This document shows, in pieces, positions 1 to 64,000 of a DNA stretch of 64,000 nucleotides (positions are counted from its first letter, which is position 1; every line of letters starts with the position of its first letter). The stretch spans positions 269,256-333,255 of the forward strand of contig NZ_LMSS01000006.1 of NCBI RefSeq assembly GCF_001429605.1. Direction: 5' to 3'. Source of the DNA: Phycicoccus sp. Soil802. GTDB lineage: Bacteria > Actinomycetota > Actinomycetes > Actinomycetales > Dermatophilaceae. A program made the position numbers and the translations under genes. The notes beneath the pieces are model-generated. The model was not told the origin of the DNA. It made no database searches and saw only the letters and a program-made list of their open reading frames with translations.

Positions 1-842
1 CGACGAGCCCTGGAGGCGGCGCAGCGGTCCCGGGCCGAGGTCGACGCCCACGAGGACGCGGTGCTGCGCGGCGAGGAGGAGCACGCCCTCGCCGCGACGA
101 AGCTGACCCTGCACGACAACCACGACGGCACCACCACCGGACACTTCACCGTGCCCACCCTCGCCGCCACCATCCTCAAGAAGGTCGTGCAGCAGATGGC
201 GTCGCCGCGCCGGTTCGCCCAGCAGGCGGCCCGTCGGGCCCGAGCCGAGGGGTCCGCCGGTGGTGCGTCATTGACCGCAGACCAGGTCGCCGAGGCGACC
301 TGGGACGCGTTCCGGGCCGAGGACCTGGACTGGTCCCAGAAGTACGGGCGGGCGTTCGTCGAGCTGCTCGAGCACCTGCCCACCGACCACCTGTCCGGCA
401 AGGTCAACGCCACCGTCCTGATCACCCTCGACCACGACCAGCTCAAGGCCTCGCTCGGCGCGGCCCACCTCGACACCGGCCACGACCTCTCCGCCTCCGA
501 AGCACGCCGGCTGGCCTGCGGGGCCGGCCTGCTGCCGGCCGTCCTCGACGGCCAGTCCCAGCTGCTCGACCTCGGCCGCACCCAACGCTTCTTCACCGAA
601 GCCCAACGGGCGCCCTGTCGATGACCTACGACTCCTGCGCCGCCGACGACTGCGACCGCCCCTACGCCTGGACCGAACACCACCACCACGACCCCTGGGC
701 CACCGGCGGGCAGACCGACCTCGACAACGCGGTCCCGCTCTGCGGGTTCCACCACCGCCGGATGCACCACCCCGGCTTCCACCACCAGATCACCCACGAG
801 CCCAGCGGCCGCAAACGAGTCACCATCCACCGGCGGACATAG
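1..842 (+). pseudogene. DUF222-HNH endonuclease, frameshifted, 5' end outside window
   Basis: The reading frame is open from base 1 and encodes the middle and C-terminal part of a DUF222 (13E12 repeat) protein. It breaks near 607-611: the upstream frame ends in TGA at 622-624. The frame that continues the family sequence (TYDSCAADDCDRPYAWTEHH, then an HHHHDPW ... LCGFHHRR HNH core) runs to the stop at 840-842. Family members normally read TEAQRRAL-MTYD across this point, so one base appears to be missing in the CCAACGGGCGCCC stretch. The catalytic HNH histidines and asparagine are intact downstream. These genes are multicopy and decay often in actinobacteria; their role (homing or defence nuclease) is not settled. 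A sequencing error in the G/C run is the main alternative. An intact relative lies at 33642-35573. Confidence 0.8.
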
Positions 843-884
843 CCGCGCCGTGAGGCCAGGTCGAGACCGACCGGCACGGCTGGC

Positions 885-921
885 GAGGTGTGCCGCGTGG
901 CCCAGCCACGCGGCATACCTC
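885..921. terminator. Bidirectional hairpin between HNH pseudogene and leuA
   Basis: Arms GAGGTGTGCCGCGTGG (885-900) and CCACGCGGCATACCTC (906-921) pair over 16 positions with one G-U, around a CCCAG loop. It sits between two converging genes, directly before the leuA stop codon. The right arm contains the recurrent motif CGGCATAC. There is no clear U tract, which is usual for high-GC actinobacteria. Confidence 0.75.
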
Positions 922-924
922 ACC

Positions 925-2715
<1,791 letters not shown>

Positions 2716-2758
2716 TCAGCCGGCAACGCAAACTCCGCGACGAGGGGCGGCTGATCGG

Positions 2759-2803
2759 TCAGGCCCCGCCGCGGCGGCGAAGGAGGAGGCGCAGTGAATG
2801 CAC
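2759..2803 (-). CDS. leuL: leuA leader peptide (14 aa, Leu-rich)
   Basis: A 14-codon ORF, MHSLRLLLRRRGGA, starts at GTG (2803-2801) and ends at TGA (2761-2759), 88 nt before leuA. Four of its codons are leucine (CTG, then CTC-CTC-CTT consecutively). Such leader peptides upstream of leuA are known in actinobacteria and sense leucyl-tRNA supply by ribosome stalling. A -10-like TACCCT sits 6 nt before the GTG, so the transcript is probably leaderless. The AT-containing GTATGCCG/CGGCATAC inverted repeat overlaps this promoter. I did not work out the downstream antiterminator fold. Confidence 0.72.
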   Translation of the reverse strand: MHSLRLLLRRRGGA

Positions 2804-2807
2804 GGAT

Positions 2808-2841
2808 CGAGGGTATGCCGCGTGGCCGGCATACGTCCAAC
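2808..2841 (-). promoter_or_regulatory. leuL/leuA promoter with inverted repeat
   Basis: On the minus strand TTGGAC (-35-like) is followed after about 19 bp by TACCCT (-10-like), then 6 nt to the leader GTG. The spacer holds the inverted repeat GTATGCCG (2813-2820) / CGGCATAC (2827-2834) with a 6-nt centre. This could be an operator, or simply two copies of the motif that recurs across the window. Confidence 0.5.
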
Positions 2842-2906
2842 GTCCGAACCGGCCCGCCCACCATCCGGACGGCCGCGAACCAGACGCAGGCCGATAGGTT
2901 GCCGCC

Positions 2907-3722
2907 ATGATGATCCGACCGGACACCCTCGCGGCCATCAAGGCGGGCGACGTCGACCTCGCCTTCCGGCGGTGGGACCGGCCCCGGGTCGTGGTCGGCA
3001 CGCGGCTGCGCACGCGCGTCGGGCTGCTCGAGGTGACGAGCGTCGACAAGGTCGCCCCGTCGCGGATCAGCGCCGAGGAGGCACGGCGCGCGGGTGCCAA
3101 GTCGGTCGTCGAGCTGCGCCGGATGCTCGAGGCCAAGGCCGATCGCCCGGTCTGGCGGGTCGGGCTACGCCACGCGGGCGCCGATCCGAGGGAGCAGCTG
3201 CGTGCCTCGGTGCCCGAGGGCGACGAGGTGGCCGCGATCCGCGAGCGCCTCGACCGCCTGGACCGCGCGTCGGCGATCGGGCCGTGGACGAGGGCGACGC
3301 TGGCGATCATCGACCGCCTCCCCACGGTCCGTGCGCCCGAGCTCGCCGCCGAGCTGGGTCGCGACACCCCGAGCTTCAAGCGCGACGTCCGCAAGCTCAA
3401 GGAGCTCGGGCTGACCGAGTCGCTCGACATCGGCTACCGGCTGTCCCCGCGTGGGGCGGCTGTGGTCGACGCCGAGGCGGGTGCTCCCCGGCTCGACCGG
3501 CCGACCGCCCCCGAGGGCACTCCCCTGCCCCGCATCGGCGCCCCCGCCACGCGGGCGCTGCGGGCCGAGGGGATCTGGACCCTCGAGCAGGTGCGGGACC
3601 GCAGCGAGGAGGAGCTGGCGGCGCTGCACGGGGTGGGACCGATCGCGCTGCGGTTCCTGCGCGAGGCCCTGGCCGAGCGCGGCTGGGCGTTCGCCCCCAC
3701 CCCCACCCCCGGTTCCAGGTAA
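2907..3722 (+). CDS. ASCH-like / winged-helix / helix-hairpin-helix protein
   Basis: A 271-residue protein of unknown role. Residues about 1-95 look like an ASCH/PUA-like fold (VVVGTRLRTRVGLLEVTSVD, then the ISAEEARRAGAKS pattern). Residues about 125-180 resemble a winged helix (APELAAELGRDTPSFKRDVR). The C-terminal 60 residues form a helix-hairpin-helix like that of RNA polymerase alpha-CTD (LPRIGAPATRALRAEG ... ALHGVGPIALRFLREAL). This suggests nucleic-acid binding, perhaps RNA modification reading, by inference only. TAGGTT ends 6 nt before the ATG, so the mRNA is probably leaderless. The TAA stop lies inside the terminator hairpin shared with acdS. Confidence 0.8.
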   Translation: MMIRPDTLAAIKAGDVDLAFRRWDRPRVVVGTRLRTRVGLLEVTSVDKVAPSRISAEEARRAGAKSVVELRRMLEAKADRPVWRVGLRHAGADPREQLRASVPEGDEVAAIRERLDRLDRASAIGPWTRATLAIIDRLPTVRAPELAAELGRDTPSFKRDVRKLKELGLTESLDIGYRLSPRGAAVVDAEAGAPRLDRPTAPEGTPLPRIGAPATRALRAEGIWTLEQVRDRSEEELAALHGVGPIALRFLREALAERGWAFAPTPTPGSR

Positions 3723-3758
3723 ACGCGCCGGTGATCACGGGCGCGTTTACCTCGAACC
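3711..3758. terminator. Bidirectional terminator containing both convergent stop codons
   Basis: GGTTCCAGGTAAACGCGCC (3711-3729) pairs with GGCGCGTTTACCTCGAACC (3740-3758), 18 of 19 positions, around a 10-nt loop. The left arm contains the TAA of the plus-strand gene (3720-3722) and the right arm the TAA of acdS (3747-3749), each in the context AGGTAAACGCGCC. Confidence 0.85.
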
Positions 3759-4775
3759 GTCGAAGATTCCGGAGTAGGCGTTGAGGGCCGGCTGCCCGCC
3801 GAGGTGGGCGTAGAGCACCGTCGAGTCGTTGGGGATCTCGCCGGACGTCACGAGGTCGACCAGGCCGGCCATCGACTTCCCCTCGTAGACGGGGTCGATG
3901 ATCATGCCCTCCAGGCGACCGCTCAGCAGGATGGCCTCGACGGTCGACGCGACCGGGATGCCGTAGAGGTCGCCGGCCCAGCCCTCCAGCACGGTCACCT
4001 CGTCGTCGCGCAGCTGGCGGTCGAGCCCGATGAGGTCGGCCGTGTGCTGGGCGATGCGCCGGACCTGGTCGCGGGTCTTGTCGATCGTGGCCGAGGCGTC
4101 GATGCCCAGGACCCGGCGCGGGCGACCGCCGGCGTCCTCCAGGGCTGCGAACCCGGCGATCATGCCCGCGTGGGTCGAGCCGGTCACGGTGCAGACGACG
4201 ATGGTGTCGAAGAAGACCCCGAGCTCCTCCTCCTGCTGGGCCACCTCGTGGGCCCAGTTCGCGAAACCGAGCCCACCGAGTCGGTGCTCGGAGGCCCCGG
4301 CGGGGATCCCGTAGGGCTTGCCGCCGGACTCCTCGACCTCGCGCAGCGCGTCCTCCCACGACGAGCGGATGCCGATGTCGAAGCCGTGCGGGTCGAGCCG
4401 GGCGTCGGCGCCCATGATCCGCGACAGCAGGATGTTGCCGACCTTGTCGTTGACCGGGTCGTCCCAGTCCACCCACTTCTCCTGCACCAGGCGGCACTTC
4501 AGCCCGAGGTGCGCCGCCACGGCCGCCACCTGCCGGGTGTGGTTGGACTGGTAGCCACCGATCGACACCAAGGTGTCCGCGCCCTGCGCGAGGGCGTCCG
4601 GCACGATGTACTCGAGCTTGCGGGTCTTGTTGCCACCAAAGGCCAAGCCGCTGTTGCAGTCCTCGCGCTTGGCCCAGACCTGAGCGCCACCGAGGTGCTC
4701 GGTCAGCCGCGCCAGCCGGTGCACCGGGCTCGGGCCGAAGGTCAGCGGGTAGCGCTCGAAGTCGTGGATCGACAT
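3747..4775 (-). CDS. acdS: 1-aminocyclopropane-1-carboxylate deaminase
   Basis: PLP enzyme that splits ACC, the plant ethylene precursor, into 2-oxobutyrate and ammonia; bacteria bearing it can lower ethylene in plant hosts. The 342 residues match the family length (about 338). The PLP lysine is in GGNKTRK (Lys50). The C-terminal half has [10 protein letters not shown] and LYAHLGG, carrying the Glu and Leu (Pseudomonas Glu295 and Leu322) that separate true ACC deaminases from D-cysteine desulfhydrase. AGGAG lies 8 nt upstream of the ATG at 4775. It follows the GntR gene by 31 nt, so both are probably one unit, with GntR as local regulator. Substrate assignment rests on these two residues and would need assay to be certain. 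Confidence 0.92.
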
Positions 4776-4806
4776 GGGGATCTCCTGGGCTTGCCGGTGG
4801 TGTGGG

Positions 4807-5460
4807 TCAGGTGTCGAGCAGGGGTGCGAGGGTCTGCCAGGTCTGGTGGGAGACCTCGGCGGCCGCCTCCCGGTCCCCCGCCTCGCACAGGTCGATGAGC
4901 CGGGCGTGCAACGCCACGGACCCACGACCCGAGAGCGAGCTGAACCGCAACCGCTCCACCCGCCGGAGCACCGGCGTGAACTGGTCGAGGACTGCCGCGA
5001 GCGCGGCGTTCCCCGCCGCCGCGACCGGTATGCCGTGCAGCTCGTCGTCGGCGGCGAGCGCTCCTTCCGCGTCGCCGGCCTCCAACGCCGCGCGGAAGCG
5101 CGCGTTCGCGGCACGCATGCGGGCAAGGTCGTCGGCCGTCAGCTGGCCGACCGCGTCGTGGACGGCGAGCCGGTGCATCTGGGCCACCACCGCCTGGGCG
5201 TCACGAGCCGCCCGGGTGTCGAGCGAGGCCACCGTGGTCGAGCGGCCCGGAAGGGAGGCGACCAGCCCGGCCTGCTGGAGGCGGAGCAGCGCCTCGCGCA
5301 CGGGGGTGCGGCTCACCCCGAGCCAGGCCGCCAGCTCCTGGTCACGCAGCTGCTCGCCGGGGCCGAGGGTGCCGTCGACGATCGCGTCGCGGACCCGGCG
5401 GTGGACGTCGTCGCGCAGCAGGGCACGCGAGACCGGAGGCTGCGGCGACGGGACAGGCAT
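4807..5460 (-). CDS. GntR/FadR-family (FCD) transcriptional regulator
   Basis: 217 residues. An N-terminal winged helix has the classic GntR signature ([20 protein letters not shown], about 41-60) and is followed by an all-helical FCD ligand domain (about 80-210). FCD regulators usually respond to small carboxylates or amino acids and bind short palindromes. The gene immediately precedes acdS on the same strand, so it likely controls acdS and itself. Actinobacterial ACC deaminase genes are often paired with a GntR, unlike the Lrp-type AcdR of proteobacteria. An AT-rich palindrome lies 3 nt before its start codon. Confidence 0.9.
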
Positions 5461-5462
5461 GC

Positions 5463-5477
5463 GATATATTGCATATC
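5463..5477 (-). promoter_or_regulatory. AT-rich palindrome before the GntR gene
   Basis: GATATATTGCATATC has GATAT/ATATC arms in a setting that is otherwise very GC-rich. It directly abuts the start codon and overlaps any -10 element. It is a good candidate operator for the GntR regulator. Confidence 0.5.
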
Positions 5478-5503
5478 ACTGGTGTCGTCAGGTCAAGTGC
5501 CGC

Positions 5504-6808
5504 TCACCCGGTGGGCTGCACGGACTGGACTTCATCAAGCTGCTCGATGGACGCGGTCGAGAAGACCGGTGACCAGAGCAGGAAGAGCACTGACAACGAG
5601 CCGCCGACCGCCGCGACCACCATCGTCGGGGCCAGCCCGATCCACTCCCCGACCAGCCCGCCGAGGACCGCGCCGAGGGGGCGGATGCCGTAGTTGACCG
5701 ACGAGAAGGCCCCGCTGACGCGGCTGCGGACCCCGTCGGGGGTCACCGCGGTCATCAGGGCGTTGAGCGGGATGTCGAGGCACATCACCCCGAGCGCTGA
5801 GATGAACTCGACCAGGGCGAGGACGCCCGCCCTCGACCAGGTCGGGCCGCCGGCCAGCGGCAACAGCGCGAAGGGCGCCGAGAACACCACCGCGCCGACC
5901 GCGATGGTGCGACCGAGGCCGATGCGTCGAGCCAACGGACCGGCGAGCACCGTGCCGAGGAGACCACCGGTCGCCCCGATCCCCAGGGCGAGCCCGATGA
6001 CCCCGGCAGAGAGGCCGAGCTCGCGGCTGGCGAAGAGGATCAGGAGTGCACCGGCCATCAGGTTGAAGAGGTTGATGGTCGTGGCGCAGGCGAGGGAGGC
6101 GCGCAGGTAGCGGTCCTTCAGGACCAGGCCCATGCCGTCGCGGGCCCGTCGGAGCAGCCCCGCCTCGTTCGTTGTGTCGACCGGCAGGTCGGGCACCCGC
6201 ACCCTGCCGATGAGCACCGCGGAGACGGCGAAGGTGACCGCGTCGACGAGCATGGCGACGGGTGCCGTCACGGCCTGGATCAGCCCACCGGCCACCGCCG
6301 GACCCGCCACGAACGACGCCGAGCGCGTGCCGCTGAGCAGGCTGTTGGCCTCGACGAACTGGTCGCGCCGGACCAGCGTCACGAAGAAGCTCGGGTAGGA
6401 CGTCTGGTAGAGCACCTGGCCGGCTCCCGCGAGCAGCGCCACCGCGAACAGCTGCGCCATGGTGATGGCGCCGAGGAAGTGGGCGACGGGCAGGGTCAGC
6501 AGGACCACGCAGCGCAGCAGGTCGGCCACGATGAGCAGCCGGCGCTTGCGCACCTGGTGGTCGACCCACGTGCCCACGAACAGCGACAGCAGGTTCGGGG
6601 CCCAGACCGCGGCGGTCAACAGACCCACGGTCGGGGCGCTGGCGTGCAGGGCGGTGACCGCGATCAGGGGCAGCGCCAGCTCGGTGATCCGGTCGCCGAA
6701 CTGCGAGACGCCCTGACCGACCCAGTAGGTCGCGAACCGTCGGTCCCGCCACAGCGCAGACTTCTGCGTCGCCTCCGTCGCCACGGCGGAGGCCGTGGGG
6801 TCGCTCAT
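5504..6808 (-). CDS. MFS efflux transporter (DHA3-like)
   Basis: A 434-residue membrane protein with about 12 predicted hydrophobic segments in two halves. The N-terminus WRDRRFATYWVGQGVSQFGD and the FVGTWVDHQVRKRR loop (motif A region after TM2) are typical of the DHA3 drug-efflux branch (macrolide-type exporters). It overlaps the upstream ArsR gene by 4 nt (ATGA), so the two are translationally coupled and the regulator probably governs export. Substrate unknown. The downstream GntR-acdS pair begins 43 nt later on the same strand. Confidence 0.88.
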   Translation of the reverse strand: MSDPTASAVATEATQKSALWRDRRFATYWVGQGVSQFGDRITELALPLIAVTALHASAPTVGLLTAAVWAPNLLSLFVGTWVDHQVRKRRLLIVADLLRCVVLLTLPVAHFLGAITMAQLFAVALLAGAGQVLYQTSYPSFFVTLVRRDQFVEANSLLSGTRSASFVAGPAVAGGLIQAVTAPVAMLVDAVTFAVSAVLIGRVRVPDLPVDTTNEAGLLRRARDGMGLVLKDRYLRASLACATTINLFNLMAGALLILFASRELGLSAGVIGLALGIGATGGLLGTVLAGPLARRIGLGRTIAVGAVVFSAPFALLPLAGGPTWSRAGVLALVEFISALGVMCLDIPLNALMTAVTPDGVRSRVSGAFSSVNYGIRPLGAVLGGLVGEWIGLAPTMVVAAVGGSLSVLFLLWSPVFSTASIEQLDEVQSVQPTG

Positions 6809-7389
6809 GACGTCACCTCGGCCTCGGGCAGCACGTAGCGCAACATGCGGACCCGGCGGGACCCCGCGACCGTGGCGGGTCGTCCCTTCCGCAGCACGTA
6901 GGGCGCGAGCAGCTCCTCGATCCGCTCCTCGACCTCGGCGAGCTCGTCCGCCGTCAGCTCGATCGTCGTGTTGGACAAACCTGCGGAACGCCGCCAGTCG
7001 ACCTCGAGCACCGGCTCGACGTCACGCGCCCACCGCTGCGGGAGGTCGGCGGCCTGCTCCATCATCACCCGACCCAGGAGGCTGGCGGCGTCGAGGCTGT
7101 CCTCGTCGCCGGCGACGAACCGGAAGCCGGACCCCACGGCCTCCCACCAGCGCTGCCGCCCGTCGGCGTCCGGCACGCTCGAGGCGTCTCGGACCAGGCC
7201 GTGCTCGGCGAGGTGGCGCAGGTGCCAGCTCACGACCGACGGGGTCGCCCCGACCTGTGCCGCGAGCGCCGTCGCCGTGCTCGGCCCACTGCCCTGGAGA
7301 CGGCTGAGGATCGCGAGCCGCGTCGGGTGCGCGAGGGCCCGCATCCCCCGAGGGGTGAGCTCGACGTCGCCGTACGGGTTGCTGGTCAC
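6805..7389 (-). CDS. ArsR-family winged-helix regulator
   Basis: 194 residues. The N-terminal winged helix (ALAHPTRLAILSRLQ, then TPSVVSWHLRHLAEHGLV, about 17-66) is of the ArsR/HTH_20 type. The C-terminal half is a helical domain without the metal-binding ELCVCDL motif, so it is probably not a metal sensor. The GTG at 7389 is chosen because AAGGAG stands 6 nt upstream. It leads a two-gene operon with the MFS exporter. A perfect 18-bp inverted repeat lies 27 nt upstream and is the likely operator. Confidence 0.88.
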   Translation of the reverse strand: MTSNPYGDVELTPRGMRALAHPTRLAILSRLQGSGPSTATALAAQVGATPSVVSWHLRHLAEHGLVRDASSVPDADGRQRWWEAVGSGFRFVAGDEDSLDAASLLGRVMMEQAADLPQRWARDVEPVLEVDWRRSAGLSNTTIELTADELAEVEERIEELLAPYVLRKGRPATVAGSRRVRMLRYVLPEAEVTS

Positions 7390-7415
7390 GGTGCGCTCCT
7401 TCCGCGCCTCCTCCG

Positions 7416-7459
7416 GTTGGAAGCGAAACTTCCGGATTTCGGGAAGTTTCGCTTCCAAC
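7416..7459 (-). promoter_or_regulatory. 18-bp perfect inverted repeat, probable ArsR operator
   Basis: GTTGGAAGCGAAACTTCC (7416-7433) and its exact reverse complement (7442-7459) flank an 8-nt spacer. It lies in the promoter region of the ArsR-MFS operon. An operator is favoured over a terminator because no gene reads into it. Confidence 0.65.
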
Positions 7460-7485
7460 ACGAGCCGGCGCGGGGTGGGACAGAT

Positions 7486-7517
7486 GTGAGAGGACTCTTT
7501 CGAGAGGACTCTCTCAC
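7486..7517 (+). promoter_or_regulatory. Direct and inverted repeats before the GNAT gene
   Basis: Two copies of GAGAGGACTCT (7488-7498 and 7502-7512) sit within outer arms GTGAGAG/CTCTCAC. The site lies between the divergent ArsR and GNAT genes, about 70 nt before the GNAT start. It is probably an operator for one of them. Confidence 0.45.
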
Positions 7518-7584
7518 AATATCCGGCGGATGTCACCGCGGAAAACCACGTGCGTGCGGACCCGTCCCCCGGCACGATTCCGCC

Positions 7585-8487
7585 ATGGACCTTCCCGACG
7601 GGCTGGTGGCCCGCCCCCTGTCCCCGCCCGACGCCCGCGCCGTCTTCGAGATCGTCGCCGCCGCCGAGACCCACGACGTGGGCGAGGCCGCCATCGAGGT
7701 CGAGGACATCGAGGGCGACTGGGCCCGCGGCAGCTTCGACCTCGCGACCGAGGCCATCGGGGTGTGGGACGGTGACCGGCTGGTGGCCTCCGGCGAGGTC
7801 TTCAAGGGCCGTCGCGCCGACGCCTCCGTGCACCCCGACTACCGCGGGCGCGGCGTCGGCACCTGGCTGGCCGACTGGCTGGAGGACTGCGCCCGCGAGC
7901 GCGGCTCGAAGCTGGTCGGGCAGACCGTGCCGGGCGACACCGACCCCGAGGCGTTCTTCAAGGCGCGCGGCTACCGCGAGGGCTGGACGTCGTGGGTGCT
8001 GCAGGTGCCGGCGGACCGCCCGATCGAGCCGCAGCCGTTGCCCGAGGGCTACACGCTCCGGGAGTTCGCGGGTCCCGCCGACGGCCGGGTCGCCTTCCAG
8101 CTGATCGAGGACGCGTTCAACGAGTGGCCGGACCGCGACCCCTCGACCTTCGAGGACTGGGCACCCCGCGGCCCCCTGCGGCCGGGCTTCGAGCCGTGGC
8201 AGATCCGGTTCGTGGTCGACCCGCAGGGCACGGAGGTCGGGGTCTGCTACACGATCCACGCCGGGGCCACCGGCTACGTCGACGCCATCGCGGTGCGCAG
8301 CGACCAGCGTGGTCGGGGGTTGGCCAGGGCCCTGCTCGTGGACGCGTTCGAGCGCGCGCGGGACCACGGCGCCACGGTCAGCGAGCTCTCCACCGACTCA
8401 CGCACCGGCGCCCTGGGGCTGTACGAGCACGTGGGCATGCAGGTCACCCAGACCTGGCGGCACTGGATGACCGACCTCGAGCCCTGA
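7585..8487 (+). CDS. Tandem GNAT N-acetyltransferase
   Basis: A 300-residue protein with two GNAT folds. The first (about 1-140) carries VHPDYRGRGVGTWL, and the second (about 155-300) carries AVRSDQRGRGLARALL. Both are acetyl-CoA pyrophosphate-binding R/Q-x-x-G-x-G/A loops. Bipartite GNATs include mycothiol synthase, but the sequence gives no substrate. The ATG at 7585 is the first good start. It is divergent from the ArsR operon. Confidence 0.85.
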   Translation: MDLPDGLVARPLSPPDARAVFEIVAAAETHDVGEAAIEVEDIEGDWARGSFDLATEAIGVWDGDRLVASGEVFKGRRADASVHPDYRGRGVGTWLADWLEDCARERGSKLVGQTVPGDTDPEAFFKARGYREGWTSWVLQVPADRPIEPQPLPEGYTLREFAGPADGRVAFQLIEDAFNEWPDRDPSTFEDWAPRGPLRPGFEPWQIRFVVDPQGTEVGVCYTIHAGATGYVDAIAVRSDQRGRGLARALLVDAFERARDHGATVSELSTDSRTGALGLYEHVGMQVTQTWRHWMTDLEP

Positions 8488-8547
8488 CCTGCGCGCGGTG
8501 GTCGCCATGCCTACTCGGGAGTAGCGTGAGGCCAGGGAGGCGATCAC

Positions 8548-10518
8548 ATGAGCAGTGACGTCGAGCAGGACCGACCGACCCCGGCCAGCGGCACCGATGC
8601 CACCGAGCGCGAGTCGCGGGCCGTGGCCGAGGCGGCCCGCGAGTCGGACTGGAGCCGTCCGAGCTTCGCCAAGGGGCTCTACCTCGGGCACTTCGACCTC
8701 GACCTCGTGCACCCGCACCCCCGGGCCACGCCCGAGGACCAGGCCCGCGGCGAGGAGTTCCTGGTCCGGCTGCGCGAGGTGTGCGAGGGCATCGACGGCG
8801 CCCAGATCGAGCGCGACGCGCTGATCCCCGACGACGTCCTGGCGAGGCTCGCCGACATCGGCGCGTTCGGGATGAAGATCCCCCGGGAGTACGGCGGGCT
8901 CGGCCTCACCATGTCCGCCTACGGCCAGGCCCTCATGCTGGTCGGTTCCGCGCACCCGAGCCTGGGCGCCCTGCTCTCGGCACACCAGTCGATCGGGGTC
9001 CCCGAACCGGTCAAGCTCGTCGGCACGCCCGAGCAGAAGCAGGCCTTCCTCCCCCGCTGCGCCGCAGGCGCGATCTCGGCGTTCCTCCTGACCGAGCCCG
9101 ACGTCGGCTCGGACCCGGCCCGGATGGGCAGCACCGCGACCCCCACCGAGGACGGCACGGCATACCTGCTCGACGGGGTGAAGCTGTGGACCACCAACGG
9201 CGTCGTCGCCGAGCTCCTCGTCGTGATGGCGCGCGTGCCCGAGCACGACGGGAACGGTGACCACCAACAGAAAGGCGGCATCACCGCGTTCGTCGTGGAG
9301 GGCAAGGCCGAGGGCATCACCGTCGAGCGGCGCAACTCCTTCATGGGGCTGAAGGGCATCGAGAACGGCCTCACCAGGTTCCACCAGGTGCGGGTGCCGG
9401 CCGAGAACCGCCTGGGCAAGGAGGGCGACGGCCTCAAGATCGCGCTGACCACCCTCAACGCGGGCCGGCTCTCCATCCCCGCGATGTGTGCCGCGGCCGG
9501 CAAGTGGGCGCTGAAGATCTCGCGCGAGTGGTCGGCCGAGCGGGTGCAGTGGGGCCGACCGGTCGGTGAGCACGGTGCGGTGGCCGGGAAGATCGCCTTC
9601 ATCGCGGCGACGACGTACGGCCTCGAGTCGGTGCTCGAGCTCTCGGCCCAGCTCGCCGACGCGGGCAGCAAGGACATCCGGATCGAGGCGGCGCTGGCCA
9701 AGCTCTGGGCGTCGGAGATGGCGTGGCAGATCGCCGACGAGCTCGTGCAGGTGCGCGGTGGGCGTGGCTACGAGACGGCCGAGTCGCTCCGGGCCCGCGG
9801 TGAGCGCGCCGTCCCGGCCGAGCAGATGATGCGCGACCTGCGGATCAACCGGATCTTCGAGGGCTCCACCGAGATCATGCACCTCCTCATCGCGCGCGAG
9901 GCGGTCGACGCCCACCTCAAGGCCGCCGGTGCCCTGGCCGACAAGGACGCCTCACTGGAGGCCAAGGCCCGCGCCGCCGCGGGCGCCAGCGGCTTCTACG
10001 CCAAGTGGCTCCCCCAGCTCGTCGTCGGCAAGGGGGCCGCACCCACCTCGTATGCCGAGTTCGGCGCCTTGGCCACGCACCTGCGGTTCGTGGAGCGGTC
10101 CAGTCGCAAGCTCGCCCGGCAGACCTTCTACGGGATGTCGCGCTGGCAGGCGAAGATGGAGTACCGCCAGGCGTTCCTCGGTCGGGTGGTCGACATCGGG
10201 GCCGAGCTGTTCGCGATCGCGGCCGCCTGCAGCCGCGCCGAGATGCTGCGTACCGACGACGAGGCGCGCGGCCGCTCGGCCTACCAGCTCGCCGACGTGT
10301 TCTGCCAGCAGAGCCGGTTGCGGGTGGAGCGGCTGTTCACCGACCTGTGGTCCAACAGCGACGACGCCGACACCAGGCTCGCCAAGGGCGTGCTCGCCGG
10401 CGACTACACCTGGCTCGAGGAAGGGGTGCTCGACCAGAGCGAGGGCACCGGCCCGTGGATCGCCCCGTGGTCGCCAGGGGCGAGCGAGTCCGAGTCGGTC
10501 TGGCGCGCGGTCCGCTAG
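8548..10518 (+). CDS. Acyl-CoA dehydrogenase (large, FadE-type)
   Basis: 656 residues, FAD-dependent alpha,beta-dehydrogenation of an acyl-CoA. The order is an N-terminal helical domain, a beta-barrel with FLLTEPDVGSDPARM (FAD/substrate contacts), and a C-terminal helical domain with VQVRGGRGYETAESLR and RINRIFEGSTEIM. A further roughly 180-residue C-terminal extension makes it longer than the usual 380-400 residue enzymes. It resembles the long mycobacterial FadE proteins. GGAGG lies about 8 nt before the ATG. It stands alone and ends at a long hairpin shared with asd. Chain-length specificity cannot be read. Confidence 0.88.
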   Translation: MSSDVEQDRPTPASGTDATERESRAVAEAARESDWSRPSFAKGLYLGHFDLDLVHPHPRATPEDQARGEEFLVRLREVCEGIDGAQIERDALIPDDVLARLADIGAFGMKIPREYGGLGLTMSAYGQALMLVGSAHPSLGALLSAHQSIGVPEPVKLVGTPEQKQAFLPRCAAGAISAFLLTEPDVGSDPARMGSTATPTEDGTAYLLDGVKLWTTNGVVAELLVVMARVPEHDGNGDHQQKGGITAFVVEGKAEGITVERRNSFMGLKGIENGLTRFHQVRVPAENRLGKEGDGLKIALTTLNAGRLSIPAMCAAAGKWALKISREWSAERVQWGRPVGEHGAVAGKIAFIAATTYGLESVLELSAQLADAGSKDIRIEAALAKLWASEMAWQIADELVQVRGGRGYETAESLRARGERAVPAEQMMRDLRINRIFEGSTEIMHLLIAREAVDAHLKAAGALADKDASLEAKARAAAGASGFYAKWLPQLVVGKGAAPTSYAEFGALATHLRFVERSSRKLARQTFYGMSRWQAKMEYRQAFLGRVVDIGAELFAIAAACSRAEMLRTDDEARGRSAYQLADVFCQQSRLRVERLFTDLWSNSDDADTRLAKGVLAGDYTWLEEGVLDQSEGTGPWIAPWSPGASESESVWRAVR

Positions 10519-10535
10519 CTGGCCGTTCGCCGATC

Positions 10536-10577
10536 TTCGGAAGATCCACCGGGCACTGACCCGGCAGATCTTCCGAA
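10536..10577. terminator. Nested hairpin between acyl-CoA dehydrogenase gene and asd
   Basis: The outer arms TTCGGAAGATC (10536-10546) and GATCTTCCGAA (10567-10577) pair perfectly, with an inner CCGGG/CCCGG stem. It lies between two converging genes and can end transcription in both directions. Confidence 0.8.
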
Positions 10578-10585
10578 CACCGTGC

Positions 10586-11656
<1,071 letters not shown>

Positions 11657-11664
11657 TCAGCGGC

Positions 11665-13476
11665 TCACGATGTGGCAGAACCTGCGCGCTCAAGGGCAGG
11701 ATCCGCTGGCGTCGTGCTCACGAGGTCGCCCACACCTTCACCGGGAGCGGACTCCTCGAAGGTGAGCGTGAAGTCGTCACCGTGCTCGGTCACGCCGGCC
11801 ACCACGGCCTGCTCGACCGCCGCCACGGCGTACGCACCGCGGACGATCATCGGGTCGTTGCTGAGGTCCCTGACCAGGGCGATGGCCAGACCGACCATGA
11901 CGAGCAGGAACGGCAGCGCCGCCACGATCGTGATGTTCTGCAGCCCGGACAACGCGTCCTCGCCCCCGACGAGGAGCATCACCGCTGCCACCGCGCCGGT
12001 GGCCGCGCCCCAGAAGACCACGGTCTTGCGGCTCGGCGCGAGCGTCCCGCGCTCGGAGAGGGTGCCCATGACGATGGACGCGGCGTCCGCGCCGGACACG
12101 AAGAAGATCGCGACCAGCAGCATCACGACGACCGAGGTGATGGTCGACAGCGGCATGTGGGAGAGCATCGCGAAGAGCGTGCCCTCGGAGGTCCCCGCGC
12201 CGGCCACGTCGGTGCCCGTGCGCTGCATCTGGATGCCGGCGCCGCCGAAGATGGCGAACCACACGAGTGACACGACACTCGGCACCAGCAGCACGCCGGT
12301 GACGAACTGGCGGATGGTGCGTCCCCGCGAGATGCGGGCGATGAACATGCCGACGAACGGCGTCCAGCTGACCCACCAGGCCCAGTAGAAGATCGTCCAG
12401 CCCGACAGCCACTCCTTCATGGCGTCCCCACCGGCGGCGTCCGTGCGGGCCGACATCATCGCGAGGTCCTGGAAGTAGGAGCCCACTGCGGTGGGGATGA
12501 GGTTGAGGATGAACACGGTCGGGCCGACGACGAAGACGAAGACCGCCAGCGCGAGGGCCAGCACCATGTTGATGTTGGACAGCCACTGGATGCCCTTGGC
12601 GACACCCGAGACGGCCGAGAGGATGAAGCAGACCGTCAGCACGGCGATGATCGCGACGAGCAGCATGTTGCCCGCCTTGCCGAGCCCGGCGACGATCTCG
12701 AAGCCGGAGCCGATCTGCAGCGCGCCGAGGCCCAGCGAGGCCGCAGAGCCGAACAGCGTGGCGAAGATCGCGAGCATGTCGATGACGCGGCCGGCCGGTC
12801 CGTTGGTCCGCTGCTCCCCGAGCAGTGGCGCGAACGCCGAGCTGATCAGCAGCGAGCGGCCCTTGCGGAAGACGCCGTAGGCGATGGCCAGCCCGACCAG
12901 CGCGTAGATGGCCCACGGGTGCAGGGTCCAGTGGAACAACGTCGTGGCCATGGCGTTCTGCACGGCCTCGGGGTTGCCGGCCGCACCGGTGCCGGGCGGC
13001 GGCGTCACGAAGTGCGAGAGCGGCTCGGAGACGCCGTAGAACATCAGGCCGATCCCCATGCCCGCCGAGAACATCATCGCGATCCACGAGACCGTCTTGA
13101 ACTCCGGCTGCTCGTCGTCGCGGCCCAGCGGAATCCGTCCGTACTTGCTGGCGGCGAGCCAGATGACGAAGAAGACACAGCCCGACGCCACCAGGGAGAA
13201 GAGCCAGCCCATGTTGTGGACGACCCAGCCGAGGCCGGCGCCCGAGGCCGAGCTGAGGGTGTCCGTGCTGAGGAAGCCCCAGAGCACGAACGCGACCGCG
13301 ATGGCAGCCGTGACCCCGAAGACGATGGTGTCGATCTTGCGTGGTTCGTTCGCCTGGTGCTCCACCACGACGGGGTCGAGGGCGGGGTGTTGGGTGTCGG
13401 GCAGGTGCTCGAGGGCATCGTGCTCGCCCGAGGCCTCAGCCGGTGCGGCCGGGCCGGTGTTCGTCAGTGTGCTCAC
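11665..13476 (-). CDS. BCCT-family osmolyte transporter (betaine/choline/carnitine)
   Basis: 603 residues, about 12 membrane segments. The glycine-rich TM3 stretch GMGIGLMFYGVSEPL and the signature WAWWVSWTPFVGMFIARISRGRTIR of the family are both present. The TM3 motif matches sodium-coupled betaine carriers such as BetP. It has a roughly 50-residue acidic N-terminal tail and a C-terminal tail that is acidic rather than the basic osmosensor of BetP, so activity control may differ. The start is GTG at 13476. Upstream sits an unusual AT-richer region with an inverted repeat. The exact solute is uncertain. Confidence 0.9.
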   Translation of the reverse strand: MSTLTNTGPAAPAEASGEHDALEHLPDTQHPALDPVVVEHQANEPRKIDTIVFGVTAAIAVAFVLWGFLSTDTLSSASGAGLGWVVHNMGWLFSLVASGCVFFVIWLAASKYGRIPLGRDDEQPEFKTVSWIAMMFSAGMGIGLMFYGVSEPLSHFVTPPPGTGAAGNPEAVQNAMATTLFHWTLHPWAIYALVGLAIAYGVFRKGRSLLISSAFAPLLGEQRTNGPAGRVIDMLAIFATLFGSAASLGLGALQIGSGFEIVAGLGKAGNMLLVAIIAVLTVCFILSAVSGVAKGIQWLSNINMVLALALAVFVFVVGPTVFILNLIPTAVGSYFQDLAMMSARTDAAGGDAMKEWLSGWTIFYWAWWVSWTPFVGMFIARISRGRTIRQFVTGVLLVPSVVSLVWFAIFGGAGIQMQRTGTDVAGAGTSEGTLFAMLSHMPLSTITSVVVMLLVAIFFVSGADAASIVMGTLSERGTLAPSRKTVVFWGAATGAVAAVMLLVGGEDALSGLQNITIVAALPFLLVMVGLAIALVRDLSNDPMIVRGAYAVAAVEQAVVAGVTEHGDDFTLTFEESAPGEGVGDLVSTTPADPALERAGSATS

Positions 13477-13542
13477 AGGGTGTTGGCGCGTGCGGGCGCC
13501 GCTCCTTCGGTTCTCGTCAGTTGCGTATCAAACTCGGGTACA

Positions 13543-13576
13543 GGTCAAAACCGTTGCAACTCAATACCATTGCAAC
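13543..13576 (-). promoter_or_regulatory. Inverted repeat and TTGACC box upstream of the BCCT gene
   Basis: GTTGCAA (13553-13559) and TTGCAAC (13570-13576) flank a 10-nt AT-rich centre. TTGACC reads on the minus strand at 13548-13543, adjacent to it and toward the transporter. It looks like an operator next to a -35 element. The rest of the 245-bp intergenic stretch shows one small hairpin (below) and one GTATGCCG copy. Confidence 0.45.
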
Positions 13577-13651
13577 CGACCGCCTACCCTGTCGAGAACG
13601 AGCGCCGATCTCAAGTCGCGACGCGGAAGTCAACGACGTACGTCACCGAAC

Positions 13652-13668
13652 CCGTTGTCCCCCAACGG
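13652..13668 (-). terminator. Small hairpin downstream of era
   Basis: CCGTTG and CAACGG pair around TCCCC, about 55 nt beyond the era stop codon. It is a weak candidate terminator for the era operon. Confidence 0.4.
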
Positions 13669-13721
13669 ATCAGGGTATGCCGTGAGCCTCACCACACGAG
13701 TCCGAAAGCCCCGCGGGCTGG

Positions 13722-14699
13722 TCAGAAACCCAGCCGCTGCAGCTGCTTGGGGTCGCGCTGCCAGTCCTTGGCGATCTTCACGTGCAGGTCGAGGTAGACC
13801 TTCTGGCCGAGCAGCTTCTCGATGCCGATCCGGGCGTTCGTGCCGACCTCACGCAGCCTCGACCCGCCGCGACCGATGATGATCGCCTTCTGCGACGAGC
13901 GCTCGACGAACACGTTGACGCGGATGTCGAGCAGCGGCTTGTGCTCGGGTCGGTCGGGCCGCTGCACCATCTCCTCGACCACGACGGCGAGGGAGTGCGG
14001 CAGCTCGTCGCGGACCCCCTCGAGCGCCGCTTCGCGGACCAGCTCGGCGATCATCACGACGTCGGGCTCGTCGGTCAGCTGCCCCTCGGGGTAGAGCGGA
14101 CCGGGGGACGTGGGGAGGTAGGTCGACAGGACCTGCGCGACGTCCTGCACCTGGCGGCCGTCGACGGCCGAGCAGGGCACGATGGCGTCCCAGTTGCCGA
14201 GCTGGTCGATGGCGATGAGGTGCTCGGCCAGCCGCTCCCGGTCGACGGTGTCGATCTTCGTCGCGATGGCGACGACCGGGCGACGCCGGTCCTGCTGGAT
14301 CTCCTTGAGCTCGCGGGCGATGAACCCGTCACCGGGCCCGATCCGCTGGTCCGCCGGCAGGCAGAAGCCGATGACGTCCACCTCGAGCAGGGTCTCGCGC
14401 ACGACGTCGTTGAGCCGCTCCCCCAACAAGGTGCGGGGCTTGTGCAGACCCGGGGTGTCGACCAGCACCAGCTGCGACGTCGGCGTCGTGACGATGCCGC
14501 GGATGGTGTGCCGGGTGGTCTGCGGCTTCGACGAGGTGATCGCGACCTTCTGCCCGACCAGGGCGTTGGTCAGCGTGGACTTCCCCGCGTTGGGCCGACC
14601 GACCAGGCAGGCGAAGCCGGCCACGTACGGGGGTCGCGCCGGCGCGGACGCCGTCTCGGCGGCATACCCATCGGTCGGACCCGAACCACTCGCAGTCAT
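13722..14699 (-). CDS. era: GTPase Era
   Basis: Ras-like GTPase that binds the 3' end of 16S rRNA and helps mature the small ribosomal subunit. 325 residues. G1 GRPNAGKST (34-42), G3 VDTPG, and G4 written as TKID rather than NKxD, a conservative variant. The C-terminal KH domain contains [13 protein letters not shown]. The ATG at 14699 overlaps the stop of the preceding CBS-domain gene by ATGA. It is the last gene of the ybeY-corC-era run. recO, which often follows, is absent. Confidence 0.96.
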
Positions 14700-16030
14700 G
14701 ACACTCCCTCGCGCTCGGGCTCCACCGTAGTGCGCTCGGGGGCGTCGTCGGTCGCCGCGTGGCCGCCATCCGGGTCGGCCACCGCGACTGGCTCGACGAT
14801 GACGCTGGCGATGCGGTGCCGCCGACCGGCCATCCGCTCGGCGGTCAGCGAGAGCCCACCGACCTCGCACCTGGACCCGACGATGGGGACCCGGCCGATG
14901 GCCTTGCCGATCAGGCCACCGACGGTGTCGACCTCCTCCTCCTCGATGTCGACGCCGAAGAGGTCGGCCAGGTCGTCGATGTCCATCGTCGCGGGGACGC
15001 GGAAGGTGCCGTCGCCGAGGTCCTCGACCCCGGGCGCCTCGCGGTCGTACTCGTCGGCGATCTCGCCCACGATCTCCTCGATGATGTCCTCGATCGTCAC
15101 GAGCCCGGCCGTGCCGCCGTACTCGTCGACGACGACGGCGAAGTGGCTCTGGTCGCGCTGCATCTCGCGCAGGAGGTCGTCGACCGGCTTGCTCTCCGGC
15201 ACGTAGTGCATGGGGCGCATCTGGGCCGTGACCGGCAGCGTGCCGGCCTCGTGGTCGGCGTTGACCCGGCGTACGACGTCCTTGAAGTAGAGCAGCCCCA
15301 GGATGTCGTCGGAGCCGTCACCCACGACGGGGATCCGCGAGAAGCCCGACCGCAGGAACAGCGACATCGCCGAACGCAGCGACTTCTCGCCGTCGATGGT
15401 CACCATGTCGGTGCGGGGCACCATCACCTCGCGCGCCACGGTGTCGCCGAGCTCGAAGACGGAGTGGATCATCTCCCGCTCGCCCGCCTCGATGACGGAG
15501 CTCTCCCCCGCGAGGTCGACCAGGTCGCGGAGCTCGGACTCGCTCTGGAACGGGCCGTCGCGGTAGCCGCGTCCCGGCGTCACCGCGTTGCCCAGCGCAA
15601 TCAGCACCCGGGCCACCGGGCCGAGGAAGGTGCGCAACCCGACGATGAGCGGAGAGGCGAGCAGCGCCACCGAGTCGGAGTGCTGCCGGCCCAGCGTGCG
15701 TGGTGAGACGCCCACGACGACGAACGAGACGAGCGCCATCACGCCGATGGCGACCAGCAGCCGCCTCCAGAAGCCGTCGACGAGGTTGATCGCGCCGAGG
15801 GTGATGAGGACGGCGGTGGTCGACTCCGCGACGATGCGCAGGAACGCCGTCACCGACAGGTATGCCGCGCTGTCGCCGACGATGCGGTTGAGGGCCACGG
15901 CGCCCGGTCGCCTCTCCTCGAGCAGCTCCTGGGCGCGCACCCGCGACATCCGCCAGAGGGCGGCCTCGGCGGCGGAGAGCAGGAAGGCCGCGCCGACGCT
16001 GACGAGGGCGGCGAAGACGAGTCCGGTCAT
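14696..16030 (-). CDS. CorC/HlyC-type membrane protein with CBS pair
   Basis: 444 residues. An N-terminal DUF21/CNNM membrane domain with about four hydrophobic segments (1-140) is followed by two CBS domains (about 195-320; [11 protein letters not shown] and the [17 protein letters not shown] signature) and a C-terminal CorC_HlyC domain (about 340-420). Family members are linked to magnesium or cobalt efflux and, in this operon context, to ribosome and RNA processing genes. The gene begins 10 nt after ybeY and ends with ATGA overlap into era. Its ribosome site is weak, consistent with coupling. Confidence 0.9.
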
Positions 16031-16040
16031 GACGACACCA

Positions 16041-16485
16041 TCACGGGGTGGGACGCCCGCGACCCGCAAGGAAGGTCAGCAGCAGCTGACGCTGGAGCTC
16101 GAACATCTCGCGCTCCTCCTCGGGTTCCGCGTGGTCGTACCCGAGCAGGTGCAGGATCCCGTGCGTGGTCAGCAGCAGGAGCTCCTCCTCGGTCGCGTGA
16201 CCGGCGTCGGAGGCCTGCTTGGCCGCCACGGACGGGCACAGCACGATGTCGCCGAGGACACCCTCCTCGGGCTCCTCGCCCTCGCGGCCCGGCCGCAGCT
16301 CGTCCATCGGGAAGCTCATCACGTCGGTGGGGCCGGGCAGGTCCATCCACTGCACGTGGAGCACCTCCATCGCGGCCTCGTCGACCAGCCGCAGACACAG
16401 GTCTGCTCCGGGGTGGACCCGCATCTCGCCCATGACGTAGCGGCTCAGCGCCACCAGCTCGAGCTCGTCGAGCTGGTAGTCGGTC

Positions 16486-16508
<23 letters not shown>
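16041..16508 (-). CDS. ybeY: Endoribonuclease YbeY (rRNA maturation factor)
   Basis: Zinc-dependent ribonuclease involved in 16S rRNA 3' maturation and ribosome quality control. The zinc signature [11 protein letters not shown] is near the C-terminus. I prefer the GTG at 16508, which gives 155 residues, the usual family length, and overlaps the 3' end of phoH by 23 nt. An upstream start at 16559 would add 17 basic residues of no conserved character. It sits between phoH and the CorC-like gene, the classical order. Confidence 0.93.
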
Positions 16509-17583
<1,075 letters not shown>

Positions 17584-17607
17584 GGTCCGTCCAGTCTACG
17601 GTGCGCC

Positions 17608-17979
17608 TCAACCAGGTGGCCACGTCATTGACCGCCCGCCGAGCACGTGGACGTGGGCATGGAACACCGACTGCTGGGCGCCGGCACCGGTGTTGAAGAC
17701 GGTGCGGTAGCCGCTGGTCGCGACGCCCTCCTGCTCGGCGACGGCCCGCACGGCGTCCAGCACGGCCACCGCGTCCTGCGGTCGCTCGGTCGCGAGCCCG
17801 CCGACATCGGCGACGTGGTGTCGCGGGATGACCAGCACGTGCGTCGGGGCCTGCGGGTCGAGGTCGCGGAACGCCAGGGTCGCCTCGTCCTCGCGCACGA
17901 CCGTGGCCGGGATGTCACCCGCGACGATCTTGCAGAACAAGCAGTCCGGGTCGGTGCGCCGCATCGTCGAAGTCTCCAC
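17608..17979 (-). CDS. HIT-family nucleotide hydrolase (HinT-like)
   Basis: 123 residues. The histidine triad FHAHVHVLGG is near the C-terminus and a zinc-type CLFCKI motif near the N-terminus. HinT proteins hydrolyse AMP-lysine and related phosphoramidates. GTG at 17979 lies 7 nt after TAGGCT (leaderless arrangement). ATG at 17964 has GGAG upstream and gives 118 residues, so the start is uncertain. It is divergent from the sigma-factor gene, which separates it from rsmE, its usual upstream neighbour. Confidence 0.9.
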   Translation of the reverse strand: METSTMRRTDPDCLFCKIVAGDIPATVVREDEATLAFRDLDPQAPTHVLVIPRHHVADVGGLATERPQDAVAVLDAVRAVAEQEGVATSGYRTVFNTGAGAQQSVFHAHVHVLGGRSMTWPPG

Positions 17980-18039
17980 GCACCCGAGCCTACCCAGGCA
18001 GGTATTCCTCCAATGGGGTGAGAAACCTGCGATCGGCGC

Positions 18040-18069
18040 GTCAACCGGCGGGTGGGGGTGCGCGTCTAG
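18040..18069 (+). promoter_or_regulatory. ECF-type promoter of the sigma-factor gene
   Basis: GTCAACC (18040-18046) is followed after 16 bp by CGTCTAG (18063-18069), which fits the -35/-10 pattern of group IV sigma factors (CGTC core). It ends 5 nt before the GTG at 18075. This suggests autoregulation by the sigma factor and a leaderless transcript. It is a motif reading, not proven. Confidence 0.5.
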
Positions 18070-18074
18070 GTGGC

Positions 18075-18641
18075 GTGAGACTGTTGAGTGTGGCTGAGCG
18101 CGACCGGGGTGGTGAGGTGCGGCCGAGTGCCGACGAAGCCATCACCGAGCTGTATGCCGCGCACTGGACCGGACTGGTGCGGCTGGCCTGGTTGCTGCTG
18201 CGCGACGACCTCGCGGCGGAGGAGGTCGTCCAGGACGCCTTCATCGCGGTGCACCGCCGGTGGGACACCATCCGCGACCACCAGGCCGCTTCCGCTTACC
18301 TGCGGCGTGCGGTGGTCAACGGAGCCCGCTCCGGCCTGCGCCACCGTGGCGTCGAGGAGCGCTACGTGACGCGCGAGCAGCAGGGCGGCCCCACGGCATA
18401 CGCCCGGCACACCGAGGCGAGCGCCGAGGACCACGCACTCCAGTCCGAGAGCACCACCACGATGATCGGCGCGCTGGGACGACTCCCCCAGCGCCAGAGA
18501 GAGGTCCTGACCATGCGCTACTACCTCGACCTCAGCGAGGCCGAGATCGCCGATGCGCTCGGCATCTCCGCGGGCTCGGTCAAGGCCCACGCGCACCGCG
18601 GGCTCGCGACCCTGCGCGACCGGATGGAGGCGGCGTCATGA
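18075..18641 (+). CDS. RNA polymerase ECF sigma factor (SigE family)
   Basis: 188 residues. Region 2 covers about 20-80 (ELYAAHWTGLVRLAWLLLRD and AEEVVQDAFIAVHRRW). Region 4 covers about 130-185 (LPQRQREVLTMRYYLDLSEAEIADALGISAGSVKAHAHRGL). It belongs to the actinobacterial SigE-type ECF group. The start is set at GTG 18075 because the ECF-like promoter ends just before it; GTG at 18090 or 18117 would also work. It overlaps the next gene by ATGA, so the two are coupled and the partner is probably its membrane-bound modulator. It is inserted between rsmE and the HIT gene. Confidence 0.9.
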   Translation: MRLLSVAERDRGGEVRPSADEAITELYAAHWTGLVRLAWLLLRDDLAAEEVVQDAFIAVHRRWDTIRDHQAASAYLRRAVVNGARSGLRHRGVEERYVTREQQGGPTAYARHTEASAEDHALQSESTTTMIGALGRLPQRQREVLTMRYYLDLSEAEIADALGISAGSVKAHAHRGLATLRDRMEAAS

Positions 18642-19762
18642 GCGATCGCATGGACTTCCTGCACCCCGACTACGAGCCGGGCGAGTTCGACCAGGTGGAG
18701 CGCCGGCTGCGCCAGGCGCTCGTCCGCGACGCCGCGCAGGTGCGCCCGTCCAACCGGCTCGACACGATCCTGCACGAGGCCCACGAGCTGGGGCCGGTGA
18801 CCGCCACGGGTGGCTCGGGTGCGCGGCGCTGGCTGATGCCGCTGGCGGCTGCGGCGGCCGTGGCCGCCATCATCGGTGGCGTCTGGTGGTCCGGCCAGGA
18901 CGACCGGTCCGGTGTCACGCCGCCGGCCACCAACGCCCCCTCGCTCTCGCAGACGCCCTCGACCGCGCCCACGACCAGCTCGCCCACCACGAGCGGCCCG
19001 GTGGCGACCGAGTCGGTCACCCTCCCGGTCTACTTCGTCGGACCGGTCGGTGGTGCCGACGACAAGTACAAGCTGTTCCGCGAGTTCGTCCGGCAGGACC
19101 TCCCGGTCGGAGCCACTCCGGCCGAGAAGGCGAAGGCTGCCCTGGTGCTCGCCATCAACGCGCAGCCCTACAGCAACACCGATGGCTACCTCCAGCCCTG
19201 GTCGGGGCAGACCATCGGCGACGTGACGGTGGCTGACGGTGCCATCACCGTGCACCTCGCCAACGCCGGTGTGCCGGAGGCCGTGGTCGGCGACGAGAAC
19301 AAGCGCCTTGCCGTGCAGGAGCTGGTCTGGACGGCCCAGGCGGCGATTCAGCAGACCCTGCCGGTGCGGTTCGAGGTGTCGGGCGGGGCCACCGAGCTGT
19401 TCGGGTCGATCTCGACCGACCAGGACTTCACCCGTCCGCCGTCCGACCGGCTCTACGAGGACGTGGCGCCGATCTGGGTCACCTCACCGACCCGTGACCA
19501 GGTGCTGCCGGCCAGCAAGCCGGTCACCGTGAAGGGGCTCGCCATCGTCTTCGAGGCGACCGTCAACTGGCAGCTGGACCGCGGCACCACCACGGTGTCC
19601 TCGGGCCACGCGATGGCGTCCATCGGGGCTCCCATGCAGGGCGAGTACTCGTTCTCGCTCGGCCGGCTCGCCGCCGGCGACTACACGATCCGGGTCCGCG
19701 AGCTCAGCGCCAAGGACGGCTCGGTCAGCGCGGAGAAGGCAGTGACGTTCACCGTGAAGTAG
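18638..19762 (+). CDS. Membrane-anchored GerMN/Gmad2 protein, putative sigma partner
   Basis: 374 residues with one membrane segment (about 67-85, WLMPLAAAAAVAAIIGG), a cytoplasmic N-terminal part of about 65 residues and a Ser/Thr/Pro-rich extracytoplasmic linker (about 95-125). Then comes a GerMN domain (about 128-245, VYFVGPVGG) and a Gmad2 immunoglobulin-like domain (about 280-374). The short N-terminal region that could bind sigma has no zinc (HxxxCxxC) motif. Genetic coupling to the ECF gene suggests an anti-sigma or sensor role, with GerMN/Gmad2 sensing the envelope. This is inference from topology and context. Confidence 0.83.
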   Translation: MSDRMDFLHPDYEPGEFDQVERRLRQALVRDAAQVRPSNRLDTILHEAHELGPVTATGGSGARRWLMPLAAAAAVAAIIGGVWWSGQDDRSGVTPPATNAPSLSQTPSTAPTTSSPTTSGPVATESVTLPVYFVGPVGGADDKYKLFREFVRQDLPVGATPAEKAKAALVLAINAQPYSNTDGYLQPWSGQTIGDVTVADGAITVHLANAGVPEAVVGDENKRLAVQELVWTAQAAIQQTLPVRFEVSGGATELFGSISTDQDFTRPPSDRLYEDVAPIWVTSPTRDQVLPASKPVTVKGLAIVFEATVNWQLDRGTTTVSSGHAMASIGAPMQGEYSFSLGRLAAGDYTIRVRELSAKDGSVSAEKAVTFTVK

Positions 19763-19768
19763 GCGGGG

Positions 19769-20512
19769 TCAGCGCCAGCGACCGGCTGCGCTCAGCACCG
19801 CGAGCGCGGCTGGTCCGGCGCTGGAGGACCGCAGGACGGTGTGGCCCAGCCGCACCGTCACCGCGCCGGCCGCCTCGAATTCGGCGACCTCCTCGGGCGT
19901 GATGCCGCCCTCCGGGCCGACCACGACCAGCACGTCGCCCGTGGCCGGGAGCACCTGGGCGGCGAGGCTCTGGGTCGCGTCCTCGTGCAGCACGTACGCC
20001 GCCGCGGCGCCCCCGACCCGGGTCGCGAGCGCCTTGGTGGTGGCCAGCTCCGCGACGACCGGCACGCGCGCGCGCCGCGACTGCTTGGCGGCCGCCACGA
20101 CCGTGGACTCCCACTTGCGGCGGGCCTTGTCGGCGCGTTCGCCGCGCCACTGGACGATGCTGCGGGACGCCTGCCACGGCACGACCTCGTCCACCCCGAG
20201 CTCGGTCGCGGCCTCGATGGCCTGGTCGTCACGGTCGCCCTTGGCCAGGGCCTGCACGAGGACGAAGCGCGGCTGGGCCTCCGGCTCGCGGTCGACCTCG
20301 ACCACGCTGAGCTCGAGGTCCGCCTTGCCTGCGGCGACGACCGCGCAGGTGAGCCGCAGTCCTGCTCCGTCGGCGAGCAGGACCTGCTCCCCCACGCCGA
20401 TCCGGCGGACGGTGGCCGCGTGCCGCCCCTCGGGGCCGTCGAGCACGACCCGGCTGCCCGCGGCGGCGCCGGCGACGACGGCGGGGTCGACGAGGAACAG
20501 GGGCAGGGTCAC
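19769..20512 (-). CDS. rsmE: 16S rRNA m3U1498 methyltransferase RsmE
   Basis: SPOUT-class SAM enzyme that methylates U1498 of 16S rRNA. 247 residues. An N-terminal PUA-like domain (about 1-75) is followed by the SPOUT knot, with VVGPEGGITPEE and the C-terminal LGHTVLRSSSAGPAAL loop that binds SAM. The usual motif is LRTETA; here it reads LRSSSA, a mild variant. It follows dnaJ by 12 nt on the same strand and faces the GerMN gene with a 6-nt gap and no terminator. Confidence 0.95.
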   Translation of the reverse strand: MTLPLFLVDPAVVAGAAAGSRVVLDGPEGRHAATVRRIGVGEQVLLADGAGLRLTCAVVAAGKADLELSVVEVDREPEAQPRFVLVQALAKGDRDDQAIEAATELGVDEVVPWQASRSIVQWRGERADKARRKWESTVVAAAKQSRRARVPVVAELATTKALATRVGGAAAAYVLHEDATQSLAAQVLPATGDVLVVVGPEGGITPEEVAEFEAAGAVTVRLGHTVLRSSSAGPAALAVLSAAGRWR

Positions 20513-20524
20513 GACGGTCGGCCG

Positions 20525-21649
20525 CTACTTGGCCTTGAACGCGTCGCGGAGCTTGCCGAACAGCCCGGGGTGGGCCGGGGACAGCCGTCCCTCCGGACGC
20601 TCCTCGCCACGCAGGGTCGCGAGCTCGCGGAGCAGGGCCTCCTGCTGCTCGTCGAGCCGGGTCGGGGTCTGGACGTTGGCGTGGATGATGAGGTCGCCCC
20701 GGCCGGTGCCCCGCAGGTGGGTGACGCCGAGCCCGCGCAGGGTCATCGCGTCGCCCGGCTGGGTGCCCGCCTTGATCTCGAGCTCGTTGGTGCCGTCGAA
20801 GGTCTCGAGCTTGACCGTCGTCCCCAGCGCTGCGGCGGTCATCGGGAGCTCGACCGTGCAGTGCAGGTCGTCGCCGCGGCGCTGGAAGGTCTGGTGGGGG
20901 CGGACCGCGACCTCGACGTAGAGGTCGCCGGCCGGGCCGCCGCCCTGGCCGACCTCGCCCTCGCCGGCCAGCTGGATGCGGGTGCCGGTGTCGACGCCCG
21001 CGGGGACCTTGATGGTGAGCGTGCGGCGGGTGCGGACCCGGCCGTCGCCGGAGCACTCGAAGCAGGGGCTGACCAGCACCTCGCCGTAGCCCTGGCAGGT
21101 CGCGCAGGGACGGGTCGTCATGACCTGGCCGAGGAACGAGCGCTGGACCTGCTGGATCTCGCCGCGACCGCCACAGACGTCGCAGGTGCGCCGGGAGGTC
21201 CCGGGCTGCGCACCGTCGCCGTGGCACGTGGAGCAGACCACGGCGGTCTCGATGGCGAGCTCCTTCTCGGCCCCGAACACCGCGTCGGCGAGGTCGATGT
21301 CGAGCCGGATCAGGGCGTCCTGGCCGCGGCGCTGGCGGGACCGCGGCCCGCGCTGGGCCTGGCCGGCGCCGGCGCCGAAGAAGGCGTCCATGATGTCGCT
21401 GAACGAGAAGCCCTGGCCGAAGCCGGCGGCCCCGCCCGCATACGGGTCGGAGCCCATGTCGTAGGACCGGCGCTTCTCGGCGTCGGAGAGCACGTCGTAG
21501 GCCTGCGAGACCTTCTTGAACTGCTCCTCGGCCTCGGGGCTGGGGTTGACGTCAGGGTGCAGCGTCCGCGCCTTCTTGCGGTAGGCCCGCTTGATGTCCT
21601 CGGGGCTGGCGTCCCTGGACACGCCCAGGTCCTGGTAGTAGTCGTTCAA
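20525..21649 (-). CDS. dnaJ: Chaperone protein DnaJ
   Basis: Hsp40 co-chaperone that stimulates DnaK ATPase. 374 residues: J domain with HPD at 31-33, Gly/Phe-rich linker ([12 protein letters not shown]), four CxxCxGxG-type zinc modules ([32 protein letters not shown]) and a C-terminal substrate domain. The start is an unusual TTG at 21649, supported by AAGGA 7 nt upstream; no ATG or GTG fits the domain boundary. It is the hrcA-linked DnaJ. A 15-bp tandem array lies just upstream. Confidence 0.96.
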
Positions 21650-21670
21650 CGAGATGTCCTTGGTGTCAAT

Positions 21671-21789
21671 GGCTCTGAGGTCGGTGGCTCTGAGGTCGGT
21701 GGCTCTGAGGTCGGTGGCTCTGAGGTCGGTGGCTCTGAGGTCGGTGGCTCTGGTGTCGATGGCTCCGTGTCGATGGCTCTGGTGTGAGT
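21671..21789. repeat. 15-bp tandem repeat array between hrcA and dnaJ
   Basis: Five exact copies of GGCTCTGAGGTCGGT (21671-21745) are followed by three degenerate units (GGCTCTGGTGTCGAT and variants) to 21789. It fills most of the 174-bp hrcA-dnaJ gap and would be transcribed in the dnaJ leader. The period is a multiple of three, but no gene uses it. Confidence 0.9.
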
Positions 21790-21823
21790 GGCCCAGTCAG
21801 TCGGTGGGGCAGGTGGACGCGCG

Positions 21824-22855
21824 TCACTGCGCGAGGATCCGGGAGACGTAGGTGGCCACGGCCCGCACCGACGCCATCGTCGTGGGGTAGTCCATCCGGG
21901 TGGGTCCGAGCACGCCCAACCCCGCGACGAGCTCCGAGCCCGAGCCGTACTCCGTCGAGACGACGGAGGTGGACTGGAGCCCGGCGAACGGGTTCTCGTG
22001 CCCGATCCGCACCGAGACGGCGTCGGAGGTCTCCCTGGCCGTGCCGAGCAGCTTGAGCAGCACGACGTGCTCCTCGAGCGCCTCGAGCACCGGGCCGATG
22101 CTGAGCGGGAAGTCGGTGCCGACCCGCGCGAGGTTGGAGGTGCCCGCCAGCACCACCCGTTCCTCGCGCTCCTCGACGAGGGCGTCCTCGAGCGACTGCA
22201 CGACGGAGCGGACCAGGTCGCGGTCCGCAGGGTCGAACTCGTCGGCCAGGCTGGCGAGTGACGCGGCGGCCTCCACCAGCCGCTGACCGGCCGCCCTCGC
22301 GTTGACCTTGGCGCGGACCAGGCCCAGGAGGGCCTCGCCGTCCGAGGCGGACAGGTCGTGGGGGGTCTCGATGACGCGCTGCTCGACCCGGCCGGTGTTG
22401 ACGATCAGCACGACCATCAACCGGCTCGGGCCCATCGGCACGAACTCGATGTGGCGCACGGTGGACCGGGTGAGCGACGGGTACTGCATCACGGCGACCT
22501 GGCGGGTCAGCGAGGCCAGCAGCCGCACCGTCCGGTCGACGACGTCGTCGAGGTCGACCGCCCCCTCCAGGAACTGGGCGATGGCGGCCCGCTCGGCTGG
22601 GGTCATCGGCTTGACGGAGCTGAGCCGGTCGACGAACAACCGGTAGCCCGCGTCGGTGGGCACCCGCCCGGCGCTGGTGTGCGGAGCCGCGATCAGCCCC
22701 TCCTCCTCCAGCGCGGCCATGTCGTTGCGCACGGTCGCGGCCGAGACCCCCAGCTGGTGGCGGTCGAGCAGCGACTTCGACCCCACCGGCTCGGAGGTCT
22801 GGACGTAGTCCTGCACGATCGCGCGCAGCACGGCGAGACGACGTTCCTCGCTCAC
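21824..22855 (-). CDS. hrcA: Heat-inducible transcription repressor HrcA
   Basis: 343 residues. N-terminal winged helix ([13 protein letters not shown] ... [17 protein letters not shown]), then a GAF-like domain. It represses chaperone genes by binding CIRCE and is kept active by GroEL. GTG at 22855 is chosen because GGAGG lies about 7 nt upstream. A clear CIRCE element begins 23 nt upstream, so the hrcA-dnaJ-rsmE run is autoregulated. Confidence 0.97.
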
Positions 22856-22877
22856 TCGACACCTCCGTCCGGTCAGG

Positions 22878-22904
22878 TTGGCACTCACGCTCAGCGAGTG
22901 CCAA
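22878..22904 (-). promoter_or_regulatory. CIRCE operator (HrcA site)
   Basis: TTGGCACTC, nine bases, GAGTGCCAA: a perfect palindrome differing from the consensus TTAGCACTC-N9-GAGTGCTAA by one symmetric pair. TAGACT, a likely -10, reads on the minus strand directly upstream. Confidence 0.96.
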
Positions 22905-22985
22905 GTCTACGTGGTTCCCGGGCCGGGACCAGCACGGGCGGCGCGCCCGCGCCGCACAGGCGCGTCCGCGGCATACCCTGCCTCC

Positions 22986-23861
22986 GTGTCCGACCGCTAT
23001 GGCTCCGATGTCCTGTCCGGTGACTGGAAGGTCCCCCCGCGGGGTCGCTCCCGCGAGGTCGAGGCCGAGACCGGGCTGGTCGTCGAGGACGTCGAGACCG
23101 GCTGGTGCGGCGCCGTGGTCCGCGTCGAGAAGGCCGGTGGCATGCGCGTGGTCCACCTCGAGGACCGGCGCGGCCGCACCAAGGGCTTCCCGATGGGACC
23201 GGGCTTCCTGCTCGACGGCGCTCCTGTCGTCCTGACCCCACCGACCGCTGCCGCTCGCGCCCAGCTGGCCGAGGCGCGAGTGGCCGCCGCCCGCACCGCC
23301 TCCGGGTCACGGACCGTCGAGGGCGCCCGCGCCAAGGTGGCGAGCGGGTCGCGGATCTTCGTCGAGGGCCGCCACGACGCCGAGCTCGTGGAGAAGGTCT
23401 GGGGTGCCGACCTGCGGGTCGAGGGCGTGGTCGTCGAGCTGCTCGACGGCGTCGACGACCTCGTGGGGGCGATCGCCGAGTTCCAGCCCGGGCCGGGGCG
23501 CCGCATGGGCGTGCTCGTCGACCACCTGCTGCCCGGCACCAAGGAGCACCGCGTCGTGCAGGCCGCCGCCCAGGGCCGGTATGCCGCGCACGTGCGGGTG
23601 CTGGGCCACCCGTACGTCGACGTGTGGCAGAGCGTGCGCCCCGAGCGGCTCGGGCTCGCGGCGTGGCCGGTCATCCCGCGCGGCCAGTCGTGGAAGGACG
23701 GCATCTGCGACCACCTCGGCTGGCCGCACGACAGCCAGGCGGACATCGCCCGCGCCTGGAAGCAGATCCTCGGCACGGTCCGCTCCTACGCCGACCTCGA
23801 GCCGACCCTGCTCGCCAGCGTGGAGGAGCTGATCGACTTCGTGACGGAGCCCGGTCACTGA
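22986..23861 (+). CDS. DUF3097 family protein
   Basis: A 291-residue actinobacterial protein of unknown function, conserved beside hrcA. An N-terminal small beta domain (about 1-75) is followed by a segment with RIFVEGRHDAELVEKVWG and ELLDGVDDL. I read this as TOPRIM-like (a Glu near the first strand and an acidic pair in a later loop), so nucleic-acid processing is possible. GTG at 22986 lies 6 nt after TACCCT, a leaderless arrangement. That -10 is part of a CGGCATAC motif copy. It is divergent from hrcA. Confidence 0.85.
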   Translation: MSDRYGSDVLSGDWKVPPRGRSREVEAETGLVVEDVETGWCGAVVRVEKAGGMRVVHLEDRRGRTKGFPMGPGFLLDGAPVVLTPPTAAARAQLAEARVAAARTASGSRTVEGARAKVASGSRIFVEGRHDAELVEKVWGADLRVEGVVVELLDGVDDLVGAIAEFQPGPGRRMGVLVDHLLPGTKEHRVVQAAAQGRYAAHVRVLGHPYVDVWQSVRPERLGLAAWPVIPRGQSWKDGICDHLGWPHDSQADIARAWKQILGTVRSYADLEPTLLASVEELIDFVTEPGH

Positions 23862-23893
23862 GCCGGTCACCGACGCCTTGGGAGGACGACAGG

Positions 23894-23911
23894 GTCAGGG
23901 TCGGCCCTGAC
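23894..23911 (+). terminator. Hairpin after the DUF3097 gene
   Basis: GTCAGGG and CCCTGAC pair around TCGG, 33 nt after the stop codon. The rest of the gap before the next gene is featureless. Confidence 0.5.
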
Positions 23912-24012
23912 GCACCCCTGAACCCGCCCCGAGCGCACCCCGAAAGCCGTTCTCCCCGCGGGCCGGATGCGTTTCACTGGGGGCAGACACCACGCAGACC
24001 ACGGAGAGAGCC

Positions 24013-24453
24013 ATGAGCGACCAGCCCCAACAGCCGCAGTCCAACATCCCGCCACCGCCGCACCCGCCGCAGCCCCAGCAGCCGCCGCCGGGTTACGGCG
24101 TGGCGCCCCAGCCCATGTCGCAGCAGGACGAGAAGACCTGGGCGACCCTGGTGCACCTCGCGCCGTTCCTGGCAGCGGTGGTGGGCATCCCGTTCCTCGG
24201 CCCCTTGATCGTCTTCCTGATCTTCAAGGACCGGGGCCCGTTCGTCCGGTTCCACGCGGCGCAGGCCCTCAACTTCCAGATCATCATCACGATCGCGTTC
24301 TGGGTCTTCGGGCTGCTGTCGTTCGTGCTGATCGGGATCCCGTTCCTCATCCTCACCGCGATCGCCTGGGTGGTCTTCTCGATCATCGCCGCGATCAAGG
24401 CCAACAACGGCGAGTGGTACCGCTACCCGATGACGCCGGAGCTCGTGAAGTAG
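24013..24453 (+). CDS. DUF4870 / Tic20-like membrane protein
   Basis: 146 residues. A Pro/Gln-rich cytoplasmic N-terminus (about 1-40) is followed by three hydrophobic segments (about 44-64, 85-108, 109-128). The family hallmark FVRFHAAQALNFQ lies between the first two. The function of the family is unknown; the fold is related to Tic20. A purine-rich GGAGAGAG site precedes the ATG by 3-4 nt. It ends near hemW (convergent) without a strong hairpin. Confidence 0.85.
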   Translation: MSDQPQQPQSNIPPPPHPPQPQQPPPGYGVAPQPMSQQDEKTWATLVHLAPFLAAVVGIPFLGPLIVFLIFKDRGPFVRFHAAQALNFQIIITIAFWVFGLLSFVLIGIPFLILTAIAWVVFSIIAAIKANNGEWYRYPMTPELVK

Positions 24454-24485
24454 TCGCCTGGTGAAGTAGCCGCCGCGGGGATCGC

Positions 24486-25712
24486 TCAGCGCAGGCCGAG
24501 GAGTCGTCGCACGACGGTGTCCGTGAGCAGCCGGCCCTGCCTCGTCAGCACCACCCGCTGACGGCGCAGGGCCGCTGTCGCGTCCACCAGCCCGTCGGCG
24601 ATCAGCCCGGCGACGGCGACCCGTCCCTCGTCGCGGAGGTCACCGATCGGTAGCCCGTCGACGAGTCGCACGGCCAGCAGGACGCGCTCGTCGTAGCGCT
24701 GCTCGTCGGTGAGGGTCTCTCGGCCGTGGGCCGGGCTGAGCCCCTCGCCGACCCGTGCGGCATAGGCGTTGGGGTGCTTGACGTTCCACCAGCGCACTCC
24801 GCCGACGTGGCTGTGCGCCCCCGGGCCGATCCCCCACCAGTTGCCGTCGGCCCAGTAGCCCTCGTTGTGCCGGCAGCGGGCGTCGTCGCGCAGCGCCCAG
24901 TTGCTGACCTCGTACCAGCCGTAGCCGGCCGACGCGAGGTGGTCGTCGGCGATCTCGTACTTGGCGGCCTCGTCGTCGTCCTCGGGCGCGGGCACCTGAC
25001 CGCGCCGCACCTGGGCGGCGAGCTTGGTGCCGTCCTCGACGACGAGCGCGTAGGCCGAGACGTGGTCCGGCGCGAGCGAGGTGGCGGCGTCGAGGCTGGT
25101 GCGCCAGTCGTCCAGCGACTCGCCGGGCGTGCCGTAGATGAGGTCGAGGCTGACCTGGAGCCCTGCGGCGCGCGCGGCCCGCACGGCGCGCTCGACGTTG
25201 TCCGGGTCGTGGGTGCGCTCGAGGGTGCGCAGCACGTGGGGCACCGCCGACTGCATGCCCAGCGACACCCTCGTGAAGCCCGCCTCCGCGAGCACCGCGA
25301 GCCCTTCGGGCGTCACCGAGTCGGGGTTGGCCTCGGTGGTCACCTCGGCGTCCGGGGCCAGCCCGAAACCCTCGCGGATGCCGTGCAGCATCCGGGCCAG
25401 GTCGCCCGCGGCGAGCATCGTCGGGGTCCCGCCACCGACGAACACGGTGTCGACCACGGGGGCGGCACCCAGGACGGTGCGGGCCAGCGCGAGCTCACGC
25501 AGGGCCGCGGCGGCGAAGGTCGCCACGCTCGCGCCGTCGACCCCGAGCTCGGTCAGCGTGTAGGTGTTGAAGTCGCAGTAGCCGCAACGCACCGAACAGA
25601 ACGGGACGTGCAGGTAGAGGCCGAACTGGTGGTGTCCGAGGGTCTCGAGTGACGCCTGCGGCAACCGCCCGTCGGACGGTGCCGGGTCACCGTCGGGCAG
25701 CGCGCTGGGCAT
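24486..25712 (-). CDS. hemW: HemW-type radical SAM haem chaperone
   Basis: 408 residues. The radical-SAM cluster motif is CSVRCGYC (39-46), followed by GGGTPTML. The HemN_C domain forms the last 80 residues. HemW is related to oxygen-independent coproporphyrinogen oxidase HemN but lacks its extra N-terminal cysteine pattern; HemW acts as a haem chaperone. It lies between lepA and hrcA, the usual position of hemW in actinobacteria. The ATG at 25712 follows GAGG/GGAG. The leader contains a 9-bp hairpin at 25751-25773. Confidence 0.9.
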   Translation of the reverse strand: MPSALPDGDPAPSDGRLPQASLETLGHHQFGLYLHVPFCSVRCGYCDFNTYTLTELGVDGASVATFAAAALRELALARTVLGAAPVVDTVFVGGGTPTMLAAGDLARMLHGIREGFGLAPDAEVTTEANPDSVTPEGLAVLAEAGFTRVSLGMQSAVPHVLRTLERTHDPDNVERAVRAARAAGLQVSLDLIYGTPGESLDDWRTSLDAATSLAPDHVSAYALVVEDGTKLAAQVRRGQVPAPEDDDEAAKYEIADDHLASAGYGWYEVSNWALRDDARCRHNEGYWADGNWWGIGPGAHSHVGGVRWWNVKHPNAYAARVGEGLSPAHGRETLTDEQRYDERVLLAVRLVDGLPIGDLRDEGRVAVAGLIADGLVDATAALRRQRVVLTRQGRLLTDTVVRRLLGLR

Positions 25713-25750
25713 GGCTCCATCCTCTCAGGCGAGCGCCTGTGGCCCTGACA

Positions 25751-25943
25751 CGGCGTGTCTCGGCGACACGCCGGAATGGGGAGGAAGCGGACCCGAAAAC
25801 CTCGGGAAATTCTCACCAAACCCCTTGTGGCGATGGGGTTGCTCGACTAGAAATACGCCTACGCACTCGCTTCGGCGAGAGCGGCGATCAGGACCTCGGT
25901 CTTGATCGGAGGGCCTCGGAAACTCATACTTTCCGAGGCCCTC
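25751..25943. other. Densely folded intergenic segment with small ORF
   Basis: Five hairpins follow one another: CGGCGTGTC/GACACGCCG (25751-25773), AACCCC/GGGGTT (25819-25840), CTCGC-TTCG-GCGAG with a UUCG tetraloop (25866-25879), GATCAGGAC/GTCTTGATC (25886-25907) and a 14-bp stem (25909-25943). A 24-codon ORF (25776-25850, beginning MGRKRTRKPRE) uses rare codons and lacks a ribosome site. The segment is less GC-rich than its surroundings. It may be a small RNA gene read on the plus strand or the hemW leader on the minus strand. Confidence 0.4.
25909..25943. terminator. 14-bp perfect hairpin
   Basis: GAGGGCCTCGGAAA (25909-25922) and its complement (25930-25943) flank CTCATAC. It lies upstream of the promoter of the next plus-strand gene, so it would end a transcript coming from the folded segment. 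Confidence 0.6.
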
Positions 25944-25979
25944 ACCTATTGTTCGACCTCCCCACGTAGGGTCGAGGCC

Positions 25980-26768
25980 GTGACCACTCCCCGCTGGATC
26001 GAGCTCGACGGCGTCGTCAACATGCGCGACGTGGGCGGCCTGCCGACGATCGACGGCGGCGTCGTGGCCACCGGCCGGCTGCTCCGCTCCGACAACCTCC
26101 AGGACCTCAGCGCGGCGGACGTCGAGGCGCTCGAGCAGCTGGGGGTCACCGACGTCGTCGACCTGCGCAGCAATGCGGAGCTGACGCTGGAGGGCCCGGG
26201 CCCCCTCCGGGCCCGCGACCTGACGCACCACCACCACTCGCTGTTCCGCGACGACGTCCGCGCGGTCACGGCGCAGGAGGCGTTGGTGCTGCCGTGGTCG
26301 ACGAAGGACCAGGAGAAGGCCGACGCCCAGCCCCGGCTCGACGACGACTACTGGGCCAGCCACTACCTCGGCTACCTCGCCCACCGGCCCGACTCGGTGA
26401 GCGCCGCCCTGGCGGTGGTCGCGCGCAGCACGGGGGCGACCATCGTGCACTGCGCCGCCGGGAAGGACCGCACCGGGACCGTGGTCGGGCTCGCCCTCTC
26501 GGTGGCCGGCGTGAGCGATGACGACGTCGTCGCCGACTACGTCGCGACCGGCGAGCGGATCGAGCGGGTGATCGCCCGGCTGCTGGCCCGCCCCGCGTAC
26601 GGCGAGGCGCTCCGCGACCAGCCGGTCGACCACCACCGCCCCCAGCCCCAGACCATGCGACGGATCCTCGAGGTGCTGGCCGAGCGGCACGGCGGCGCGG
26701 CCGGGTGGCTCCGTGCCCAGGGGTGGTCCGACGAGGACGTCGAGACCCTCCGGGCCAGCCTGCGCTAG
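25980..26768 (+). CDS. Tyrosine/serine protein phosphatase (PtpB-like)
   Basis: 262 residues. The catalytic P-loop is HCAAGKDRTGTV (Cys nucleophile, Arg in CxxGKDR), matching the lipid/protein phosphatases of the mycobacterial PtpB type. The N-terminal NMRDVGGLPT and LLRSDNLQDLS motifs are also typical. GTG at 25980 follows TAGGGT by 7 nt (leaderless). It could dephosphorylate proteins or phosphoinositides; the sequence does not decide. It stands alone, convergent with the hotdog protein gene. Confidence 0.9.
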   Translation: MTTPRWIELDGVVNMRDVGGLPTIDGGVVATGRLLRSDNLQDLSAADVEALEQLGVTDVVDLRSNAELTLEGPGPLRARDLTHHHHSLFRDDVRAVTAQEALVLPWSTKDQEKADAQPRLDDDYWASHYLGYLAHRPDSVSAALAVVARSTGATIVHCAAGKDRTGTVVGLALSVAGVSDDDVVADYVATGERIERVIARLLARPAYGEALRDQPVDHHRPQPQTMRRILEVLAERHGGAAGWLRAQGWSDEDVETLRASLR

Positions 26769-26818
26769 CGGGCCGGCCGCACGGCATACCGGCACCTGGG
26801 CGGTCGGCCAGCCGGGAC

Positions 26819-27289
26819 TCAGCGCGCGGGCTTGTCCGTCACCCAGAGGCGGATGGTGCCCTGCACGACGACGGTGCCGTCCTCACGGGTTCCCTTGACC
26901 CGCACCGGGATCTCGACGTCGCCCGGACGCGCCCAGTCGCCCGGGTCGGTCTCGGCCACGCAGGTGATGTCACTCGTCGCCTTGGCGGTGTACTCGACCT
27001 CCATGCCCTTCGGGATCCACCGACGGGTGCTCGGGATGGTCGCCTCCGCCAGCGCGCCCATGGCCGCCTCGAGCCCGTTGCAGATCGCGATGACGTGGAC
27101 CGTGCCGAGGTGGTTCTGCACCCGGTGACGCTTCTTGATGGTCAGCTCGGCGCGGTTGGGGCCGAGCTCGACGAACCGCGGACGAGCGGTGCGGAAGTAC
27201 GGCGCCGCCTGCTCGAAGACCAGCGAGAACAGCCGCTTGCCCTGCGGGTATGCCGTGAGGCGCCGGTAGAGCGCGTAGGTGTCGACCAT
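26819..27289 (-). CDS. DUF4442 hotdog-fold protein (thioesterase-like)
   Basis: 156 residues with a single hotdog fold. HRVQNHLGTVHVIAICNGLE carries the central-helix region of acyl-CoA thioesterase-like proteins. Substrate unknown. TAATGT ends 7 nt before the ATG, so its mRNA is probably leaderless. It lies just after lepA on the same strand but with its own promoter. Confidence 0.82.
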   Translation of the reverse strand: MVDTYALYRRLTAYPQGKRLFSLVFEQAAPYFRTARPRFVELGPNRAELTIKKRHRVQNHLGTVHVIAICNGLEAAMGALAEATIPSTRRWIPKGMEVEYTAKATSDITCVAETDPGDWARPGDVEIPVRVKGTREDGTVVVQGTIRLWVTDKPAR

Positions 27290-27332
27290 GGGACAGACAT
27301 TACCCGCCGGTAACCTCGCCGGGGCGGGTCCC

Positions 27333-29168
27333 CTACTTCTTGGTCACCGCGTCGTTCGACAGCGCGGCGATGAAGGCCTCCGGCGGCACCTCGACGCTGC
27401 CGATGTTCTTCATCCGCTTCTTGCCGGCCTTCTGCTTCTCGAGCAGCTTGCGCTTGCGGCTGATGTCACCGCCGTAGCACTTGGCCAGGACGTCCTTGCG
27501 GATCGCGCGGATGTTCTCGCGGGCGATGATCCGCGAGCCGATGGCGGCCTGGATCGGCACCTCGAACTGCTGGCGCGGGATGAGCTCCTTGAGCTTGCCG
27601 GCCATCATCACGCCGTAGGCATAGGCCTTGTCCTTGTGGACGATCGAGCTGAACGCGTCGACGGTCTCGCCCTGCAGCATGATGTCGACCTTGACGAGGT
27701 CCGCCACCTGGTCGCCGTCGGGCTCGTAGTCGAGCGAGGCGTAGCCCCGCGTGCGCGACTTGAGCTGGTCGAAGAAGTCGAAGACGATCTCGGCGAGCGG
27801 CAGCGTGTAGCGCATCTCGACGCGCTCCTCCGACAGGTAGTCCATGCCGCGCAGCGTGCCGCGCTTCTGCTGGCAGAGCTCCATGATCGCGCCGATGAAC
27901 TCGCTCGGCGCGAGCACCGTGGCCCGCACGACGGGCTCGGTCACCGAGCTGACCTTGCCGTAGGGGAACTCGCTCGGGTTGGTGACCGTGAGCACCTTGC
28001 CGTCGTCCATGGTGACGTCGTAGACCACGTTGGGCAGCGTGGAGATGAGGTCGAGGTCGAACTCGCGCTCGAGCCGCTCGCGGACGATCTCGAGGTGCAG
28101 CATGCCGAGGAACCCGATGCGGAAACCGAAGCCCAGCGCCGCCGAGGTCTCCGGCTCGTAGACCAGGGCCGCGTCGTTGAGCTTGAGCTTGTCGAGCGCG
28201 TCGCGCAGGTCGGGGTAGTCGGACCCGTCGATCGGGTAGAGCCCGGAGAAGACCATCGGCTTGGGGTCGCGGTAGCCGCCCAGCGCTTCCTTGGCGGGCT
28301 TGGCGGCGTTGGTGACGGTGTCGCCGACCTTGGACTGGCGCACGTCCTTCACGCCGGTGATGAGGTAGCCCACCTCGCCGACACCGAGGCCCTTGGCCGG
28401 CGTGGGCTCGGGCGAGCTGACGCCGATCTCGAGCAGCTCGTGCGTCGCGCGGGTCGACATCATCGCGATCTTCTCGCGCGGGTTGAGGTTGCCGTCGATG
28501 ACGCGGACGTAGGTGACCACCCCGCGGTACGTGTCGTAGACCGAGTCGAAGATCATCGCGCGGGCGGGCGCGTCGGCGTCGCCGGTCGGCGGAGGCAGCT
28601 GCGTGACGATCTCGTTGAGCAGCGGCTCGACGCCGACGCCGGTCTTGCCCGAGACCCGCAGGCAGTCCTCGGGCTCGCAGCCGATCAGGCCCGCCAGCTC
28701 TTCCGCGAACTTCTCCGGCTGCGCGGCGGGCAGGTCGATCTTGTTGAGCACGGGGATGATCGCGAGGTCGTTCTCCATGGCGAGGTAGAGGTTCGCCAGG
28801 GTCTGCGCCTCGATCCCCTGCGCCGCGTCGACGAGCAGCACCGCGCCCTCGCAGGCGGCCAGCGACCGCGACACCTCGTAGGTGAAGTCGACGTGGCCGG
28901 GGGTGTCGATCATGTTGAGCGCGTAGGTCGTGCCGTCCAGCTCCCACGGCATGCGGACGGCCTGGCTCTTGATCGTGATGCCGCGCTCGCGCTCGATGTC
29001 CATCTTGTCGAGGTACTGGGCGCGCATGTCACGACCGTCGACGACACCGGTGATCTGGAGCATGCGGTCGGCCAGCGTCGACTTGCCGTGGTCGATGTGG
29101 GCGATGATGCAGAAGTTCCGGATCAGGTCCGGCGGCGTTGCGTGCGGCTGCAGCGCGGTGCGGGCCAT
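27333..29168 (-). CDS. lepA: Elongation factor 4 (back-translocase)
   Basis: 611-residue translational GTPase that remobilises stalled ribosomes. G1 AHIDHGKST (23-31), G3 DTPGH, G4 NKID, then domains II-IV and the LepA-specific C-terminal domain ([21 protein letters not shown]). The ATG at 29168 is favoured; a GTG three codons upstream (29177) is possible. Neither has a strong ribosome site; GAGG lies about 20 nt upstream. It belongs to the rpsT-lepA-hemW-hrcA conserved order, here split by accessory genes. Confidence 0.97.
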
Positions 29169-29245
29169 CGGGGACACGGGTGCTTCAAACCTCACGGGCG
29201 TCGGGGAAGAACGGAACGGCCCATCCTCCCATGCGACCGGGGGTG

Positions 29246-30136
29246 TCAGTGACGCAGCATGACGAGCGCCGTGTCGAGGGAGTCGTCCGCCGGGACCTCG
29301 ACATCCGGCTGTATGCCGCGTCCCTCCCAGTTCTCGCCGGTGAACAGGCTGACCGACCGCGCGACGGGCAGGGTCAGCTCGAGCTGCGGGTGGACGGCCA
29401 GCCCGATCCTCGGGTGCGCCCCGCCCCTGGTGGGCTGGCCGACGATCGTGGCCCGCCGCTGCTCCTGCAGGTCGAAGGCGAGCCCCTCGCCACCGGAGAA
29501 GGTGTCCGGGCCGACCAGCACGGCCACCGGCTTGTCCGGGCCGAACCGCCGACCGGGGACCACGGCCGACGTCCAGAACTGGCGGGTGCCCTCCTCCCGC
29601 GACTCGATGTCGCTCAGCCGCACCGGTTCGGCTCCGAAGAGGTGGCTGAGCAGCAGGACCACGCCGTCGGGGCTCCCGCCGCGACAGCCCCGCGCGTCCA
29701 GGACCAGGGCGTCCGCGTCGGCAACCAGCGACATCGCGGCGGTCATGGCCTCGCCGGCCACGCCGGGGTGCCCGATGACGGGACCGATCTCCACGAGGGC
29801 GATGTTGTCGTCGAGCCGCTCGACCCGACGCATGCCGCCGGCCGTGCGGCGGGCCTGGTCGGCCCAGAACGCCTCCAGCTCGGCCTCGTCCTGCTCCCCG
29901 ACCGCGCCCTCCTCGTGGAACAGCAGCCGCAGGTGCAGGTCGTTCCCCGCAGCGTGGAGGTCGGCCGTGACCAGCTCGGCCAGGGCCTCGGGGCCGGGGC
30001 ACGCGGCATACCGGCCGGCCTCGAGGTGGGACCGCAGGGTGGCGGCGATGGCGATGCCTCGCTCCGGGAAGACGTAGCGGTCCTCGACCGCCCTGGCGGC
30101 GGCAGTGACGGTGGTGGTGAGCTCGTGGAGGTCCAT
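29246..30136 (-). CDS. S41-family peptidase (C-terminal processing type)
   Basis: 296 residues, with no signal peptide visible. An N-terminal helical domain (about 1-90) precedes the tail-specific protease core. The nucleophile region is [17 protein letters not shown] (Ser in SGGE), with [14 protein letters not shown] earlier and [10 protein letters not shown] at the end. No PDZ domain is seen, unlike CtpA. It resembles the IRBP-like S41 group. It is divergent from an ArsR-type gene, with a perfect 10-bp inverted repeat between them, so the regulator probably controls it. Confidence 0.85.
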
Positions 30137-30162
30137 GGCTCCAGCGTGCGGTCCCGGTTGAC

Positions 30163-30188
30163 AAAGCGTCAAAAACTCTTGACGCTTT
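30163..30188. promoter_or_regulatory. Inverted repeat operator between S41 peptidase and ArsR genes
   Basis: AAAGCGTCAA (30163-30172) and TTGACGCTTT (30179-30188) are exact complements around a 6-nt centre. A TTGACA box overlaps the left arm. It is centred 5-30 nt from the regulator start and likely serves both genes. Confidence 0.7.
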
Positions 30189-30192
30189 CTGG

Positions 30193-30717
30193 GTGGACCG
30201 ACCCGACTCCCCCGTCGACGCACCCGCCGAGGTGCTCCAGACCACGGACCCCCGGCAGCTCAAGGCGCTGGCGCACCCGCTGCGCAACCGGATCCTGTTC
30301 GCGCTCGGGCCGGACGGGTCGACGGTCAGCCAGCTCGCCAAGACGCTGTCGACCAACAAGGGCAACGTGGCCCACCACCTGGCCGTGCTCGAGGGCGCCG
30401 AGCTGGTGCGACGGGGCGCTCGACGGCAGGTGCGCGGCGGCACGGAGCAGTACTTCGTGCGGGCGGCCCGGCGGTTGCGGACCCCCGGTGGGAGCCGAGC
30501 CGGCCACACGGCCGCCCTCCTCCAGGCGGTCGCCGAGGAGATCGTCGCCTCCCCCACCGACTCGCTGCTCACGCTCCGCCGGATCCGGCTGACCCGGGCC
30601 CAGGCGGCAGCGCTGTCTCAACACCTGGAGCGCCTCGTCGAGGAGCTCCCCGAGGCCGGCTCGCACGAGCCGGACCACGGTGTGCTGGTGAGCGTCTTCC
30701 GAGCCAGTCCCCGCTGA
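30193..30717 (+). CDS. ArsR-like winged-helix regulator
   Basis: 174 residues. Winged helix about 20-85 ([17 protein letters not shown], then [20 protein letters not shown]), followed by a helical C-terminal region without metal-site cysteines. The start is GTG at 30193, only 5 nt after the inverted repeat, so the transcript has a very short or no leader and binding would block it directly. It is paired with the divergent S41 peptidase gene. The ligand is unknown. Confidence 0.87.
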
Positions 30718-30732
30718 GGCGGGCCGGGCCCG

Positions 30733-31977
30733 CTACGCGGCCTGGGTCTGCGGCGGGGTGCGCCGCGTCGAGCGCTGCAGCACGGCCGACCAGATCGCGA
30801 TGCCGATCCCCGCGACGGCGAGGATGCCGCCGACCCGCGAGGGCCACTCGTAGCCGAGCCCGGCGGAGAGCACGATCGACCCGAGCCAGGCGCCGAGGGC
30901 GTTGGCGATGTTGAGGGTCGAATGGTTCAGCGCAGCCGCGAGCGCCTGCCCCTCGTGGGCCACGTCCATGAGCCTGGTCTGGAGCATCGGGACGAGCACA
31001 CTCGGCAGGAGGCCCAGCAGGAAGACCGCCGCGAGCGCGGTGACCATCGACGCCTTCACCGCCGGGCCGAACAGGAAGAGCATCACCGCGATCGTGACCA
31101 GCGACGCGTTGATGGCGCGCAGCAGCCCGATCCGAGACACGGGACCGGAGAGGAGGGCGCCGACCGTCATGCCCACGCCGTACAGGGCGAGGATCAGCGG
31201 GATGGTGGCCCGGCCGAACCCGCCGAGCTCGGTCATGGTGGGCGAGATGTAGGAGAACGTGGCGAACATCCCGCCGAAGCCGACCGTGCCGATGCCCAGC
31301 GCCAGCCAGACCTGCGGGCGCTTCAGCGCCGACAGCTCGGAGGCCATGCTCACGCCGCCGTCGGGCGGGCAGTAGGGGACCCAACGCCACACGGCCAGGA
31401 CGGTGAGCAGCGCGATCACGCCCACCGCGGCATACGGCCACTGCCACCCGTAGCTCTGGCCGATCCGGGTCGTGACGGGCACGCCGACGATGTTGGCGAC
31501 CGTCAGGCCGGTGATCATCATCGAGACCGCCCAGGTGCGCCGGTGCGCCGGCACCAACGACGCCGCCACGAGGCTGCCGACGCCGAAGTAGGCACCGTGC
31601 GGCAGACCCGACAGGAAGCGCGCGACCATCAGCAGCCCGTAGCTGGTGGCGAAGGCGGAGAGCACGTTGGCCACGGCGAAGGCACCCATCAGCCACAGCA
31701 GCAGGCGCTTGCGCGGCATCCTGGAGCCGAGCGTGGCGAGCACCGGGGCCCCGACGACGACCCCTGCCGCATAGGCGGAGACCACGTGACCGGCGGTCGG
31801 GATGTCGATGCCGACCCCCTCCGCCACCTCGGGCAGCAGGCCCATCGTCACGAACTCGGTGGTGCCGATCGCGAACCCGCCGACGGCCAGGGCCAGCAGG
31901 GCGAGGTTGACGTGCGCCGGGCGGATGGCGGCGTCGACGCCGAGCTCGCTGGACGGGTCGGCGATGGCGTCGGTCAC
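30733..31977 (-). CDS. MFS transporter (DHA1, arabinose-efflux-like)
   Basis: 414 residues, 12 hydrophobic segments. It opens with the DHA1 motif LALAVGGFAIGTTEFVTMGLLPEVA and has motif A-like LGSRMPRKRLLLW. Close families export sugars, purine analogues or drugs. GTG at 31977 is the first start consistent with TM1. No ribosome site is present; an 11-codon ORF at 31974-32009 overlaps the start (GTGA) and may couple translation. Confidence 0.87.
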   Translation of the reverse strand: MTDAIADPSSELGVDAAIRPAHVNLALLALAVGGFAIGTTEFVTMGLLPEVAEGVGIDIPTAGHVVSAYAAGVVVGAPVLATLGSRMPRKRLLLWLMGAFAVANVLSAFATSYGLLMVARFLSGLPHGAYFGVGSLVAASLVPAHRRTWAVSMMITGLTVANIVGVPVTTRIGQSYGWQWPYAAVGVIALLTVLAVWRWVPYCPPDGGVSMASELSALKRPQVWLALGIGTVGFGGMFATFSYISPTMTELGGFGRATIPLILALYGVGMTVGALLSGPVSRIGLLRAINASLVTIAVMLFLFGPAVKASMVTALAAVFLLGLLPSVLVPMLQTRLMDVAHEGQALAAALNHSTLNIANALGAWLGSIVLSAGLGYEWPSRVGGILAVAGIGIAIWSAVLQRSTRRTPPQTQAA

Positions 31978-32104
31978 GGCAGTGCAACGACAACGGGTCG
32001 GCGGGTCATTCCTCCATGGTGCGCTCAGCGTGGCGGGCTGAGTGCGGATCGCCCAGCCGTCGAGACATAGCATCGGAGCCGACCGCCGACCGCTCGAGGG
32101 GACC

Positions 32105-32974
32105 ATGTCCGAACCCATCCAGTACGCCTCGCCGCCCAGCCAGGCTCCCGCCCACCGCAAGCAGATGCGGTCGCACCTGCGGCACCCCCTGGAGAACCTC
32201 TGCCTCGTGGTGGTGATCCTCGGGTCCCTCCTCGTCTGGGCGATCTCGACCTACGAGGTCGTGTCGGCGATCATCGACCGCCGGCAGCCCGACCCGTATG
32301 CGGTGTTCTTCCTGGCCGCCCCGGTGATCATCTACTTCATCCGTGGCCAGCTCTATGCCGGGCTGCGGCTGTCCGGGGTGAAGATCTCCCCGACGCAGTA
32401 CCCCGAGGCGCACCAGATGCTCCTCGACGCGTGCGCCCACTACGGCTTGCCGAAGGTGCCGGACGCCTACGTGGTGCTCGGCAACGGCAGGATCAACGCG
32501 GCGGCGTCGGGACATGGCTTCCGGCGGTTCATCTTCGTCTACAGCGACCTGTTCGAGATCGGCGGACAGGCCCGCAACCCCGACGCCCTTCGGTTCATCC
32601 TCGGTCACGAGGTCGGCCACATCGCCGCGGGCCACACCAGCTACTGGCGGATCCTGGCGATCAGCGGTTCCCAGTGGATCCCATTCGTCGGCTCGACGCT
32701 GAGCCGCAGCCAGGAGTACACCGCCGACAACTTCGGCTACTCCCTCGTGCCCCACGGCAGCGCCGGGGCGATGTCGACGCTTGCGGCCGGCAAGTACCTC
32801 AACCGGACCGTCGACGTGAACGCGCTGGCCGACCGGGCCACCACCGAGAAGGGCTTCTTCGTCTGGGTCGTCAACGCCCTCGCCTCGCACCCCGTGCTGG
32901 TCTGGCGCTCCCACGCGCTGCGTGACCGTCGTCGTCCCGGCCGCCTGCTGTGGCGGCCGAAGCACCGCCCGTGA
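32105..32974 (+). CDS. M48-family membrane metallopeptidase
   Basis: 289 residues. Two membrane segments (about 33-52 and 67-83) precede a cytosolic zinc protease domain with HEVGH (about 180) and the downstream EYTADNFG, which supplies the third zinc ligand (Glu). It resembles HtpX/Ste24-type proteases but is shorter. It may handle membrane protein turnover. GAGGGG precedes the ATG. The following 135-bp gap holds only a short GATGGTGGC duplication. Confidence 0.87.
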   Translation: MSEPIQYASPPSQAPAHRKQMRSHLRHPLENLCLVVVILGSLLVWAISTYEVVSAIIDRRQPDPYAVFFLAAPVIIYFIRGQLYAGLRLSGVKISPTQYPEAHQMLLDACAHYGLPKVPDAYVVLGNGRINAAASGHGFRRFIFVYSDLFEIGGQARNPDALRFILGHEVGHIAAGHTSYWRILAISGSQWIPFVGSTLSRSQEYTADNFGYSLVPHGSAGAMSTLAAGKYLNRTVDVNALADRATTEKGFFVWVVNALASHPVLVWRSHALRDRRRPGRLLWRPKHRP

Positions 32975-33109
32975 CGCCGGAGCTCCCACCAGCGGTCCAC
33001 GGCTACACCTTCGTGGCGATGGTGGCGATGGTGGCGAGCCGGCCCGGCTGGCGGCAGGACTCGGGCGAACCCGCCTCGGCGTCCGCACCTCGCCACTAGC
33101 GTGGCCCTC

Positions 33110-33580
33110 ATGGGGGACCCGACGCGTTCGCAGGTCGCGCAGGACAGCTGGGTGCGGCGGATCGTCAGGTGGCTGACCGGTGCCTATCCGGGTGACTTCA
33201 CCGGCGTGCCCGAGATGGAGTACTCCCCCGTCGCCGACGGGCGGCCCGACCCCGGCGAGGTGGTCTGGACCTGGGTGCCGTTCGAGGACGACCACCGCAA
33301 GGGCAAGGACCGTCCGGTGCTGCTCATCGGCCGCGATGGACGCTGGCTGCTCGGGGTCATGCTGACCACCAAGCTGCGGGCCGGCACCGACCCTCGGCGA
33401 CGGACACCGTCCGACCGGGTCCCCGTCGGGGTCGGCGCATGGGATCGGCAGCGGCGACCCAGTGAGGTGCGGGTCGACCGCATCATCCGGGTCAAGCCCA
33501 GCCGCATCCGGCGGGAGGGCGCGGCGATCGACGCGGTGCGCTTCGCCGCCGTCGCCGAAGGCGTGCGCCGCAACGCCTGA
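33110..33580 (+). CDS. PemK/MazF-like protein, copy 1
   Basis: 156 residues. After about 20 basic residues comes a single SH3-like PemK/MazF barrel: YPGDFTGVP, then PDPGEVVWTWVPFEDDH, KGKDRPVLLIGRDGRWLL, and a C-terminal SEVRVDRIIRVKPSRIRREG. The start of the barrel (GEVVW ... KGRPVLV-type) is the MazF ribonuclease signature. No antitoxin ORF is seen on either side, and these actinobacterial proteins carry longer tails than classical MazF, so toxin activity is unproven. TAGCGT lies 7 nt before the ATG. A paralogue follows at 35716 beyond the HNH gene. Confidence 0.8.
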   Translation: MGDPTRSQVAQDSWVRRIVRWLTGAYPGDFTGVPEMEYSPVADGRPDPGEVVWTWVPFEDDHRKGKDRPVLLIGRDGRWLLGVMLTTKLRAGTDPRRRTPSDRVPVGVGAWDRQRRPSEVRVDRIIRVKPSRIRREGAAIDAVRFAAVAEGVRRNA

Positions 33581-33641
33581 GGTCACCGGCTCCCTGCCCA
33601 CGCGCCTGGCGCTGTCGGACCCCGGACCTAGACTCGAACAC

Positions 33642-35573
33642 ATGTTCGATGCAGCCGTCGTCGCCGCGCCGCTCCGCGAGGAGCTGGCTCGACTGCGGGC
33701 GGACGGCCGGCGCCGATCGGTGCCGGAGCTGGTCGCCCTTGCGGAGCAGTGCCAGTCGTTCACGAACCAGGTTGCTGCGCTGCAGGTGCTCGCCATGGCC
33801 CACCTGGCTGCGATCGAGGACGTCGAGCTCGAGGACGGCACGGTGGTCGAGCAGCACCGCGGGCTGGGGCACCAGCGACTGGACGCGCCCGCGCTGGTCA
33901 GCGACCAGCTCGGCCTCAGCGACGCGGCCGCCACGAGTCGGATGACCGTCGCAGTGGAGGTCGTCACCCGAGCGCCCTTCCTTCTCGAGGCAATGGCCTC
34001 CGGTCGGCTGGATGCCTACCGCGCCGGGATCGTCTGCGAGGAGCTGCGTGAGGCCAGCCCGGAGGTGTGCCGAGAGGTCGGCGCGAGGCTCGAGGGCTCG
34101 CTGGGCACGGAGCCGCCCGCGATGCTGCGTCGCCGCGTGCGACGCGTGCTCGGTGCCGTCGACGCCGACCTGGTGCGGGCCAAGGCCGCGCGGGCACGGG
34201 CCGCACGGAGCCTGCGTCGGTGGCCCGGCGACGAACCCGGGGTCGACACGTGGATGGGGAGCTTCCCGGTCGAGCAGGCCCGCAGCGGGTGGGCGGTCAT
34301 CGACGGCTTGGCACGACAGTACGTCCGCGATGGCCGCGCGAGCGGCGTCGACGAGGCGCGGGCCGACGCGTTGATGGACCTGATCCACTCCCGGGCGACG
34401 GGCACGTTCGTGGTCCAGCTCGCCGTGCCCGCTGACCGACTCGCCTCGGAGGCACCGAGCACGCCAGCTGACAGTGGCTTCGCCGATGCGGCTGAGCGGG
34501 CGTCAGGCGCGGTGGCGAGGCTGGCTGGACGCGCGTCGGGTTCGGTCGCGGAGCCGGCTGGGCTTGCGTCCAGTTCGCTCGCGTGGCCGGCCGAGGACGA
34601 TGCCCTGGTGACGGTGGCGGGCCTCGGGATGCCGGGCAACACCCACGTCCGTCGTGAGTGGCTGGAGCACGTCGTCGCGACCGAGCCAGCCGATCGCCCT
34701 GACTCGACCAGCTCCAGTGACCCGACTGACGGCAGTGGCGCGACCCAGCGCACCCGCCGAGGCGTGGTGGCCTGCCAGGCTGACACCGGTGCGCTGCTCG
34801 CCGTGGACCGCGCCACCGCTTGCGGGCGGCCCGGTACGACCGAGTCAGCGGCCTACCGACCACCTCCGACGCTGGTCGAGCTGGTCAAGGCACGCGATGG
34901 CAGGTGCCGATTCCCGGGATGCACGGTCAGTGCGGTGTTCTGCGACCTCGACCACGTGCGGCCGTGGCCATCGGGACCGACAGAGGCGGGCAATCTCATC
35001 TGCCTGTGCCGCCGGCACCACCGGATCAAGCAGACCGTCCGATGGCGGGTGCGCATCGAGCCCGACGCCACCGTCACCTGGACCGATCCCGCCGGGCGGA
35101 CGCGCGCCACCCTGCCCATCGACTTCCTCCAGCTCGAACGCGATGCGCCGCACGACGCCGAGCCCATGCGCGACGGGCACGGGCGCGACAAGCACGCGCA
35201 CGACGGGCACGGGCACGGGCACGACAAGCACGCGCACGACAAGCATGCGCGCGACGAGCACGCGCACGACAAGGACAGGCTGGGAGCGCCAGTCCATGGG
35301 TCGCGCTCGCCCGAGCTGAGCGCAGCGGAGACGCGGCGCGGCGGGTCACCGCCGGCCGACTCACCTCCGGTCGACGAGGTCGGCGCCCACTGGTCGGCGT
35401 GGGAGGACGAGCTCGCGCACCACCTGGCCGGAGCCGAACGTGACCGACGCCGAACGGGTCGGCCCAGGTTTCGGGTGAGCCGGCATCTCCTGCATCGTTG
35501 CCGGGAGCACCACCGGAGGGGCGACCGGAGCAGCTCAGCGAGAGCGGGTCCCGAGGAGCCACCTCCGTTCTGA
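33642..35573 (+). CDS. DUF222-HNH endonuclease
   Basis: 643 residues. The DUF222 helical domain occupies about 20-400, with a low-complexity Ala/Ser/Gly insertion near 270-310. The HNH core at about 420-470 is RDGRCRFPGCTVSAVFCDLDHVRPW ... NLICLCRRHHR, with zinc-type CxxxxC and CxxxHH pairs. A His/Asp-rich repeat follows (about 510-545). TAGACT is 7 nt before the ATG (leaderless). Unlike the edge copy, it is intact. Its neighbours are two PemK-like paralogues, one on each side. The role (nuclease, mobile element or defence) is unknown. Confidence 0.87.
   Translation: MFDAAVVAAPLREELARLRADGRRRSVPELVALAEQCQSFTNQVAALQVLAMAHLAAIEDVELEDGTVVEQHRGLGHQRLDAPALVSDQLGLSDAAATSRMTVAVEVVTRAPFLLEAMASGRLDAYRAGIVCEELREASPEVCREVGARLEGSLGTEPPAMLRRRVRRVLGAVDADLVRAKAARARAARSLRRWPGDEPGVDTWMGSFPVEQARSGWAVIDGLARQYVRDGRASGVDEARADALMDLIHSRATGTFVVQLAVPADRLASEAPSTPADSGFADAAERASGAVARLAGRASGSVAEPAGLASSSLAWPAEDDALVTVAGLGMPGNTHVRREWLEHVVATEPADRPDSTSSSDPTDGSGATQRTRRGVVACQADTGALLAVDRATACGRPGTTESAAYRPPPTLVELVKARDGRCRFPGCTVSAVFCDLDHVRPWPSGPTEAGNLICLCRRHHRIKQTVRWRVRIEPDATVTWTDPAGRTRATLPIDFLQLERDAPHDAEPMRDGHGRDKHAHDGHGHGHDKHAHDKHARDEHAHDKDRLGAPVHGSRSPELSAAETRRGGSPPADSPPVDEVGAHWSAWEDELAHHLAGAERDRRRTGRPRFRVSRHLLHRCREHHRRGDRSSSARAGPEEPPPF
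35185..35278 (+). repeat. His-Asp-Lys repeat region in the HNH gene
   Basis: Imperfect 6- to 18-bp repeats of GACAAGCACGCGCAC type encode HDGHGH, DKHAHD and DKHARD units. The result is a histidine-rich tail segment that could bind zinc or nickel. Confidence 0.75.
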
Positions 35574-35715
35574 CGCCGTCGCCTCAGTCGTGAGGGAGAC
35601 GATTCCCATCAGGCCACAACAGCCGGACCACGCCCATCACGACGACGCCCACCACGACGACGCCCACCAACACGACTCCCGTCCACAGCCATGGGTCCCG
35701 GCTAGCGTGGTGGGC

Positions 35716-36312
35716 ATGGCTTCCCTGCGTTCGCGACTGACCCAGCTCTGGCGACGAGGGGCCACGACGGCTCCGGGTCCGGCTGCGCCACCGCGGACCA
35801 CCACGCCGCAGAGCGGCGCACTCGAGCAGGTTCGGACGACGCAGCAGGTTCGGTCGACGCAGCAGGTTCGGTCGACGCAGCAGGTTCGGTCGACGCAGCA
35901 GGTTCGGTCGACGTACCCGGGCGACTTCACGGGGACCCCTGACCTGACCTACGCCCCCCAGCCTGACGGGCAGCCCGATCCCGGCGAGATCGTGTGGACC
36001 TGGGTGCCGTACGAGGAGGACCACCGCCAGGGCAAGGACCGACCGGTCCTCCTCGTGGGACGTGACGGTCGGTGGTTGCTGGCCCTGATGCTGACCAGCA
36101 AGGACCACGACCGCGACCACGCGCAGGAGGCCCGGCACGGTCGGCACTGGCAGGACATCGGGTCCGGCGCGTGGGACGGGAAGGGCCGCCCCAGCGAGGT
36201 GCGGGTGGACCGGATCCTGCGGGTGGACCCGGCAGCGGTACGGCGCGAGGGAGCGGTGCTCGACCGCGAGCGGTTCGACGAGGTGGCTGCGGCGGTCCGT
36301 GCGGCGACCTGA
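35716..36312 (+). CDS. PemK/MazF-like protein, copy 2, with QQVRST repeats
   Basis: 198 residues. The C-terminal 130 residues match copy 1 closely (YPGDFTGTP, PDPGEIVWTWVPYEEDH, GKDRPVLLVGRDGRWLL, SEVRVDRILRVDPAAVRREG). The N-terminal 65 residues differ and include four to five QQVRST units encoded by an 18-bp tandem repeat. It shares TAGCGT 7 nt before the ATG with copy 1. The 142-bp gap before it holds short ACGACGCCCACC duplications. No antitoxin is visible. It ends at the hairpin shared with rpsT. Confidence 0.8.
   Translation: MASLRSRLTQLWRRGATTAPGPAAPPRTTTPQSGALEQVRTTQQVRSTQQVRSTQQVRSTQQVRSTYPGDFTGTPDLTYAPQPDGQPDPGEIVWTWVPYEEDHRQGKDRPVLLVGRDGRWLLALMLTSKDHDRDHAQEARHGRHWQDIGSGAWDGKGRPSEVRVDRILRVDPAAVRREGAVLDRERFDEVAAAVRAAT
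35830..35911 (+). repeat. 18-bp tandem repeat inside PemK-like copy 2
   Basis: Four near-exact units of GCAGCAGGTTCGGTCGAC (from 35841) follow one divergent unit. The array is in frame and could change length without breaking the gene. Confidence 0.9.
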
Positions 36313-36352
36313 GGCTGGTCCCTGCGGGTGACCTGAGCCATGGGGCAACGCG

Positions 36353-36385
36353 AAGGGCCGGTCACCCAGTGGGTGACCGGCCCTT
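36353..36385. terminator. Bidirectional terminator between PemK-like copy 2 and rpsT
   Basis: AAGGGCCGGTCACCC and GGGTGACCGGCCCTT form a perfect 15-bp stem with a 3-nt apex. It lies between converging genes, 22 nt from the rpsT stop codon. Confidence 0.9.
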
Positions 36386-36407
36386 GCTGCCGTGGAGGCG
36401 ACTCGCG

Positions 36408-36668
36408 TCAGAGCGAGGCGGCCTTCTTCGCCATGGCCGACTTCTTGTTGGCGGCCTGGTTGGCGTGGATGACGCCCTTGCCAGCAGCCTTGTCGAGCTT
36501 CTTGCTGGCGGTCGCGAGGGCATCCTTCGCCGCCGCTGCGTCGCCGGCGTCGACGGCCTTCTGGAACTTGCGGATCCAGGTCTTGAGCTCGCTCTTGACG
36601 GCCTTGTTGCGCTCGGTCGCCGTGCGGTTCGTCTTGATCCGCTTGAGCTGGGACTTGATGTTTGCCAC
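36408..36668 (-). CDS. rpsT: 30S ribosomal protein S20
   Basis: 86-residue basic helical protein of the small subunit (starts [16 protein letters not shown], ends [14 protein letters not shown]). The start is GTG at 36668 with only a weak ribosome site. S20 genes often use non-ATG starts linked to feedback regulation, so the GTG may matter. The leader is about 140 nt. Confidence 0.97.
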
Positions 36669-36773
36669 AGGTGTGTCTCTCTTGGTTGGTCGGTGGTTGC
36701 CGTTAGAGGGCGGCAGAAGCCTCTCGGGACCAGGCGTGGGGCACCTGTGGTTGAGTGGCTCTGGATGAAGCTG

Positions 36774-36799
36774 CATGCGCGCACGACCATGCGCGCACG
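36774..36799. repeat. CATGCGCGCACG direct repeat in the rpsT leader
   Basis: Two 12-bp copies (36774-36785 and 36788-36799) are separated by 2 nt, just downstream of the rpsT promoter. They may be a protein-binding or RNA-folding element. Confidence 0.5.
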
Positions 36800-36808
36800 C
36801 GACGGGTA

Positions 36809-36841
36809 AATCTACCAGCGAGGGGGCCACTCCCCCAAAAC
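36809..36841 (-). promoter_or_regulatory. rpsT promoter
   Basis: On the minus strand TTGGGG is followed after 18 bp by TAGATT (36814-36809). This places the transcript start about 135 nt before the rpsT start codon. Confidence 0.55.
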
Positions 36842-36855
36842 GTCACCGGCTGACG

Positions 36856-37830
36856 TCATCGACCGGTGCGGGCCCGGGTGATCGTGAGCACGGCTCGCTC
36901 GACCGCATAGACCGGGTCGCGGCCCCCGCCCTTGACCTCGAAGTCAGCGTGGGCGACCGCCTGGATCGCCTCGGCCAGACCCTCGGGGCCCCATCCGGAC
37001 AGACCGCGTCGGGCCTTGTCGACCTGCCACGGCGCCATGCCCAGGTCGCGGGCCACCTCGGCCGACCGACCGCGCCCGGCCGCCCCGACCTTGACCAGCT
37101 GGCGCAGCTGTTGGGCGAGCACCGCCACGATGGGCACCGGGTCGACCCCGGTGGCGATGGCGTGCCGCAACAGCCGCAGCGCCTCGCCGGCGCTGCCGGC
37201 CACCGCCGCGTCGGCCACCTTGAAGCCGGTCGCCTCGACCTTGCCCCCGTGGTACCGGGCCACGAGCTCCTCGTCGATCGTGCCGGTCGTGTCGGCGACG
37301 AGCTGCTGGCAGGCAGCGGCGAGCTCGCGCACGTCCTTGCCGACCGCTTCGATGAGGGCCCGCACGGCGTCGGGGGTGGCTCGGCGACCCGCCGCGCGGA
37401 ACTCGTGGGTGGCGAAGTCGGTCTTGTCGCGGTCGGACTTGATGGCCGGGGCCTCGAGGACCCGGGCCTGCGACTTCTTGAGGGTGTCCAGCACCTTCTT
37501 GCCACGCTGGCCCGACTTGTGGGTGACGACCAGGGTGACGTCGGGCTCGGGCGCGGCGAGGAAGGCCAGCAGGTCCTCCTGCAGCTCGTCGGGCGCCTCG
37601 TCGAGGTCGGCCACGACGATGCACTTCGCGCCGCCGAACAGCGACGGGCTCGCGTGCATGCCCAGCGCGCCGGCCTCGTAGGTCTCCGCGAAGAGCCGGA
37701 TCACCTCGACCTCGGGGTCGACGGCGCGGAGGTCGTCGAGCGTGGCTCCGAGCGCGCGGTCGGCGATGACGGCCTCGGGCCCCGAGATCAGGACGAGGGG
37801 CGGGACGGTGCGCGTCGCGGTGGCGGTCAC
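36856..37830 (-). CDS. holA: DNA polymerase III subunit delta
   Basis: Clamp-loader delta subunit that opens the sliding clamp. 324 residues with the family's three-domain layout: N-terminal AAA-like domain (LVLISGPEAVIADRAL ... LFGGAKCIVVADLDEAPDE), middle helical domain and C-terminal collar (DLGMAPWQVDKARRGLSGWG). GTG at 37830 has GGGAGG upstream. It precedes rpsT, the classical order. The XdhC-like gene ends 40 nt before it. Confidence 0.93.
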   Translation of the reverse strand: MTATATRTVPPLVLISGPEAVIADRALGATLDDLRAVDPEVEVIRLFAETYEAGALGMHASPSLFGGAKCIVVADLDEAPDELQEDLLAFLAAPEPDVTLVVTHKSGQRGKKVLDTLKKSQARVLEAPAIKSDRDKTDFATHEFRAAGRRATPDAVRALIEAVGKDVRELAAACQQLVADTTGTIDEELVARYHGGKVEATGFKVADAAVAGSAGEALRLLRHAIATGVDPVPIVAVLAQQLRQLVKVGAAGRGRSAEVARDLGMAPWQVDKARRGLSGWGPEGLAEAIQAVAHADFEVKGGGRDPVYAVERAVLTITRARTGR

Positions 37831-37870
37831 GGGGCACAGCCTCCCATGACGGACCGACAGGTCGGCTCGG

Positions 37871-38347
37871 TCACCCGCCGGGGCAGTAGGCGTCGCCGGC
37901 GGGCAGGTCCGGGTGGATCGGTCCCTGGCGGTCGCCCACCGACCCGGCGGCGGTCCGGCCGGCCCGGACGGCGATGACCTCGGCCAGGATCGCCACCGCG
38001 ATCTCGCCCGGCGCGTTGGCACCGATGTCGAGCCCGATGGGCGCGTGCACGGTCGCGAGCGCCTCCTCGGCCACGCCGTTCTCCAACAGCCATTCGCGGC
38101 GACGTTCCTGGGTGCGGCGCGACCCCATCCCGCCGATGTATGCCGTGCCGGCCTCCAGGCCTGCCCGGATCGCCGGACCGTCCACCCCGTCGTGGTGGCT
38201 GGTCACCACGAGGGCGTCGACGCCTCCGGGGACACCGGGGTCGTCCGTCGAGGACGTCACCGACCAGCCCAGCGGTGCCGCCAGCGTGAGGAGGGCCTCG
38301 GCCACCGGCCCGTCACCGACGACGTGGAGCCTGCACGTGTCCGTCAT
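37871..38347 (-). CDS. XdhC-like Rossmann protein (C-terminal domain only)
   Basis: 158 residues matching the XdhC C-terminal half: a nucleotide-binding region (LHVVGDGPVAEALL), DALVVTSHHDGVDGPAIRAGLE, YIGGMGSRRTQERR and IGLDIGANAPGEIAVAILAEVIAVR. XdhC proteins insert the molybdenum cofactor into xanthine dehydrogenase, but no such enzyme lies nearby and the N-terminal XdhC domain is missing, so this is an orphan single-domain form. GATACT sits 6 nt before the ATG. Confidence 0.85.
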   Translation of the reverse strand: MTDTCRLHVVGDGPVAEALLTLAAPLGWSVTSSTDDPGVPGGVDALVVTSHHDGVDGPAIRAGLEAGTAYIGGMGSRRTQERRREWLLENGVAEEALATVHAPIGLDIGANAPGEIAVAILAEVIAVRAGRTAAGSVGDRQGPIHPDLPAGDAYCPGG

Positions 38348-38400
38348 CGCGCCAGTATCACCCACCAGCCCGGCTGGCACGGGAGTCACTGGGCCGGCAG

Positions 38401-40662
38401 CTACTCGAAGGCCAGCGTGGCCGCCCCGGTCGCCTCGAGGCCGAGCCCCTTGAGCCGGGCCGCGACCACATCAGCAGGCAGCTCGAGGCTCTCCGCCAGC
38501 TCGTCCACCGACAAGCCGAGCTCCACGCCGTCGCGCAGCTCCTCGTCGGACTCCGCCGTCCAGGCATGACCGGCCGTGACCGCGGTCCGCGCCGACTCGG
38601 CGGGCGGCGGTGCGTCAGCCACCGGCCGCGGGTGCTCGGCGGCGGCATCCTCACCGGTCCCACCCATCGTGGTGCCGACCAGGGCACCGGTGATCCCCCG
38701 CAGCGCCGGCTCGTGCACCTCCATCGGCGGTGCCGCGGTCTCGTCGAGACGCTTGAGGGCGGCGAGCACCCGCTCGCGGTCGGTGGTCGGCCAGAAGGGA
38801 GGCAGCGAGCGCTGGAGGAACCCGGCATACCTCGCGGTCATCATGCGGGAGTCGAGGAAGGCGACCACGCCCCGGTCGTCGGCCCGGCGGATCAGCCGCC
38901 CCGCGCCCTGGGACAGCCGCAGCGCGGCGTGGGTGGCGGAGACGGCCATGAAGCCGTTCCCGCCCATCCGGGCGATGGCCTGCGAGCGTGCCGACGACAG
39001 CGGGTCGTCGGGTCGCGGGAAGGGGATCCGGTCGATGATGACCAGCTGGCACGCCGAGCCCGGCACGTCCACGCCCTGCCACAGGGTGAGGGTGCCAAAG
39101 AGACACGTGCGCGGGTCGCGGGCGAACTGGCGCACCAGCGTCGTGATCTGGTCCTCGCCCTGGCAGAGGAAACCGATGTCGCCGTCGAACCGCTCGCGCA
39201 TCGCCTCGGTGGCTTCCTTGGCCGCCCGCATGGAGGAGAACAGCCCGAGCGTGCGTCCGCCCGCCGCCCGCACGAGCGCCTCGATCTCGTCGAGGGTCTG
39301 CTCGCTGAGGCCGTCGCGGCCGGGTGCCGGCAGGTGCTGCGCCACGTAGGCGATGGCCTGTTGGGGGTAGTCGAACGGGCTGCCCACGTCGAGGCCACGC
39401 CACTGCGGGGCTCCCTCGCCACGCAGCCCCATCGTGCCGGCCACCGCGTCGAACGTGCCGCCGAGCTCGAGCGTCGCCGACGTCATGACGACCGTGCGGT
39501 CACCGAAGACCTTGTCCCGCAACAACATCGCAACGCTCATGGGCGCCACCCGCAGCACCGAGCCGCGGCGCTGGTCGCGGCTGACCCACACGACGTCGAG
39601 GTCGCGCTGCTCGAGGATGCGCGAGGAGTTCTCGAACATCTCGTCGATGGCGGCCTGGGCCACCTTGCGGGCGCCGTCGGGCTCGACGCCCTTCTCGGGC
39701 TTGAGCTCCGACTGCACCTGCCGGGTCGTGTCCCTCACCCGAGCGAGGGCCAGGGACAGCGCGTCGGGTATGCCGTTGAGCTTGCCCTCGGGGAGCTCGT
39801 CCAGGACGCCCTGGAGGAAGACCGAGGCGTCGTCGACGGCGTCGGTGGACTCGGCGATGCGGGCCGCCCGCTTGGCCGCCGCCGCGACCATCGAGGGGGT
39901 GATCTCGTCGGTGATCGTGGAGGTCACCCGGTCGACCAGCTCGTGCGCCTCGTCGACCACGAGCAGGTCGTGCTCGGGCAGCATCTGCCGGCCCTCGAAC
40001 GAGTCGATCGCCATGAACGAGTGGTTGGTGACGATGACGTCGCAGTCCTTGGCGGCCTCACGGGACCGCTCCACGAAGCAGTCGGCGAACGCCGGGCACT
40101 TGCTCCCCATGCACTCGTGGGCGCTGACGGACACCTGGCGCCAGGCCCGTTCGCTGACCCCGGGCACCAGCTCGTCGCGGTCGCCCGACTCGGTGGTCTC
40201 GGCCCACTCCCGCAGGCGGACGACCTCCTGGCCGAGCCGGGACGCCGCCCGGTCGACCTCGCCGACCTCGAACAGCCCGTCCTCGTCGTCGGGGAAGCCA
40301 CCCTCGAGCTTGTGGGCGCACAGGTAGTTGCGCCGCCCCTTGACCAGCCCGTAGGTCGGGCGCTTCCCGAGGAGCGGGGCGATGGACTCGGCCAGCCGGG
40401 GCATGTCGCGGTCGACGATCTGGGCCTGCAGGGCCAAGGTGGCGGTCGCCACGACGGCCGGCTTGCCGGTCTGCTGGGCGTGCATGACGGCTGGGATCAG
40501 GTAGGCCAGCGACTTGCCGGTGCCAGTGCCGGCCTGCACCAGCAGGTGCTCGTCGGCAGCCACGGCGTCCTCGACCGCGTGGGCCATCTCGACCTGGCCC
40601 GGCCGCTCGACTCCCCCGACTCCCTGGACGGCGGCGTGCAACAGGTCGTCGAGTGAAGCCAT
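38401..40662 (-). CDS. dinG: DinG-type ATP-dependent DNA helicase
   Basis: 753-residue XPD/DinG superfamily 2 helicase. Walker A AGTGTGKS (44-51), an iron-sulfur cysteine set (Cys in YLCAHK, then HECMGSKCPAFADCF), DEAH box VVDEAHELVD, and motif VI QGAGRLIRR. It acts in DNA repair and resolution of unusual structures. The final 100 residues form a low-complexity linker plus a small helical domain. TACGCT ends 6 nt before the ATG (leaderless) and belongs to a CGGCATAC copy. A 17-bp hairpin separates it from the upstream secreted protein gene. Confidence 0.9.
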   Translation of the reverse strand: MASLDDLLHAAVQGVGGVERPGQVEMAHAVEDAVAADEHLLVQAGTGTGKSLAYLIPAVMHAQQTGKPAVVATATLALQAQIVDRDMPRLAESIAPLLGKRPTYGLVKGRRNYLCAHKLEGGFPDDEDGLFEVGEVDRAASRLGQEVVRLREWAETTESGDRDELVPGVSERAWRQVSVSAHECMGSKCPAFADCFVERSREAAKDCDVIVTNHSFMAIDSFEGRQMLPEHDLLVVDEAHELVDRVTSTITDEITPSMVAAAAKRAARIAESTDAVDDASVFLQGVLDELPEGKLNGIPDALSLALARVRDTTRQVQSELKPEKGVEPDGARKVAQAAIDEMFENSSRILEQRDLDVVWVSRDQRRGSVLRVAPMSVAMLLRDKVFGDRTVVMTSATLELGGTFDAVAGTMGLRGEGAPQWRGLDVGSPFDYPQQAIAYVAQHLPAPGRDGLSEQTLDEIEALVRAAGGRTLGLFSSMRAAKEATEAMRERFDGDIGFLCQGEDQITTLVRQFARDPRTCLFGTLTLWQGVDVPGSACQLVIIDRIPFPRPDDPLSSARSQAIARMGGNGFMAVSATHAALRLSQGAGRLIRRADDRGVVAFLDSRMMTARYAGFLQRSLPPFWPTTDRERVLAALKRLDETAAPPMEVHEPALRGITGALVGTTMGGTGEDAAAEHPRPVADAPPPAESARTAVTAGHAWTAESDEELRDGVELGLSVDELAESLELPADVVAARLKGLGLEATGAATLAFE

Positions 40663-40675
40663 TGGGTCAGCGTAT

Positions 40676-40722
40676 GCCGTGGCTCGGGTGGGTGGGTCGA
40701 CCGTCCCCACCCGAGCCACGGC
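40676..40722 (-). terminator. 17-bp hairpin before dinG
   Basis: GCCGTGGCTCGGGTGGG and CCCACCCGAGCCACGGC pair perfectly around a 13-nt loop, 14 nt downstream of the secreted-peptide gene and overlapping the dinG promoter region. Confidence 0.85.
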
Positions 40723-40735
40723 CCGCCGCGTGATC

Positions 40736-40996
40736 TCACCTCTCGTGCACCCAACGGGGTGCCGGGACACCGTTCCCCGTCAGGTTGTCGCACGCGACGA
40801 ACTGGGTCCCCACGCGCTCCAGCGAGCAGAAGTGGGTGGCGGTGGTCGGTGGCGCCGGGGTGTCGATCTGGCCGGGGTCCTGCCGGGCCGCGGCGGGCGA
40901 CGCGCTGACGGCGACGACGAGGGTGGCAGCGGCGAGCACGCCCCAGGCGCGCCGGGTCGAGGTGATGGTGCGGTGCTGGTGCTGGTGTGCGTTCAC
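40736..40996 (-). CDS. Small secreted protein, function unknown
   Basis: 86 residues. A His-rich N-terminal stretch (NAHQHQHR) and two arginines precede a hydrophobic core (WGVLAAATLVVAVSA) and a likely signal-peptidase site after SPAAA. The mature part is about 48 residues with two cysteines (FCSLERVGTQFVACD) that could form a disulfide. GTG at 40996 has AGGAG 7 nt upstream, which decides the start against longer frames. It is followed by a strong terminator, so it is monocistronic. It is divergent from the LuxR gene. Confidence 0.75.
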   Translation of the reverse strand: MNAHQHQHRTITSTRRAWGVLAAATLVVAVSASPAAARQDPGQIDTPAPPTTATHFCSLERVGTQFVACDNLTGNGVPAPRWVHER

Positions 40997-41152
40997 GGTG
41001 TGCTCCTGGTGCTTCGAGAGGTGATCCCTGCTGACTCCTCCACGGTCCGGCGGGAGGCACCTGAGCCACATCGGGAGGACCCCCTGAGAAGCAGCCACCA
41101 ACCCCCTCAAATGAGGGTGCGTCGAGAGCGGTCGTGAGGCCACACTGGGGCC

Positions 41153-44017
41153 GTGGGACCGTCGGACATCCCCTCGGGGGACGTCTTCGTCGGCAGGGTG
41201 GACGAGGTGGGCGAGCTGAGCGCCGCCCTGGCCTCAGCGCGCGCCGGCACCGGTCGGGCGGTGCTGATCACGGGCGACGCAGGTGTCGGCAAGACCCGCC
41301 TCGCCCAGCACGCCGGGTCGCAGGCCAGGGACGTCCTCGTGCTGACCGGGACCTGTCTGCCGCTCGCCACCCTCAACGTCCCCCTCCTGCCGCTGCGCAT
41401 GGTGGTGCGGAGATCCCTCGGCACCGACCCCGCGGAGGAGTTCGACGGCTGGTTGGCCGAACGCTGCGCGGAGCGTCCTGTGGCGCTGGTGGTGGACGAC
41501 CTCCAGTGGGCCGACCAGGCGACCCTCGACGTGCTCATGTGGGTGGTCGCCGGGCTCCCCGCACGCCGGCTCGCCCTCCTCATGACCGTGCGGCGCGGCG
41601 AGGTCGGCCCGGGCCACCCGTTGGCCCGTTGGTTGTCGGACGTGCGCCGGTTGCCGGGCTTCACCGAGCTCGCGCTGGGTCCCCTCGACCTCGAGGAGAC
41701 TCGGGCGCAGCTCCGGGGGCTCCTCGGCGATGAGCCGCACGACACCCTCGTCCGTGAGGTGCACGGCCGCACCGGTGGCAATGCGTACCTCAACGAGCTG
41801 CTCGTGACCGGTCTGCCCCCGACCGCGACGTCCCTGGACGAAGGCCTGCTCCCCGACACCCTCGTCTCGGCCGTGCTGCGGCCCTGGCACCAGCTCTCGC
41901 CACCAGCACGGGAGCTGTCGCGCGTCGTCGCCGTCGGGGGCAGGGTCGCGCGCGGCCAGGCGCTCGAGGACGCGTTCCGGCTGGCCGGCGTCGACGAACC
42001 GGGGCCACTGCTGCGTGAGTGCGTCGACGCGGGGGTGCTCGACGCCGTCGACGGTGACGGCTACTGGTTCCACCACCCGCTGCAGGCAGAGGCACTCGAG
42101 GCGAGTCTGTCGCACCCCGAGCGCCAGCAGCTCCACGCCAGCTACGCGCAAGCCCTGCAGAGCCGCCTGTCCCCCACCGCGCCAGACCTCGATTCCCTGG
42201 TGCTGGTCGCGGACCACCTCCATCGCGCCGACGACGCGGAGGCTGCCTACACCTGGGCCTGTCGCGCCGCGGCCGCCGCCGAGGACGGGCAGGCCTGGGC
42301 GAGCCTGGTCAGGATGCTGCGCCGGATGATCGAGGTCCGGACGCTGGTTCAGCAACCGTCCGAGACACCGACGGACCTCTGGTCGCGGCTGCGCGTCGCT
42401 GCGGAGCGCGACGGCGACCTCGACACTGAGCTCGACGCGACCGAGGCGCTGCTGGACGACGGCGACCTGGGCCCGCTGGACGAGGCCGAGCTCGTGGTCC
42501 GCCGCCAGCACCTGCGCTTCATGAAGGGTCTCGGCTTCTTCGACCGTGGCGAGCTCGCGCGGGCGACGCAGCTGTCAGCCGCCGAGCCTGGTTCGTGGCA
42601 GCACGCCTTCGCCCTGGCCGAGTCGGCGCACGCAGGGCTCTGGGCCAACGACCCCGACGCTCCGGCGCTGGCCGCGGAGGCGCTCACCCGGGCCAGGACG
42701 ACCAGTCACCCCCGTGCGCTGGCCTACGCGTTGGCAGCCAACGCCATGCACGCCGTCTACCTCAGCCACGTGGCCGACGCCGAGGCCTGGGGGGCGGAGG
42801 CCGTGGCGTGCGCCGTACGGTCCGGCGACGGCTTCGCGTTCGGCCACGCGGCAATGTGGGAAGCGAACTCCGTCGGCGGCAACGCCGACCCTCGCTGGAC
42901 GGCGCGCGTGGCAGGCCGCCGGCAGCAGCTCATCGAGCTGGGGCTGCCGCACCCGTACATCGCCTGGCTGGCGACGGGCGAGGCCCAGGGCCAGCTCCAG
43001 CGCGGCGAGTGGCGCACCTGCCAGAGCCTGCTGCGTTACGCGCTGGGTCGCACCCCTGGGGCCCTCGTCGACGTCGCCGCCCGGCTCCGCGCTGCACAGC
43101 TGGCCGCCTTCCAGGGCCGGGTGCGCGAGGCCGAGGGACACCTGGCCCGTGCCGACGAGCTGTTCGGCGAGACCTCGACCTTCCTTCCGTTCGAGTTCGA
43201 CGCGACCCGCGCCATGGTCCGGATTGCGGCGGGCGACGCGAGGGGGTGCGTCACCGCCGCTCTCGTCGGGACCTCGAACCCCGGCGTGCCGCCCACCCAG
43301 TGCGAGTGGCTCATGCCGCTGGCGGCCCGTGGCCTCGCCGACCTGGCCGAAGCCTGCCGCGACGCGCTCGAGGACCCCCAGCCGGTGCTGGACGAGCTCG
43401 ACGAGCTGGAGCGCCGGTTCCCGCATCCGATCGCCGACGCCGGCGGGGGCGAGTTCTACGACCGGGAGCTGGCTGGCTTCGACGCCCTGTACGCCGCGGA
43501 ACGCGCCCGGGCCCGCCTCGAACCGGACCGTGCCGACGCCTGGGTGCGGGCCGCCGAGTCCCTGCGCGACCTCCTGCCCTGGGAGGAGTGCTACGCCTCC
43601 TGGCGGCTGGCCGAAGCGCTCTTCGACCAGGGAACGGCTCGTCGAACCGAGGCCGTTGCCGCACTGCGCCGGGCCCACCGGCTCGGCAGGCAGCTGGCGG
43701 CACAGCCCGTCCTCGACCAGGTCACCGCACTGGCCCGGACGGCAAGGGTCCCCGTCGCGGACCCCGTCCTGCCGTCCGCGGTGTCGGGGGCGACGGCGGC
43801 GGGCACCGACCGCGTCGGGGACGCCGCTCACCTGACCGGCCGTGAACGTGAGGTGCTCGCCCACATCGTGGCCGGGCGCACCTACGGCGAGATCGCCCGC
43901 GAGCTGGTGCTCAGCGAGAAGACGGTCAGCTCGCACGTCAGCCACCTCCTGACCAAGACGGGCACCGCCAACCGGATCGACCTCGCGCGCTGGGCGACCC
44001 GTCGGGCTCGCCCGTAG
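41153..44017 (+). CDS. Large LuxR (LAL-type) ATPase regulator
   Basis: 954 residues. N-terminal AAA/STAND ATPase with Walker A GDAGVGKT (41-48) and Walker B VALVVDDLQWAD. A long central region of helical TPR-like repeats (about 330-860) follows, then a C-terminal LuxR helix-turn-helix (about 890-950, LTGREREVLAHIVAGRTYGEIARELVLSEKTVSSHV). LAL regulators are usually pathway activators; no biosynthetic cluster is adjacent, so its target is unknown. GTG at 41153 follows CACACT by 6 nt. The helicase gene follows 26 nt later. Confidence 0.9.
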   Translation: MGPSDIPSGDVFVGRVDEVGELSAALASARAGTGRAVLITGDAGVGKTRLAQHAGSQARDVLVLTGTCLPLATLNVPLLPLRMVVRRSLGTDPAEEFDGWLAERCAERPVALVVDDLQWADQATLDVLMWVVAGLPARRLALLMTVRRGEVGPGHPLARWLSDVRRLPGFTELALGPLDLEETRAQLRGLLGDEPHDTLVREVHGRTGGNAYLNELLVTGLPPTATSLDEGLLPDTLVSAVLRPWHQLSPPARELSRVVAVGGRVARGQALEDAFRLAGVDEPGPLLRECVDAGVLDAVDGDGYWFHHPLQAEALEASLSHPERQQLHASYAQALQSRLSPTAPDLDSLVLVADHLHRADDAEAAYTWACRAAAAAEDGQAWASLVRMLRRMIEVRTLVQQPSETPTDLWSRLRVAAERDGDLDTELDATEALLDDGDLGPLDEAELVVRRQHLRFMKGLGFFDRGELARATQLSAAEPGSWQHAFALAESAHAGLWANDPDAPALAAEALTRARTTSHPRALAYALAANAMHAVYLSHVADAEAWGAEAVACAVRSGDGFAFGHAAMWEANSVGGNADPRWTARVAGRRQQLIELGLPHPYIAWLATGEAQGQLQRGEWRTCQSLLRYALGRTPGALVDVAARLRAAQLAAFQGRVREAEGHLARADELFGETSTFLPFEFDATRAMVRIAAGDARGCVTAALVGTSNPGVPPTQCEWLMPLAARGLADLAEACRDALEDPQPVLDELDELERRFPHPIADAGGGEFYDRELAGFDALYAAERARARLEPDRADAWVRAAESLRDLLPWEECYASWRLAEALFDQGTARRTEAVAALRRAHRLGRQLAAQPVLDQVTALARTARVPVADPVLPSAVSGATAAGTDRVGDAAHLTGREREVLAHIVAGRTYGEIARELVLSEKTVSSHVSHLLTKTGTANRIDLARWATRRARP

Positions 44018-44043
44018 CCCTGAGGATGGGAGGATGGCCGGCG

Positions 44044-46656
44044 ATGCCTTCCGCCCCGCCGCTGACCCTCGACGCCCTGCTGCCCGAGGGGGCCGGGCCC
44101 GATGAGGTGTATGCCGCGTTCGAGGGCTGGGCGCGTGACCAGGGCACCCCCCTGTACCCCCACCAGGAGGAGGCGCTGATCTCGCTCCTGGCCGGGGAGA
44201 ACGTCGTCCTCTCGACCCCGACCGGCTCGGGCAAGTCGCTGGTCGCCACCGGCGCCCACCTCGCGGCGCTGGCCACCGACCGGGTCAGCTTCTACACCGC
44301 CCCGATCAAGGCCCTCGTGAGCGAGAAGTTCTTCGCGCTGTGCGAGATCTTCGGGGCGTCCGAGGTCGGGATGCTCACCGGCGACGCCTCGGTGAACCCC
44401 GACGCCCCGATCATCTGCTGCACGGCCGAGATCCTGGCCAACATCGCCTTGCGCGAGGGCCCGGACGCCGACGTCGGCCTGGTCATCATGGACGAGTTCC
44501 ACTTCTACGCCGAGCCCGACCGAGGCTGGGCCTGGCAGGTCCCGCTGCTCGAGCTCCCCCAGGCGCAGTTCATCCTGATGTCCGCGACGCTCGGCGACCT
44601 CACCGAGCTCTCGGAGGACCTGAGCCGGCGCACCGGTCGCGGCACCGCCCTCGTGACGGGCACCGAGCGGCCGGTGCCGCTCAGCTTCAGCTGGGTCCTC
44701 ACGCCGCTCCCGGAGACGATCGAGGAGCTGCTCACGACCCGCCAGTCACCGGTCTACGTCGTGCACTTCACCCAGCAGGCAGCTCTGGAGCAGGCCCAGG
44801 CCCTGCTGTCCCTCAAGGGCACCGTCAAGGCCGACCGGGCCGCGATCGCCGAGCGGATCGGCGGGTTCCGGTTCACCGCCGGCTTCGGGCGCACCCTGTC
44901 CACCCTGGTCCGCTCGGGCATCGGGGTGCACCACGCGGGGATGCTCCCGCGCTACCGCAGGCTGGTCGAGCAACTCGCCCAGGACGGCCTGCTCAAGGTC
45001 ATCTGCGGCACCGACACCCTGGGCGTCGGCATCAACGTGCCGATCCGCACCGTGCTGTTCACCGGACTGGTGAAGTTCGACGGCTCACGTCAGCGGATCC
45101 TCAAGGCACGGGAGTTCCACCAGATCGCGGGTCGGGCCGGTCGGGCCGGCTTCGACACCAGCGGGTCGGTCGTGGTGCAGGCACCTGAGCACGTCATCGA
45201 CAACGCCCGCGCGATCGCCAAGGCCGGCGACGACCCGAAGAAGCTCAGGAAGGTCCAGCGCCGCAAGCCCGCCGACGGCGAGGTCTCCTGGACCGAGCAG
45301 ACCTACGACAAGCTGGTCGCGGCCGACCCGGAGCCGCTGGTCTCGCGGATGCGGGTGGACCACTCGATGATCCTCAACGTGGTGCAACGGCCCGGCGACC
45401 CGGTGCGCGCGCTGAGCCACCTCCTGCGCGACAACCACGAGACCCCGCGCAACCAGGCGCGGCTGTCGCGTCGGGCCATCACCCTCGGCAAGAGCATGCT
45501 GGACACCGGTGTCCTGCAACGGATCTCACCGCCCGCGCCGAACGGCCGGACCATCGAGGTCCGGGGTGGGTTGCAGGACGACTTCGCCCTCAACCAACCA
45601 CTCGCCCCCCTCGCCCTCGCGGCCTTCGACGTCCTCGACCCCGAGTCGCCCACCCACGCCCTCGACGTCGTGTCGGTCATCGAGGCCATCCTCGACGACC
45701 CCCGCCAGGTCCTGATGGCCCAGCAGTTCAAGGCCAAGGGCGAGGCCGTCGCCGAGATGAAGGCCGACGGCGTGGAGTACGACGAGCGGATGGCGGTGCT
45801 CGAGGAGGTCACCTGGCCGCGGCCCCTGGCCGACCTGCTCGAGGCGACCTTCGAGATCTTCCGGCAGAGCCACCCCTGGGTGTCCGAGTCCGCCCTCTCC
45901 CCCAAGTCCGTCGTCCGTGACATGTACGAGCGGGCGATGACGTTCACCGAGTTCGTCTCCGCCTACCAGCTGGCCCGGTCGGAGGGCCTCGTCCTGCGCT
46001 ACCTGACCGACGCCTACCGGACCTTGCGCCAGACGGTGCCGGCCGCTCACCGCAGCGAGCAGTTCGACGACCTCTTCGAGTGGCTCGGCGAGACCGTGCG
46101 CCAGACCGACTCCTCCCTGCTCGACGAGTGGGAGGCGCTGTCCGACCCCGACGCCAACGAGCGCCTCGAGGAGCTGGAGGGCCTGCACGAGCACGGGGGC
46201 ACCCGGCCGGCCCGCCCGATCACGGCCAACGAGCGGGCCTTCCGCGTCATGGTGCGCAACGCGATGTTCCGGAGGGTGGAGCTGGCCGCCCGGGACCGGT
46301 TCGGCGACCTGGCCCAGCTCGACGCCGCGAACGCGGCCCTTCGCGAGCCCCCGCGTGCGGTCCTCGTCGACGAGGCAGCCTGGGACGAGGCCCTCGGCGC
46401 CTACTACGCAGACCACGACAGCATCGCCACCGACTCCGATGCCCGCGGCCCGCAGCTGCTCGCGGTGAGCGCCGTCAACGGCCCTCCGCCCGGCGCCACC
46501 GAGCCTGACCGCGACCACCGCCTCTGGGAAGTGCGCCAGACCCTGCACGACCCCGACGGCGACCACGACTGGGTGATCGAGGCAGTGGTCGACCTCGACG
46601 CCTCCGACGAGGCGGGCGAGCCGGTGGTGCTGACCACGGGGATGCGCCGCCTCTGA
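44044..46656 (+). CDS. Ski2-like DEAD/DEAH helicase (DUF3516 type)
   Basis: 870 residues. Walker A STPTGSGKS, box II IMDEFHFY (DEFH in place of DEAD/DEVH), SAT motif LMSATLGD, motif V GTDTLGVGIN and motif VI QIAGRAGRAGFD. The C-terminal DUF3516 region covers about 430-870. It is an actinobacterial relative of Ski2/Lhr RNA/DNA helicases. The ATG at 44044 is preferred because GGGAGG lies 10 nt before it; an in-frame ATG at 44026 adds six residues. Confidence 0.88.
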   Translation: MPSAPPLTLDALLPEGAGPDEVYAAFEGWARDQGTPLYPHQEEALISLLAGENVVLSTPTGSGKSLVATGAHLAALATDRVSFYTAPIKALVSEKFFALCEIFGASEVGMLTGDASVNPDAPIICCTAEILANIALREGPDADVGLVIMDEFHFYAEPDRGWAWQVPLLELPQAQFILMSATLGDLTELSEDLSRRTGRGTALVTGTERPVPLSFSWVLTPLPETIEELLTTRQSPVYVVHFTQQAALEQAQALLSLKGTVKADRAAIAERIGGFRFTAGFGRTLSTLVRSGIGVHHAGMLPRYRRLVEQLAQDGLLKVICGTDTLGVGINVPIRTVLFTGLVKFDGSRQRILKAREFHQIAGRAGRAGFDTSGSVVVQAPEHVIDNARAIAKAGDDPKKLRKVQRRKPADGEVSWTEQTYDKLVAADPEPLVSRMRVDHSMILNVVQRPGDPVRALSHLLRDNHETPRNQARLSRRAITLGKSMLDTGVLQRISPPAPNGRTIEVRGGLQDDFALNQPLAPLALAAFDVLDPESPTHALDVVSVIEAILDDPRQVLMAQQFKAKGEAVAEMKADGVEYDERMAVLEEVTWPRPLADLLEATFEIFRQSHPWVSESALSPKSVVRDMYERAMTFTEFVSAYQLARSEGLVLRYLTDAYRTLRQTVPAAHRSEQFDDLFEWLGETVRQTDSSLLDEWEALSDPDANERLEELEGLHEHGGTRPARPITANERAFRVMVRNAMFRRVELAARDRFGDLAQLDAANAALREPPRAVLVDEAAWDEALGAYYADHDSIATDSDARGPQLLAVSAVNGPPPGATEPDRDHRLWEVRQTLHDPDGDHDWVIEAVVDLDASDEAGEPVVLTTGMRRL

Positions 46657-46676
46657 CGACGTGCCACGGTCGGACC

Positions 46677-47408
46677 ATGCACCAGGACGAGATCTGGGAC
46701 GAGACCACCGCAGCGGAGTACGACACCCCGGGCGAGGGCATGTTCGCCCCCGACGTGCTGGGGCCCATCGTCGACCTGCTCGCCGAGCTGGCCGAGGACG
46801 GTGCTGCCCTGGAGCTGGCCGCCGGCACCGGCCGGGTCAGCATCCCCCTGTCCGAGCGCGGGGTGCCGGTCAGCGGGATCGAGCTCTCGCGGCCGATGCT
46901 CGACCGGCTGCGCGAGAAGGCACCGCACCTGCCCGTCGTCGAGGGCGACATGACGACGACGCGGGTGCCCGGCGAGTTCTCCCTGGTGTTTCTCGTGTTC
47001 AACACGATCTCCAACATCCTGGAGCAGTCCGGCCAGGTCGAGTGCTTCCGCAACGCGGCGCGTCACCTGCGTCCCGGAGGCCGGTTCGTCATCGAGCTCT
47101 GGGTGCCGCAGCTGCGCTCCCTCCCACCGGGGTCACCGGCGGCCGTGTTCGCCAGCGAGGACGGCTACGTCGGTCTCGACACCTACGACGTGCTGCACCA
47201 GCAGGTGGTCTCACACCACTTCCGGTTCGGACGGGGGCGGGAGGCCTCGCACGGGGTCAGCCCGCACCGCTACGTCTGGCCGGCCGAGCTCGACCTGATG
47301 GCCCAGCTGGCCGGCTTCACGCTCGAGGGCCGGTACGCCGACTGGGACCGTTCCCTGTTCACCGCGGACTCGCCGTCGCACGTGTCGGTCTACCGGCTGC
47401 CCGGCTGA
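46677..47408 (+). CDS. Class I SAM-dependent methyltransferase
   Basis: 243 residues. SAM motif I LELAAGTGRVSIPLSERG, then GIELSRPMLDRL (acidic residue of motif II) and LRPGGRFVIELW. The substrate is unknown; the fold resembles small-molecule methyltransferases. It begins 20 nt after the helicase. The stop codon lies in the hairpin that separates it from the convergent oxidoreductase gene. Confidence 0.86.
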   Translation: MHQDEIWDETTAAEYDTPGEGMFAPDVLGPIVDLLAELAEDGAALELAAGTGRVSIPLSERGVPVSGIELSRPMLDRLREKAPHLPVVEGDMTTTRVPGEFSLVFLVFNTISNILEQSGQVECFRNAARHLRPGGRFVIELWVPQLRSLPPGSPAAVFASEDGYVGLDTYDVLHQQVVSHHFRFGRGREASHGVSPHRYVWPAELDLMAQLAGFTLEGRYADWDRSLFTADSPSHVSVYRLPG

Positions 47409-47414
47409 GCCGGT
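47392..47414. terminator. Short hairpin between methyltransferase and oxidoreductase genes
   Basis: ACCGGCT and AGCCGGT pair around a 9-nt loop, overlapping the plus-strand stop codon and abutting the minus-strand one. Confidence 0.5.
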
Positions 47415-48245
47415 TCAGTCCTCGGTGAGCAGGTCGCGCAAGCGGGCGGCCGGCCGGCCGGTGAGCCGCGGCACGGCGTCCGAGACAGTGGCGACCTCCC
47501 CCGCGGCGATGGCGGTGTAGGTGGACACCCACGCGTCGACCTGCCAGTCGGGCGCACCGTAGGACGCCCGTGAGGCGTACGCCTCCTCCAGCGTCTCGTC
47601 GAGGAAGCGCGTGGGGGTGCCGGTCACCTCCGTGATGACCGCCGCCGCCTCGGCCAGCGTGAGGGCCTCGGGTCCGGTGAGGTCGTATGCCGCGCCGGCG
47701 TGCGCGGGGGGATCGGCCAGCACCACGGCGGCCACCGCCGCGACGTCGGCGCGGGCCACGGCAGCCACCCGTCCGTCACCGGCGGGACCGCGGATCACGC
47801 CGTCCTGGGCCATCAGCGGCAGGAAGTCGGCGTAGAAGCTGTCGCGCAGGAACGTGAAGCCCAGCCCCGCCTCGCGGATCGCCTGCTCGGTGGCCCAGTG
47901 GTCGCGACCCAGGGTGAAGGTGCAGTCGGGGGCAGCTCCCTGGAACGAGGTGTAGACGACGTGCCGCACCCCGGCCCGCGCCGCAGCTGCGACGAAGGAC
48001 CGGTGCTGCTCGAGGCGGTCGGCCGCCTCGGACGCCGAGACCATGAGCAGCGTGTCGACCCCGGCCAGCGCGCGGGCAGCACCCTCGGGGTCGGCGAAGT
48101 CGCACGGCCGCACCTCGTCGCGCGGACCGGCGGTGACCTTCGACGGGGTCCTCGCCAGCAGCACCAGGGGCTGTCCGGTGTCGGGGAGCAGCTCGCGGAC
48201 CCGACGTCCCACGTGGCCGGTCACACCGGTGAGTCCGATCGTCAT
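47415..48245 (-). CDS. NmrA-like NAD(P)H-binding oxidoreductase (QOR2-like)
   Basis: 276 residues. The N-terminal atypical SDR motif is IGLTGVTGHVGRRV. The family segment VSASEAADRLEQHRSFVAAAARAGVRHVVYTSF follows, and there is no YxxxK catalytic pair. Such proteins are quinone reductases or NADPH sensors. The start overlaps the GNAT stop (ATGA), but TACGCT also ends 6 nt before the ATG inside the GNAT 3' end, giving a probable internal promoter. Confidence 0.87.
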   Translation of the reverse strand: MTIGLTGVTGHVGRRVRELLPDTGQPLVLLARTPSKVTAGPRDEVRPCDFADPEGAARALAGVDTLLMVSASEAADRLEQHRSFVAAAARAGVRHVVYTSFQGAAPDCTFTLGRDHWATEQAIREAGLGFTFLRDSFYADFLPLMAQDGVIRGPAGDGRVAAVARADVAAVAAVVLADPPAHAGAAYDLTGPEALTLAEAAAVITEVTGTPTRFLDETLEEAYASRASYGAPDWQVDAWVSTYTAIAAGEVATVSDAVPRLTGRPAARLRDLLTED

Positions 48246-48775
48246 GGCTCGAGCGTAGACAGCGGCTCGGGTTGCTGCGCGGTCAGGTCGAGGGTCATGA
48301 AGACGCTGAACTCGTCGTCGAGGTACGGACCGAAGGGCCCGCACGTCGTGAAGCCGTACGCGGCATACATCGTGCGCGCGGGGGCGAACTCGGCCGGTGA
48401 GCCGGTCTCGAGGCTCAGCCGGGCGTAGCCGCGCCGGCGCGCCTCGGCCACCACGTGGTCGAGCAGCGCGGCGGCGACCCCGCGCCGGCGATGGGCCGCT
48501 GCGGTACGCATCGACTTGAGCTCCCCGTGGGAAGGGTCGAGCTCCCGCAGCGCGGCGCAGCCGAGCACCTCGGCGCCGTCCCAGAGGCTCCAGAAGGTCA
48601 GGTCGGGCGTCCGCAGGCGGTCGAGGTCGAGGGCGTGCACGCTGTCGGGCGGTGAGTAGCGCCGCATGTCCGCCAGGTGCTCCGTGAGGAGGGCGGCAAC
48701 CTGGGGCGTCTCGAGCCCGCCGAGCCGGATCTCCACCGGGTCGGGCAGGCTAGGCGGCAAAGGCCGCGAGCTCAC
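48242..48775 (-). CDS. GNAT-family N-acetyltransferase
   Basis: 177 residues with one GNAT fold: LGCAALRELDPSHGELKSMR, the acetyl-CoA loop AHRRRGVAAALLDHVV and YAAYGFTTCGPF. It resembles small amino-acid or peptide acetylases (YhbS/RimI-like); the substrate is unknown. The GTG start at 48775 overlaps the 3' end of hflX by 26 nt, suggesting coupling; an inner GTG at 48733 is possible. Confidence 0.83.
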   Translation of the reverse strand: MSSRPLPPSLPDPVEIRLGGLETPQVAALLTEHLADMRRYSPPDSVHALDLDRLRTPDLTFWSLWDGAEVLGCAALRELDPSHGELKSMRTAAAHRRRGVAAALLDHVVAEARRRGYARLSLETGSPAEFAPARTMYAAYGFTTCGPFGPYLDDEFSVFMTLDLTAQQPEPLSTLEP

Positions 48776-50201
48776 CGGCCAGGTCGGCGTGCACCCGGGC
48801 CTTCACCAGCGTGCCAGTGCCGGTGTGCTCGCTGGAGAGCACCTCGGCCTCCTGGTGCAACCGGCTGACGAGGTCGCCACGGTCGTAGGGCACCAGCACC
48901 TCGACGTCGATGGTGGGACGCGGCAGCTCCTCGGCGATCAGGGTCCGCAGCTCCTCGATCCCGGCGCCGGTGCGGGCCGAGACCACGATCGAGTGCTTCT
49001 CGTGCCGCTGGATCCGGTCGAGCACCTCGGGGTCCGCGGCATCCGCCTTGTTGACGACGATGACCTCGCGCACCGAGGCGGCGTCGACATCGGCGAGGAC
49101 GGCCCGCACGGCGCTGATCTGGCCCTCGGGGTCGGGGTGCGAGCCGTCGACGACGTGCAGCAGCAGGTCGGCGTCGCCCACCTCCTCCAGGGTCGAGCGG
49201 AAGGCCTCGACCAGCTGGGTCGGGAGCTGGCGCACGAACCCGACGGTGTCGGCCAGCGTGTAGAGGCGGCCGTCCTCGGTCTCGGCGCGGCGCACGGTGG
49301 GGTCGAGGGTGGCGAACAGCTGGTTCTCGACGAGCACGCCGGCGCCGGTGAGCCGGTTGAGCAGCGACGACTTGCCGGCGTTGGTGTAGCCGGCGATCGC
49401 GACGCTCGGCACCTCGTTGGCCTTGCGGGAGAGCCGACGGGTGTCCCGGCTCGTCTTCATCTCCTTGATCTCGCGGCGGAGCTTGGCCATCCGGGTGTTG
49501 ATCCGCCGACGGTCCAGCTCGATCTTGGTCTCACCCGGACCACGCGAGCCCATTCCCTGGCCACCTGCAGCCTGACCACCGGCCTGCCGGGACATCGACT
49601 CACCCCAGCCACGAAGGCGCGGCAGGAGGTACTGGAGCTGGGCCAGCTCGACCTGCGCCTTGCCCTCCTTGGACTTCGCGTGCTGGGCGAAGATGTCGAG
49701 GATCAGGGCGGTGCGGTCGATGACCTTGACCTTGACGACGTCCTCGAGCGCGCGCCGCTGGCTGGGCGTGAGCTCGGTGTCGCAGATGACGGTGTCGGCG
49801 CCCTCTGCGATGACGATGTCGCGCAGCTCGACCGCCTTGCCAGAGCCCAGGTAGGTGCCCGTGTCGGGCTTGGCCCGGCGCTGGACCAGGCCGGCGAGCA
49901 CGGTGGAGCCCGCGGTCTCGGCCAAGGCCGCGAGCTCGCGCATCGAGTTGTCGGCGTCCTCGGCCGTGCCCTCGGTCCAGACCGCGGCGAGCACCACGCG
50001 CTCGAGGCGCAGCTGGCGGTACTCGACCTCGGTGATGTCCTCGAGCTCGGTGGACAGCCCCGCGACGCGGCGCAGGGCAGCGCGGTCCTCGCGGTCGTAC
50101 TGGTCGCCGTCGTAGCCGGCCCCGTCGCGGGGGAGGAACTCGTCCTCGCTCGCCAGGGCGGTGGCCTTCAGGTCAAAGATGTCTGATCGCTTCAGTGTCA
50201 T
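48750..50201 (-). CDS. hflX: Ribosome-associated GTPase HflX
   Basis: 483 residues. N-terminal HflX domain (VLAGLVQRRAKPDTGTYLGSGKA), a glycine-rich linker ending SRGPGETKIELDRR, then the G domain: G1 GYTNAGKSS, G3 DTVGF, G4 NKAD. It splits ribosomes under stress. GAGGGG lies 3-8 nt before the ATG. It belongs to the miaA-dapF-hflX neighbourhood, here with a plus-strand methyltransferase between dapF and hflX. Confidence 0.95.
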   Translation of the reverse strand: MTLKRSDIFDLKATALASEDEFLPRDGAGYDGDQYDREDRAALRRVAGLSTELEDITEVEYRQLRLERVVLAAVWTEGTAEDADNSMRELAALAETAGSTVLAGLVQRRAKPDTGTYLGSGKAVELRDIVIAEGADTVICDTELTPSQRRALEDVVKVKVIDRTALILDIFAQHAKSKEGKAQVELAQLQYLLPRLRGWGESMSRQAGGQAAGGQGMGSRGPGETKIELDRRRINTRMAKLRREIKEMKTSRDTRRLSRKANEVPSVAIAGYTNAGKSSLLNRLTGAGVLVENQLFATLDPTVRRAETEDGRLYTLADTVGFVRQLPTQLVEAFRSTLEEVGDADLLLHVVDGSHPDPEGQISAVRAVLADVDAASVREVIVVNKADAADPEVLDRIQRHEKHSIVVSARTGAGIEELRTLIAEELPRPTIDVEVLVPYDRGDLVSRLHQEAEVLSSEHTGTGTLVKARVHADLAGELAAFAA

Positions 50202-50331
50202 GTCCCCTCAAGAATCTCACCCTTTCAACCACCGCGGCGACCACTTTTAGTCCACGACCACCACACGAGGCACACCTGGAGCATCGACCACCGCGACTCA
50301 CTACGGTCCGCTCCGTCTACCGTTGGCCCCG

Positions 50332-50952
50332 ATGAGCACGCAGGATCACTACTTCACGGCCGAGCCGGCCAGCCCCGCCCAGCAGCGCACGATCACCGTG
50401 CGCCTCGCTGGACGGACCGTCGAGGTGCGCTCGGCCGCCGGCATCTTCAGCCCCGGCGGCGTCGACCAGGGCACGGCGGTGCTGCTGCGGCACGCCCCCG
50501 CACCACCCGCGTCGGGCACCCTCCTCGACCTCGGCTGTGGCTGGGGCCCGATCGCCCTCACCCTCGCGCTCCGGTCCCCGGAGGCCACCGTGTATGCCGT
50601 GGACGTCAACGAGCGGGCGCTCGACCTGCTCCGCAGCACGGCGGCGTCGCTGGGACTCGACCGGCTGCACGCGAGCCAGCCGGACGGCATACCCGAGGAC
50701 GTGCGGTTCGACGCCATCTGGTCGAACCCGCCCATCCGGGTCGGCAAGGCGGTGCTGCACGAGCTGATGCTCACCTGGCTCCCCCGGCTGGCGCCGGGCG
50801 GCGTCGCGCACCTCGTGGTGCAGAAGAACCTCGGCTCCGACTCGCTGCAACGCTGGCTGGGTGAGCAGCTCGACCCCGCCACGTATGCGGTGTCCCGGTT
50901 CGCCTCGGACAAGGGTTTCCGGATCCTCGAGGTGCGTCGCTCCGCCAGCTAG
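50332..50952 (+). CDS. RsmC/RlmG-like methyltransferase
   Basis: 206 residues. SAM motif LLDLGCGWGPIALTLA and catalytic-loop motif WSNPPIR, typical of small-domain rRNA guanine-N2 methyltransferases (MTS domain). It lacks the N-terminal half found in E. coli RsmC. TACCGT lies 8 nt upstream of the ATG. The stop codon overlaps the dapF stop codon within CTAG (50949-50952), so the two convergent genes have no spacer. Confidence 0.88.
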   Translation: MSTQDHYFTAEPASPAQQRTITVRLAGRTVEVRSAAGIFSPGGVDQGTAVLLRHAPAPPASGTLLDLGCGWGPIALTLALRSPEATVYAVDVNERALDLLRSTAASLGLDRLHASQPDGIPEDVRFDAIWSNPPIRVGKAVLHELMLTWLPRLAPGGVAHLVVQKNLGSDSLQRWLGEQLDPATYAVSRFASDKGFRILEVRRSAS

Positions 50953-51812
50953 ACCAGGTCGGTGGTGCCGTCGGCGACGAGGACGGCCGGACCGGCCAGC
51001 TCGACCTCCTGGCCGGGCAGCGCGCGCACCCGCAGTCGCCCGCCCGGCACGTCGACGGTCCACGTGTCGGTGACGTCGCCGGCCCAGAACCGCGTGGCCA
51101 GTGCGGCGGCAGCCGCCCCGGTCCCACAGGAGCGGGTCTCCCCCACCCCCCGCTCGTGCACCCGCATGCGGACGTGACCAGCCCCCATCGGCCGGACGAA
51201 CTCGACGTTCGTGCCGTACTCCGGCAGTGGGTTCACGACCGGGGGCAGGTGCAGGTCGAGGGAGTCGAGGTCGACGGCCTCAGGCAGGGCCACGACGGTG
51301 TGCGGGTTGCCCAGGTCGAGGGTCAACGCCGAGAGCGGCTCGTGGCGCTCGAGGTGGACCAGCGCGTCGAAGCCTTCCTCGTCGGCGATGGCCTGCTGGG
51401 CGAGGCGCCACGGACCGAGGTTGACCGCGATCAGCTCCGGTGACTCGAACCGCACCACCTTGGTGCCGGCCCGCGTCGCGATGGCGAACTCGTCGGCGGT
51501 CTCCAGGCCCTCGCGCCGCAGGTAGGTCGCGAAGACCCGCGTGCCGTTGCCGCACATCTCGGCGACGCTGCCGTCGGCGTTGTGGTAGTCCATGAACCAG
51601 CGCGCGCCGGCTGCCTGGGCGAGCACGCCGGGCTCGGTGGCGAGCGCCGTCGGGACGACCCGGATCACGCCGTCGCCGCCGATGCCGGCTCGCCGGTCGG
51701 CGAGCAGCGCCACCTGCTGAGCCGAGAGGTCGCGGACGCCCTCGAGGTCCGGCACGAGGACGAAGTCGTTCTCGGTGCCGTGGCCCTTGGTGAAGGCGGT
51801 CTGGTCAGCCAT
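50949..51812 (-). CDS. dapF: Diaminopimelate epimerase
   Basis: Interconverts LL- and meso-diaminopimelate for peptidoglycan and lysine. 287 residues in two mirror domains, each with a catalytic cysteine: MCGNGTRVF and TRSCGTGAAAAA. The ATG at 51812 overlaps the miaA end by 8 nt; a start three residues upstream is less likely. It is part of the miaB-def-miaA-dapF run. Confidence 0.96.
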   Translation of the reverse strand: MADQTAFTKGHGTENDFVLVPDLEGVRDLSAQQVALLADRRAGIGGDGVIRVVPTALATEPGVLAQAAGARWFMDYHNADGSVAEMCGNGTRVFATYLRREGLETADEFAIATRAGTKVVRFESPELIAVNLGPWRLAQQAIADEEGFDALVHLERHEPLSALTLDLGNPHTVVALPEAVDLDSLDLHLPPVVNPLPEYGTNVEFVRPMGAGHVRMRVHERGVGETRSCGTGAAAAALATRFWAGDVTDTWTVDVPGGRLRVRALPGQEVELAGPAVLVADGTTDLV

Positions 51813-52737
51813 GCGCACCATTGTCCCTGATGGCAGCCTGCACCACCTCCACCGCCTGCTCCGCCAGGTCCGGGGCGAGGGCGTCGAGCCAGGTGACGCG
51901 GGGGTCCGGGTTGAACCAGGACTCCTGGCGACGGACCAGCCGGCGGGTCAGTGCGGTGGTCTCGTCCTGGGCCTGCTCGGTCGTCATCGTGCCGTCGAGC
52001 TCGGCGAGCGCCTGCGCGTAGCCCAGTGCCCTCGACGCCGTCCGCCCCCTCCGCAGCCCCAGCGTCTCCAGGTGCCGCACCTCCTCGAGCAGCCCTTGCT
52101 CCCACATGCGTCGCACCCGCGTGGCCACTCTCACATCGAGCACCGCGCGCGGCATCCGCAGCCCCAGCACCACGGTCGGCTGCAGGGAGGTGCGGGTCGG
52201 CATGGTGGCCGAGAACGGCCGCCCGGTCAGCTCGATGACCTCGAGCGCGCGGACGATGCGGCGCGTGTTGCCGGGCTCGATCGCCGCCGCGGCGGCAGGG
52301 TCGAGGTCGCGCAGTCGCGTGCCCAGCTCCGCCGGACCGACCTCCTCGGCCTCGCGCTCGAGCCGGGACCGGACCTCGGGATCGGTCGGCGGGATCTCGA
52401 GCACGTCGAGCGCCGCCCGGACGTAGAGTCCCGAGCCCCCCGCCAGGATCGGGTGGCGCCCCCGCCCCTGGATGGCCGCGAGGTCCGCGCGCGCCGCCAC
52501 CTGGTAGGCGGCCACGCTGGCCTCGGCCACGACGTCGAGCACGTCCAGCTGGTGGTGCGGTATGCCGCGTCGCTGGGCCGGCGGCACCTTTGCGGTGCCG
52601 ATGTCCATGCCCCGGTAGAGCTGGCTCGCATCAGCGCCGACGACCTCCCCGCCCAGGGCCTCGGCGAGGTCGAGCGCGAGGTCGGACTTGCCCGTGGCGG
52701 TGGGACCGACGACGCCGACGACCAATGGCGTCGTCAT
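51805..52737 (-). CDS. miaA: tRNA dimethylallyltransferase
   Basis: Adds a dimethylallyl group to A37 of tRNAs reading UNN codons; MiaB then methylthiolates the same base. 310 residues. Walker-type GPTATGKSDLALDLA, DASQLYRGMDIGTAK (catalytic Asp/Thr region) and the C-terminal RRLVRRQESWFNPD. One Ile is encoded by the very rare ATA, within a CGGCATAC motif copy. It follows def by 18 nt. Confidence 0.96.
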   Translation of the reverse strand: MTTPLVVGVVGPTATGKSDLALDLAEALGGEVVGADASQLYRGMDIGTAKVPPAQRRGIPHHQLDVLDVVAEASVAAYQVAARADLAAIQGRGRHPILAGGSGLYVRAALDVLEIPPTDPEVRSRLEREAEEVGPAELGTRLRDLDPAAAAAIEPGNTRRIVRALEVIELTGRPFSATMPTRTSLQPTVVLGLRMPRAVLDVRVATRVRRMWEQGLLEEVRHLETLGLRRGRTASRALGYAQALAELDGTMTTEQAQDETTALTRRLVRRQESWFNPDPRVTWLDALAPDLAEQAVEVVQAAIRDNGAHG

Positions 52738-52755
52738 GGGTGGGAGGTCACCGGC

Positions 52756-53355
52756 TCAGAGGTCGTGCTCGTGGTCGTGGTCGTCGTGGCCGAACGGGTC
52801 GGGGTCCACACCCGGGAGCCACGAGAAGCCGGGCTTGCCCCAGCCCTGGTTCTTGACCGCCTTGCGGGCCTTCTTGCCCCACCGGTCGTTGAGCCGGTCG
52901 ATGTAGAGGAAGCCGTTGAGGTGGTCGTACTCGTGCTGCATGCACCGGGCGAACCAGCCGCTCGCCTCGAACGACAGCTCGCCGCCGTCGACGTCGAACC
53001 CCGTGACGGTGGCCCGGTCACCACGCTTGAGCGGGAAGCTCTCGCCCGGCACCGACAGGCAGCCCTCGGCCTCGTCGTGCGGGTCGGGCTCGTCGACCGA
53101 CGGCTTCGTCGCGGTGACGTAGGGGTTGACGATGACTCCGCGCGCGGGCACCCCGTCGTCGTTGTCCATCTGCCAGGTGAAGACCCGCAGCCCGACGCCG
53201 ATCTGGGGCGCGGCCAGGCCCACACCGTGGGCAGCGTCCATGGTCTCGAACATGTCCGTGACCAGGCCGCGCAGGTCGTCGTCGAACTTCTCCACCGGTT
53301 CGGCGCGACGGTGGAGCACGGGCTCCCCGGTGATGACGATGGGGCGAACTGTCAT
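52756..53355 (-). CDS. def: Peptide deformylase with His/Asp tail
   Basis: Removes the N-formyl group from nascent proteins. 199 residues. All three motifs are intact: GVGLAAPQIG, EGCLSVPGE and QHEYDHLNG (Cys and two His bind the metal). The C-terminus ends in HDDHDHEHDL, a metal-rich tail not needed by the enzyme core. It is inserted between miaB and miaA. Actinobacteria usually have several def genes; this may not be the housekeeping copy. Confidence 0.95.
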   Translation of the reverse strand: MTVRPIVITGEPVLHRRAEPVEKFDDDLRGLVTDMFETMDAAHGVGLAAPQIGVGLRVFTWQMDNDDGVPARGVIVNPYVTATKPSVDEPDPHDEAEGCLSVPGESFPLKRGDRATVTGFDVDGGELSFEASGWFARCMQHEYDHLNGFLYIDRLNDRWGKKARKAVKNQGWGKPGFSWLPGVDPDPFGHDDHDHEHDL

Positions 53356-53389
53356 GCGCCGGAGTCTTTCAGATCACCCGCAGCCTGGT

Positions 53390-54922
53390 TCACCCGCACG
53401 ACGTGGCTGGCGGTGCCACCGGTCGCCCCACCCCCGGCATGCCCAGCGCCACCGCCGGCTTGCCGGGGACCGGTGCATCCTGCAGCGCCGCCCACGCGTC
53501 GCCGCCCGGGGTGCGACGCACCGCGTAGGTGCCTCCACCGAGCGCCGCGTCGGCCACCAGGTGATGTGGGGCGCCGTAGGTGACCCCGACCGTCACCAGG
53601 TCACCCGGTCGCGGGCGCTCGGCCCCGTCGGGCACCGCGAAGTGGACCAGCCGGTTGTCCCGCGCCCGTCCCGACAGGCGGTGGGTCTCGGTGTCCTTGC
53701 GGCCCTCGCCGGTGGCCACCAGCACCTCGACGTCACGACCCTCGACGGTGCGGTTCTCGGCCCAGGAGATCTCCTCCTGGGCAGCGAGCAGTCGTTCGTA
53801 CCGCTCCTGCACGACGGCCTTCGGCAGCTGGTCGGGCATCGTCGCGGCGGGCGTGCCCGCGCGGATGGAGTACTGGAAGGTGAAGGCGCTCGCGAAGCGC
53901 GACGCGCGGACCACCCGCAGGGTCTCCGCGAAGTCGGCCTCGGTCTCGCCCGGGAACCCGACGATGATGTCGGTGGTGATCGCGGCGTCCGGGATCTGCT
54001 CGCGGACGCGGTCGATGATCCCGAGGAACTTGTCACTGCGGTAGGACCGCCGCATCGCCTTGAGCACCCGGTCGGAGCCCGACTGCAGCGGCATGTGCAG
54101 GCTCGGCATGACGTTGGGCGTCTCGGCCATGGCGGCGATGACGTCGTCGGTGAAGGCGGCCGGGTGCGGGCTGGTGAAGCGCACCCGCTCCAGCCCGTCG
54201 ATGTCGCCACAGGCCCGCAGCAGCTTGCCGAACGCCAGGCGGTCGCCGAACTCGACGCCGTAGGTGTTGACGTTCTGGCCGAGCAGGGTCACCTCGACGA
54301 CTCCCTGCTGCACGAGCGCCTCGACCTCGGCCAGCACGTCGCCGGGGCGTCGGTCGGCCTCCTTGCCGCGCAGGCTCGGCACGATGCAGAACGTGCAGGT
54401 GTTGTTGCAGCCCACCGAGATCGACACCCAGCCGGCGTAGGCCGAGTCACGTCGGGTCGGCAGCGTGCTCGGGAAGACCTCGAGGCTCTCCAGGATCTCG
54501 ACCTCGGCGCGCCGGTTGTGGCGGGCTCGGTCGAGCAGGGCCGGCAGGCTGCCGATGTTGTTGGTGCCGAAGACGACGTCCACCCAGGGTGCCCGCTGCA
54601 CGATCGTCGCGCGGTCCTTCTGGGCCATGCAGCCGCCCACGGCGATCTGCATGTCGGGGTTCCGCGTCTTGGCCGGCCGCAGCTGGCCGAGGTTGCCGTA
54701 GAGCTTGTTGTCGGCGTTCTCCCGCACCGCGCAGGTGTTGAAGACCACCACATCGGCCGCCTCCGGCCGCGCGCCCGCGGGCAGGCTGTTGACGTCGACG
54801 TACCCGGCCGTCTCGAGCAGCCCGGCGAGGCGCTCGGAGTCGTGCACGTTCATCTGGCACCCGTGGGTGCGGACGTCGTAGGTCTTGGCAGCGCTCTGGG
54901 GCGCGGTGGCGTGCGTCGTCAT
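53390..54922 (-). CDS. miaB: tRNA-2-methylthio-N6-dimethylallyladenosine synthase
   Basis: Radical SAM enzyme with two 4Fe-4S clusters that adds methylthio to i6A37. 510 residues. UPF0004 domain cysteines lie in [15 protein letters not shown] and VGGCMAQ. The radical-SAM motif is [14 protein letters not shown]-terminal TRAM domain follows, then about 40 extra residues. ATG at 54922 is used; a GTG 10 codons upstream is an alternative. It pairs functionally with miaA two genes on. Confidence 0.95.
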
Positions 54923-54956
54923 GGCATCGCCAAGGGTACGTGGTGCGGGCACCGGC

Positions 54957-55592
54957 TCAGTCGCGCTGGTGCTCGGGGGCGGCGTGGATGGCCTCTCGGA
55001 TCACGGCCATCGACAGCTCGGGCGGGTAACCCTTGCGCGCCAGCATGCCGGCCAGCCGCCGCTTCTGCACCAGCGGCTCCAGCCCGTGCATGGACCGGAG
55101 CTTCTTGGCGACGAGCTGGGCGGCTCGGTCGCGCTCGGCCTCGGGGTCGATCTGGTCGAGGGTCGCCTTGGCCGTCTCGTCGTCCACGCCCTTGGTGCGC
55201 AGCTCGCGCGCCAGCGCCCGCTTGGCCAGCCCCCGACCGGCCTGCTGGGAGCGCACCAGCATCCCCGCGTAGGCCTCGTCGTCGACCAGCCCCACGTCGG
55301 TCATCCGGTCGAGCACCGCCTCGGCGACGTCGTCGGAGCAGTTGCGGGTGCGCAGCTTGTCGCGCAGCTGCTGGCGGCTCTTGGGTGACAGGGCCAGCTG
55401 GCGCAGCACGATCTGGCGCGCCACGTCGTAGGCGTCCGGCTCACCGTCGCGGGTCTGCAGGTCGGCCTCGGGGTCGCCGGGGATCGGCTGCCACGCCTCG
55501 GGTCGCGACCTCGCCGGCGCGGCCGAGGACCCACCCGTCGCGGCCAGGGCAGCCTCCATGGCTGCCCTGGCCGCGTCGTGTCGATCAGTCAT
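54957..55592 (-). CDS. recX: Regulatory protein RecX
   Basis: 211 residues. Three-helix RecX repeats from about 60 on ([46 protein letters not shown]). It binds and limits RecA filaments. It starts 27 nt after recA and is co-transcribed under the SOS box. The 55-residue N-terminal extension is poorly conserved. Confidence 0.94.
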
Positions 55593-55619
55593 GTCAGTCG
55601 GTCAATCGGTGGGTACGAC

Positions 55620-56684
55620 TCAGAACTCGACCGGGACCTCGGGCACCGCTGCCTCCGCCGGCTTGTCGACCTGCGGCCCGATGCCGAGCTTCTCCTTGAT
55701 CTTCTTCTCGATCTCGTTGCCGAGGTCGGGGTTGTCCTTGAGGAACTGCCGGGCGTTCTCCTTGCCCTGCCCGAGCTGGTCGCCCTCGTAGGTGTACCAA
55801 GCGCCGGCCTTGCGGACGAAGCCCTGCTCGACCCCCATGTCGATCAGGCCACCCTCACGGGAGATGCCCTGCCCGTAGAGGATGTCGAACTCGGCCTGCT
55901 TGAACGGCGGGGCCACCTTGTTCTTGACGACCTTGACCCTGGTGCGGTTGCCGACCGGGTCGCTGCCGTCCTTGAGGGTCTCGATGCGACGCACGTCCAG
56001 GCGCACCGAGGCGTAGAACTTCAGCGCCTTGCCACCCGTGGTGGTCTCCGGCGAGCCGAACATGACGCCGATCTTCTCGCGGAGCTGGTTGATGAAGATC
56101 GCCGTGGTGCCGGTGGTGTTGAGCGCACCGGTGAGCTTGCGCAGCGCCTGCGACATCAGCCGCGCCTGCAGACCCACGTGGCTGTCACCCATCTCGCCCT
56201 CGATCTCGGCGCGCGGCACGAGCGCGGCCACCGAGTCGATGACGATGATGTCGATGGCGCCGGACCGGATCAGCATGTCGGCGATCTCGAGCGCCTGCTC
56301 ACCGGTGTCGGGCTGGCTGACCAGCAGGGCGTCGGTGTCGACGCCCAGCTTCTTGGCGTAGTCGGGGTCGAGGGCGTGCTCCGCGTCGATGAACGCCGCG
56401 ATGCCACCGGCGCGCTGGGCGCTGGCCACGGCGTGGAGTGCCACGGTCGTCTTGCCCGAGGACTCCGGGCCGTAGATCTCGACGACCCGGCCCCGCGGGA
56501 GGCCGCCGATGCCGAGCGCCACGTCGAGGGCGATCGAGCCGGTCGGGATCACGTCGATCGGGGGTCGGACGTCGTCGCCGAGCCGCATGACCGCGCCCTT
56601 GCCGAACGACTTCTCGATCTGCCCCATCACGCTGTCGAGGGACTTTGCCTTCTGGTCCACCGTTGCGGAGTTCGCTCCAGACAT
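55620..56684 (-). CDS. recA: Recombinase RecA
   Basis: 354 residues. Walker [10 protein letters not shown], an intact core ([18 protein letters not shown] loop 2 region) and a short acidic-poor C-terminus. No intein. It forms filaments for strand exchange and triggers LexA cleavage. I prefer ATG 56684 ([12 protein letters not shown]). ATG at 56696 abuts AAGGA too closely and GTG at 56693 is intermediate, so the first four residues are uncertain. The leader to the SOS box is about 170 nt. Confidence 0.97.
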
Positions 56685-56833
56685 CTTGGCCACCATTCCT
56701 TCTTTCTTTCGAGTCGGGCGCGCCTGCCTTCGACCCTCGGGCAGCTGCTCTGCTTAGGGTCAGACGCTAGGTGTCGGCACCGACAGCCGTCCGGGTCGCT
56801 CGCACGACCTGTGGACGGTGGCTCTGTGGCAGT

Positions 56834-56869
56834 TCCACCTGGGGATGAACCTACCGAACACCTGTTCGA
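56834..56869 (-). promoter_or_regulatory. recA promoter with LexA (SOS) box
   Basis: CGAACACCTGTTCG (56855-56868) is a near-perfect actinobacterial/Gram-positive SOS box (CGAAC-N4-GTTCG). On the minus strand TAGGTT follows at once, a -10 that LexA would occlude. Confidence 0.92.
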
Positions 56870-56905
56870 AATCCGGCATCCGACACGCGACACGCCGCGA
56901 CCGAG

Positions 56906-57373
56906 CTAGCCCCGGCCCGACCGGCGCATCGGCGTGTGCGGGATGCCGTCGTCGAGGAAGCCACGGCCGCTGGGAGCGAAGCCGAACGCGGCATACCAGT
57001 CCACGAGGTGCGACTGCGCGTCGAGCACCACGGTCCGGTCCCCGGCCAGGTCCAGGGCGGCCCGCACGAGGCGCGCGGCGAGCCCCTGGCCGCGCGCCGA
57101 CAGCACCGTGGCGACCCGGCCGATGCGCAGCGCGTCGCCGTCGTCGAGCAGCCGCAGTGTCGCCACCGGCACACCGTCCTGCTCGACCCACAGGTGTCGG
57201 GTCAGCGGTTCGAGGTCACGGCCGTCGAGGTCGAGGTAGGGACAGTCCTGCTCCACCACGAAGACCTCCGACCGCAGCGCCCAGAGCCGGTAGGCGGTCA
57301 GCGGGTCGAGGTCGGCGAACCCGGCCGTCCGGACGTCAGGGTCCGAGCCCCGGTCCCCGGTCGACGACGTCAT
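56906..57373 (-). CDS. ElaA-like GNAT acetyltransferase
   Basis: 155 residues. The ElaA pattern LTAYRLWALRSEVFVVEQDCPYLDLDGRD is followed by the GNAT loop VLSARGQGLAARLV and YAAFGFAPSGRGFLDDGIPH. The target is unknown. It overlaps the ABC permease gene by ATGA, so it is the last gene of the transporter operon. Confidence 0.9.
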   Translation of the reverse strand: MTSSTGDRGSDPDVRTAGFADLDPLTAYRLWALRSEVFVVEQDCPYLDLDGRDLEPLTRHLWVEQDGVPVATLRLLDDGDALRIGRVATVLSARGQGLAARLVRAALDLAGDRTVVLDAQSHLVDWYAAFGFAPSGRGFLDDGIPHTPMRRSGRG

Positions 57374-58185
57374 GAGAGCAGCAGCTTCTCGAGCCGGCGG
57401 GCCGTGCCCACCACCCCGATGGCGCCGAGCACGACGAGGTAGCCGACGTGGGCCAGCACGCCCCAGCCGACCTCCCCGAGCATGAGCGCCCGCTCGAGCG
57501 CCACCCCGTGGTAGAGCGGCGTGACCCGCACCACCCACTGCAGCGCCTCGGGGTAGGTGGAGAGCGGGAAGAACGTCGCGGAGAACAGGAACATCGGCTG
57601 GATCGCGAGGGTGATGTAGTCGAAGTGCACCCACGACTTCATGAACGTGGTGGCGAACATGCCGAGCGCGGCGAACGCGAAACCGATGAACACCGCGGCC
57701 GGCAGGGCCAGGACCGCCCACCAGGAGCCCACGGCCCCCGCCAGCAGGGCGACGACGAGGAACGCCGCGGAGTAGAGACCGCCCCGGATCAGCGACCAGG
57801 CGATCTCACCGACGGCGATGTCGCGCGGACCCATGGGCGTGGCCAGCACCGCGTCGTAGAGCTTGGCGTAGCGCAGCTTGAAGAACACGTTGAAGGTCGA
57901 GTCGAAGACGGCGCCGTTCATGGCGGAGGCTGCCAGCAGGGCCGGGGCGACGAACTGGGGGTAGGACACCTCGGCGCCCGAGTCGGTCGTGACGGTCTGC
58001 ACGAGCGCCCCGATCCCGATGCCGAGGGAGAACAGGTAGAACACCGGCTCGGCGAACCCGGTGACCAGGGCGACCCACCCGTGCCGGAACGACGTGATGT
58101 TGCGCTCGACGAGCATCCGCGCGAGACCGGCCCCGGCCGGCATGGGCACGAGGCTGGTGAGCCGGGTCGTGGTCGGGGCGCTCAC
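57370..58185 (-). CDS. ABC-2 type transporter permease, second subunit
   Basis: 271 residues with six hydrophobic segments and the ABC-2 signature region (FNVFFKLRYAKLYDAVLATPMGPRD and LFSATFFPLSTYPEALQWVVRVTPLYHG). It forms a pair with the preceding permease, like DrrB/NodJ families that export drugs or lipo-oligosaccharides. GTG at 58185 overlaps the previous stop (GTGA). Confidence 0.9.
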   Translation of the reverse strand: MSAPTTTRLTSLVPMPAGAGLARMLVERNITSFRHGWVALVTGFAEPVFYLFSLGIGIGALVQTVTTDSGAEVSYPQFVAPALLAASAMNGAVFDSTFNVFFKLRYAKLYDAVLATPMGPRDIAVGEIAWSLIRGGLYSAAFLVVALLAGAVGSWWAVLALPAAVFIGFAFAALGMFATTFMKSWVHFDYITLAIQPMFLFSATFFPLSTYPEALQWVVRVTPLYHGVALERALMLGEVGWGVLAHVGYLVVLGAIGVVGTARRLEKLLLS

Positions 58186-59041
58186 GGGACCAGCCTCGCG
58201 GCGAAGGAGCGCTCGGCGAGCCACCAGCCGACGGCGACGTAGACCGCGAGGACCGCCACGTGACCGACGAACGGTCCCAGGGCCACCGCGCCCGTCGCCA
58301 CGTCGCGGCAGGCCTCGACCCCGTGCCACAGCGGGGTCACCCAGGCGATCGGCTGCATCCAGCCGGGGAACTGCTCGACCGGGAAGAAGGTGCCGGAGAA
58401 GAGCATCAACGGCGTGACCACCCAGCGGAACAGGATGTTGAAGCCGTCGTCACCCTCCTGCCGCGCGGTGAACGCGAAGATGGGGGTGGTGAAGGCCAGG
58501 CCGGTGAGGATCGCGATCGGCAGGCAGAAGACCGCCGCGACCGACCGGAACCCACCGAACAGGGCGGCCACGCCCATGAAGATCGTCGTGGCGGTGGTCA
58601 GGTGGGCCGCCACCGCGAGGAAGTGGCCGCGCAGCACGTCGCGCACCGACATCGGTGACGCGAGCATGGCGTGGTAGCCCATGTTCCACTTGATGTAGCC
58701 GAGCACCTGGTAGGTCGACTCCCCCATCGCCACCCACATGGTCTGGGTCGCGACGATCGCCGGCACGACGAACTGCAGGTAGGGCAGCCCGTCGACGCCA
58801 CCCACCCGGTCGTTGACCAGCGACCCCAGCCCGACGCCCATCGCCAGCAGGAAGAACAACGGCGACAGGAACCGGCCGATGATGCTGCCCCGCCAGGTGC
58901 GCCGGTAGACGGTCAGGAAGTAGGAGAAGACGGCGAGCATCCGCTCGGCGGTCGACAGGGGCTGCCGGGGTCCCGGCCGGGCCCGGCTCCGCACGCCTGC
59001 GTCGGTGCCCGCGTCGGAGGGCAGGGGCGTGGCCATGGCCA

Positions 59042-59042
<1 letters not shown>
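58182..59042 (-). CDS. ABC-2 type transporter permease, first subunit
   Basis: 286 residues, about six membrane segments after a 40-residue cytoplasmic N-terminus. It contains YIKWNMGYHAMLASPMSVRDVLRG and LFSGTFFPVEQFPGWMQPIAWVTPLWHG, the same ABC-2 pattern as its partner, so the two probably arose by duplication and form a heterodimer. The start overlaps the ATPase stop (TGATG). Confidence 0.9.
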
Positions 59043-59974
<932 letters not shown>

Positions 59975-60018
59975 TGTCGCCACGCTACCGAGGACCACTG
60001 ACGGCGCTCATCCCGTTT

Positions 60019-61041
60019 TCAGGCGTGGGCGAGCTCGTCGACCAGCAGGCGAGCCAGCTCAGCCGCAGGCCGGGTGCGCAGTCGCGCGTGGCCGGTGCCC
60101 GCCCAGAGGTTGACCAGCTCGGCCTCACCGGTCGCCCTGCCGTGCGCCCGCAACGGGGCGGTGAGGTGGTGGACGTGCGGGTATGCCGCGGGGGCGGCCT
60201 CCGTGAACAGCTCGGTCCACGTCGTGGTGAGGGCGCGGGCACTGCGACCGGTGAACGCGCGGGTCACCGTGGTGCCGCTGCGGTGGGTGAGCTCGTGCCG
60301 GTGCACCGGCGCCGTGCCCGCTTCCGGGCAGCCCAGGAACGCGGTGCCGAGGGCGACCGCGGTGGCCCCGGCCCGCAGCACGTCGGCCGCCTCGGCCCCG
60401 GTCATCACCCCGCCGGCTCCCATGATCGGCAGGTCGGTGCGCCGGGCCACCTCCGTGACGAGGGGCAGCAGCTCGAGCTGGGTGTCGCCGGTGTCCACCG
60501 GGCCGCCCCGGTGACCGCCGGCCTCCCACCCCTGGACCACGAGCCCGTCGACCCCGAGCGCCTCGGCCCACTCGACCTCGGACGGCTCGTTGACCGTGAC
60601 CCAGACCTCGGTGCCCGCCTCCTGCAGCCGGCCCACGACGTCCGCCGGGGGCCACCCGAACGCGAAGCTCACCAGGGCTGGCGCGGCCTCGACCAGCAGG
60701 TCGACCTTGGCGGCGAAGGAGTCGTCGTCGTAGCGGGGCGTGCCCAGCTCGACGCCTGCCGCGGCGGCCCACGGAGCCAGCGACGCGGCATACACCAGGG
60801 CCTCCTGCTGCATCGACGGCAGGTCAGGGGACGGCGCGAACACGTTGACGCCGAAGGCGGTCGGCGTGCCGGCGCGCAGCTCGGCGAGGTCGGCGCGCAG
60901 CCGCTCCGGGGTGAGGTAGGCGCCGGCCAGGAACGGGAACACCCCGCCCTCCGCGGCGGCCGCGGCGAGCGCGACGGTCGCCGGGCCGCCGGCCATCGGG
61001 GCGAGGACCAGGGGGTGAGCGGACCAGTCGACCGAGCTCAC
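60019..61041 (-). CDS. Nitronate monooxygenase-like flavoprotein
   Basis: 340 residues, TIM barrel binding FMN. VLAPMAGGPATVALA at the N-terminus, GLVVQGWEAGGHRGG (catalytic His region) and PIMGAGGVMTGAEAADVLRAGATAVALGTAFL (phosphate-binding). It oxidises nitronates such as propionate-3-nitronate in family members. GTG at 61041 overlaps the DUF3046 stop (GTGA), so they are coupled. Confidence 0.9.
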   Translation of the reverse strand: MSSVDWSAHPLVLAPMAGGPATVALAAAAAEGGVFPFLAGAYLTPERLRADLAELRAGTPTAFGVNVFAPSPDLPSMQQEALVYAASLAPWAAAAGVELGTPRYDDDSFAAKVDLLVEAAPALVSFAFGWPPADVVGRLQEAGTEVWVTVNEPSEVEWAEALGVDGLVVQGWEAGGHRGGPVDTGDTQLELLPLVTEVARRTDLPIMGAGGVMTGAEAADVLRAGATAVALGTAFLGCPEAGTAPVHRHELTHRSGTTVTRAFTGRSARALTTTWTELFTEAAPAAYPHVHHLTAPLRAHGRATGEAELVNLWAGTGHARLRTRPAAELARLLVDELAHA

Positions 61042-61259
61042 CGCGCGGGCCGTCGCTCGATCCCCAGCCGGCGCGACTCGGGGACGTCCATGGCGTCACA
61101 CAGGGCCAGCCAGACCCGGCGCGGGCTCTCCCCCGCGTCGAGGGCCTGCGCCACCGTGCGGTCACCGAGGACGCCCAGCACGTGGTGCTGGGCGAGCGAG
61201 CTGGCGTAGGTCTCGCCGAACTCGTCGTTCATCAGGTTCCAGAAGTGGCTCAGCCGCAC
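61038..61259 (-). CDS. DUF3046 protein
   Basis: 73 residues, an actinobacterial family normally encoded directly beside recA. It includes HFWNLMNDEFGETYASSLAQHHVL and VWLALCDAMDVPESRRLG. Function unknown. GTG at 61259 lies 6 nt after TAGACT (leaderless). Here it is 4.2 kb from recA, separated by the NMO and ABC genes. Confidence 0.9.
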   Translation of the reverse strand: MRLSHFWNLMNDEFGETYASSLAQHHVLGVLGDRTVAQALDAGESPRRVWLALCDAMDVPESRRLGIERRPAR

Positions 61260-61330
61260 GGCAGGAGTCTAGGCCGGGGCCGAGGTCGGGACGCACGGGT
61301 GTCGGCGCCGGGTGAGAGGCTGTCACCCTC

Positions 61331-64000
<2,670 letters not shown>

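Follow-up and report, generated by a model that had tools for sequence, protein, structure and literature searches.

Why should a nuclease-like gene lie between two genes of the PemK/MazF type? In the window, the whole 64-kb stretch of DNA analysed here, PemK1, a DUF222-HNH gene and PemK2 follow one another on the plus strand (Table 1). An earlier note, whose three open reading frames (ORFs) are all present where it had placed them, suggested that this arrangement could be a nuclease-linked module, or that duplication of the PemK locus had placed an HNH gene there. As observed evidence we used gene order across relatives, phylogeny, conservation, and the positions of promoter motifs and SOS boxes; inferred are the sites where transcription starts, the binding of LexA, the cleavage of DNA and of RNA, and any role in the cell. 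The array is very probably a set of three autonomous, separately transcribed leaderless genes that stand side by side in a variable slot upstream of rpsT.

Table 1. Features of the array and its boundaries, with positions in the window.
Feature	Position	Strand	Remarks
-10 box TAGCGT of PemK1	33097..33102	+	7 nt before ATG; leaderless type
PemK1, MazF-fold paralogue, 156 aa	33110..33580	+	Pfam PemK_toxin 36.8 bits; AlphaFold mean pLDDT 88.6; groups with four PemK1 of relatives
PemK1 beta3-beta4 loop	33365..33418	+	Asp/His conserved in PemK2 missing, as is the short helix seen in the PemK2 model
-10 box TAGACT of HNH gene	33629..33634	+	7 nt before ATG; G002 has TAGAAT at the same spacing
Exact LexA/SOS box TCGAAC-ACAT-GTTCGA	33634..33649	+	over -10 and start codon of HNH gene; sole exact copy in the window
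DUF222-HNH nuclease-like gene (13E12-type), 643 aa	33642..35573	+
DUF222 domain match, residues 82-248	33885..34385	+	Pfam, N-terminal part scanned alone
Cys-rich HNH motif CRFPGC...DLDH...NL...RRHH	34902..35036	+
Degenerate 15-nt tandem repeats	35171..35273	+	code for His/Asp-rich stretch of HNH protein
-10 box TAGCGT of PemK2	35703..35708	+	7 nt before ATG
PemK2, conserved MazF-fold protein, 198 aa	35716..36312	+	barrel at about residues 84-198
About five 18-nt tandem repeats	35825..35913	+	in variable N-terminal extension of PemK2
PemK2 loop TSKDHDRD...W, residues 127-145	36094..36150	+	family-conserved; replaced in PemK1
Perfect 16-bp inverted repeat	36353..36385	n/a	between convergent PemK2 and rpsT
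rpsT (ribosomal protein S20)	36408..36668	-	adjoins PemK2; Pfam S20 98.6 bits

The PemK proteins and the antitoxin question

Both outer genes score above the Pfam PemK_toxin cut-off of 23.1 bits (48.1 bits for PemK2), and their products are 57% identical over 138 amino acids (E 2e-54), confirming that they are true paralogues, as had been proposed. No credible match among solved structures came from sequence searches, whether with PemK1, PemK2 or the HNH protein or with the PemK2 profile; MazF was detected by fold comparison only, in which PemK2 matched the MazF fold with a Z of up to 11.5 (VIA, rmsd 2.7 over 103 residues). The catalytic residues of MazF are given as Arg25 and Thr48 (PMC7354611). 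The Arg and Thr of PemK1 and PemK2, placed by sequence alignment alone, are predicted to occupy these positions. R109 is present in 101/101 PemK2-type rows and in all five PemK1 rows of the alignment, and at residue 127 the 101 PemK2-type rows have Thr (92 rows) or Ser (9 rows), and the five PemK1 rows Thr. The profile, the fold and the aligned Arg/Thr are the likeness to the MazF/PemK (Kid) type II mRNA interferases. PemK2 differs from these in a pre-barrel part that combines the conserved stretch YPGDF...DPGE with a variable extension, in a family-wide SKDHDRD loop, in being usually single-copy, and in its linkage to rpsT in most sampled Micrococcales families; moreover, no adjacent antitoxin gene was found here.

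PemK2 has a match at E<=0.001 in all 11 genomes of its own genus (Pedococcus-type), in 158 of 186 genomes of the family (Dermatophilaceae) and in 90 of 119 sampled genomes of the order. It is an old gene, usually in single copy, that adjoins rpsT, which lies within 4 kb of it in 51 of the 80 named loci. Second, weaker PemK matches were seen in G004 and G024, and G179 has PemK matches on three separate contigs. Rv2405 of M. tuberculosis, which lies near rpsT in that genome, may be a PemK2 orthologue. It is a 189-aa PemK_toxin protein entered in TASmania as a single-gene 'T' unit (PMC6504116).

The earlier note had seen no antitoxin, and this observation holds: the nine other ORFs that overlap or adjoin the three genes in the window gave no Pfam match over the cut-off. 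At the compact locus of G009, 22 nt separate the M48 stop from the PemK2 start, which leaves no room for an antitoxin gene there. The third PemK/MazF-type gene of the genome is preceded by an RHH-like ORF that overlaps it (14.7 vs 20.5 bits, sub-threshold), whereas PemK1 and PemK2 have no such ORF. These observations, together with a single-copy conservation by rpsT that is unlike mobile toxin-antitoxin pairs, make it unlikely that PemK1 and PemK2 belong to the ordinary type II toxins and have antitoxins that are hidden or encoded elsewhere, although both proteins keep the MazF fold and the Arg/Thr positions, and of the 37 toxin-antitoxin gene pairs of M. tuberculosis that have a primary start, 32 are leaderless (PMC3898074).

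The two paralogues differ in the beta3-beta4 loop. Asp130 is absent in 5/5 and His131 in 4/5 PemK1 copies. Because PemK1 keeps the barrel and the predicted Arg/Thr but has this loop replaced, its target or activity probably differs from that of PemK2. Between G000 and G003, rough dN/dS values, with dS near saturation, were 0.085 for PemK2, 0.136 for PemK1, 0.294 for the HNH gene and 0.090 for M48. The kept barrel under purifying selection, the missing Asp and His, and the location of every PemK1 copy within 3 kb of PemK2 would also suit a PemK1 that, with its altered loop, partners or inhibits PemK2, for instance in mixed dimers that share an active site. However, most genomes with PemK2 show no PemK1, and we regard such a role as unlikely. 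The 8 of 70 literature matches listed for inactive MazF paralogues gave nothing useful, and the 10 of 40 listed for PemK with rpsT gave nothing on the pair. PemK2 itself is most likely a self-limited endoribonuclease or an RNA-binding protein.

Promoters, the HNH gene and its SOS box

The common -10 box that the earlier note had described is borne out, with two corrections. TAGCGT followed by 7 nt and ATG occurs exactly twice in the window, before PemK1 and PemK2, but the kind of box is not exclusive to the PemK genes, since the HNH gene has one at the same spacing. With one mismatch allowed there are 4 such sites against 3.1 expected. The wider pattern TANNNT-7nt-RTG gave 8 sites in the window against 3.6 expected, a number reached by 3 of 100 shuffles, and three of the sites are in the array. 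Across the family, 91/106 PemK rows have a TANNNT 4-10 nt upstream of an in-frame start, compared with 7/106 at the control distance of 24-30 nt. The motif is thus the norm of the PemK family and no sign of a recent duplication. A terminator scan found none between PemK1, the HNH gene and PemK2, so that read-through from the HNH gene into PemK2 is possible. The inverted repeat between PemK2 and rpsT is perhaps a two-way terminator; the scan flagged none there.

The HNH protein matched DUF222 with 30.6 bits (cut-off 24.4) when its N-terminal part was scanned alone; the full-length protein had no Pfam match, and the Pfam HNH model stayed sub-threshold (14.4 vs 21.4 bits). The elements CRFPGC, D[LV]DH and HH are intact in 19/19 spanning rows (20 aligned, own gene included). 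The family is a dispersed one: at E<=1e-30, 66 of the 186 Dermatophilaceae genomes have matches, many of them several, and there are further DUF222/HNH-type copies elsewhere in the genome under study. This agrees with the insert-like character that had been ascribed to the gene. Outside G000, G002 and G003, 17/17 HNH homologue loci showed no PemK gene within the fetched stretch (up to 1.5 kb of flank), and neither did 7/7 loci with other HNH matches from the genome itself. Carriage by a phage or plasmid was also considered and set aside. The plasmid search returned three weak HNH and three PemK records, and the phage search one HNH and two PemK records, all unannotated faecal scaffolds; a scan of viral contigs with the HNH protein found no relative. 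A literature lead on DUF222 was dropped, because it concerned the unrelated DUF2220.

The SOS box at the HNH gene is matched by no box within two mismatches at the start of PemK1 or PemK2. Exact boxes number nine in the whole genome (0 for the reversed pattern), and seven of the nine are at DUF222/HNH-type genes, three of these seven without a DUF222 match above the Pfam threshold. Among 21 testable HNH homologue loci, the exact box is present at 10 and a box with at most one mismatch at 15, compared with 0/21 for the reversed control; six have no box within one mismatch. Two SOS-like sites with one mismatch were also seen in the window, one at 28057, close to where a 256-aa ORF on the opposite strand begins, and one at 56854 near no clear gene. 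In M. tuberculosis, the SOS box is TCGAAC(N)4GTTCGA and 13E12-family HNH genes belong to the LexA regulon (PMC4181829). SOS control of the 13E12 family was already known from that species, and the new point here is the exact LexA/SOS box at this HNH gene. DUF222 with HNH, many dispersed copies and an SOS box at the start are shared with the REP13E12 family, which is listed as repetitive (PMC10589994); the present copy, in Dermatophilaceae, differs in being chromosomal and flanked by two PemK genes, and its box overlaps a leaderless-type start codon.

Gene order in relatives

Neighbouring PemK1-PemK2 pairs are found in 5 of 186 family genomes. Between the paired genes lie the HNH gene in two genomes (G000 and G003), an APH-type phosphotransferase gene (Pfam APH) in one (G010, of the same genus), and nothing in two (G149 and G155). 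G002 has no PemK1; its PemK2 is adjoined by a broken HNH gene. Empty sites with a single PemK gene, which the earlier note had asked for, are the rule. In the tree, the PemK1 copies of G000, G003 and G010 form one clade (support 98/93) and all five PemK1 are grouped (81/92); the PemK2 rows of G005 and G010 stand apart from the other nine genus rows. Unrelated phylogenies of the two copies were not seen, and the pattern looks like an old duplication. As the PemK1 of G010, whose locus has no HNH gene, groups with those of G000 and G003, the paralogues predate the split of these species. The place of PemK1 varies: relative to the phosphotransferase gene it lies 5' in G010 and 3' in G003, and relative to PemK2 it is upstream in G155 and downstream in G149. 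Given this variation and the 81/92 support for the five-copy group, the PemK1 copies may have more than one origin. The HNH gene is a copy of the dispersed 13E12-type family, and its insertion here was probably a single event in the ancestor of a small clade. HNH-less G004 nests within the clade of HNH carriers, which requires either a loss of the HNH gene or a second gain.

These loci bear directly on the proposed nuclease-linked module. Defence loci can pair RNase-like with DNase-like proteins, and the order PemK1-HNH-PemK2 is identical in two species (G000 and G003), so that the arrangement itself may confer an advantage. But the components are found apart in relatives, PemK2 is broadly conserved alone, each gene has its own -10 box with an SOS box at the HNH gene only, and none of the three proteins matched a PADLOC model at E<=0.001. 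Both PemK genes around an unrelated gene, as in G010, are what the earlier note had itself named as speaking against its reading; in G149 and G155 nothing lies between the two. Presence and absence in relatives, PADLOC and the promoters leave it very improbable that the three cooperate as a nuclease-linked defence or mobile system. Equally improbable, and largely refuted by phylogeny and synteny, is that the HNH gene rode on or caused the duplication with the PemK genes as its flanking repeats: these do form direct repeats on either side of it (77% over 189 nt), but the PemK1 of an HNH-less locus falls in the G000/G003 clade, pairs occur without the HNH gene in G010, G149 and G155, and the HNH gene occurs without a pair in G002. 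A search for flanking repeats or a target-site duplication around the HNH gene showed, apart from the PemK genes, only short two-copy repeats that are likely due to chance, for example a 19-nt repeat (84%) with one copy in the end of PemK1 and one just 3' of the HNH gene.

Roles of the three genes

In the preferred reading of three autonomous genes, PemK2 would be the resident of the slot, a normally single-copy, conserved MazF-fold protein, and PemK1 an old paralogue retained in few lineages. LexA is predicted to occupy the -10 box and start codon of the HNH gene and would keep it off; upon DNA damage LexA would be removed, a leaderless HNH mRNA would be made, and the nuclease would act on DNA. 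We also suggest, tentatively and at a little below an even chance, that PemK2 is the founding member of a widespread actinobacterial family of single-copy MazF-fold proteins that lack antitoxins and take a physiological part in RNA processing, perhaps tied to the ribosome or to S20 expression, and that PemK1 is a loop-swapped paralogue with a new target or one that tunes PemK2.

The tempting toxin-nuclease module is removed by these results. Widely conserved in the sampled Actinomycetes, with a conserved leaderless-type promoter and no antitoxin found, PemK2 is hard to fit to the role of a toxin. For the DUF222-HNH genes, a nuclease type that is poorly understood, the SOS control known in M. 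tuberculosis appears to be valid in Dermatophilaceae as well.

Gene order at the locus and its variation in relatives

In the genome that carries the window (G000, 4.29 Mb), the genes at the locus run in the order MFS(-), M48 peptidase(+), PemK1(+), DUF222-HNH(+), PemK2(+), rpsT(-) and holA(-), where MFS, S20 and DNA polymerase III delta were named by Pfam. Both PemK1 and PemK2 pass the Pfam cut-off and share 57% identity, and the DUF222-HNH assignment was made from an N-terminal domain and a motif.

Features of the locus and side observations in the window
Feature	Position	Strand	Remark
SOS-like site	28057-28072		one mismatch; near the start of a 256-aa ORF on the opposite strand
PemK1	33110-33580	+	
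LexA/SOS box	33634-33649		overlaps the HNH gene's -10 and ATG
DUF222-HNH gene	33642-35573	+	
15-nt repeats, degenerate	35171-35273		in the HNH gene; encode a His/Asp-rich stretch; gap there in the alignment of the broken G002 copy
PemK2	35716-36312	+	
18-nt repeats	35825-35913		4.9 copies, nearly perfect; in the PemK2 N-terminal extension
Inverted repeat	36353-36385		perfect 16-bp arms, 1-nt gap; between convergent PemK2 and rpsT; perhaps a two-way terminator
rpsT	36408-36668	-	
SOS-like site	56854-56869		one mismatch; no clear gene start nearby

We inspected the gene order of the slot holding the PemK genes in all 11 genomes of the genus (G000-G010), and it varies between relatives. The PemK1-HNH-PemK2 order of G000 recurs in G003 behind an APH-type phosphotransferase gene, and G002 has HNH-PemK2 without PemK1. 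The slot reads PemK1-APH-PemK2-GH25 in G010, APH-PemK2-GH25 in G004, G005 and G006, PemK2-GH25 in G007 and G001, and PemK2 alone in G008 and G009 (the APH and GH25 labels come from Pfam for three proteins and from similarity for the remainder). An M48 gene precedes the slot in all but G001 and G008, where none was seen (9 of 11), and at the compact locus of G009 22 nt separate its stop from the PemK2 start. The HNH gene of G002 is broken by an in-frame stop and by a frameshift. A genus tree of four neighbouring proteins groups G000, G002, G003 and G004 together (branch supports 100/99), and the distribution of the HNH gene would fit a single gain and a single loss in G004.

Outside the genus, the family genomes G149 and G155 have two adjoining PemK genes with no gene in between, the PemK1-type copy standing downstream of its partner in G149 and upstream in G155. 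With G000, G003 and G010 counted in, 5 of the 186 family genomes had two PemK genes close together, with or without a gene between them; G024, G179 and G004, each with a second PemK match, are not part of this count.

PemK2 is the resident gene of the slot. At E<=0.001 it was matched in 11/11 genus genomes, in 158/186 family genomes and in 90 of 119 genomes sampled from the order, where a few matches were very weak. Of 60 genomes sampled from the class, 25 were matched at E<=1e-10 by a PemK1 profile, which also picks up PemK2; G000 and G010 alone had two matches. We checked the 80 best named loci, out of at least 228 candidates encoding a relative, for rpsT: it lay within 4 kb of the PemK gene in 51, including all those of Intrasporangiaceae (20/20), Demequinaceae (9/9), Cellulomonadaceae (8/8) and Micrococcaceae (6/6), and none of those of Geodermatophilaceae (0/13), Nocardioidaceae (0/7), Propionibacteriaceae (0/5), Dermatophilaceae (0/1) and Dermacoccaceae (0/1). 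Three unannotated faecal scaffolds labelled 'Bacteriophage sp.' (MT836331.1, MT835738.1 and MT836590.1) code for PemK2-like or DUF222-HNH-like proteins; these scaffolds could be host DNA.

Divergence of PemK1 from PemK2

The PemK2 model predicts a MazF barrel at about residues 84-198, which superimposes on 4mzm_A with a Z of 11.5 and an rmsd of 2.7 over 103 residues; the N-terminal extension differs in length between relatives. The barrel is retained in the PemK1 model, and the short helix seen at 132-140 in the PemK2 model is absent. Arg109 is kept in all 101 PemK2-type rows and in all five PemK1 copies. Asp130 and His131 are present in 100 and 99 of the 101 PemK2-type rows; PemK1 has lost Asp130 in 5/5 copies and His131 in 4/5. 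The dN/dS values of 0.085 for PemK2, 0.136 for PemK1 and 0.294 for HNH are rough, with dS near saturation, and indicate purifying selection on both PemK genes and a weaker one on HNH.

Repeats of genomes already included were excluded before tree building, namely the named loci L038-L043 and L046 (seven) and the search loci L122, L124-L126, L128, L130 and L132-L134 (nine), and L118-L120 were likewise left out of the PemK trees. The tree of 50 rows joins PemK1 of G000, G003 and G010 in a single clade (98/93) and places the five PemK1 copies together on one side of a branch whose support, 81/92, is not decisive. In the same tree, PemK2 of 9 of the 11 genus genomes clusters weakly (82/74), and the G005 and G010 copies lie elsewhere. 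The five-copy PemK1 group had an SH-aLRT of 94 in the first tree (106 rows).

The earlier note had seen no antitoxin, and this held: none of the nine other ORFs at the locus gave a Pfam match over the cut-off. In contrast, the third PemK-type gene of G000, a MazF-type gene at L037:3422-4139, is overlapped upstream by an RHH-like ORF (a sub-threshold match), and the two are likely a canonical toxin-antitoxin pair.

The TAGCGT 7 nt before the ATG of both PemK genes is a promoter motif of the PemK family, because in 91 of 106 PemK rows TANNNT precedes an in-frame start by 4-10 nt (7/106 in a control at 24-30 nt), and the spacing is 6-8 nt for 90 of the 92 hits; PemK1 of G010 has none before its start. 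The motif agrees with the leaderless -10 signal of Actinobacteria described in PMC3160421 and PMC3898074. Ahead of the HNH gene, a TAGACT of its own stands at the spacing seen for the PemK genes; the G002 copy of the HNH gene has TAGAAT.

A predicted SOS control of the HNH gene

The box at the HNH gene, TCGAACACATGTTCGA, fits without mismatch the SOS box that PMC4181829 gives for M. tuberculosis, TCGAAC(N)4GTTCGA. It is the only exact box within the window, where SOS-like sites with up to two mismatches number 14 against 2.5 expected. Genome-wide, G000 has nine exact boxes and no reversed pattern, and seven of the nine, the window gene included, stand at 5' ends of DUF222/HNH-type genes. Three of these box loci (L186, L187, L190) have a Pfam DUF222 match; the proteins of L188, L189 and L192, in which Pfam DUF222 was not found, resemble the window HNH protein (E 7.8e-22, 6.9e-27 and 2.6e-11). 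At L184 the box lies about 1.1 kb ahead of an ORF with a PHP domain (Pfam), which resembles DnaE2, and at L185 (L185:1501-1992) it is ahead of a 145-aa ORF that gave no Pfam match.

We searched 21 of 26 HNH homologue loci (window gene counted) between -300 and +60 relative to the projected start, three being excluded for want of an N-terminal match and two because they were cut. An exact box was found in 10/21 and a box with up to one mismatch in 15/21 (reversed control, 0/21). PMC5005354 and PMC4181829 place 13E12 genes under LexA control in M. tuberculosis.

Our preferred reading of the array is that three genes became neighbours: a solitary MazF-fold gene of old standing, a divergent paralogue of it, and a DUF222-HNH gene under predicted SOS control.
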